A stretch of DNA of 32,985 nt, taken from the IMG/VR virus record IMGVR_UViG_3300043446_000701, positions 1 to 32,985 of that record; one strand, 5' to 3'. Shown piece after piece: positions 1-32,985 of this stretch. Numbering within the stretch: the first letter of the stretch is position 1; each line of letters opens with the position of its first letter. Under the pieces are notes generated by a model, which was given only the letters and a program-made list of their open reading frames with translations, made no database searches and was not told the origin of the DNA. The position numbers and the translations under genes are program-made. Origin of the DNA: a virus.

Positions 1-454
1 CAATCTGCTCGGCATCACCCGATTCATAAGCAGACTTTAGTTTATCTTTGGCTACGCTTAGATCGTTATTAGCCGCCTTGGTCATTTCATTAACAAAGGC
101 GCGTTCACCGACCCCCAAACGCTGTTTTAGACGGCGGTTTTCCTCCATCTGGGCTTGGGCAAAACGGTAGGTCTCTTCCCGCTCACGTGCGGCACGTTCT
201 TTCTCGCGGCGCTCGTCATGCCACGCCTTCTTCATCTGAGAAAGGCGTTTCTTAACCTTCTCGGAATACTCCTCAAGGTCGTCGTTTTCGAGTTCGCTTA
301 CGACCTCTTTAGGCAGCGGCTTTTTATTCCGATCCTCTGGCGGGGTGTCGTCTTCAATTTTGATTTCAATTTCGTTGTCAACTTCCTGTTTTGCCTCGGC
401 TTTTTCTGCCTCAGCCTCGTCAGGAAATTTGTATTCTTCGCGTTCAACAGCCAT
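1..454 (-). CDS. Probable scaffold or head-assembly protein, N-terminal part (runs off left edge)
   Basis: Reading leftward from an ATG at 454, a frame stays open for 151 codons to the window edge. It begins MAVEREEYKFPDEAEAEKAE. Residues 1-70 are strongly acidic with a few lysine patches. After that the sequence is highly charged and helical (runs such as RREKERAAREREE), as expected for a long coiled coil. The ribosome site AGGAGT lies 7 bases before the ATG, and the gap to the co-chaperonin-like gene upstream is 9 bases. In many tailed phages the gene after the portal block and before the major capsid is the scaffold, and an acidic, coiled-coil-rich composition fits that. The scaffold call is inferred from position and composition, not homology. 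A tail or other structural protein is possible. Confidence 0.5.
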   Translation of the reverse strand, partial: MAVEREEYKFPDEAEAEKAEAKQEVDNEIEIKIEDDTPPEDRNKKPLPKEVVSELENDDLEEYSEKVKKRLSQMKKAWHDERREKERAAREREETYRFAQAQMEENRRLKQRLGVGERAFVNEMTKAANNDLSVAKDKLKSAYESGDAEQI

Positions 455-463
455 GGTTTACTC

Positions 464-841
464 CTATGCGCGACGGATTCCACGGGGGTCTTCGACCACC
501 GCTTCCACCGTGTCGTCGTTGATGATGCGGAACTCCCGACCGTGGATGACCACGCGGGTGCCGGAATACGGACGCGTCAGAACAAAGTCACCTTCCTTGC
601 ACCATGCTCCGGTGGGGAAGCGTTCTTTGTCTGCATAGCAGAGATCGCCCATCTTGATAACGAAGAGAACGACCGTAGTCTGCTCTTCAATCCGTTTGGT
701 GTCGTCTGACTTGATGATGCCGCCCTCAAACTCTTCTTCTACGTGCGGAACGGCACACAGCATCCGATAGCCTTTCGGCTCAGGCAGTAGTTTGGCCTTC
801 GCAGCCTCTTCCTGTGTCTTCTCTACGTTGATGCTACTCAC
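464..841 (-). CDS. GroES-like phage co-chaperonin
   Basis: This 125-residue protein aligns by eye with the GroES fold. PKGYRMLCAVP (22-32) corresponds to the first strand. VEEEFEGGII (34-43) matches the mobile loop with its GGI signature, which contacts GroEL. GDLCYADKERFPTGAWC followed by KEGDFV (65-87) matches the GroES 'VGDxV' region. The end, INDDTVEAVVEDP (107-119), resembles the last strand. It starts with GTG at 841 after a strong GGAGGA site, and its start overlaps the upstream gene's stop as GTGA. Phage co-chaperonins such as T4 gp31 replace or modify host GroES for capsid folding. No GroEL gene is in the window, so it would act on host GroEL. The placement between portal and putative scaffold supports a head-assembly role. 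Confidence 0.82.
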   Translation of the reverse strand: MSSINVEKTQEEAAKAKLLPEPKGYRMLCAVPHVEEEFEGGIIKSDDTKRIEEQTTVVLFVIKMGDLCYADKERFPTGAWCKEGDFVLTRPYSGTRVVIHGREFRIINDDTVEAVVEDPRGIRRA

Positions 842-1026
842 TCTTCCTCCAGTCGCTTTGCAAGGTCTTTGATGTGGTTACGTGCGAGGTCGAGACCCTG
901 TAACGCCCCGCATAACCTTTTGTATTCGCCCTCATCCAATTTGCCTTGGATAAGAGTCTCTACAATCAGTGCGCGCTCATCTTGGAGTTTGATGTCCAAG
1001 TACTCCAGCGCGTTTGAATACGCCAT
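838..1026 (-). CDS. Small helical protein after the portal
   Basis: A 62-residue, charged, probably all-helical protein that starts MAYSNALEYLDIKLQDERA and ends LAKRLEEE. It has no cysteines, signal peptide or membrane segment. The ATG at 1026 lies 3 bases past the portal stop, and its ribosome site AGGAG sits inside the last portal codons. Its own stop overlaps the GTG of the co-chaperonin-like gene. That tight coupling in the head operon makes it a real gene. Small helical proteins after portal genes are sometimes head-tail or scaffold accessories, but I do not recognise the family and assign no function. Confidence 0.75.
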   Translation of the reverse strand: MAYSNALEYLDIKLQDERALIVETLIQGKLDEGEYKRLCGALQGLDLARNHIKDLAKRLEEE

Positions 1027-1029
1027 TTA

Positions 1030-3603
1030 TTACTCCTTTGCGCCCTTCGGCGGTTTTTGCGCCGCACGCATCGCGGCTTCTCTGCTTTTGGCGATGTCGA
1101 TGCCCATACGCACACCCGCCTCTTGCTGCTTGGCAGAGAGCGAAGTCTTGTGCTTTTGAACGTCTACACCGAGTCGTGCAGCATCGAGTTGCGTCCTGTT
1201 GGCCATCTCTTGTTTACGAAGGTCAAGTTCATCGGCCTTCGATGCGGCCAGAATCTGCATCTCTTGCTGTTTGCGTTGCAGTTCTGCTTGCTTGAGTTGT
1301 GCCTCAAGTTGCAGTTCCGTCTGTTTGTTCTGCGCTTCAAGTTGAATCTGCTGGGCCTTGAGTTGCAGTTCCTGCTGGCGAAGTTGCAACTCCATCTGCT
1401 GCATCTGAATGATGGGGTCTTGCGCCTGCTGCTGGGCCTGCTGCATCTGGGCTTCAGTTTGATTCTTGCCAAGAAGTTTGGCTGCGGCCTGTGCGGCAAG
1501 ACGCGAGATTTCAATCTCGACCGCTTCAGGCAACGGCTTCTCGTCATCCTCCTCTTTTTCCGGAGGCGGCGGGAGCGATGCACCGAGTTGATTCTCAATC
1601 TCTCGGCGGTACTGGAACGCCACATGCTCCATCACGTGAGCCATCGCCGCGCCCATGATCTCCTGCGCCTTCGGGTTCTGCCCGATCATCTGACGCAGTT
1701 TCGGGTCTTGGATCGCAGACATGTGGACTTGTAAGTGCGCCTCGTGATCTTGATACAGGAAGGCTTTGACGGGTTTGCCGTTCAGCACATCCATGTTCTC
1801 GGTCACAGGGTCTTTGGGCTTCATGTCCTCTGGATCAGGGATAATCTTCTCGGCGTTCTTGACCCCAAGAGTCTCAATCATTTGCCGATGCAGATAGGGC
1901 ATGTTGTAGATGTTGGGCGAGGACTGCGACAGTTGCAGCACTGCTTGGTACTGCACGATCTTCTGCGACATCGTGGCCGCATTGGGGTCACTGACCGGGA
2001 TGACATCTACATCGTCATAGTCGGCTTTTTTCGCCTTGCGAGTGCCTACTTCAGGCTCGTACGAATACTCATCCGGAGTGTTGTCACGGATGATCGCAGC
2101 CAGCAGTTTGAACTCCTGCTTCATCGCGTAGTACACGCGAGCCTGCACGGCGGTCATCACTTTGAGAACACGCTCCAGCACTGCGAGAGTCGTGCCCACC
2201 GGAGCCTGCGAAGACATGTCACTGATCTTGAGGTCCGACACCGCAGCGAAGCGGCGTCCTTCTTCAATGATCTTGTCCATCAGCATGGACAGCGTTTGAC
2301 TTGGCTCCTTGTATGGCAGCGGGAGAATGTTATCCCGCACTGCACCCGAGGGTACGTCTACGTCTCGCCATTCGCCCGGAGCAATGGGAGTATCGTCTCC
2401 CTTAATCCGGAGTCCTCTAGATTTGAGACCTCCAGGCAGGTTAGACAGGGTTCCTGCGTCAACGAGTTGACGAAGTAGGGAGGTGGCAGCCTTACTGTGT
2501 CCCCCGATGAGGTGAATGAGACCGAAGTAGTAAAATCCAAAGCCCGGTATGTATCCGTAGTGGACGAAGTGCTGCCTCTTCGCTTTGAGCCGGTCGTCTT
2601 CTCGCCAGTTTCTTCGGATGGCAAGGACAGTTCCAGTTCCTTTCTCAATGGTGACGACGTATGGGAGTGCAATTCCTGTTTCGTTGTTGTCTTTATCGAC
2701 ATCTGGATACCCCGGCAAATCGATGTTTACGTGCATCTCTAGCAACTGGAACCGGTCGTCCATCGTCGCTGAGAAGCCTTGATCCTCCGCTTTTTGTTTC
2801 TCCACCTCGTCCATCGTGCGAATCGGATCGCCTAGGTCGATGTCGCGGTAGAAGCCTGCGTACTGCAACTTGATGAGTTCGTTCTTCGTCTTACGCATCC
2901 GGTGCGTAACACGCTCCGCCGTCTCTAGGTTCGCCGCGCCATACGGCACGATGATGTCTTCGGCTGGGATATAGATCGCCGTCTGCCGATCCAACGACGG
3001 ATCGAAGTAGACCTTCTTGAACGCATTACCTGCCAGAGCCAGACTCAGCAACATGCGTTCATGTTCTGGGCGGTACTCCTTCATGATCTCGGTCAACTGA
3101 TAGTTCATGTCATCTGCGACACGAATAGCCGAGTCACGCTTCTCTTGAGTCTCCTTGCCAATAATCTTGGTCTTGACCGGCCCCATCGCGGGGAAGGTCT
3201 CCATGATCGTCTCGGACTGGAACTTGACCGCTGACTCCATCAAGAGCGGGTGGAACACGCCGCACGCACCCGGCCACGGCTCGGTACGCTCTTCGTACCG
3301 AATGCCCAGAATCTTCAAACCCTTAACGTAAGTGTCGAGCCAGTCTTTGCGGCTCGCCAAGTCTTGTTCGTATTGGCCAATCAAATCACCGGCCAAAGTC
3401 TGCAACTCACCCTCGCTCATGTAGTCTGCGAGGTTGGCATCGAAGTCCTCAGCGCGTGGCTCGGACTTGGCTAGTTGAACCACTAGCCCGTCAATTTCGA
3501 CGGATACACTCTCCGGGTCTTCAATCTCAATCGTTACCGGCTCTTGGGGAGCAAGGGCTTCAAGACCCACGGGAGCCTGCATCAGACTTTTATCGACGGC
3601 CAT
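1030..3603 (-). CDS. Portal protein
   Basis: An 857-residue protein directly after the large terminase, with the features of large P22-type portals. Residues 70-330 form the conserved core, including a WPGACGVFHPLL block, a helical MESAVKFQSETIMETFPAM segment and LALAGNAFKKVYFDP. The dodecameric portal forms the DNA-entry vertex and binds the terminase during packaging. Roughly the last 170 residues are a glutamine-, leucine- and glutamate-rich helix (repeats of the type LQLRQQELQLKAQQ), consistent with an extended C-terminal barrel such as that of P22 portal. The ATG at 3603 is preceded 7 bases upstream by AGGAGA, and the gap from the terminase stop is 10 bases. The exact family is inferred; the portal role is well supported by size, motifs and neighbours. 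Confidence 0.9.
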   Translation of the reverse strand: MAVDKSLMQAPVGLEALAPQEPVTIEIEDPESVSVEIDGLVVQLAKSEPRAEDFDANLADYMSEGELQTLAGDLIGQYEQDLASRKDWLDTYVKGLKILGIRYEERTEPWPGACGVFHPLLMESAVKFQSETIMETFPAMGPVKTKIIGKETQEKRDSAIRVADDMNYQLTEIMKEYRPEHERMLLSLALAGNAFKKVYFDPSLDRQTAIYIPAEDIIVPYGAANLETAERVTHRMRKTKNELIKLQYAGFYRDIDLGDPIRTMDEVEKQKAEDQGFSATMDDRFQLLEMHVNIDLPGYPDVDKDNNETGIALPYVVTIEKGTGTVLAIRRNWREDDRLKAKRQHFVHYGYIPGFGFYYFGLIHLIGGHSKAATSLLRQLVDAGTLSNLPGGLKSRGLRIKGDDTPIAPGEWRDVDVPSGAVRDNILPLPYKEPSQTLSMLMDKIIEEGRRFAAVSDLKISDMSSQAPVGTTLAVLERVLKVMTAVQARVYYAMKQEFKLLAAIIRDNTPDEYSYEPEVGTRKAKKADYDDVDVIPVSDPNAATMSQKIVQYQAVLQLSQSSPNIYNMPYLHRQMIETLGVKNAEKIIPDPEDMKPKDPVTENMDVLNGKPVKAFLYQDHEAHLQVHMSAIQDPKLRQMIGQNPKAQEIMGAAMAHVMEHVAFQYRREIENQLGASLPPPPEKEEDDEKPLPEAVEIEISRLAAQAAAKLLGKNQTEAQMQQAQQQAQDPIIQMQQMELQLRQQELQLKAQQIQLEAQNKQTELQLEAQLKQAELQRKQQEMQILAASKADELDLRKQEMANRTQLDAARLGVDVQKHKTSLSAKQQEAGVRMGIDIAKSREAAMRAAQKPPKGAKE

Positions 3604-3613
3604 TTAGATTCTC

Positions 3614-5122
3614 CTAGTAGTACGACCCGCGTCGGCTCTTGAACCACCGTGTCGGTTCAGGCTCATCGGATGGCAGTCGTATAAAGCCACCCTGCCTAAA
3701 CCTCATTAACGCCAACGTCGTGGCGTCCACCAAGTCATCATTACGGCCAGACGGAAAGTCGTTGCATTCCTCAATAACCTCATGCGCCCAACGCCGGTCG
3801 GGTGCCCAGACTATACCTGAAGAAAAGAGGTCAGATACGGCGTTTACACGGCTGATCTTGTCCTGTCCCTTACCCGGCGTGAACTCAGATATGGGCACGC
3901 CCATCCGGCGAAACTCTTGATACAGCGCAGCCCCGTTTGACTTCTTTTCAACGATAAAGATGTCAGGGTTCCAGTCCTTATATTCCTCAAGGACGAGGTT
4001 CTTGAGTTCGGGGAACTCAAGGCGCTGTTTGATGCAGTTCAAGAGGATGATGTTGTAGTTCTTGGTCTCCTCGTTGAAGAAGACCCCCCACGTGAGCAGG
4101 GCGTTGTAGTCAGCCCGGTTGTTCTTCTCTTGGGCAGCGTCAAGCGACATAATAATGTGCTCGCAAGGCGGGGGATTCTCCGCCTCCCACATACGCCACC
4201 ACTCCCGTTTGAGCAGCGCCCCCTCCTCGGAGGTCGGCTCCTGCATGTACTGGGCTTGCCAGTACCGAACGTCCATACTGGCCTTTTTGGCCAGCAACTC
4301 CTCAATGCTCCAGAACTCGGGCCAGAGGGGTTTATCGTTCAATATGGCTGGAAACTCGACCACCTCCCACTCATCGGAGGCTTCTTCCTTGGTCATGTGG
4401 TCCACGATCTTCCCCGTTAAGTCCATCTTGGACCAACGGGTCATCACGACGATGATCGCGCCACCCGGCATCAATCGCTGGACTGGGCCTGACTGGAACC
4501 ACTCCCATGCTGGCTCGAAAACGTCGGCTCGGCCTTGCTTGGCTTCCTGCTCAGAATGAGGGTCATCAATAATGAATAGATCAGCGCCGCGACCGGCCAG
4601 AGCACCACCAACACCAATAGCAAAATACTCGCCATTAAAGTTAGTACCCCAACGAGAAGCACTTTTAGAATCTGCTTGAAGTTCAACGTTCGGGAAAATG
4701 TCTCGATAAAGGTCCGACCCAACAAGATTACGCACCCTCCGACCAAAGTTCACCGCCAAATCGGCAGTGTGAGACGCCATAATGACCTTTTTCTGTGGAT
4801 ATTTCCCTAAAAACCACGCCGGAGCGAGGTAAGAAATCATCTCAGACTTGCCATGACGCGGGGCAATGTTGACGATGACTCGTTTTTTCTTGCCTTCTGC
4901 AATTTCCTCGAAAATTTTAGCCAATTTTCGATGGTGTGGGCCGACTTTGTAGCCCGGATACACGTGATTAATGAAGTCTAGGAAAGAATCTTTGCCTAAA
5001 CGCTGCGTGACCTGTGCCTGATACTGCTTTAAGAGTTCCGCAACCCGTCGTTTTTCCTTTTCTGGCAGCGTAGGCAATGCCGTACGCAGTTTTTGCAGGT
5101 TTTGCGGGCTAAGTTGTAGCAT
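3614..5122 (-). CDS. terL: Terminase large subunit (packaging ATPase-nuclease)
   Basis: A 502-residue DNA-packaging motor. The ATPase domain has Walker A APRHGKS (87-93), Walker B DLFIIDD (181-187) and the coupling motif VVMTRW (225-230). The C-terminal RNase H-like nuclease has the usual acidic residues: D328 in SLDAAQ, E392 in FIVEKKSNG, and the aspartates of GRNDDLVDA (459-467). All catalytic positions are present, so the enzyme should be active. It cuts concatemeric DNA and pumps it through the portal. The start overlaps the upstream gene by 14 bases with no clear Shine-Dalgarno site, so translation is probably coupled. Length is normal for the family. Confidence 0.97.
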   Translation of the reverse strand: MLQLSPQNLQKLRTALPTLPEKEKRRVAELLKQYQAQVTQRLGKDSFLDFINHVYPGYKVGPHHRKLAKIFEEIAEGKKKRVIVNIAPRHGKSEMISYLAPAWFLGKYPQKKVIMASHTADLAVNFGRRVRNLVGSDLYRDIFPNVELQADSKSASRWGTNFNGEYFAIGVGGALAGRGADLFIIDDPHSEQEAKQGRADVFEPAWEWFQSGPVQRLMPGGAIIVVMTRWSKMDLTGKIVDHMTKEEASDEWEVVEFPAILNDKPLWPEFWSIEELLAKKASMDVRYWQAQYMQEPTSEEGALLKREWWRMWEAENPPPCEHIIMSLDAAQEKNNRADYNALLTWGVFFNEETKNYNIILLNCIKQRLEFPELKNLVLEEYKDWNPDIFIVEKKSNGAALYQEFRRMGVPISEFTPGKGQDKISRVNAVSDLFSSGIVWAPDRRWAHEVIEECNDFPSGRNDDLVDATTLALMRFRQGGFIRLPSDEPEPTRWFKSRRGSYY

Positions 5123-5660
5123 TTTCGTCGCTGATTACGCGGTATTCGATGCCTTCCAGCACCTGCAACAACTCTTTTTCCACTTCTTCGATAGGCTTAA
5201 CGATGTGCGTAATCTCGCTACGTCGCTTAAAGGCGTCAATACCGTCCACTTCGCCTAGTGTTTTCAGGGCTTGGAGACGCAGTTTGCTATCGCCCGTCGT
5301 CTCAATCTCTTTAACAAGGTTTGTGATGACGTAGTTTTTGAGTGTAGCCAAGTCTTCAACAAGGGCGTGGTTGGTTTTGGCAACCAAACCAGCCAAGAAG
5401 GCTATGGTTTCGTTAGGGTATTTAGCAAAGTCATGTCTGATCTTAGGATCATGCACCATCTGGTGCGCCAACTCTGACGCAACCAACTGCTGATCTTTGT
5501 CAGGTTCAATGGCTATGCCAGTCAAGTCGGAAAAGAATTTGATAGTTCTGGCACGCATTTCAATTTCTTCAGTCGATGTCAAGTCCGGCAATGCCTCTAA
5601 CGCATTGCTTGGCAGAGGTATGTCCTCTTCTATGTCAGGTACAAATGCGTCCATGTCCAT
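5109..5660 (-). CDS. Putative terminase small subunit
   Basis: A 183-residue protein from the ATG at 5660; a second ATG six bases in (5654) is equally possible, and a TTG further upstream at 5699 seems less likely. It is mostly helical and acidic at the N terminus. The end, KPIEEVEKELLQVLEGIEY, could be an oligomerisation helix. It immediately precedes and overlaps terL, the standard place for the DNA-recognition subunit, which is the main reason for the call. I see no unambiguous helix-turn-helix motif. No ribosome site precedes the ATG. A TATATA element ends about six bases upstream, so the message may be leaderless. Confidence 0.6.
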   Translation of the reverse strand: MDMDAFVPDIEEDIPLPSNALEALPDLTSTEEIEMRARTIKFFSDLTGIAIEPDKDQQLVASELAHQMVHDPKIRHDFAKYPNETIAFLAGLVAKTNHALVEDLATLKNYVITNLVKEIETTGDSKLRLQALKTLGEVDGIDAFKRRSEITHIVKPIEEVEKELLQVLEGIEYRVISDENATT

Positions 5661-5912
5661 ATAACTATATATAAAAACAGCATGGTACCAAATTAACAAG
5701 GGGGTGGGTTTTTATACAGTAGGGGTGGGGGGTCGAAAAATGTGAAGTCGTTTGTGTGGATCACGGGGTATAGGGGGATCGGGCGGAGTCCCAAACCAGC
5801 GCGGGGGGCGCCGGTACGGTGGGGTCTCCCATAGGTCAAAATTGATTAGACCATTGATTTACCCTATACGGAAGTCGTGGCCAATCCGGTCACGGTGAAT
5901 AGGAAACATCAC
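5661..5912. other. Divergent promoter hub between late and early arms, rich in G runs
   Basis: This gap separates the leftward terminase arm from the rightward early arm. Bases 5700-5824 of the + strand carry at least eight runs of three or more G, several of four to six. Bases 5842-5870 hold a good rightward sigma-70-like promoter. Near 5665-5699 on the minus strand, TTGTTA is followed 17 bases later by TTTTAT overlapping TATATA, a weaker candidate for the terminase promoter. I see no gene inside. The hub role is inferred from gene orientation. Confidence 0.6.
5842..5870 (+). promoter_or_regulatory. Early promoter, P1 type, copy 1
   Basis: TTGATT (5842-5847), 17-base spacer, TATACG (5865-5870). 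The same arrangement recurs at 6709-6737. The two copies also share ATAGGT 11 bases upstream of the -35 start, and CATTG, two variable bases, then TTACCC in the spacer. Transcription would begin near 5877, which argues for the ATG at 5913 as the start of the first gene. Confidence 0.75.
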
Positions 5913-6179
5913 ATGTCATATCAAATCGACTACAGCAAATTTGACCATGACCCAAAGCGCAAGCAGCGCGAAGCACTTAAAGATTGTCGGCAATACCTTG
6001 GCCGCTCTCGATTCAACCGACTGAGCAAGACCATTCAAGAGTACTTGGACAATGGCTACGACATCGACTGGACAGCACGTAGCCTCTGCATGATCGGCGT
6101 CCAAGGTTATCCGGCTTGGGCTTGGGTCAGACATGTCGCTGCGAAGCGCGTACCCGTTCAATTGAAACTCGACATCTAA
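5913..6179 (+). CDS. First early gene, unknown 88-residue protein
   Basis: I choose the ATG at 5913 (MSYQIDYSKF) because AGGAAA lies 7 bases upstream; the in-frame GTG at 5877 would fall at the predicted transcript start. The protein is basic, with clusters such as DPKRKQRE, and helical around residues 15-50. A tryptophan-rich C-terminal third contains GYPAWAWVRHVAAKR. There is no membrane segment or cysteine motif. Being the first gene behind promoter P1 suggests an early, possibly host-takeover, role, but that is position-based inference. I do not recognise the family. Confidence 0.75.
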   Translation: MSYQIDYSKFDHDPKRKQREALKDCRQYLGRSRFNRLSKTIQEYLDNGYDIDWTARSLCMIGVQGYPAWAWVRHVAAKRVPVQLKLDI

Positions 6180-6190
6180 AGGAGCCACGA

Positions 6191-6364
6191 ATGATCAAGA
6201 CTAAAAAACTACAGGCTGGTTCATATGAACTAACAATTGGGTCGGTTGTATGGGTTGTAAATTGCCACGCTCGGGGTTGGTGGGTTGGGCACTGCGGTAA
6301 TCGAGTGCTTGATCCGATGCCTACTTTGCGTGATGTGAAGCAATATCTTGTCCAAGAACACTAA
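6191..6364 (+). CDS. Small early protein, unknown (57 residues)
   Basis: ATG at 6191 with AAAGGAG seven bases upstream, 11 bases after the previous stop. The product (MIKTKKLQAGSYELTIGSVV...) looks like alternating beta strands with a central GWWVGHCGNRVL and a closing helix (TLRDVKQYLVQ). The in-frame extension back to 6116 lies inside the upstream gene and has no ribosome site, so it is not used here. Function unknown. It shares the P1 transcript with its neighbours. Confidence 0.7.
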   Translation: MIKTKKLQAGSYELTIGSVVWVVNCHARGWWVGHCGNRVLDPMPTLRDVKQYLVQEH

Positions 6365-6378
6365 CAGGAAACACGACA

Positions 6379-6561
6379 ATGGAACAATACGAAGCACTGA
6401 CCAATGTGATCCGCGCACTCAGCAAGAAGTGCGAACAATTCGAGCATCACAAAGACAACGCCGAAACGTACTATCGCTGGTACAAAGAACAGAAAGAAGA
6501 AAACAAGAAACTGCTAGAACAGGTTGAAGACTTGGAGCGGCAACTCGCAGAGCGGAGTTGA
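6379..6561 (+). CDS. Small coiled-coil early protein (60 residues)
   Basis: ATG at 6379 after AGGAAA. The protein is charged and helical, with heptad-like spacing in KKLLEQVEDLERQLAER, so a short coiled coil is likely. It is the last gene of the first early transcript: a strong intrinsic terminator begins 7 bases after the stop. Function unknown; a dimeric regulator or assembly adaptor would fit, but nothing specific supports either. Confidence 0.7.
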   Translation: MEQYEALTNVIRALSKKCEQFEHHKDNAETYYRWYKEQKEENKKLLEQVEDLERQLAERS

Positions 6562-6567
6562 CCAAAT

Positions 6568-6599
6568 GGGGAGAGGCTTCGGCCTCTCCCCTCTTTTTT
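6568..6599 (+). terminator. Intrinsic terminator of the first early transcript
   Basis: Perfect 10-base stem GGGGAGAGGC / GCCTCTCCCC (6568-6577 and 6582-6591) with the stable loop TTCG, followed by TCTTTTTT. Confidence 0.95.
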
Positions 6600-6689
6600 G
6601 GCCCTGCGTTTTGATGCCAGTTATGTGTGGTCGTGGGCGTCTGGGCGAGCGCGACTGGCGCGAGCGAACCGGGCCGGGCCTAACAGGCT

Positions 6690-6707
6690 TTCCACCCATA
6701 GGTGGAA
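6690..6707. repeat. Dispersed palindrome, copy 1 (loop CATA)
   Basis: Arms TTCCACC / GGTGGAA around CATA. This copy ends one base before the -35 box of the second P1-type promoter. The other five copies lie between 7571 and 10440. A dimeric operator is the natural reading here because the site adjoins the -35 box and should not be transcribed from this promoter. Confidence 0.8.
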
Positions 6708-6708
6708 T

Positions 6709-6737
6709 TTGATTTAAGCATTGCGTTACCCTATAAG
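6709..6737 (+). promoter_or_regulatory. Early promoter, P1 type, copy 2
   Basis: TTGATT (6709-6714), 17-base spacer, TATAAG (6732-6737). It repeats the architecture of 5842-5870, including the spacer block CATTG..TTACCC and upstream ATAGGT, but here ATAGGT is part of a full palindrome. It drives the gene at 6785, about 40 bases past the expected start. Confidence 0.8.
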
Positions 6738-6784
6738 TAACTCACGGGCCGCATAGTGCGACTCGCATACACAAGGAGACAATC

Positions 6785-7399
6785 ATGTCTAACATCAAGT
6801 TGATTCAGACTGCGGAAAAGGCTTACGACTCGGCCGATAAACTGGTCGATTCGGTTATGGAAATCGTGGGTATCGTGCCCACCTTTCCCGAGGCCGTGAC
6901 TGAGCAGGAAGAGGCCGATATCCGCACGGGCCTCATGAACCGGGCCGTCGCTAAATTCCCGGTTCGGTTTTTCCTGCGAGAAGGTGACAACTACACAATG
7001 ATCTTGCCTGTCGAGGGCAAGAAGGTCGACGCTAAAAAGGTGGTCACGTTCGAGGCCGAGAAAGTTATGGCCATCACGCCACACGAACTCGGCCAGATGA
7101 AGCAGCAGGAACCGGGCCGTCACAAGGTGGTCGCTGCAATCCGTAAGGCTGTGCAAACCAATGCGTCGAACCGATACACCTATATCGAGACGATTGCCCG
7201 ACGCGAGAAGGGCATCGCCGGTAAGGCTCGGACTCCGACCGAGATCATCACATGGACTCGGAAGCAGTTGGCTGGCATAGACAAACGTCACACCAATGCC
7301 CGCAAGAAAGGTGATCCGGCTGCTCTGCCCGAGGAGATTGTTCGCTCGGCCGAGGCTGCTTACCTTGCCAAGGTCGATGCCTACTTGAAGACGAAGTAA
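6785..7399 (+). CDS. Unknown early protein with its own promoter and terminator (204 residues)
   Basis: ATG at 6785 with AAGGAG upstream. It forms a single-gene transcription unit, bounded by promoter 6709-6737 and terminator 7418-7451, which suggests high or separately timed expression. The protein has an acidic N-terminal half, a beta-like stretch (FPVRFFLREGDNYTMILP) near residues 58-75, and a basic C-terminal half (TYIETIARREKGIAGKAR, then KRHTNARKKGD). The mixed charge would suit a nucleic-acid or host-protein binder. I see no catalytic motif and do not recognise the family. The next feature rightward is the gene-free control region. Confidence 0.8.
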   Translation: MSNIKLIQTAEKAYDSADKLVDSVMEIVGIVPTFPEAVTEQEEADIRTGLMNRAVAKFPVRFFLREGDNYTMILPVEGKKVDAKKVVTFEAEKVMAITPHELGQMKQQEPGRHKVVAAIRKAVQTNASNRYTYIETIARREKGIAGKARTPTEIITWTRKQLAGIDKRHTNARKKGDPAALPEEIVRSAEAAYLAKVDAYLKTK

Positions 7400-7417
7400 C
7401 CTAGCGTTACCTCACTG

Positions 7418-7451
7418 GCCCCGCTCGGCTCTGCCGGGCGGGGCTTTTTTT
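7418..7451 (+). terminator. Intrinsic terminator after the 6785 gene
   Basis: Twelve-base stem GCCCCGCTCGGC / GCCGGGCGGGGC with one G-T pair and loop TCT, followed by seven T. Confidence 0.95.
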
Positions 7452-7570
7452 CGTCTACGCAAAGCGTAGCCGAGGCATCTTCGATGCCAGTTCCTTGTTT
7501 GTGTGAGCGTGCTGCGCGTGCGTGACCGAGCAAAATCCAACTTGAGGAATTACGGCATAATTTTATTTTG

Positions 7571-7594
7571 ACTTTCCACCCATGGGTGGAAAGT
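7571..7594. repeat. Dispersed palindrome, copy 2, extended to a perfect 24-base form
   Basis: Arms ACTTTCCACC and GGTGGAAAGT around CATG, fully self-complementary. It is the longest copy of the family and the only one not placed just before or inside a gene or beside a clear promoter. Confidence 0.9.
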
Positions 7595-7596
7595 CC

Positions 7597-7610
7597 TGAC
7601 AAGGTTGTCA
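7597..7610. repeat. Palindrome TGACAA-GG-TTGTCA
   Basis: Six-base arms around GG, two bases after the preceding palindrome and one base before the next. It is unrelated in sequence to either neighbour. Confidence 0.75.
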
Positions 7611-7611
7611 C

Positions 7612-7635
7612 ATGATTAATTACGTAATTAATCAT
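7612..7635. repeat. Perfect 24-base A/T-rich palindrome
   Basis: Arms ATGATTAATTAC and GTAATTAATCAT, fully self-complementary. It marks the left edge of the GTTCC-rich region. It could be a dimeric protein site or a melting or cruciform element. It appears only once in the window. Confidence 0.9.
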
Positions 7636-7650
7636 CTTTTTGGGCGTTTT

Positions 7651-8041
7651 GTTCCGGTTTTTGTTGCGTTGTTCCGGTTTTGTTCCAATTTCAAAAATCG
7701 ACTGGAACACGCAAGTGCTTGATTATATTAAGAAAAAACGGGTTTGTTCCGTTGTTCCAGTATTTTCGGGACAGGGCGGGGGGAAGCAAAGAAAATTCGG
7801 CGCGAAAGAGTTGGCAGCGCGGTGTGTCAACAAATCAAATTTTCCAACCCATCCTCACAAAATCTCTGGAACAACGGCACAAACACCCCTATTTTCACTT
7901 CTTCTTACTAATATATATAAACTTTATTTCTATCTATCTAATAAATTCAATCACTTACCTAACTCCACTCCCCCCACTCGCCACGCCAACCCCGCACCAT
8001 TAGTAAACTTAAAACTGGAACAAGCCCGGAACAACTGGAAC
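7651..8041. repeat. GTTCC/GGAAC motif array (iteron-like)
   Basis: GTTCC occurs at 7651, 7671, 7682, 7746 and 7754; GGAAC occurs at 7704, 7868, 8017, 8028 and 8037. Wider forms are GTTCCGGTTTT on the left and CTGGAACAA on the right. The end clusters are close to reverse complements of each other. Chance would give about one such pentamer in this length, counting both orientations. Confidence 0.7.
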
Positions 8042-8071
8042 AAACCAACTGAACTTTCGTTCTCATACCCC

Positions 8072-8100
8072 TTGACTCATACGTACACTTTTGCTATACT
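8072..8100 (+). promoter_or_regulatory. Early promoter, P2 type, copy 1
   Basis: TTGACT (8072-8077), 17-base spacer, TATACT (8095-8100), a near-consensus sigma-70 promoter. It shares ATACGTA in the spacer and ATACTG.GAG just downstream of the -10 with the copy at 9400-9428. Transcription should begin near 8107, about 20 bases before the zinc-finger gene. Confidence 0.88.
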
Positions 8101-8125
8101 ATTCCCATACTGGGAGATCAAATCC

Positions 8126-8371
8126 ATGACGCAACAAACAACACTTTCCACCCATGGGTGGAAAACGAAACGTGACTTGTGTGTGAGGTGTGACGAAGCG
8201 GTGGATGCTAGGCGATGGGCGCTTGGCATCCACCTGTGTATGCAGTGCGGTGAGGAACAAGCAAAGCGCCGCGTACGCTGCGTCGTTCCGCTACACAAAT
8301 CAAACTACATCTTGGTCACGGACTTGGAAGACTTGAAGGGCATCAACAACAAAGGAGGATTAGTGCGATGA
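8126..8371 (+). CDS. Small zinc-ribbon-like protein (81 residues)
   Basis: The ATG at 8126 has GGGAG ten bases upstream and lies about 20 bases past the P2 start. Cysteines C19, C22, C38 and C41 (CVRC...CMQC) make a four-cysteine zinc ribbon followed by a basic stretch (EEQAKRRVR), suggesting DNA or RNA binding. Oddly, a copy of the dispersed palindrome (8145-8164) lies inside the coding sequence and encodes LSTHGWK, so any protein bound there would sit within the gene. The frame is open far upstream, but that part is the gene-free region. The stop overlaps the next ATG as ATGA. A regulatory role is inference. Confidence 0.75.
   Translation: MTQQTTLSTHGWKTKRDLCVRCDEAVDARRWALGIHLCMQCGEEQAKRRVRCVVPLHKSNYILVTDLEDLKGINNKGGLVR
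8145..8164. repeat. Dispersed palindrome, copy 3, inside a coding sequence
   Basis: Arms TTTCCACC / GGTGGAAA around CATG, about 40 bases past the expected P2 transcription start and 19 bases into the zinc-ribbon gene. Confidence 0.85.
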
Positions 8372-8577
8372 GCAAGAAAGATTACGAAGTGATTGCGCGG
8401 GGGTTGTATGTGTCGAAGCCCTTGCACTTTCAAGAGGCGTGGACGGAAGAGCAGAAACATCGCATGGATCAGCACAGAACGACGGCCTTACACGTTGCCA
8501 TCGCCCTAGAACGTACTAATCCACGGTTCGACAGAGAGAAGTTTATGAAGGCGTGTGGTGTTGTCGAAACAATTTAA
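8368..8577 (+). CDS. Unknown small protein (69 residues)
   Basis: ATG at 8368 with a strong AGGAGG site, and ATGA overlap with the previous stop. The product is soluble and helical (EEQKHRMDQHRTTALHVAIA in the middle). The C-terminal stretch FDREKFMKACGV resembles the ends of many small phage proteins that read 'F(D/N)xxxFxxACG', but this gives no function. One base after its stop the next palindrome copy begins to form. Confidence 0.72.
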   Translation: MSKKDYEVIARGLYVSKPLHFQEAWTEEQKHRMDQHRTTALHVAIALERTNPRFDREKFMKACGVVETI

Positions 8578-8579
8578 CT

Positions 8580-8597
8580 TTCCACCCGTGGGTGGAA
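8580..8597. repeat. Dispersed palindrome, copy 4 (loop CGTG)
   Basis: Arms TTCCACC / GGTGGAA around CGTG. It ends 17 bases before the ATG at 8615, directly ahead of the ribosome site GAGGAGG. Confidence 0.85.
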
Positions 8598-8614
8598 TCA
8601 CGAGGAGGTGTGAG

Positions 8615-8797
8615 ATGAGCAAATATCTAATCAGATATCGAGACGAAGTGACCATGCATCCTAACCCGCCGTTGGAGTTTCGATGCGAGGCAGAGATGTA
8701 TGACGATGCCGTGGAACAGTTTTACGAGGTGCATCCCACCCATCACAACATTTTAGATGTCTCAAAAGAGGAGGTGAGCAATGAGCCGACCAAATGA
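8615..8797 (+). CDS. Unknown small protein (60 residues)
   Basis: ATG at 8615 with GAGGAGG upstream; the open frame extends further back through the palindrome but lacks a better start. The protein MSKYLIRYRDEVTMHP... looks like a small alpha/beta domain: two strands, then a helix YDDAVEQFYEVHP. That pattern is common in short phage proteins with no known activity. It overlaps the next gene by 17 bases. Confidence 0.7.
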   Translation: MSKYLIRYRDEVTMHPNPPLEFRCEAEMYDDAVEQFYEVHPTHHNILDVSKEEVSNEPTK

Positions 8798-8984
8798 AAT
8801 CCCTGCCGACTGGTGGGTCGCACAGGACTCCGATGCTGCATGGCAACGGCAGATGGAGCAGATGCGGTACGAAGCGCAGGAGGACGCAATGCGTCAGTTT
8901 GCGCGTGAACTCAACGAGCGGTGGGAGCAGATGGAACTGCCACTCGACGAGCCACCCCAACCCCGCCCGGTGAATCCGTTTTGA
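8781..8984 (+). CDS. Unknown small acidic protein (67 residues)
   Basis: ATG at 8781 with GAGGAGG upstream, inside the end of the previous gene. The product has a tryptophan-rich start (PADWWVAQDSDAAW), a long helix (RQMEQMRYEAQEDAMRQFAR) and a proline-rich tail. No motif identifies it. Confidence 0.68.
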   Translation: MSRPNEIPADWWVAQDSDAAWQRQMEQMRYEAQEDAMRQFARELNERWEQMELPLDEPPQPRPVNPF

Positions 8985-9031
8985 GCAGATAACTAGCAAC
9001 ATGTCCAATTTCATTTTAACGAGGTGTAATC

Positions 9032-9403
9032 ATGTCAAATACCAATAGAGTTTTATCCGTCGAATCGTTCCAAGACTACTGTGCTGCAATGTCTGGCACA
9101 TCTTTCCAAGGTCAGATCAATATCCGATACGGCGACCTTGTGCGCTTGTTTGGCAAGCCGCTGCCGGGTGATGACTACAAGACCCAAGCCGAATGGCTAC
9201 TGCGCTTCCACGACTACGACGATGGTCGATACATCGACGTAACCATTTATGACTGGAAAGTGGGCGTGGCGTATTGCGGTGAGGAACATGGCATCCCGGC
9301 CACTGCCGTGACCACGTGGCACGTGGGTGGACGGAGCAAAGATGCGCTCTACGTACTGCAAGACTGGCTCGCCATGACTAACTTTCATTCTTTAGTTGCT
9401 TGA
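9032..9403 (+). CDS. Conserved-looking phage protein, unknown (123 residues)
   Basis: ATG at 9032 after ACGAGGTG. The core YGDLVRLFGKPLPGDDYK, AEWLLRF and VTIYDWK matches a pattern I know from many unrelated phages ('LFGxP...GDxYKTxAEWxxxF...TIYDWK'), where it is annotated only as hypothetical. The end GGRSKDALYVLQDWL would be a helix. The stop at 9401-9403 lies inside the -35 box of the next P2-type promoter. Confidence 0.8.
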   Translation: MSNTNRVLSVESFQDYCAAMSGTSFQGQINIRYGDLVRLFGKPLPGDDYKTQAEWLLRFHDYDDGRYIDVTIYDWKVGVAYCGEEHGIPATAVTTWHVGGRSKDALYVLQDWLAMTNFHSLVA

Positions 9404-9428
9404 CTTATACGTAAACCTTTAGTATACT
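9400..9428 (+). promoter_or_regulatory. Early promoter, P2 type, copy 2
   Basis: TTGACT (9400-9405), 17-base spacer, TATACT (9423-9428). Spacer ATACGTA and downstream ATACTGAGAG are shared with the copy at 8072. The -35 overlaps the stop of the preceding gene. It is the only good promoter I see ahead of the long coupled operon that begins at 9510. Confidence 0.88.
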
Positions 9429-9470
9429 ATAGATACTGAGAGTTTGAGATTTTGAAGTGTCCATCAACAC

Positions 9471-9490
9471 TTTCCACCCATGGGTGGAAA
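9471..9490. repeat. Dispersed palindrome, copy 5 (loop CATG)
   Basis: Arms TTTCCACC / GGTGGAAA, about 36 bases past the expected start of the P2 transcript and 19 bases before the ATG at 9510. In the RNA it could form an 8-base-pair hairpin just ahead of the ribosome site. Confidence 0.88.
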
Positions 9491-9509
9491 CACAACGAGG
9501 AGTAACACA

Positions 9510-10418
9510 ATGTCCATTCAACTATCGAAGCCCAAGAGTCTGATCGACCTGTCCACCTGCGCGGTGTTGGTCAACGTGCGAACGTCCGTGTGGACTGGCG
9601 TACAGACCGACGACGAGGTGAGCAACGAGATCACCACAATGAAGAATGCCGATTCCGAATCGGGGAAGTTTGCCAAGCGTTTGCTTGCCGGTGATCGGGA
9701 ACACAAGAAACTCGTCAATCACCGTCAGACCGTACGCAACTGGGTCAAGCGCAGAACATTCCCATGGGCAGGGCAGTGGAACATCTTGCCAACGGTAACC
9801 CTGCCGCAGTTCATGGAGGAATACAAAGCACTGGACAAAGAGCGCGAGGAGTTGCTTGAAGCGTTCTTACAGTCATACCCCAACAAGGTCAGCGACATGG
9901 CGTTCAAACTCAACGGGATGTTTCGCCGTGAGGACTACCCCACTGCCGATGAACTGCGCGACAAGTTCACCATGACTTTGTATACGGCAGAGGTGCCGCA
10001 GGGTGACTTCCGTGTGCAGATTGCCCACGACCTTGCCGATGACTTGACCAATCACTTCAACAAGCAAGCCCAATCCACCATCGACAACATGCTCAACCAA
10101 CAAATCAACCAATTGGTCGAGGTCATGCGGTCGATATCTCACACGTGCGGCGAGAACGTGGTCGAGCGTGAAGACGGTTCGCTCAAGGTGAGTCGCGGTC
10201 GCTTGCATACTGAAACACTCAAGAAAGCACTGCAATACTGCGACACGTTTAAGCAATTCAATCCTGCCGGGGACTCTCGACTGGATGCGATACGCAATGA
10301 TCTGGAGCGTGTCTTAATCAATGTAGACATGGACGAGTTGAAGAAGAACGACTCGACCCGTGCCTATGTGAAAGCGGAGGTCGATGACATCCTGTCGAAG
10401 TTTGGGTTCGGTCAATAA
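9510..10418 (+). CDS. DUF3150-like protein, partner of the MoxR/VWA genes
   Basis: Start at ATG 9510 (MSIQLSKPKS) with GAGGAG upstream. An in-frame ATG inside the palindrome at 9480 would add ten residues but has no ribosome site. The segment VNVRTSVWTG (21-30), followed by a long helical body, resembles DUF3150, a family often encoded beside MoxR/CobS-type ATPases and VWA proteins. The body (60-230) is rich in helices and polar residues; the end holds a coiled stretch (LDAIRNDLERVLINVDMDELKKND). No catalytic motif is visible, so an adaptor or substrate role next to the AAA+ ATPase is likely. The family call rests on motif memory and gene order. Confidence 0.65.
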   Translation: MSIQLSKPKSLIDLSTCAVLVNVRTSVWTGVQTDDEVSNEITTMKNADSESGKFAKRLLAGDREHKKLVNHRQTVRNWVKRRTFPWAGQWNILPTVTLPQFMEEYKALDKEREELLEAFLQSYPNKVSDMAFKLNGMFRREDYPTADELRDKFTMTLYTAEVPQGDFRVQIAHDLADDLTNHFNKQAQSTIDNMLNQQINQLVEVMRSISHTCGENVVEREDGSLKVSRGRLHTETLKKALQYCDTFKQFNPAGDSRLDAIRNDLERVLINVDMDELKKNDSTRAYVKAEVDDILSKFGFGQ

Positions 10419-10422
10419 CACT

Positions 10423-10440
10423 TTCCACCCGTGGGTGGAA
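10423..10440. repeat. Dispersed palindrome, copy 6 (loop CGTG)
   Basis: Arms TTCCACC / GGTGGAA around CGTG, in the 44-base gap between the DUF3150-like and ATPase genes, 22 bases before the ATG. No promoter is seen in the gap, so this copy most likely acts on the RNA or on passing polymerase. Confidence 0.85.
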
Positions 10441-10462
10441 CCACTAACACGAGGAACTACAC

Positions 10463-11581
10463 ATGTCTAAATCAGCGACGATCAATATCACGCCATCCGT
10501 TGACATCAACGAGGCAGCCCGGCTCATTGAGTTGACTGGTGAGACGGTGACATACGTCATCCAGTCAAGCCCCGGACAGGGCAAGACTTCCATCTTGAAG
10601 TTACTTGCCGAGCGCAACGGCGACAAGTGGCGTAAGCCGGGGGAGTACTTCCCCGATGACAAGTACGAGTACGTCTACATCGACGGCGGTACGCTGCGCG
10701 AGAACGATCTCACAATGTATATGCCAGACCGTGAGACGAAGACGATGGAGCAGTATCCGACTGCGCTCATCAACTTCAAAGACCCGCGACCCAAGGTCAT
10801 CATGATTGACGAGATGCTCAAACTGCCCAAGTTGTTGAAGCCGTTGGTCACTCGACTGATTCTTGAGCGGTACTTGGGTGACAAGCCGCTGCCCAAGGGG
10901 AGCAGGGTGTGCGGTACGTCTAACTATGTCAGCGATGGAGTGAACGACACCATCGAGGCACACGTTGGCAATCGACTGGGCTTGCTCAACATGCGTGGTC
11001 CCACGGTGAAGCAGTGGGTGGCGTGGGCGACGGACAACGGGATTAGTGCCTTGACCCGTGCGTGGTGTTCGCTCAATGCGTCAGCGTTTGCGTCATACAA
11101 GACAGAGGACGTATCGGGTAACCCGTACGTGTTCAACCCACGCTCGACCAATGTGTCGTTTGTCTCGCCCCGCTCGTTGGAGAAGAACGATGCCGTGGTC
11201 AAGACATGGCAGGTGCTTGGACTTGACGTAGCCAAAGCAGCGATGTGTGGCATCGTCGGTCAAGCCGCAGCAGAGTCGTTCTCTGCGTTCCTCAACATGG
11301 AGAGTGATCTGGTTAAGCCATCCGACATATTCAAAGACCCTGAAGCCGTTCGCATACCGGAGAAACCTGCCGCGCTCTTTATGACGATGTTCAATCTGGT
11401 CGATGCCATCACGACCAACGACGAGATGACGAGTGCGATGCAGTTCGTTCAACGTGCGACAACGAAGGAGTTGCAGTCGATCTTTGTGTCGATGATCTAC
11501 GCTCCGCGCTTGCACAAGTTGGGCAAGAACAATGCAGTGGTCAATGCGTTCGTCAAGGCGAATCCGGAGTTATTGGTCTGA
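10463..11581 (+). CDS. MoxR/CobS-like AAA+ ATPase
   Basis: A 372-residue AAA+ protein. Walker A is SSPGQGKTS (35-43), Walker B is KVIMIDE (111-117), and GTSN (151-154) is sensor 1. MoxR/CobS-type ATPases form rings and act with VWA-domain partners to remodel proteins or insert metals. The next gene encodes exactly such a VWA protein, so the pair is expected to work together. The start ATG follows GAGGAA. No CobN-like chelatase subunit is in the window, so a cobalamin role is not supported. Confidence 0.88.
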   Translation: MSKSATINITPSVDINEAARLIELTGETVTYVIQSSPGQGKTSILKLLAERNGDKWRKPGEYFPDDKYEYVYIDGGTLRENDLTMYMPDRETKTMEQYPTALINFKDPRPKVIMIDEMLKLPKLLKPLVTRLILERYLGDKPLPKGSRVCGTSNYVSDGVNDTIEAHVGNRLGLLNMRGPTVKQWVAWATDNGISALTRAWCSLNASAFASYKTEDVSGNPYVFNPRSTNVSFVSPRSLEKNDAVVKTWQVLGLDVAKAAMCGIVGQAAAESFSAFLNMESDLVKPSDIFKDPEAVRIPEKPAALFMTMFNLVDAITTNDEMTSAMQFVQRATTKELQSIFVSMIYAPRLHKLGKNNAVVNAFVKANPELLV

Positions 11582-11596
11582 TCACGAGGTGCAATC

Positions 11597-12781
11597 ATGC
11601 AAGAAGCCATTAAGAAACTAGAAAAGGCGACGGTCGATCTCATCCGTCATCCAGAGACATCTGCGTATGCCGGTGTGTTGGTGATGGGCAAGACGACCGT
11701 GGTCGATAACGTACCGACTGCGTGTACCGATGGTGTCAACGAGCGATATGGCGAAGCGTTCCTCAACTCGCTCATGCTGCCGGAGGTGCGCGGTCTCAAG
11801 TTGCACGAGGGCTTGCACAAAGTCTTCAAGCACACTGTGCGGGGTCTGCCGTATTGGAAGAAGAACCCGAAACTCGCCAACATCGCGGCAGATTACGTAG
11901 TCAATGATGTGATCATGAACATCAAGGACAAGGAGTTCATCAAGTTACCGAAAGGCGGCTTGTATGACCCCAAGTTCCACAACTGGTCATTCCCCGAAAT
12001 CTACCGTGCCTTGGAGCAGGAAGAACAAGGCGGTGGTGGCGGGGGAGGTGGCGGTGGTGGCACGGGACGAGGTGAGCCGCTCGATGAACATGACATGAGC
12101 AATGCTGAACAGATGTCGGCAGAGGAGATGAAAGAGTATGTCGAACAAGTCAATGAAGCCATTCACCAAGGCGGGTTGTTGGCATCGCGTTTCGGTCAGA
12201 AGTTACCCCGCTCGATCACCGAGACGTTGCAGCCCGAGATTGATTGGACGACCGCCCTGCATGAGTTTGTATCTAGCATTGCTCAAGGCAACGATGACCA
12301 TACGTACCGCAAGTTCGACAAGCGGCTGATCATCGATGACATCATCAACCCCGGTGTCATCAGTGAGAAGGTGGGTGACATCGTGGTGGCGATTGATACG
12401 TCGGGCAGTATCGGTGGGACATTGCTCAACGAGTTCGCGGCTGAACTGCAAGCGATCTGTGAGCAGGTCTCGCCGGATGCACTGCGCGTGATGTGGTGGG
12501 ATACGAAGGTGCGAAGCGAGCAGGTGTTCACTCCAGAGATGTTCAATGATATCTCCAAGTTGCTCAAGCCAGCGGGCGGTGGCGGCACTGAAGTCTCATC
12601 TGTGAGCCGTTACATGATCGAGCGTAACTACAAAGCCGACTGCATGATCGTGTTCACAGACGGTCATGTCGAGGACGATGTGAAGTGGGATGTCATGTGC
12701 CCGACCTTGTGGCTCGTGACAAGTAATCGTGGGTTCACGCCGCCCCGTGGCGGCAAGATGGTCAAAGTAGAGGAGGTGTGA
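11597..12781 (+). CDS. Metallopeptidase-like plus VWA domain protein (CobT/DUF2201-like)
   Basis: A 394-residue two-domain protein. The N-terminal domain has a zinc-protease-type HEGLH (70-74) followed by NIAADYVVND (95-104), the layout of DUF2201-type putative metallopeptidases. Residues 145-155 are eleven glycines in a row, then an acidic helical linker. The C-terminal VWA domain has a complete MIDAS: DTSGS (267-271), the threonine of GGGTE (328-332) and TDG (354-356). Together with the upstream AAA+ ATPase it resembles CobS/CobT or MoxR-VWA remodelling pairs. Both metal sites look intact. ATG at 11597 follows CGAGGTG. The substrate is unknown; a phage-protein maturation or host-targeting role is speculative. 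Confidence 0.85.
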   Translation: MQEAIKKLEKATVDLIRHPETSAYAGVLVMGKTTVVDNVPTACTDGVNERYGEAFLNSLMLPEVRGLKLHEGLHKVFKHTVRGLPYWKKNPKLANIAADYVVNDVIMNIKDKEFIKLPKGGLYDPKFHNWSFPEIYRALEQEEQGGGGGGGGGGGTGRGEPLDEHDMSNAEQMSAEEMKEYVEQVNEAIHQGGLLASRFGQKLPRSITETLQPEIDWTTALHEFVSSIAQGNDDHTYRKFDKRLIIDDIINPGVISEKVGDIVVAIDTSGSIGGTLLNEFAAELQAICEQVSPDALRVMWWDTKVRSEQVFTPEMFNDISKLLKPAGGGGTEVSSVSRYMIERNYKADCMIVFTDGHVEDDVKWDVMCPTLWLVTSNRGFTPPRGGKMVKVEEV

Positions 12782-12782
12782 G

Positions 12783-12932
12783 GTGGCAGAGGTGGACGAA
12801 AAAATCCGTGCAGAGGTGGAAGAATTACTTGAACGACTTACTGCCAGTGAGAAAAGCGATCTGTTGGAGTCTTTGCGTGAGCGTTGGAAAAACGAGCGTA
12901 AAGAACTGAAATCCATTTACCAAGAGGTGTGA
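12783..12932 (+). CDS. Small charged helical protein (49 residues)
   Basis: GTG at 12783 with GAGGAGG upstream, one base after the VWA gene's stop. The stop at 12930-12932 is one base before the next ATG. The sequence is almost entirely helical and charged (AEVEELLERLTASEKSD, then ESLRERWKNERKELK). Its exact fit in the gap, and the strong ribosome site, argue that it is translated. It may be a small subunit of the neighbouring complex, by position only. Confidence 0.7.
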   Translation: MAEVDEKIRAEVEELLERLTASEKSDLLESLRERWKNERKELKSIYQEV

Positions 12933-12933
12933 C

Positions 12934-13971
12934 ATGTCTAAACGATTCAGCAAGTCTTCCGTGTTATCCGCAACTGATCTGTTTGCTCCGTGGGTGCCGG
13001 TCACGGCACAGACCGCGCTCAAGCAGTCTCCGTTGTATCTGCCGTTCTTGAAGATTTACTCCAAGACCAGACTGCAATGCGTAGAGGTGAGCGTCAATAC
13101 AGATAACAGCCACATGCATACCGTGCATGTGGGTACGCCGAGCAATCTACGTGTGGCGTACTTGGGCATGATGGGAACGAAGTTCCGGGCTTGTGTGTAT
13201 GACTCACCGGACTCCTCGTCGCGTAACACTACGCACGTGGGTACGTCTGACAAGTGTATGTATCTGGTCAATCGTTTGCTTACCCCGGCGACTAGCCCCG
13301 GCGCGACGTTCGACAATGCACTAGGCAGGGCGTTGAACTTCCACAATCAGTTGGCCAGTGACATGGGCAACCTTGTGACCAACACGCTCAAGGACGATGC
13401 CCCGGTGAGGTATACCCCGACGAGCGACATCAACGGAGAGTCTATTGGTTGGCTGATCAAGCGTTACTTCAACGATGTGGCCGAGGCAGATATCCCCTCT
13501 GGCGTACGCACTGCTATTGACAAGGCGTACAAGTCGCTGCGCTCTACGGCATCGAATATGACGCTCAACAAGACCCGACTTGCAGAGTTCTTTGATCGAG
13601 AGAAGTGGATGTTTGGCTACCGACATGACGTTGGCTACTTTGTTGGAGCCGCGCACTTTAAGCAGACCTGTGAGAACTACAACGATTGGGAGTTCCGATT
13701 CCCTGTCGATGTAAGCGTTCAAAACTGCACTGTGACTGCGCCTATCCAACACTACAAGACGTTCCAGAGCATCCCCGATGATATGCGTAGGGAATTACTT
13801 GCGTCTGTGGCGATGACGAAGATGTATCTGGAAGGTGGTACAGAGCAGGTGGAGTACGCTGACCCCGAACGATTGATACCGCAGAAGACGGGTGCGTTGC
13901 TTGACGCTAATGCGTGTGTGGATCGCATCTTTGGTGGCGGTGGTATGTGGATGTTGGTAGATAGGATATGA
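12934..13971 (+). CDS. Unknown protein next to the MoxR/VWA block (345 residues)
   Basis: ATG at 12934 with AAGAGGTG upstream. A soluble mixed alpha/beta protein with no recognisable catalytic motif. The N-terminal half has many short polar strands (VEVSVNTDNSHMHTVHVG; LRVAYLGMMGTKFRACVYD), the middle is helical, and the end carries a glycine run (IFGGGGMWMLVDRI). The stop overlaps the nuclease gene as ATGA. Given the coupling, it may belong functionally with the ATPase/VWA genes or with the nuclease. I do not recognise the family. Confidence 0.75.
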   Translation: MSKRFSKSSVLSATDLFAPWVPVTAQTALKQSPLYLPFLKIYSKTRLQCVEVSVNTDNSHMHTVHVGTPSNLRVAYLGMMGTKFRACVYDSPDSSSRNTTHVGTSDKCMYLVNRLLTPATSPGATFDNALGRALNFHNQLASDMGNLVTNTLKDDAPVRYTPTSDINGESIGWLIKRYFNDVAEADIPSGVRTAIDKAYKSLRSTASNMTLNKTRLAEFFDREKWMFGYRHDVGYFVGAAHFKQTCENYNDWEFRFPVDVSVQNCTVTAPIQHYKTFQSIPDDMRRELLASVAMTKMYLEGGTEQVEYADPERLIPQKTGALLDANACVDRIFGGGGMWMLVDRI

Positions 13972-14252
13972 CTCCAGAAGCAAAAGTTAAAAAGCGTGTT
14001 AAGCAAATCTTAACGGATGTGGGCGCTTATTACGCCATGCCGATAGGAACTGGTTTCGGGAACGCCGGGGTTCCCGATTTTTTAGTGTGTTTACACGGCA
14101 AATTTTTTGGCATAGAGTGTAAGGCGAACGGTGGCAAACCCACCGCGCTTCAGTTGAAGCATCTCGACGATATCCGCAAAGCGGGTGGAGTCGCATTGTT
14201 GGTCGATGAAACAAACGTAGAGAACCTACGCAAGGAGTTAAGTCATGAGTAA
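13968..14252 (+). CDS. VRR-NUC domain nuclease
   Basis: A 94-residue stand-alone VRR-NUC domain of the PD-(D/E)XK superfamily. The core is GVPDFLV (34-40), then FFGIECK (47-52-53) with acidic E50 and K52, then Q62 in PTALQLKHLDDI. Phage single-domain VRR-NUC proteins are thought to cleave branched DNA such as Holliday junctions, perhaps to resolve replication intermediates before packaging. The catalytic residues are present. It overlaps both neighbours (ATGA upstream, 8 bases downstream). Confidence 0.88.
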   Translation: MTPEAKVKKRVKQILTDVGAYYAMPIGTGFGNAGVPDFLVCLHGKFFGIECKANGGKPTALQLKHLDDIRKAGGVALLVDETNVENLRKELSHE

Positions 14253-14775
14253 GAGTGATCGTATTCGTCAGTTATTGGCGAAGGGAGTTGAAGTCAAAGA
14301 AATCGCAAAGCGATTAAAGGTATCAACGAATCTTGTGCATCAAGTAAAGTGGCAAGCCAAAAACAAAAAGAAAAAAGCCGCGAAAGTAATGCCCGAACGC
14401 AGCACCAATCCCAAGGTGCAAAAGGCAGAGAAGAAATACATCAAGAAAGCAAGCCGACTTTACAAGTCTGCCATCGTGACGAAGAAAGAAGTCGATGCGT
14501 TGTTCAAGCCGATGAACGTGAACGATAGACTGATCAAAGAACTTGAAGCCGCTGAAAAGAAGAAACTTGATCTCGTCAACAGCCCCCCGCACTACAAAAC
14601 GGGGAATGTCGAGACTATCGACTTCATCGAGGCGAAAGACTTCAACTATCGTTTGGGTAACGTGATCAAGTATGTCTCCCGTGCAGGACGCAAGGCAGAC
14701 TCCGACCCGCTTGTCGATCTGAAGAAGGCGCGTTGGTATCTCGACCGCGAAATCTTTGCGCGGGAGGGAGCATGA
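14245..14775 (+). CDS. HTH plus DUF3310 protein (T7 gp1.7-like nucleotide kinase candidate)
   Basis: A 176-residue fusion. Residues 5-36 (IRQLLAKGVEVKEIAKRLKVS) are a helix-turn-helix. A lysine-rich linker follows. Residues 111-170 (VNSPPHYKTGNVETIDFIEA..., then YVSRAGRK and DLKKARWYLDREI) match DUF3310, the domain of T7 gp1.7, which is reported as a nucleotide kinase active on dTMP and dGMP. The HPHY-type 'SPPHY' start and the RAGRK block are the family hallmarks. The added DNA-binding-like N terminus is common in phages, but what it binds is unknown. Confidence 0.8.
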   Translation: MSKSDRIRQLLAKGVEVKEIAKRLKVSTNLVHQVKWQAKNKKKKAAKVMPERSTNPKVQKAEKKYIKKASRLYKSAIVTKKEVDALFKPMNVNDRLIKELEAAEKKKLDLVNSPPHYKTGNVETIDFIEAKDFNYRLGNVIKYVSRAGRKADSDPLVDLKKARWYLDREIFAREGA

Positions 14776-14996
14776 AAACCAAAACCAAGACGAAGAAGCG
14801 TCGAGTAAAGAAGCAAAAGTTCTCGCCTGTCACCTCTTCAGAGGCGGTCATTGTTACGGCTTTTTACATGTGCATGGCGGTATTTAGTGACCGCTGCGCT
14901 GAACCAGCCACAAAACTTTTCTCTCAGTTATCCGACGCAGAGCAGGTCGCAGCGATGGCTATTGGTGACAAAATCATGGCGGTGTTGAATAAATGA
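14772..14996 (+). CDS. Unknown basic small protein (74 residues)
   Basis: ATG at 14772, overlapping the previous stop as ATGA, after GGAGGGAG. The first 17 residues are almost all lysine, arginine and threonine (MKTKTKTKKRRVKKQK), a likely nucleic-acid-binding tail. The rest has a hydrophobic stretch (AVIVTAFYMCMAVF) and an acidic helix. No family recognised. The stop overlaps the methyltransferase start. Confidence 0.68.
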   Translation: MKTKTKTKKRRVKKQKFSPVTSSEAVIVTAFYMCMAVFSDRCAEPATKLFSQLSDAEQVAAMAIGDKIMAVLNK

Positions 14997-15640
14997 ACAC
15001 TTTACAAATTGGACGAGCAAGGTTCAGTCGATTCTTTTGGGAAGTCGTCGATGACAAGGTTTCGGATTACCCGTACGAAGCGATAGAGAAGATTGTCAAG
15101 GATCAACAACATCTACGAGAAGAAGCCGATTACAACACCGGATCACTGCCCTACGACGATGCCGTTGATCTATACAAGTTAATACATTTCTTTCAGCCGC
15201 ACACCATTGCCGAAGTGGGTACATTTATTGGTGTATCTACGAACGTGATGTCGAAGGCGTTGGAAGATTTTTCTTATCGTATATACACCTGTGATTCGGC
15301 AAACGACATTGAAGTTAATCCAACTAACAAACTTATTGAACGATACCCCCGTTGCACATCGACAGATATGTTCACAGACTTGGCAGAGAAAGGGGTCAAG
15401 ATTGATTTGATCTATCTGGACGGTCGCTTGAGTCAGAGTGATGCCGAGCCGTTATCTAAAATTGTCCACGATAAAACGGTGATTATCCTCGATGACTTTG
15501 AGGGCATCGAGAAGGGCGTGACCAATGCGTTGATGCTTGAAGCCCCAAGCCGTGTGCTGATCTACCCACGCGAAGGTAGGAAGACGGCTGCATCAATACC
15601 CATCTCGCTAATCCAACTCGTTCCGCAGGAGGCCGCATGA
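14993..15640 (+). CDS. Class I SAM-dependent methyltransferase-like protein
   Basis: A 215-residue Rossmann-type protein. EVGTFIGVST (74-83) is the S-adenosylmethionine motif I, YTCDSAND (98-105) would bind the ribose, LIYLDGR (139-145) is motif IV-like and ILDDFEG (165-171) supplies acidic residues at the spot used for metal binding in O-methyltransferases. It resembles small-molecule or sugar O-methyltransferases more than DNA methylases, as no NPPY or PC motif is present. It is coupled by ATGA to both neighbours and stands just before the glycosyltransferase genes, so sugar methylation is a reasonable inference. Confidence 0.75.
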   Translation: MNTLQIGRARFSRFFWEVVDDKVSDYPYEAIEKIVKDQQHLREEADYNTGSLPYDDAVDLYKLIHFFQPHTIAEVGTFIGVSTNVMSKALEDFSYRIYTCDSANDIEVNPTNKLIERYPRCTSTDMFTDLAEKGVKIDLIYLDGRLSQSDAEPLSKIVHDKTVIILDDFEGIEKGVTNALMLEAPSRVLIYPREGRKTAASIPISLIQLVPQEAA

Positions 15641-15753
15641 ACTGGCTCAAACGCTTTTTACGATGGCTTGACGAAGGTCGGCGCGAGTCATGGCGGCGTG
15701 TACCGCCTCCGGTGTGGGCAGCGAAGCGTGGGACAGGGAGAGAATACTGGTGA
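15637..15753 (+). CDS. Tiny basic protein (38 residues)
   Basis: ATG at 15637 overlaps the methyltransferase stop as ATGA, and its own stop overlaps the next GTG as GTGA. GCAGGAGG precedes the ATG. The product MNWLKRFLRWLDEGRRES... is an amphipathic, arginine- and tryptophan-rich peptide. The exact double coupling is the main evidence that it is translated. It may serve mainly to couple translation, or bind a membrane surface. Confidence 0.6.
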   Translation: MNWLKRFLRWLDEGRRESWRRVPPPVWAAKRGTGREYW

Positions 15754-17612
15754 GCGAGGACAAGAAACAGCAGACCCTACCGGAGTTTGCACAGGCCATT
15801 TACAAGAAGGGCTTTGAGGAGGCCGAGAAAGGTAACTATGACGAGGCCATTGGCATCCTCAACAACATCAACGCCGCCCTACCTGTGATGACCGCTGCAC
15901 AACTGCAAGCGGGGCGGTGCCACTGGGAGATGCATCGTTGGAGTCTGGCACGGCAGCACTTTGAAACGGCTGTACGGCTTGAACCCAACAATGACGATGC
16001 CGGGTGGACGGTAGGTCTGCTTGCCTTGCAGATGGGTGACTTCAAAGCCGGGTGGGAAGGCTACGAGCGACGGTGGGGCAGCAAGGCGTTCAAGTCTCCC
16101 AAACTCCACACCAAGCACCCGCAGTGGGAGCGAGGCAAAGGTCTGAAGCGTCCGGTTGTCTGGTGTGAGCAGGGCATTGGCGATCAGATTCTGTATGCAT
16201 CGCTGCTTGAAGCACTGGCACGGGAGGTCGATGAGGTCACCGTGATGATTGATCTACGCATGGTCAATCTCTTTCAGCGTGGGTGCAGGGCGAAGAACGT
16301 CAAGTTCCTTTCGCATAACTCGCGGATCAAGATGTCCGAGCATGACTCACACTTGCCGATAGCCTCTCTGGCGCGACACTTTGTTAAGTCAATTCGTGAC
16401 ATTACTCCGCATGTTTCGTTTGGCTACGTGAAGGCTGACCCCGAGCGTGTGGCTCTGCTACGCAAAGAGTATGGCTTCCGCGAGGACGAGTTCGTGGTCG
16501 GGCTGTGTTGGACAAGCACTGCGCCTATCATTGGTACGCACAAGTCTGTCCCGCTGAAAGATTTTCTGCCGATCCTTGATATGCCGCACGTGAAGTTCAT
16601 CAACTTGCAGTACGGCGAGGCACAGAAAGAAGGCGAGGGGTTCCACCCAAGTCTCACCACTACGCATGTCGATACCTTCCTCGACATGGAGAACGTGGCT
16701 GCGCTCATGGAGATATGCACCGTGATCATCTCGCCATCGTGCGCGACCGTGCATCTGGCCGGGGCGATGGGCAAAGATGTATTGCTCTTGGATGCGAACA
16801 AACTTTGGTATTGGAACAACCGTGTAGGCAATGAAAGCCTCTGGTACTCCGGTGTCAAAATTTTTCAACGCGAGAACATGAACGCTCCGTGGGACATGCA
16901 GTTGCGCCAAGTTAAGAACGAACTTGAGATTATCTTGGGGCAGCGTACGAGGAATAAGCAGACGTTTGTATTCTTCCACGTGGGGCAGGACATCTCGTAC
17001 CCACAGAAGATGGTCAAGTCCATCCTGCGCTACAACCCCGACGCAGACATCATCATGTGTACCGACACGGATACACCGGATGTGATGGGCATCACTGATC
17101 GTTACGAGATGCACGTTGACCGCGCCGAACTCTTGTATGCCCGTAACACTGCGTATGCCAATCTGAAACTAGATTGTCCCGCGCTGTATCTCGACACCGA
17201 CATGCTTATCCAGAGCGAGATCGATGTGGAGGACATACTGAACGGCACAGAGGTTGCGTTCTGCAAGCGTTCGTTCAACCGCGAGGACATGTTCAACATT
17301 GAGCAGCGCGGCATCAAGTTTCCCGAATACGAGGGCAAGTCCATCGGGGAGGTTTATCCCTACGTGGGCTGCATGATCGCTACACGGAACAACAAGGTGT
17401 GGGAAGAACTCCTCGCTATCTTTGACAGCCTAGACCCGAAGTTCAAGAAGTGGTACGGCGACCAAGAAGCCCTGCGTATCTACGCAGAGAAGTACGGGTG
17501 CGCGGAAGCACCGGAATCAATTTATGGTTGCTTACCGGAACACAGGTCAGACGAAGCGAAGATTCTTCACTTCAAAGGGCCGAGCCGAAAGAAACTATTT
17601 GAGGGCGTATGA
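15750..17612 (+). CDS. TPR, GT-B and GT-A fusion: double glycosyltransferase
   Basis: A 620-residue protein from GTG 15750, chosen because of the GTGA overlap and GGGAG upstream; the in-frame ATG at 15690 lies inside the preceding tiny gene. Residues 10-105 are TPR-like repeats (AEKGNYDEAIGILNNI; FETAVRLEPNN). Residues 130-395 look like a GT9/heptosyltransferase-type GT-B domain, with EQGIGDQI (140-147) and SPSCATVHLAGAMG (328-341). Residues 405-620 look like a separate GT-A domain with DTD (482-484) in the metal-sugar site. TPR-GT fusions are known in bacteria; the added GT-A domain is less usual. The acceptor is unknown: capsid or tail protein, modified DNA base or host glycan are all possible. 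Confidence 0.78.
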   Translation: MSEDKKQQTLPEFAQAIYKKGFEEAEKGNYDEAIGILNNINAALPVMTAAQLQAGRCHWEMHRWSLARQHFETAVRLEPNNDDAGWTVGLLALQMGDFKAGWEGYERRWGSKAFKSPKLHTKHPQWERGKGLKRPVVWCEQGIGDQILYASLLEALAREVDEVTVMIDLRMVNLFQRGCRAKNVKFLSHNSRIKMSEHDSHLPIASLARHFVKSIRDITPHVSFGYVKADPERVALLRKEYGFREDEFVVGLCWTSTAPIIGTHKSVPLKDFLPILDMPHVKFINLQYGEAQKEGEGFHPSLTTTHVDTFLDMENVAALMEICTVIISPSCATVHLAGAMGKDVLLLDANKLWYWNNRVGNESLWYSGVKIFQRENMNAPWDMQLRQVKNELEIILGQRTRNKQTFVFFHVGQDISYPQKMVKSILRYNPDADIIMCTDTDTPDVMGITDRYEMHVDRAELLYARNTAYANLKLDCPALYLDTDMLIQSEIDVEDILNGTEVAFCKRSFNREDMFNIEQRGIKFPEYEGKSIGEVYPYVGCMIATRNNKVWEELLAIFDSLDPKFKKWYGDQEALRIYAEKYGCAEAPESIYGCLPEHRSDEAKILHFKGPSRKKLFEGV

Positions 17613-17728
17613 ACTACTACTGCAAGTATTGCGGAGATGTAGTCAAGCGTAACTCCAAGAAAGTATGGATGAATTCGTTCTGCACGACGGTGAGTCGTAT
17701 GGTGCGGATTTATAGGAGAAAGACATGA
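17609..17728 (+). CDS. Tiny CxxC protein (39 residues)
   Basis: ATG at 17609 overlaps the glycosyltransferase stop as ATGA, and its stop overlaps the next ATG. The sequence begins MNYYCKYCGD, a CxxC knuckle, with a further cysteine at 25, then a basic end. It looks like a half zinc ribbon. Its existence rests on coupling and the knuckle. Confidence 0.6.
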   Translation: MNYYCKYCGDVVKRNSKKVWMNSFCTTVSRMVRIYRRKT

Positions 17729-17889
17729 TTTGGATTGGCTACCGCGATTACGACAGCGCAAACAAAATGCTTCAACAGGCCGGAGAAGATTATGCCATCG
17801 TCAAGATCACGGCTGATTCATTTGACGGCGAAGTGTTGGGTTACGTTGTGATGCGAAAGGATGTAGACCCTGTTGGGAGTAAGACATGA
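17725..17889 (+). CDS. Unknown small protein (54 residues)
   Basis: ATG at 17725 with AGGAGA upstream, overlapping both neighbours by ATGA. MIWIGYRDYDSANKM... is a small soluble protein with a likely strand-helix-strand pattern ending VLGYVVMRKD. Unknown function. Confidence 0.62.
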   Translation: MIWIGYRDYDSANKMLQQAGEDYAIVKITADSFDGEVLGYVVMRKDVDPVGSKT

Positions 17890-18563
17890 AAATTTTTATT
17901 GGTTACGACAGCCGCGAAGACATCGCGTATCAAGTGTGCAAGCGTTCGCTTGAGAAGCACACTTCTGTCCCGCTTGAGATTCAGCCAATCAAGCAAAAGG
18001 AGATGCGCGAAAAGAACTTGTATTGGCGTGAGCATGACCCGTTGTCATCCACGGAGTTCTCCTTCACCCGGTTCCTCGTGCCGTACTTGGCCGGATACAA
18101 GGGGTGGGCAGTCTTCATGGACTGCGACTTCTTCTGGCGAGGTGATGTTGCAGGATTAATGGACTATGCCAACCCGTACTACGGCGCAATGGTGGTCAAG
18201 CATGACTACAAGCCGAAGGAAACGCACAAGATGGATGGCAAGGTGCAGCACCAGTATCCACGTAAGAATTGGAGCAGCCTAATCCTATTTAATTGTGAGC
18301 ATTTGCATATCAAGGCGGTCACGCCAGAGTTGGTGAACCGCGAGAGCGGAATGTTCCTACATCAGTTGCGTTTCTTGTGGGACGCTTGCATTGGTGACCT
18401 ACCCATTGCGTACAACTATTTGGAAGGGTGGCATACGAAGGATGACTGCCCGAACCCGGTCGCTGTTCACTTCACTCGCGGTGGGCCGTGGTTCAAAGAC
18501 TGGACAGACGTTGAATATGGCAAAGAGTGGATGAACGTAGCCAAGGAGATCGTACATGAGTGA
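17886..18563 (+). CDS. GT-A type glycosyltransferase
   Basis: A 225-residue GT-A protein that begins MKIFIGYDSREDIAYQV, as in many phage and bacterial glycosyltransferases. FMDCDFFW (77-84) holds the DxD-type metal site (D79, D81). Later residues include a conserved WHTKDD and HFTRGGPW (about 195-210), which often close the acceptor pocket in GT8-like enzymes. It probably transfers a hexose from a nucleotide sugar to an unknown acceptor. It follows the TPR/double-GT gene by two tiny genes. It is complete and has no membrane segment, so it should be cytoplasmic. Confidence 0.8.
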   Translation: MKIFIGYDSREDIAYQVCKRSLEKHTSVPLEIQPIKQKEMREKNLYWREHDPLSSTEFSFTRFLVPYLAGYKGWAVFMDCDFFWRGDVAGLMDYANPYYGAMVVKHDYKPKETHKMDGKVQHQYPRKNWSSLILFNCEHLHIKAVTPELVNRESGMFLHQLRFLWDACIGDLPIAYNYLEGWHTKDDCPNPVAVHFTRGGPWFKDWTDVEYGKEWMNVAKEIVHE

Positions 18564-18834
18564 GATCAACAAAGAGATTCTTGAGGATGACGAAGCCTAT
18601 TTGATCATCCCCGAAGAACACGTGAAGAAGATCGCCATGCCCGAAACGGTATGGGCCAAGATCGATGACGATGGCAAGTTGGAAGTGCTGCGGTGGGACA
18701 TCATCGAGATGTACGCGACCGAGTTTGACTCGCTGATTCGCAATGGCAAGGAAAAGTCACAGACGCATGTCATTTGCAAACTGCTGACGTTGGTGCGCGA
18801 TCAAGTTAAAAGAGATTTGATTCTCCCGAAGTGA
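18556..18834 (+). CDS. Unknown acidic protein (92 residues)
   Basis: ATG at 18556, overlapping the glycosyltransferase end by 8 bases; GGAG upstream. The protein is acidic with alternating strand and helix (YLIIPEEHVKKIAMPETVWA; VICKLLTLVRDQVKRD). No motif recognised. It lies between a glycosyltransferase and a methyltransferase, so a link with them is possible but unshown. Confidence 0.72.
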   Translation: MSEINKEILEDDEAYLIIPEEHVKKIAMPETVWAKIDDDGKLEVLRWDIIEMYATEFDSLIRNGKEKSQTHVICKLLTLVRDQVKRDLILPK

Positions 18835-18838
18835 TGCC

Positions 18839-19606
18839 ATGACACCGTTCGCTGCGCTTTTTAACAAGGACTACCAACTTCTATTCCATCACGTTGCTCA
18901 TTGGGAGAAGTTCATTAGTCACATGAACGAGGTGACGAATACGCTACGAGCCAACGCAAACGATTCGGGCTGTACGCTGCACGATGATTTGTTGGTGTGG
19001 TTCCGTAACTTGTTCTTTCTGACGGAGCCGCGCTTTGAAGAAGCGATGGGTGACTTGAAGGACGATGCAGGACTCCGTGCGCGGATGTGGCGCATCTATA
19101 ACTTGTGTTGGGCAGTGAACCAAGCCGCTACGGTGTTTGGCGATATCGTTGACATCGGGTGCTACGAAGCGAAGTCTACGATGGTGTTCTGCCGGTACAA
19201 CCGCGAGGCGTTACTGGCCAAGCATTTGTATCTTTTTGACATGTTCGACAGTCCACCGGAGGAGTCACGCAAAGCAAACCACGGGCCGCAGTTGGCGAGT
19301 TACGTGAAGCAATACATGCGTGAGTTCCAACCGTTTGTCGTGCCGGGCGATGTGACACAGACCATACCGAAGCATCTGCCAGATCATATTGCCTTTGCTC
19401 ACATTGACTTGAACAACGCAGACGCAGAGGAACATGTGTTCAGAGATGTTTATCCGCGATTGAGTTTGGGTGCTGTAGTTATCTTTGATGATTATGGATT
19501 TCGACGATATCGTGCATCGGCTGAACGACACATGGCGTTCTTGAAAGACAAGCCCGAGAAGATATTGGAGTTACCTACAGGCCAAGGCTTACTCATAAAG
19601 GTGTAG
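18839..19606 (+). CDS. TylF/MycF-like methyltransferase
   Basis: A 255-residue protein matching the macrocin O-methyltransferase (TylF/MycF) pattern: VDIGCYEAKST (104-114) is SAM motif I, FDMFDSPPE (133-141) is the family's 'DTFEG'-like acidic loop, AHIDLNN (187-193) and FDDYG (216-220) hold the metal-binding aspartates. The family usually methylates sugar hydroxyls in a metal-dependent way. Two glycosyltransferases and another methyltransferase upstream support a sugar-modification role. ATG at 18839 lies four bases after the preceding stop, with only a weak ribosome site. Confidence 0.82.
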   Translation: MTPFAALFNKDYQLLFHHVAHWEKFISHMNEVTNTLRANANDSGCTLHDDLLVWFRNLFFLTEPRFEEAMGDLKDDAGLRARMWRIYNLCWAVNQAATVFGDIVDIGCYEAKSTMVFCRYNREALLAKHLYLFDMFDSPPEESRKANHGPQLASYVKQYMREFQPFVVPGDVTQTIPKHLPDHIAFAHIDLNNADAEEHVFRDVYPRLSLGAVVIFDDYGFRRYRASAERHMAFLKDKPEKILELPTGQGLLIKV

Positions 19607-19607
19607 C

Positions 19608-19811
19608 ATGAACAACGATAACGAGTCCCCACCGGGAGCATGGCAGCGAGAGTGGGATGCAACAGCGCATACGAGTGAAGAATACAGACGGGAAATACGA
19701 GAGATGCGCGACCGGATTGCGATGTATCTGAAAGAGATTGACGATCTGAGAGCCGAGATTCACTTGTTACGCACGACGATCTACAGATGGAGCGAGAAAG
19801 ATGGAAGTTGA
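19608..19811 (+). CDS. Small coiled-coil protein (67 residues)
   Basis: ATG at 19608 with AAAGGTG upstream, one base past the methyltransferase stop. A charged helix with heptads (REIREMRDRIAMYLKEIDDL, then AEIHLLRTTIY) indicates a coiled coil. Unknown function. Overlaps the next gene by 11 bases. Confidence 0.7.
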   Translation: MNNDNESPPGAWQREWDATAHTSEEYRREIREMRDRIAMYLKEIDDLRAEIHLLRTTIYRWSEKDGS

Positions 19812-19995
19812 AGATGACATCCTAGACCTTATCCGATCACTACCAAACGAGGTCAATGATGCATCGACCACAACTGAATTCAAGTTCTTGACTGTGGGCG
19901 GCGTGTTGTGGGCTTGCCGTGACGAAATCATCAGACTGCGAGAAGAAAACGCGAAGTTAAAAAAGGGTGGTAAGCGTGTCGTTCGTAACACTTGA
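19801..19995 (+). CDS. Unknown small protein before DNA polymerase (64 residues)
   Basis: ATG at 19801. Acidic start, a helical end with a basic tail (IIRLREENAKLKKGGKR). It overlaps the polymerase start by 20 bases. The tail has a leucine-spaced helix. No family recognised. Confidence 0.68.
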   Translation: MEVEDDILDLIRSLPNEVNDASTTTEFKFLTVGGVLWACRDEIIRLREENAKLKKGGKRVVRNT

Positions 19996-21832
19996 CTTTG
20001 AGACTTTCTACAGTAGCGACTTCAGTCTGAAGAAACTTACGACTGAAGAATACATCAATGACCCGCGCTTTGAAGTCATTGGCGTGGCGATGAAGATTGA
20101 TGACGACCAACCCATCTGGTTTAGCGGGACCAAAGACGAGATCAAGGCATGGCTCAATCAAGTTGATTGGGGAACCTCTGCGCTGCTCTGTCACAACGCG
20201 ATGTTCGACGGAGCGATACTGTCTTGGTATTTCGGGATCACCCCTGCGAAGTATTTCGATACGCTTTGCATGGCCCGTGCGATACATGGCGTGGATGCAG
20301 GCGGTTCGCTTGCCGCGCTTGCCGAGCGGTACAGGTTGGGCGAGAAGGGCACGGAAGTGTCCAACGCACAGGGCAAACGACGTAGTGACTTCTCTCCCGA
20401 AGACTTGGCGCGTTATGGTGCTTACTGCATCAATGACGTAAACCTTACGTTCAAGTTGTTCAACGCCATGCTCGAAGACGGGTTCCCTACGTCCGAGTTG
20501 GATTTGATCGACATGACGCTGCGTATGTATACCAAGCCCGTGCTGCGAGTTGACGACGCTCTGTTGGTTGAGCGGCTTGAGGAGATCAAGACCGAGAAGG
20601 CTGAACTACTCAGCAGTTTGAAGGATGTATTAAAAGTTGATAGCGAGGAAGAGGTACGCAAGAAACTCGCCAGTAATCCACAGTTCGCTGCCGTCCTCAA
20701 AGAGTTTGGTGTCGAGCCGCCGAAGAAGATCAGCCCCACGACGGGCAAGGAAACTTTCGCTCTCGCCAAGAATGACGAGGGTTTTATCGCGTTATCGGAA
20801 CACGAGAATCCGGTAGTTCAACAGTTATGTTCTGTTCGACTGGGTACGAAATCTACAATAGAGGAGTCACGCATTGAACGCTTTATCGGTATTGGTAGTA
20901 GGAATCGCGGTCGGTTACCTATTCCGCTCAAGTATTACGGCGCTCATACAGGCCGTTGGTCGGGCATGGATGCCGTCAACCTACAAAACCTTCCATCACG
21001 AGATAAGAAAAAGAAGGCACTCAAGAATTCGGTGGTCGCTGCGCCGGGTTATTCCGTTATCAACTGCGACTCGTCGCAAATAGAAGCCCGTGTGTTGGCT
21101 TGGCTTGCGGGACAGGGCGATGTCGTTCAAGCCTTTGCAGAGAAGCGCGACATTTACTGCGAAGACGCGACCAAAGTTTACGGCAGAAAGATTACCAAGG
21201 CCGATCCGGTCGAGAGATTCGTGGGCAAAACCATGCGACTCGGGTTGGGCTATGGCACGGGAGCGAAGAAACTTCAGCACACGTTGAAGACTCAGCCGCC
21301 CGGTGCTGACCTCTCGGAAGAGGAGTGCAAGAGACTCGTCAACACGTGGCGACAGGCCAACCACAAGATCGTCGATTTGTGGCGCGAGTGCGATCAAGCC
21401 CTGTCACATCTGGCTGCGTGGCCCGGTGGGTCGGGCTACATCCTCGGTGAACACAACGCTGTGTGGGTTACCGAACACGGTATTTGTTTACCGAATGGTC
21501 TGTACATCCGTTACCCCAAGTTAGCGATGGAGGATCAGCAATACTTTTACTACTCACGTAAAGGCAAGATGAGTATTTGGGGTGGGGCGATGGTTGAGAA
21601 CATCGTTCAGGCGCTGGCTCGTATCATCGTGGGTGAACAAATGCTTCAGATAAGAGCGCGGTACAAGCCTGTGCTGACGGTGCATGACGCAGCGGTCTGC
21701 GTTGTCCCGACGAGTGAAGTTGAGGACGCATTGGTATACATTACTACTATTATGTCTACGCCCCCGGCATGGGCGGCGGGGCTTCCTGTGGCTTGCGAGG
21801 CCAAGTTCGGTCAATCCTACGGAGAGTGCTGA
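19976..21832 (+). CDS. Family A DNA polymerase with 3'-5' exonuclease
   Basis: A 618-residue phage replicative polymerase. The exonuclease has LDFETF (6-11, D7 and E9), HNAMFDG (D78) and CINDVN (D154). The polymerase has motif A NCDSSQIEAR (363-372, D365), motif B KTMRLGLGYG (418-427, K418 and Y426) and motif C TVHDAA (568-573, D571). Motif C reads HDA rather than the usual HDE, so the second acidic residue is replaced by alanine. No 5' nuclease domain is present, as in T7 polymerase. I choose GTG 19976 because AAGGGTGGT lies four bases upstream; GTG 19967 is also in frame. It overlaps the previous gene. Confidence 0.95.
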   Translation: MSFVTLDFETFYSSDFSLKKLTTEEYINDPRFEVIGVAMKIDDDQPIWFSGTKDEIKAWLNQVDWGTSALLCHNAMFDGAILSWYFGITPAKYFDTLCMARAIHGVDAGGSLAALAERYRLGEKGTEVSNAQGKRRSDFSPEDLARYGAYCINDVNLTFKLFNAMLEDGFPTSELDLIDMTLRMYTKPVLRVDDALLVERLEEIKTEKAELLSSLKDVLKVDSEEEVRKKLASNPQFAAVLKEFGVEPPKKISPTTGKETFALAKNDEGFIALSEHENPVVQQLCSVRLGTKSTIEESRIERFIGIGSRNRGRLPIPLKYYGAHTGRWSGMDAVNLQNLPSRDKKKKALKNSVVAAPGYSVINCDSSQIEARVLAWLAGQGDVVQAFAEKRDIYCEDATKVYGRKITKADPVERFVGKTMRLGLGYGTGAKKLQHTLKTQPPGADLSEEECKRLVNTWRQANHKIVDLWRECDQALSHLAAWPGGSGYILGEHNAVWVTEHGICLPNGLYIRYPKLAMEDQQYFYYSRKGKMSIWGGAMVENIVQALARIIVGEQMLQIRARYKPVLTVHDAAVCVVPTSEVEDALVYITTIMSTPPAWAAGLPVACEAKFGQSYGEC

Positions 21833-21833
21833 T

Positions 21834-22322
21834 ATGTCTATAACTACGGTGGGTGCATTACGGGATGGATGGCGGCATGTGATTGCCGGTGACGGCGGCG
21901 AGTGTCCTGTCTGTGATAGGTGGGGGAAGATTTACAAACGCTCGTTGAACAAGACGATGGCGAAGTCGCTGATCTGGCTCTGCCAAGAAGTCAAACGCAC
22001 GGGCTATGACTGGATCGACGTACCGAACACCGGGCCGCGATTCGTGATTCGCAGTAACCAACTACCCATCCTAACAACGTGGGAACTCGTTGAACGCTGC
22101 CCCAAAGACCAAGACGAGGGCGGGGCCAAGCATAGCGGGTTGTGGCGACCCACGGACAAAGGGTGGAGTTTCTACTACAACAAGATCAGAGTTCCTAAAC
22201 ATGCGTTTGCTTACAACAATATAGTTTTGAAGTACGGCGACGAGATGGTTCACTTGTACGACTGCTTCAAGACTATGTTTGACTACAACGAAGTAATGGC
22301 GAGTCGATTTGATGAGTATTAA
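21834..22322 (+). CDS. Conserved-looking phage protein with CxxC (162 residues)
   Basis: ATG at 21834, one base after the polymerase stop. The N terminus has GGECPVC (C24, C27), part of a small zinc-ribbon-like segment followed by basic residues. Later LWRPTDKGWSFYYN and KHAFAYNN form a pattern seen in hypothetical proteins of many phages near replication genes. Function unknown. The stop overlaps the nuclease gene by 11 bases. Confidence 0.75.
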   Translation: MSITTVGALRDGWRHVIAGDGGECPVCDRWGKIYKRSLNKTMAKSLIWLCQEVKRTGYDWIDVPNTGPRFVIRSNQLPILTTWELVERCPKDQDEGGAKHSGLWRPTDKGWSFYYNKIRVPKHAFAYNNIVLKYGDEMVHLYDCFKTMFDYNEVMASRFDEY

Positions 22323-22971
22323 GTGGTCGTTCAGCGGTCTCAAGGACTTTCTCAACTGCCCCCGGCAGTACTACGAAGTCAAGGTCGCACAAAACTTTAC
22401 GAAGCGCGTATCCGAGCAGATGACGTACGGCACTGCCGTACACAAGGCTTTGGAAGACTACGTGAGGGACGGAACCGCGTTACCTAAGAACTATGAGCAG
22501 TTCAAGAAATACGTGGACCCGCTACTGACAATCGCTGGCACTCGTTACGCCGAGTATCAGATGGCGCTTGATCAGAACAAGACACCTTGCTCGTTCGACG
22601 CGCCGAACTACTGGGTGCGCGGCATCGTAGACTTGATGATCGTGGACAACGACCGTGCCTTCATCGTGGACTACAAGACGGGCAGTGCGAGGAATCCCGA
22701 CCCCAATCAGTTAAAGTTGATGGCGTTGATGGCCTACGCGCACTTCCCCGAACTGAACACGATCAAGGCTAGTTTAATGTTCGTAGCGCACAATGCTTTG
22801 GTATTTGAGGAATACAAACGCGAAGATCAACCGAAGTTGTGGAACGTGTTTGAGCCGAACCTGAACCGTTTGCAGATCGCGTATGAAAACAATATGTGGC
22901 CAGAGAACCCCGGCTTTCTGTGCCGGAAGTGGTGTCCTGTAACAACGTGCAAATTTAACGGAGAGCGATGA
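22312..22971 (+). CDS. Cas4/RecB-like PD-(D/E)XK exonuclease, probable Fe-S
   Basis: A 219-residue nuclease from ATG 22312. WSFSGLKDFLNCPRQYY (5-21) is the typical RecB-family start. D107 (RGIVDLM), D120 and K122 (VDYKTG) and Q133 are the catalytic set. Cysteine C16 with C204, C208 and C213 (CRKWCPVTTC) reproduces the one-plus-three arrangement that holds a 4Fe-4S cluster in Cas4 and AddB, though spacing differs slightly. Such phage nucleases usually make 3' single-stranded DNA for recombination. There is no cas1/cas2, so a CRISPR adaptation role is not indicated. Confidence 0.87.
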   Translation: MSIKWSFSGLKDFLNCPRQYYEVKVAQNFTKRVSEQMTYGTAVHKALEDYVRDGTALPKNYEQFKKYVDPLLTIAGTRYAEYQMALDQNKTPCSFDAPNYWVRGIVDLMIVDNDRAFIVDYKTGSARNPDPNQLKLMALMAYAHFPELNTIKASLMFVAHNALVFEEYKREDQPKLWNVFEPNLNRLQIAYENNMWPENPGFLCRKWCPVTTCKFNGER

Positions 22972-23225
22972 TGCCTTACGTCAATAAAGCCAGACCGTAC
23001 AAGAAAGAATACAAACAGCAAGTCGAGCGTGGTGAACACGGCGACCGCATGGAGCGGCAACGTGCCCGTCGTAGTTACGACAAGAAAGGGATTAGCCGAA
23101 AAGGTAAAGACGTTGCACACGTGAAAGCCCTGTCGAAGGGCGGCAGTAACCGCGACGGGACTAGGCTAGAGCCACCGTCGAAGAATCGGTCGTTCCGACG
23201 CAAGTCGAGCGGCGCGATGAAGTAA
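22968..23225 (+). CDS. HNH-like small basic protein (85 residues)
   Basis: ATG at 22968 (or 22971) with CGGAGAG upstream; overlaps the nuclease stop. The protein is extremely basic. DVAHVKALSKGGSNRDG (48-64) followed by SKNRSF resembles the core of HNH nucleases ('DVDHIxPLSKGGxNxxxNL...SKNRS'), but the first histidine is flanked by V/A rather than the DH pair. It may therefore be an inactive or divergent HNH protein, or a DNA-binding relative. Last gene before a 185-base gap with hairpins. Confidence 0.65.
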   Translation: MMPYVNKARPYKKEYKQQVERGEHGDRMERQRARRSYDKKGISRKGKDVAHVKALSKGGSNRDGTRLEPPSKNRSFRRKSSGAMK

Positions 23226-23255
23226 TTCCACACAAGGCAAGAGTGTGTAGGGATA

Positions 23256-23295
23256 GGGAGAGGTTCCCCCACCCATACTCCTCTCTCGCGTTTTT
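23256..23295 (+). terminator. Candidate weak terminator after the polymerase operon
   Basis: Stem GGGAGAGG (23256-23263) with CCTCTCTC (23280-23287), one G-T pair, 16-base loop, then GCG and TTTTT (23291-23295). The long loop lowers confidence. Confidence 0.5.
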
Positions 23296-23371
23296 AGACA
23301 TGACGCGCAACCTTGCCATCTGAAGCCGTCCTCCTCGCACCTCGTGTTTCCGGCGGTGATTCAGACGACTG

Positions 23372-23391
23372 GCCCCCGTAAGGGGCTTTTT
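23372..23391 (+). terminator. Intrinsic terminator in the helicase leader
   Basis: Five-base GC stem GCCCC/GGGGC (23372-23376 and 23382-23386) and five T (23387-23391). It ends 20 bases before the helicase ATG, leaving space only for the ribosome site. Confidence 0.8.
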
Positions 23392-23411
23392 GTAACTAAC
23401 AGGAAACAGAC

Positions 23412-24989
23412 ATGCAGATCATTCAAGATGCAGCCGTGAGGATCGTGCTGCCTAACGAAGCCGCTGACAAAGTGTTAGAGACGGTAGAGCGCAGCAAACT
23501 GATCAGCGAAGACGAATACACCAAGGAGATCGTGGTTTATTGGGACTACGATGAGATGGTCAAACTGGCGACACACTCCGACGTTACCGCTGTGACCCCA
23601 CTGCAACTGCCCTCGCCCATGACGCGAGACTACAAGTGGCCCGGTATTTATCGTCCGTTCAGCCATCAGATTACGACCGCAGCGTTCTTGAGCCTACGCC
23701 CCCGTGCCTTCTGCTTCAACGAAGCCGGAACAGGCAAGACTTCAGCAGCGATATGGGCCGCTGACTATTTGATGAACATCGGGCAGATCAAGCGTGTTCT
23801 TGTTATCTGCCCCTTATCGATCATGTACTCGGCATGGCAAGCCGACATCTTCAAGACTGCGATGCATAGGACATGTGGCGTGGCGCACGGCGATGTGTCC
23901 AAGCGCAAGAAGGTCATCCAGTCCAACTACGATTTCGTCGTGATTAACTTTGATGGTGTGCATACCGTATTCGACACGCTAGAAAAGACTGAGTTTGACC
24001 TGATCATTGTTGACGAGGCTAGTGCATATAAATCCACACAGACTCGGCGGTGGCGTACGTTGGCCAAGTTGGTTACACCAAACACTAGACTATGGATGAT
24101 GACGGGCACGCCCGCAGCGCAATCACCTGTCGATGCATTTGGTCTAGCCAAGTTGATCTCGCCGTGGCGCGTTCCGAAGTATAGTACTGCGTGGCGCGAC
24201 CGAGTGATGACGCAAGTCAGTCGGTTCAAGTGGTTACCGAAATTCAACGCACGAGAAGAAGTCTACAAGGCGCTGCAACCTGCAATACGTTTTACCAAAA
24301 GCGAATGTCTCGACTTGCCAGACGTTGTTTATCAGACACGCGATGTGCCATTAACGACACAGGTCGAGCGATACTATAAAGACTTAAAACGTCAACTCTT
24401 AATTGAAGCAGCAGGCGAGCAAATCTCCGCCGTCAATGCTGCGGCTAGTCTAAACAAGTTATTACAGATATCGGGTGGTGCGGTCTACACGGATACACGC
24501 GAAGTGGTTGAGTTCGACATCTCGCCGCGACTCAACACGCTCAAAGAAGTGCTTGATGAAACGTATAACAAAGTAGTAGTATTCGTTCCGTACATCCACA
24601 CCATCGACGTTGTTGAGCGGTTTTTACTTGGTGAAGGCTACACAGTTGAAGTCATTAAAGGCTCTGTGTCTCCTAAAGAACGCTCTGCAATTATCAATAG
24701 GTTTCAGAAGCAGAACGACCCAAAGATATTGATCATCCAACCGCAGTCTGCGTCACACGGCATCACGTTGACGGCTGCGGATACGGTGGTCTTCTGGTCG
24801 CCTGTCATGAGCGTGGAGACGTACTTGCAGTGTGTTGCACGTATTGATCGCGTCGGACAAGTCAACAAGATGACGGTGGTGCATCTTCAAGGCTCCGATG
24901 TCGAGAAAAAAATGTACAACATGTTGCAGGGCAAAGTGGATAGCCACCAAAAGTTGGTGGACTTGTATAAACAGGAACTAGAGGAATAA
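23412..24989 (+). CDS. SNF2-type superfamily 2 helicase
   Basis: A 525-residue helicase. N-terminal residues 1-75 are a small extra domain. Walker A is NEAGTGKT (103-110), motif II IIVDEAS (198-204, DEAS instead of DEAH), motif III TGTP (231-234), motif V around ASHGITLTAADTVVF (447-461) and motif VI QCVARIDRVGQ (473-483), which contains the RxxR(I/V)GQ of SNF2 proteins. Such phage enzymes translocate on DNA and aid replication or recombination. AGGAAA precedes the ATG. It starts the operon of four genes up to 26575. Its leader contains an intrinsic terminator. Confidence 0.9.
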   Translation: MQIIQDAAVRIVLPNEAADKVLETVERSKLISEDEYTKEIVVYWDYDEMVKLATHSDVTAVTPLQLPSPMTRDYKWPGIYRPFSHQITTAAFLSLRPRAFCFNEAGTGKTSAAIWAADYLMNIGQIKRVLVICPLSIMYSAWQADIFKTAMHRTCGVAHGDVSKRKKVIQSNYDFVVINFDGVHTVFDTLEKTEFDLIIVDEASAYKSTQTRRWRTLAKLVTPNTRLWMMTGTPAAQSPVDAFGLAKLISPWRVPKYSTAWRDRVMTQVSRFKWLPKFNAREEVYKALQPAIRFTKSECLDLPDVVYQTRDVPLTTQVERYYKDLKRQLLIEAAGEQISAVNAAASLNKLLQISGGAVYTDTREVVEFDISPRLNTLKEVLDETYNKVVVFVPYIHTIDVVERFLLGEGYTVEVIKGSVSPKERSAIINRFQKQNDPKILIIQPQSASHGITLTAADTVVFWSPVMSVETYLQCVARIDRVGQVNKMTVVHLQGSDVEKKMYNMLQGKVDSHQKLVDLYKQELEE

Positions 24990-24991
24990 AC

Positions 24992-25387
24992 ATGTCAGTC
25001 AATACAGAGCAGATGGTGGATGCCTATCTCGCAATTCGTAACGAACGCGAAAGGCTACTGCGCGAATACGAAGCGCAAGACGCACGACTGAAAGAAGACA
25101 TGGCGAAGATTGAAGCCGCGCTTCTGACCGTGTGCAACGATATCAATGCAGACAGCATCAAGACGACCAACGGCACAGTGATTCGCAAGTTGAACGAGCG
25201 GTTCTACTGCAACGATTGGGACAACTTCAGAAAGTACGTGCTTGAGAGGGAAGCCCTTGAACTTCTTGAGCGCCGTATCCACCAGAGCAACTTCAAGCAG
25301 CACATGTCAGAGAGTGAGGCTGATGGGTTGCCCCCCGGTGTTAGCGTGATGCGCGAGTTCGGCATCACAGTTCGCAAAGTCAGTTAA
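24992..25387 (+). CDS. Conserved-looking phage protein after the helicase (131 residues)
   Basis: ATG at 24992, two bases after the helicase stop, with GAGGAATAA upstream. The N-terminal half is a coiled coil (IRNERERLLREYEAQDARLK); the C-terminal half has RFYCNDWDNFRKYV, RIHQSNFKQHM and LPPGVSVMREFGITVRK. That composite pattern recurs in many phages near recombination genes, without established function. A host-nuclease inhibitor or recombination mediator is possible, but I see nothing decisive. Confidence 0.75.
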   Translation: MSVNTEQMVDAYLAIRNERERLLREYEAQDARLKEDMAKIEAALLTVCNDINADSIKTTNGTVIRKLNERFYCNDWDNFRKYVLEREALELLERRIHQSNFKQHMSESEADGLPPGVSVMREFGITVRKVS

Positions 25388-25413
25388 GTCAGTTTATTCA
25401 GTAGGAGTCAGTT

Positions 25414-26256
25414 ATGAGTACAGACATCATTGCTAGTTTGAAGAACGACCTTGCCGTGATCGGTGGGTTGGACGAGGATACCAAGGCTATTGCTGGTGGT
25501 TCGCTTGGCGGTAACAAGCGCATCTCTATCAAGGGCGGTGTCTTCCGCAAGATGGCGGGTGGCAAGGAGATCGGTGCGATTGAAGATCGGCACATGAACA
25601 TCATCTTTGTGAAGATGTCGCACAAGCCGAGCCGTACCTACTACAGCGGCACGTACCGAGAAGGCGAGAAGGTTGCCCCGGTTTGTTGGTCAAGCAACTC
25701 CGAGACTCCCGATGCTGAGGTCAAGAACCCTGTCGCAGCCCGTTGCGAATCTTGCCCCATGTCGGTCAAGGGATCGGGCCAAGGCGGTAGCGGCACAGCG
25801 TGTCGTCTGTCGTGGCGTACGGCAGTTGTTCTGCCGGGAGACCCCGGTGGTGATGTGATGCAGTTGGTTCTTCCTGCTACGTCGGTGTTCGGCAAGGAGG
25901 AGAACGGCAAGTGGCCTTTCCGTGACTACGTGAAGATGCTTGCTAACCACAACATCGCTGCCGGTCGCGTGGTGACCAAGATGCAGTTCGACACCAAGTC
26001 GCCTGTGCCTCGTGTATTGTTCTCGCCTGTGTCGGGTATCAACCCGAACGACCTTGATACGCTGACCAACCAAAGCAAGAGTGCTGCGGCTGAAGCGGCT
26101 ATCAAACTCACGGTCTACCAAGCAGACGAGACCGCCGAGGTCGCCCCTGCCGCCCCGGCTGTTGTGAAGGAACCGAAGTTACGTGAGCCGAAGAAACAGG
26201 CTGCTGCACCCGTGGCAGATGTGTCTGACGTAATCAAGGAATGGACGAGTAAGTGA
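25414..26256 (+). CDS. Candidate ssDNA-binding protein with four-cysteine motif
   Basis: A 280-residue protein. Beta-rich core; C91, C111, C114 and C130 (ARCESCP...TACR) could bind zinc, as in T4 gp32. A flexible alanine/proline/lysine linker (about 240-270) leads to a short tail VIKEWTSK, but the tail is not clearly acidic. Its place between a helicase and a primase-helicase suits a single-stranded DNA-binding protein. Similar proteins are widespread in phages and often left unnamed. ATG 25414 follows AGGAG. Three GTCAGTT repeats lie across the gap just upstream (25380-25413). Confidence 0.5.
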   Translation: MSTDIIASLKNDLAVIGGLDEDTKAIAGGSLGGNKRISIKGGVFRKMAGGKEIGAIEDRHMNIIFVKMSHKPSRTYYSGTYREGEKVAPVCWSSNSETPDAEVKNPVAARCESCPMSVKGSGQGGSGTACRLSWRTAVVLPGDPGGDVMQLVLPATSVFGKEENGKWPFRDYVKMLANHNIAAGRVVTKMQFDTKSPVPRVLFSPVSGINPNDLDTLTNQSKSAAAEAAIKLTVYQADETAEVAPAAPAVVKEPKLREPKKQAAAPVADVSDVIKEWTSK

Positions 26257-26263
26257 GGTTGCC

Positions 26264-26575
26264 GTGCCAAGAACGTACAGCGAAGACTTCTTGCTTGATC
26301 TACAACGTGCAGACCCAACTCGTCTTGGGGTGCAACTAGGTAGGCTGTGCGTTGAGGCAAACCTTCCCGCCGCCTATGTAGCCCGAGCCTTGGAAACATC
26401 TCGTATGACTGTATACAAGTGGTTCCGTGGTGCCGGAGTACGTGAAGACAAACGCAAGACGATTGAAGTTTTCATGGATTTGGTTAGAGAGGACATGCAG
26501 AAAGGGATGCTTCCTGCACCTACCTTGTTCGACGCCAAACGATACATAGAGGAAATGGTCGGCATCACAATTTAA
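26264..26575 (+). CDS. Helix-turn-helix DNA-binding protein (103 residues)
   Basis: GTG at 26264 with GTGAGG upstream, seven bases after the previous stop. Residues 24-53 (LGRLCVEANLPAAYVARALE, then TSRMTVYKWFRG) are an XRE-like helix-turn-helix. The C-terminal helix may dimerise. It is the best candidate in the window for a phage transcription regulator and could bind one of the early palindromes, although that is untested. A strong terminator starts 18 bases after its stop, and the primase-helicase gene follows. Confidence 0.8.
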   Translation: MPRTYSEDFLLDLQRADPTRLGVQLGRLCVEANLPAAYVARALETSRMTVYKWFRGAGVREDKRKTIEVFMDLVREDMQKGMLPAPTLFDAKRYIEEMVGITI

Positions 26576-26593
26576 CGTCATCAATCAAGGTTT

Positions 26594-26619
26594 GGCGGGG
26601 GTTCGCCCCCGCCTTTTTT
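26594..26619 (+). terminator. Intrinsic terminator in the primase-helicase leader
   Basis: Perfect stem GGCGGGGG / CCCCCGCC with TTCG loop (26594-26613) and six T. It ends 16 bases before the primase ATG. Confidence 0.95.
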
Positions 26620-26635
26620 GTCTGCGGAAACGGGC

Positions 26636-29476
26636 ATGACACAACAATTTTATGAGAAAGCATTACCGTCGCAGGGTGTTTACTGTGTTACCGGGATCAA
26701 GGATGGCAAGGCCACGAACCGGTTTGCTGAAACACTTGGCGACATGCTTGAGATCATCGATGAACTCAGAGCGACTGAATCAAACGTATTCTTTGCACTC
26801 AACTCGTACCAGAACTACAGCCGCAAGGCTGACAACGCTGCGTACTGCAAGTCACTATTCATTGACCTCGACGTAGGCGAGGACAGTAAGAAGTACACCA
26901 CGAAGGATGATGCACTAGCCGCGCTAGATGACTTCATCAAGATATCTAACCTGCCGCCGCCTGTTAGGGTGGACTCCGGTGGCGGGATTCATGCGTACTG
27001 GATTTTTGATCAAGACATACCGAGCGCCGAGTGGAAAGATTACTCGTTGGCGTTCAAGAAGTTTTGCCTTGACTACATCAAGATCGACCCTGCTGTTATG
27101 GGCGACACAGCGCGGGTTATGCGCTGCCCCGCTACTGTAAACTACAAGCGAAGTCAAGGAGTCGAAACCGCTCTTTTAGATGAGGTTATCAATGTCTATT
27201 CGTGGGAGAAGTTCAAGGAATTCATAGGGCCGGTGGAGCAGACCACCGAGTCCGTTTTGTCCGGTATCGCCAAAGGGCTTGATAGCGATACGGAGATCAT
27301 CGCCCAACTGGCGAAGTTCGATAACTACGAATACACGTTCAAGACGATTGCGGTGCAGAGCCTCAACGACAAAGGCTGCGCCCAGATCAAGAATGTCCTA
27401 GTCAATGCACGGACGCTCTCAGAACCACTCTGGAGAGCGGGGTTGTCCGTAGCCGTACGCTGCGTGGATGGGCCAGATGCTATTCACATCATGTCCAAGC
27501 CTCACCCGCAGTACGACGCGAAGCAGACTGAAGCAAAAGCACAGTCAACGCTGAAGGCCACGAGTGCCTACGGCTGCGAAGTTTTCAATCAACTCAACCC
27601 CGGAGTGTGTGATGGATGCCCCCACAGAGGAAAAATCTACGGACCAATTGAACTTGGACGCGAATTCAAACCGGCTCCAACGCTTGAAGAGGCTAGTGCG
27701 GAGGACGCAGTTCGGGGTCAAGAGAATCCCGAAGAAGTTCCACTATTTCCTTCAGCGATCCTACCCTATGTACGGGGACGAGACGGAGGAGTCTTTTACC
27801 TTGAGAAAGGAAAAGTAAACGAGGAGGGCGAGAGAGAACCGGATACGTTAATACGTATCACCAACCATGATTTTTTCCCGGTAAAAAGAATGACCGGGGC
27901 CACAGAAGGTGAGTCATTGTTGATGCGGCACATCATGCCGAAAGACCCGGTGAAGGAGTTTGTCTTCCCAGTCAAGTACGCATACGCCTTTGAAAAAATG
28001 AAAGAAGTTTTGAGTTTCAATGGCGTGAACTTCATGCCATCCATGGCAAAGTATGTGTCCGAATACATCATCAAATGGGACGAATATATGCAATTACAGA
28101 AAGCCGCCGAAGTCATGCGTCAGCAAATGGGTTGGACAGAAAACAGCGACGGGTTCGTTGCCGGTACGTTGGAGATTCTGATCAACGGCGACAGCCGCCC
28201 CGCTGCCACTTCACCGTTAGCAAAGAACGTATCCAAGTTCATCAAGCAAGAGGGCAGTTATGAAGTGTGGAAGAAGTCGGCAAACGCCTTCAACCACGTA
28301 GGTCTGGAACTTCACGCGCTAGGTTTGTTGGCAGGGTTTGGTTCGCCGCTCATGTCGATGACCAACACACCGGGCTGCACAATCTCGTATGTCTCACCCG
28401 AGTCTGGCGTGGGCAAGACTGGCTCCATGTATGCAGGTGTCAGCGTATTTGGTAACCCGTTTTATCTCAGCCTGTCCGAAGGCAACGCGACAGACAACGC
28501 GCTGCTTGGTCGTTACCTCTCGCTCAAGAACATCATGTTCGGGCTTGACGAAGCGTCCAACATTCAAAGCGATATCTTGTCGAGACTGATCCACCGTATC
28601 TCGCAAGGCCGAGCCAAACTGCGTATGCAGTCGAGCATCAATGCTGAACGTGAAATTGAGTTTGCAGCATCGCTCATCGCGGTGATGACAACGAACCAGT
28701 CTTTGTATGACAAGTTGTCGATGCTCAAGAACAGCCCAGACGGTGAGATGGCACGTATCATTGAGTTCCGGTTGGAGAAGCCCGAGTGGTTCAAGGAAGA
28801 CCCCACTATCTCCAAGAAGATCGTTGACCCGTTCAACTACAACTACGGCCACGCAGGGCCGGACTTCATCCGTACCGTGTACAAGTTAGGTCTGCCTCGC
28901 GTACGCGAGATCATCAGCGATTGGTCTGACAAGTTCCGTGCGAGTTATGGCACGGACACGGCGTATCGGTTCTACGAAAACACCATCGCTTCCTCGTTTG
29001 CAGGAGGCGAAATCGCGTGCGCCGCTGGCATTATCGATTTAGATTTGCAACGCATATTTGATGTCGTAATGGAGGAGATGAACAAGACTCGCCGTACGAT
29101 CTTCAGCCTCAACAGCACGGACTACAAGGAACTGCTGGCGCTGTTCTTCAACCATAACCACAAGAACTACCTCATCTTCAATGAGGATCGGGTTGTTCAA
29201 GAGCCATACGGAAACATCATCGTGGGGCGTATCGACGCAGACAAGAACATGCACTACATCTCCAAGAACGAGATGCGGAAGTTCTTGGCTCAACCGGGTT
29301 TGCAAGTCAGCGCCCGAGCCGCCGAGGAAGAGTGGCGGAAGACTGGTCTGCTCGTTGAGCAGAAGAAGCAGCGTTTGACTACAGGATGGAAGCAAGGCAC
29401 CCACATGTCAGCCGTGTCTTGCTATGTTTTCAAGTCTGAACTGCCAGAAAACTTCTTCGATGCTAAAGGAACCTGA
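26636..29476 (+). CDS. AEP-like primase fused to DUF927-like helicase
   Basis: A 946-residue fusion from ATG 26636; an upstream TTG at 26618 lies in the terminator tail. Residues 1-175 are an archaeo-eukaryotic-primase-like domain: FIDLDVGE (75-82, DxD), SGGGIHAYW (114-122) and DTARVMRCP (157-165). A cysteine-rich linker (C314, C325, C328: CEVFNQLNPGVCDGCP) resembles a PriCT-type region. The C-terminal helicase resembles DUF927 proteins: Walker A SPESGVGKTG (587-596), Walker B IMFGLDEA (633-640), sensor TTN (685-687) and an arginine in MARIIEFRL. It probably makes primers and unwinds DNA at the fork. Confidence 0.87.
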   Translation: MTQQFYEKALPSQGVYCVTGIKDGKATNRFAETLGDMLEIIDELRATESNVFFALNSYQNYSRKADNAAYCKSLFIDLDVGEDSKKYTTKDDALAALDDFIKISNLPPPVRVDSGGGIHAYWIFDQDIPSAEWKDYSLAFKKFCLDYIKIDPAVMGDTARVMRCPATVNYKRSQGVETALLDEVINVYSWEKFKEFIGPVEQTTESVLSGIAKGLDSDTEIIAQLAKFDNYEYTFKTIAVQSLNDKGCAQIKNVLVNARTLSEPLWRAGLSVAVRCVDGPDAIHIMSKPHPQYDAKQTEAKAQSTLKATSAYGCEVFNQLNPGVCDGCPHRGKIYGPIELGREFKPAPTLEEASAEDAVRGQENPEEVPLFPSAILPYVRGRDGGVFYLEKGKVNEEGEREPDTLIRITNHDFFPVKRMTGATEGESLLMRHIMPKDPVKEFVFPVKYAYAFEKMKEVLSFNGVNFMPSMAKYVSEYIIKWDEYMQLQKAAEVMRQQMGWTENSDGFVAGTLEILINGDSRPAATSPLAKNVSKFIKQEGSYEVWKKSANAFNHVGLELHALGLLAGFGSPLMSMTNTPGCTISYVSPESGVGKTGSMYAGVSVFGNPFYLSLSEGNATDNALLGRYLSLKNIMFGLDEASNIQSDILSRLIHRISQGRAKLRMQSSINAEREIEFAASLIAVMTTNQSLYDKLSMLKNSPDGEMARIIEFRLEKPEWFKEDPTISKKIVDPFNYNYGHAGPDFIRTVYKLGLPRVREIISDWSDKFRASYGTDTAYRFYENTIASSFAGGEIACAAGIIDLDLQRIFDVVMEEMNKTRRTIFSLNSTDYKELLALFFNHNHKNYLIFNEDRVVQEPYGNIIVGRIDADKNMHYISKNEMRKFLAQPGLQVSARAAEEEWRKTGLLVEQKKQRLTTGWKQGTHMSAVSCYVFKSELPENFFDAKGT

Positions 29477-29654
29477 GTGGCTGTTCCCGTTTGAGTTCAT
29501 GAAGATTGGCGATAGTTTCTTCGTGCCAACGCTCAAACCTGCCGAGATGCATTACATTATCGACGCACGCTCCAAGGCGATAGGTATCCGAGTCAAATCG
29601 TTTACCTCGTCCAAGGATGGACACCTTGGAGTGCGCGTTTGGCGGGTTCGTTAG
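29460..29654 (+). CDS. Last gene of the early arm, unknown small protein (64 residues)
   Basis: ATG at 29460, overlapping the primase-helicase stop by 17 bases; CAGAAA is the only ribosome-like element, so coupling is likely. The core FPFEFMKIGDSFFVPTLK, then IGIRVKSF and GVRVWRV, matches a small beta-rich protein common in phages ('FPFxxMxxGDSFFVP'), of unknown function. The open frame extends to 29424 but inside the upstream gene. Its stop (29652-29654) overlaps the stop of the leftward LPD38 gene. Confidence 0.72.
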   Translation: MLKEPEWLFPFEFMKIGDSFFVPTLKPAEMHYIIDARSKAIGIRVKSFTSSKDGHLGVRVWRVR

Positions 29655-32600
29655 GGTTCTAGTCCGTACTGCTTGAACGTATCGATGATGCTACGCATGG
29701 TCATGTCACGCAGCCGCTCAAGTTCTTTCAGCCGTTCTTGACGTTCCTTGGCGGTCAAATCCGCAGCCTTGACCTTGTTCATCTCCTCACGGATCGCCTT
29801 CAACTGTTGGTTCTTCAACTTGTTGTAGATGTACACGAGGGCCGGGTCGTTCGGGTTTGACTCCAAGTAACGCTGCAAAAGTTCTGGCCTGTCCTTGACC
29901 GTACGCAGACGCTGTTCCTTCTCTTGGATAGACCGCTCGACTTCAGCAAACTGCCGCGCATCGAAACTGGATTTTCTGCCGAAGAAACTGTCCATGAACA
30001 CAAGGTCGCGCTTGATGTCGAACTCTTTGTTACCTGCCAACATCAAGAACATGCCGTGTCCGTTGTGAATGACACGGCTCAAGCCATCAACGTAGTTGTT
30101 AGTAAAGAAGTACATTGTGTTGGGCGACACATCAACTTGTGCGTTAGTTACTTCAAACAACTTACGTGCGGCTTGGTTGTACAACTCTGGCACGTTGCGA
30201 CCGCCTGTGTAGGCATCGCCATATCGGCTCAGTCTGTTGTTGTAGATTTCGCGCCCGAACGTATCGACGTTCATCGTGTATTCAAGGAAGGGCCGCACAA
30301 GGCTAGGCGCAAGTGAGTCGAGCATCCACGCCGGGAAATTGTTTGCCGGATTGAACCGGGCAACGGGCAGCGGGAGGAACGAGTCAAGCGCGATAGTCGT
30401 GGCGTTGGCAAGGCCATCAGAAAGCGACGAGTTACCCATCGCCATGCCGCCAACCTGTGCCCCCATTGCCAAGAACGAACCAAGGCCAAAGCCCCACGGC
30501 ACTTGGAGGAAGTTGTCCTTGAGGTTTTCTATGCCCAAGAACTCAAGCGGCAGACGCAGATTGCGCGTCCAGAGCGCCATGTCTTCCGTGGCTACTTTGT
30601 TGCGGCCCAGTTCGTCATCGTCAGCCGCCATGAAGGCCATGACATACAGCGTAAACCCGGCTCCAAGGAGGCCCAGCGCCATCGCTTGAGCGTTCTTCTT
30701 CTCCTTCATGAAGTTTGCTTTGAACCGATTAACGGCAGCGGGGTCTTTGCGAACCGCTTCGGGCAGTCTGTCTACGGCGGTCTGTACGTCTTGGAATGCC
30801 GGGACCAACGCATCAATCGCACGAACCGCACCGGTCGCAGCAGGCCGGAAGAACATGAATAACGCACCGGCTTGGCGACCCCACTCACCGACTTGTTCAA
30901 AGTTAGCGAGGTTCTTGGCATACGCAGCGCCTTCCTGTCGCGCCGCTTTCTCTGACATCCCCCGTGCCAAGGCTTCGGCCTTCGCCGTTTCGTAAGCAGC
31001 AGCGCGGCTCGTCAATTCAAACATGTCAGTCCAGACATCAACCCACTTATCGACCTTTTCCTTGCCGCGAACCCACTTACCACGGTTGATATCACGTACG
31101 AGTTCGTCGATCTGGCCACGGATAGCCAAGCCCTGCACGTAGGAAACGCGACCGCCTTCTCGCAGGTACTCCAATATGCTCCCAACAAAGGGGTCTGTTT
31201 TGGCTAGTTTTTCAATCTCGCCAACTTCGCCCTCGGCATAGAGTTTTGAGACCTTGGCTGCTTTAGCCATGCCACCTTCGGCAACTCGGGTCGTTACATT
31301 ATTCAAAAACCGTTGTGTCCATTCCGGCCCACGCTCCGCACCCAACGTAAAGGCGTTGGTCAGTACGTCACGGACAAAGTTGTACGGGTGGAACGCCGGG
31401 TTGTACCGGGTATGGAACTGCCCGATACCGCTCGTGATGCGGTTCGCCATGTCAATGAAGGGCGACTTTTCACGGTACACACGCCGGATCGACTCAAGCA
31501 TCTTCTTGTCGTTGATCTTGAGAACTTCAACCGAACCGTCTGGGTTGTAGTGATAAATCTTGTCATCACCCTTGTACTTGGCCCGCTCCAGTTCGCTTTC
31601 ACGGTCTTGAAACGGTATTGGTTTGCCCTTCCTGCCACCGTTCAGGTTCACGCCGTCGATCAGACCTTGGTCAATTAAGTTTTTAATTGCTTGGGTCACA
31701 TCTTTACGGCCCGCACGCATTGCAGATTTTGCTCCATCAACGAGCGTCTGCATGATGACGTTATCGGCATCGGTGATACGACCTTCAAACGACTGCGGAG
31801 TCTCAGCCAACTCACCACTCAGCCGCCTACCGGTGTAGTTGTACTCGCTTTCGTCTTCAGTCTCAGGCTGTCCGGGCTTGCCCTTGAGCGGTATGTAGTT
31901 CTTGAAGTTGTAGAAGTTGACGATGTTTTCGACAGGCTGTGACCAATAGTTCGCACGCCGGTCTTGCTCAATCGTGTTCTTCTGAATGTTGTCCATCGCT
32001 TTGATCATGCGATCAACCAAGACTTTCTGTTTGTCGTTTTGGTAGGCGTTACGCAGGCTTTCCAATTCACTCGGCGTGAATTCACCGGCCACGTTATAGG
32101 CACCGTCTTCAATCCTGCCCGTGTACTTACCCGGCTTGGCCCGCTTGTCCATAGACTTACCAGCCGTAACGTCAATTGAACCGTTGCCTACCTTCTTGCC
32201 GTCTTTGTACCCGGCAAGGCTTTCAACAAAGTTACGCAACGCCATGGCCTGATCTTTGGTCAGTTTGACGTTAGTACGCAGCATGTCAAAAATGGCACGG
32301 CGATGCTCGGCAGCGGTTCGGGTGACCCCGCCAAACGTAATCAACTTGGTGTTATCAAGCGGTACGTTACGCAAGAACTTGACTAGACGACGCTCGGGTT
32401 CGTGCCGGGCAATCATGTACAGGTTCAAATCGCTCAACGCATCCATGAGGTTGAGGTTGTTTGCCTTGGCGTAGGCTTCGATAGCCTCGTGAACGTCATG
32501 CATATCCTTCTGGAAGTGCTGCGTCATTACGTGGAACGCATTACCAGAGGAGAGCGAAATAAGGCTGTAAAGATTGTTGAAGTTCTCTTCGCCAACAATG

Positions 32601-32985
32601 AGTTTCCCTGCCCGAACGAGGACATCTTGCAGGGTCTTGAGTGGGCGACGGTCGTTCTGGAACTTGCGAACTAGCCACTCCGAACCTTCGTGAGTCTTCA
32701 AAAACCGCGCTGCGCCACGAATGGCAGGCTCTGTTGGGTGCTTGTTGTCCAGTTTGGTCCGGTATTCGCGCTTTATCTTGGTTACCCCACGCTCTTCGGC
32801 AGGGGGCGCGGCCTTGGCAGCAAGAGGAGCAACGTCCACGCCTTTCTGCGGCGGGGAGACAATTTCCTCAAACGCACCGGCAGTCTCAAGCAGGAGGTTA
32901 CCCTCTCGCGTCTTGATGGACTCGCGGCGAATACGGTTCAACTGCTGACGCAGGAAGTTCTTTTTGCCTTCTGACGTATTCGGGT
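29651..32985 (-). CDS. Giant LPD38-type polyvalent protein, N terminus beyond the window
   Basis: The leftward frame stays open from the right edge to the stop at 29651, at least 1,110 codons. A TTG at 32941 is in frame but the frame continues through ...NFLRQQLNRIRR, so the true start is probably outside. NPAFHPYNFVRDVLTNAF, about 530 residues into the visible part, is the hallmark of large polyvalent protein associated domain 38. A hydrophobic stretch (LGLLGAGFTLYVMAFMA) follows near residue 770, and the last 150 residues are charged helix. LPD38 proteins are thought to enter the host with phage DNA. The gene faces the early arm. Confidence 0.87.
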   Translation of the reverse strand, partial: PNTSEGKKNFLRQQLNRIRRESIKTREGNLLLETAGAFEEIVSPPQKGVDVAPLAAKAAPPAEERGVTKIKREYRTKLDNKHPTEPAIRGAARFLKTHEGSEWLVRKFQNDRRPLKTLQDVLVRAGKLIVGEENFNNLYSLISLSSGNAFHVMTQHFQKDMHDVHEAIEAYAKANNLNLMDALSDLNLYMIARHEPERRLVKFLRNVPLDNTKLITFGGVTRTAAEHRRAIFDMLRTNVKLTKDQAMALRNFVESLAGYKDGKKVGNGSIDVTAGKSMDKRAKPGKYTGRIEDGAYNVAGEFTPSELESLRNAYQNDKQKVLVDRMIKAMDNIQKNTIEQDRRANYWSQPVENIVNFYNFKNYIPLKGKPGQPETEDESEYNYTGRRLSGELAETPQSFEGRITDADNVIMQTLVDGAKSAMRAGRKDVTQAIKNLIDQGLIDGVNLNGGRKGKPIPFQDRESELERAKYKGDDKIYHYNPDGSVEVLKINDKKMLESIRRVYREKSPFIDMANRITSGIGQFHTRYNPAFHPYNFVRDVLTNAFTLGAERGPEWTQRFLNNVTTRVAEGGMAKAAKVSKLYAEGEVGEIEKLAKTDPFVGSILEYLREGGRVSYVQGLAIRGQIDELVRDINRGKWVRGKEKVDKWVDVWTDMFELTSRAAAYETAKAEALARGMSEKAARQEGAAYAKNLANFEQVGEWGRQAGALFMFFRPAATGAVRAIDALVPAFQDVQTAVDRLPEAVRKDPAAVNRFKANFMKEKKNAQAMALGLLGAGFTLYVMAFMAADDDELGRNKVATEDMALWTRNLRLPLEFLGIENLKDNFLQVPWGFGLGSFLAMGAQVGGMAMGNSSLSDGLANATTIALDSFLPLPVARFNPANNFPAWMLDSLAPSLVRPFLEYTMNVDTFGREIYNNRLSRYGDAYTGGRNVPELYNQAARKLFEVTNAQVDVSPNTMYFFTNNYVDGLSRVIHNGHGMFLMLAGNKEFDIKRDLVFMDSFFGRKSSFDARQFAEVERSIQEKEQRLRTVKDRPELLQRYLESNPNDPALVYIYNKLKNQQLKAIREEMNKVKAADLTAKERQERLKELERLRDMTMRSIIDTFKQYGLEP

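Follow-up and report, generated by a model that had tools for sequence, protein, structure and literature searches.

Gene content of the locus

The window analysed here is the entire IMG/VR record IMGVR_UViG_3300043446_000701 (32,985 bases), which is probably a fragment of a podovirus-like phage. Its plus strand codes for a family-A DNA polymerase, a helicase, an exonuclease and a primase/helicase, while its minus strand carries the portal and the large terminase. The closest terminases are found in Pelagibacter phage HTVC027P and phage DSL-LC04 (~50% identity), and the source is a virus of aquatic bacteria. Scanning the window for Rfam families and tRNA genes returned nothing. Five genes (A to E) that an earlier note had described as a single coupled block lie upstream of those for DNA polymerase, helicase and primase, the portal and the terminase being encoded on the other strand. 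All five frames, their coordinates and their motifs are present; E is a true partner of the block, but D is not conserved and is no partner.

Gene A (9510..10418, plus strand) codes for a helical protein of 302 aa that adjoins B and C in phages and plasmids alike. An alternative in-frame ATG exists at 9480, inside a palindrome, the GAGGAG ribosome site being suited to the start at 9510. The earlier description of A as DUF3150-like holds in part: its match to Pfam DUF3150 (PF11348) is sub-threshold (12.2 bits for a gathering score of 24.9, E 0.11), yet phage MinM2 has an annotated DUF3150 protein to which A is homologous (E 2e-11). Hence, at the sequence level, A is filed as DUF3150-related and not as a DUF3150 member. 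It is also homologous to plasmid proteins with weak DUF3150 matches, scores above threshold for no Pfam family and, at E 1, matches no VMAP- or iSTAND-type family as far as the Pfam profiles searched cover these types. An A-based scan retrieved 343 viral relatives, and we regard A as a genuine third component. Since A is undetectable in N4, CRP-7, phiFa and PA5oct, although B and C are present there, it is either not universal or diverged past recognition.

Gene B (10463..11581, plus strand; 372 aa) codes for a MoxR/midasin-type AAA+ ATPase (PHROG 1297, N4 gp24 family), of which the best relatives of solved structure (PDB) are the AAA modules of midasin (E 3e-35). The intact Walker motifs reported previously were confirmed, with a Walker A SSPGQGKT at S35-T42 (10565..10588, plus strand) and a Walker B at D116-E117, to which are added a sensor N154 and the conserved R171 and R237, so that B displays every hallmark of the MoxR-class AAA+ proteins (Walker A/B, sensor 1, arginine finger, sensor 2). 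K41, D116, N154, R171 and R237 are each found in 139/139 proteins, and E117 in 136/139.

Gene C (11597..12781, plus strand; 394 aa; PHROG 1314, N4 gp25 family) combines a DUF2201_N metallo-domain (82.2 bits, gathering score 23.2), a glycine-rich linker and a DUF2201/VWA domain (65.1 bits, gathering score 26.4). Pfam shows no HNH family in C, and the label “HNH endonuclease” borne by its homologues (PHROG 1314 / RefSeq) was rejected. As the earlier note had it, C unites an HEGLH motif (residues 70-74; 11804..11818, plus strand) with a complete MIDAS of the form DxSxS-T-D, i.e., DTSGS (residues 267-271; 12395..12409, plus strand) completed by T331 (12587-12589) and D355 (12659-12661). The HExxH region is weakly matched by MJ1213, which we take to be the metallopeptidase selecase.

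C-type proteins are present in 555 cultured phage records. Across 148 distinct C proteins, a few of which are from plasmids, HExxH, N95, D99 and the MIDAS are invariant (D267/S269/S271: 148/148; T331/D355: 147/147); because 80 of the loci were retrieved by a pattern spanning N95-D99-N103, the figures for these three residues are biased, while those for HExxH and the MIDAS are not. The 52 C proteins retrieved through A show the same sites, save one N103H and one gap at T331/D355. The earlier note had named the loss of HExxH and MIDAS residues in relatives as evidence against its reading, and the loss of HExxH occurs only in a few plasmid-type copies: three Paraburkholderia copies, out of 57 bacterial loci, have lost H70, E71, H74, N95 and D99 jointly, the MIDAS being kept, and a few other copies on bacterial contigs show single or partial site losses. 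This joint loss of HExxH and D99 in three plasmid-type copies, both being found in 148/148 proteins of the main set, suggests a single metal site, of which D99 is the likely, if putative, third ligand. Moreover, it indicates that the VWA part can persist without the metal site, and the remodelling part may thus work without it in those plasmid-type copies. In phages, in contrast, the predicted ATPase residues, the putative HExxH/D99 metal site and the MIDAS are all under strict constraint.

Gene D (12783..12932, plus strand; 49 aa) is a small non-conserved gene in a variable slot. Relatives have a different small gene in each C–E gap and no counterpart of D, so that D was rejected as a partner and is not counted as a component. 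Gene E (12934..13971, plus strand; 345 aa) belongs to an unnamed family and is the conserved fourth component. It is overlapped by the following gene (ATGA at 13968), translational coupling therefore extending beyond E. Direct searches with E matched only close relatives, and neither E nor D has any convincing family match. Iterating an E profile to convergence, however, gave 94 ORFs from 94 loci (some overlapping in contig), all downstream of C and on the same strand. When a distant E subfamily was used as bait, 23 loci were recovered, with C present in 20/20 of those having sequence upstream of E. These results establish E as a genuine fourth component. Many loci without E are occupied by E', a distant relative (profile-profile probability 92%).

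The E family is loosely conserved, with proteins from across phages mostly 10-20% identical to the window E and only G71, S105 and M294 conserved at ≥90%. Such a scarcity of conserved positions suggests that E is a binding partner or a substrate rather than an enzyme. An AlphaFold2 model computed from 51 sequences reached a mean pLDDT of 89 and a pTM of 0.83, while one from five close sequences reached a pLDDT of only 31. Searched with Foldseek, the model had no match in the PDB at E 0.001. With VIA-align, the top Z was 6.2 (frataxin-like), which is in the noise range, and the DNA-binding domain of T4 MotA scored 5.2; we do not take these values as signs of homology. In BFVD, two unnamed viral proteins match the model (TM 0.4-0.5), one of them clearly by E-value (2e-9).

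In many phages, a protein X (about 340 aa) just follows C and a protein S (about 120-140 aa) follows E, the order A-B-C-X-E-S being found in 36 distinct loci; the window phage has neither X nor S. For X, E and S, Pfam, PHROGs, NCBIfam and PADLOC contain nothing worth naming, and E, E' and X' had zero matches in 50,697 cultured phage records. The possibility that A and X are paralogues was ruled out, as was homology of the MinM2 genes after C to E or X (no profile match). Finally, E', S and S' have in common a C-terminal motif, LPxxIxxKLAxL...VGxRxxxxFWV, mostly ≤10 residues from the chain end in E' and S', to which the terminus of the window E bears a loose resemblance; a search of cultured phages for this motif gave nothing significant.

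Promoters and palindromes

A sigma-70-like promoter (TTGACT-17-TATACT; 9400..9428, plus strand) was found ahead of A by a promoter scan, which reported fewer sites in the window than in shuffles (7 vs. 14.7). This promoter had been presented as the strongest of the sequence; it ties with that of a second promoter-palindrome leader (8072..8163, plus strand), composed of a promoter at 8072-8100 and a palindrome at 8146-8163. The two promoters are near-duplicates; each is followed after 72-74 nt by a palindrome, and relatives that are 84% alike have kept both. The 18-bp palindrome associated with A, TTCCACCCATGGGTGGAA (9472..9489, unstranded), has its centre 30 nt ahead of the A start, and an 18-bp copy with a GT centre lies in the B leader (10423..10440, unstranded). 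Where the earlier note had counted two palindromes, we find six copies of TTCCACCCRTGGGTGGAA between 6690 and 10440, vs. 0.1 expected, and these are conserved in relatives.

Other cassette phages have their own repeated palindromes. Among 10 phages in which a 12-mer palindrome occurs three or more times, 9/10 have a copy whose centre falls between -59 and +17 nt of the A start, and four also have one at the B start, the expectation being 1-6% for each position. This recurrence near the A and B starts points to a phage-specific dyad-binding regulator. Single-strand folds of the palindrome are not clearly better than those of shuffles (z about -1), so that an RNA hairpin role was set aside; a DNA dyad is the reading that we favour from sequence.

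Linkage and co-evolution of the cassette

The loci surveyed were retrieved through A, C or E, and the counts below thus describe homologue-bearing loci, not phages at large. Out of 148 distinct viral C genes, 128 are accompanied by both A and B, in every case sharing one strand and mostly as A-B-C with short gaps; B-C-A and B-A-C occur as variants of this usual order. The co-occurrence of all five genes, which the earlier note had called for surveying, reduces to four: A, B, C and E form a unit, while D is without counterpart in relatives.

Pairwise protein distances among A, B, C and E are strongly correlated (r 0.77-0.94). When the same four proteins are compared to neighbouring genes, the correlation falls to 0.35-0.47 for the adjacent VRR-NUC gene and to 0.52-0.56 for the DUF3310 gene, which argues for an exchange of neighbouring genes around a cassette that remains together. 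With the DNA polymerase, r amounts to 0.81-0.85 (for only 10-29 phages), indicating that shared ancestry contributes to the correlations. Altogether, as far as sequence comparison can tell, A, B, C and E are co-inherited and evolve as a unit.

A related trio exists on bacterial contigs and plasmids, where 56/57 loci, nearly all from Burkholderiales, read B-A-C. As in the window, homologues of A, B and C are adjacent and on the same strand, and the A profile matches the plasmid protein between the AAA+ and VWA genes with an E of about 1e-47. The trio differs from the window in its order (B-A-C instead of A-B-C) and in that some copies are devoid of the HExxH site. About half of these bacterial loci are near a PRTRC ThiF gene, and no E, X or S was found in the plasmid and bacterial loci.

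Proposed function and alternatives

Our preferred interpretation, to which we lend somewhat more credence than doubt, is that A, B, C and E constitute one ATP-driven remodelling (perhaps clipping) machine of the replication phase. Because the layout of C matches NorQ-NorD, we read the cassette as a remodeller powered by ATP, in which a metal-dependent domain would cut or reshape. By analogy with NorQ-NorD, RavA-ViaA and midasin, B would form an ATPase ring, in the pore of which the VWA half of C would dock, the MIDAS metal gripping the target by an acidic residue. The zincin-like half of C, carried by the glycine-rich linker, would bind a metal and probably cut or reshape that target, with A serving as an adaptor or scaffold linking B and C. 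As for E (and X and S in other phages), it might be a dedicated phage-side partner, either a target-choosing adaptor or the target itself; given its few conserved residues and the lack of a convincing fold match, this role is a guess. The target would most likely be a replication-phase protein complex met by both phages and conjugative plasmids, and not the virion.

An alternative is a role in virion assembly, with the pair acting on structural proteins as chaperone and processing peptidase, as proposed for jumbo phages and reported for the tail of the Acidianus two-tailed virus. Iyer et al. 2021 (PMC7824862) proposed exactly such a role for the MoxR plus metallopeptidase-vWA pairs of group 2.2 jumbo phages, an ESI-MS/MS note accompanies the B homologue of PA5oct, and some N4-like roseophages code for virion proteins near gp24/gp25 (PMC4193335). 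However, plasmids, which have no capsid and make no virion, carry the B-A-C trio, which disfavours a pure virion-assembly role, and the block of the window sits among replication genes, on the strand opposite to the portal and the terminase. Remodelling in the replication phase, or the disarming of a host factor, is therefore likelier, and we deem virion assembly improbable. In a counter-defence reading, the machine would inactivate or cleave a host defence protein, with E and X as variable recognition parts. The trio is indeed common to phages and conjugative plasmids, which both have to cope with host defences, E diverges rapidly (identity to the window E is mostly 10-20%), and conflict systems are known to include MoxR-vWA sets with a third component and peptidase parts (PMC7159879, PMC12839542). 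Yet PADLOC defence models are unmatched, known anti-defence genes were not seen linked to the block, and its core residues and the order of its genes vary very little, so that we hold counter-defence for possible though rather doubtful.

The two other explanations have less in their favour. NorQD-type MoxR-VWA pairs insert metals (PMC13036017) and HExxH is a metal binder in known families, from which one might imagine a chelatase- or NorQD-like machine that loads a metal into an enzyme of the phage or of the host, with the HExxH domain as the metal carrier; we find this quite improbable, as neither the window nor the records of 12 relatives contain a CobN-type subunit and no recognised metalloenzyme gene was seen travelling with the block. 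That only the N4 gp24/gp25 pair matters, A and E being passengers, would agree with A and E being undetectable in N4, CRP-7, phiFa and PA5oct. However, the co-evolution of A and E with B and C is far tighter than that of the adjacent nuclease gene, and A stays with B and C on plasmids too, which makes the passenger explanation very hard to sustain.

Returning to the remodelling machine, we propose that the C-terminal motif of E', S and S' may be a handle for the MoxR-VWA machine. A bolder version, offered only tentatively, is that uncultivated phages possess an unrecognised A-B-C-X-E-S machine, in which E, S and related small proteins would share this motif as a handle for the MoxR-VWA-metalloprotease to grip and to remodel or clip them, the B-A-C trio of plasmids being a capsid-free relative.

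Comparison with known systems

The earlier note regarded the block as a MoxR-VWA machine and warned against an annotation as cobalamin synthesis, linkage to a CobN-type subunit being what would speak against it. Our searches agree with the note on both counts: CobN was found neither in the window nor in any of 12 relatives' records (several of which are fragments), with positive controls in 5 genomes, and an aerobic cobaltochelatase (CobNST) was rejected on this basis.

The pair B-C is already known, while its helpers A and E were previously unrecognised as parts of a machine. B and C are homologous to gp24 and gp25 of N4 (PHROG 1297 and PHROG 1314), the core pair of Schitoviridae, which are middle genes and belong to the 14 core genes of N4-like phages, their function being unknown (PMC4193335). 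A, X, E and S are all undetectable in N4 and, according to the terminase, the window phage is not N4-like. A pair resembling B and C, composed of a MoxR and a vWA protein with a metallopeptidase domain fused to its N-terminus, was also reported from group 2.2 jumbo phages, with a proposed role in virion assembly; in the relevant passage of that paper, only the pair is named, A, E and the plasmid trio going unmentioned (Iyer et al. 2021, PMC7824862). The ternary MoxR-vWA conflict systems of the VMAP/iSTAND type likewise combine a MoxR and a third component with a vWA protein to which an effector-type domain is fused, but they are host immunity loci, while the cassette is borne by phages and plasmids (Kaur et al. 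2020, PMC7159879). In the literature searched, which covered few subscription papers, we found no description of the ternary/quaternary composition, of the co-evolution, of the plasmid trio or of families E, X and S.

More broadly, NorQ-NorD, RavA-ViaA, CbbQ-CbbO and midasin similarly associate an AAA+ ring with a VWA/MIDAS partner, though their targets differ. The VWA partner is not known to have an HExxH domain in RavA-ViaA, CbbQ-CbbO and midasin. In NorQ-NorD, the VWA domain plugs the AAA+ ring and its MIDAS binds the target through an acidic residue, while the hydrolysis of ATP twists the linker that leads to the N-terminal domain; the accessible portions of these reports describe no HExxH domain for the VWA partner, unlike in C (PMC9976466, PMC13036017). 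C otherwise shares this layout, with the HExxH domain in the N-terminal position. These comparisons matter because a large phage family has gp24/gp25 among its core genes and homologues of gp25 go by “HNH endonuclease” in public databases. The metal site of C is under strict constraint in phages and dispensable in some plasmid-type copies, and the three protein families named here (E, X and S), unmatched in Pfam and PHROGs, recur in many aquatic phages. The known pair is often part of a larger, co-evolving cassette.

Palindromes and Gene Content of the Window

An 18-bp palindrome, TTCCACCCRTGGGTGGAA, occurs in six copies between positions 6690 and 10440 of the window, of which one lies in the leader of gene A (DUF3150-related, 9510–10418) and another in that of gene B (MoxR-type AAA+ ATPase, 10463–11581), and a small zinc-ribbon-like frame near 8127 apparently has a further copy inside the beginning of its coding region. 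Nine of ten unrelated phages bearing the cassette have a repeated palindrome of their own near the start of A. A perfect 24-bp palindrome, ATGATTAATTACGTAATTAATCAT, was also observed at 7612–7635, directly 3' of a palindrome copy and 5' of a T-run.

The gap between gene C (metallo-VWA protein, 11597–12781) and gene E (the 345-residue cassette partner), at 12781–12934, is a variable slot, occupied in the window by the 49-residue D and in four relatives (L003, L005, L006 and L007) by other small genes. Elsewhere in the window are found a GroES-like co-chaperonin gene (464–841, minus strand) and a gene for a 640-residue protein (15690–17612, plus strand), which weakly matches one unnamed PHROG.

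Relatives of the Cassette Proteins

A C-terminal motif, LPxxIxxKLAxL...VGxRxxxxFWV, is common to E' (a distant relative of E), to S (encoded 3' of E in other phages), to S' and to a few other small proteins of cassette phages (L041, L061, L040 and other loci).

In the plasmid-type C of the Paraburkholderia contigs L241, L242 and L247, the metal-site residues (H70, E71, H74, N95 and D99) are all lost together, and the MIDAS is retained. The trio B-A-C is often located near genes of the PRTRC plasmid cassette (L019, L021, L208 and other Burkholderiales loci), with a PRTRC-type ThiF gene flanking 27 of the 57 bacterial loci.

Finally, the “HNH endonuclease” label of PHROG 1314, the family of N4 gp25 (NC_008720, 11164–12306), looks wrong, since its proteins are DUF2201 metallo-VWA proteins in which both HExxH and MIDAS are invariant.
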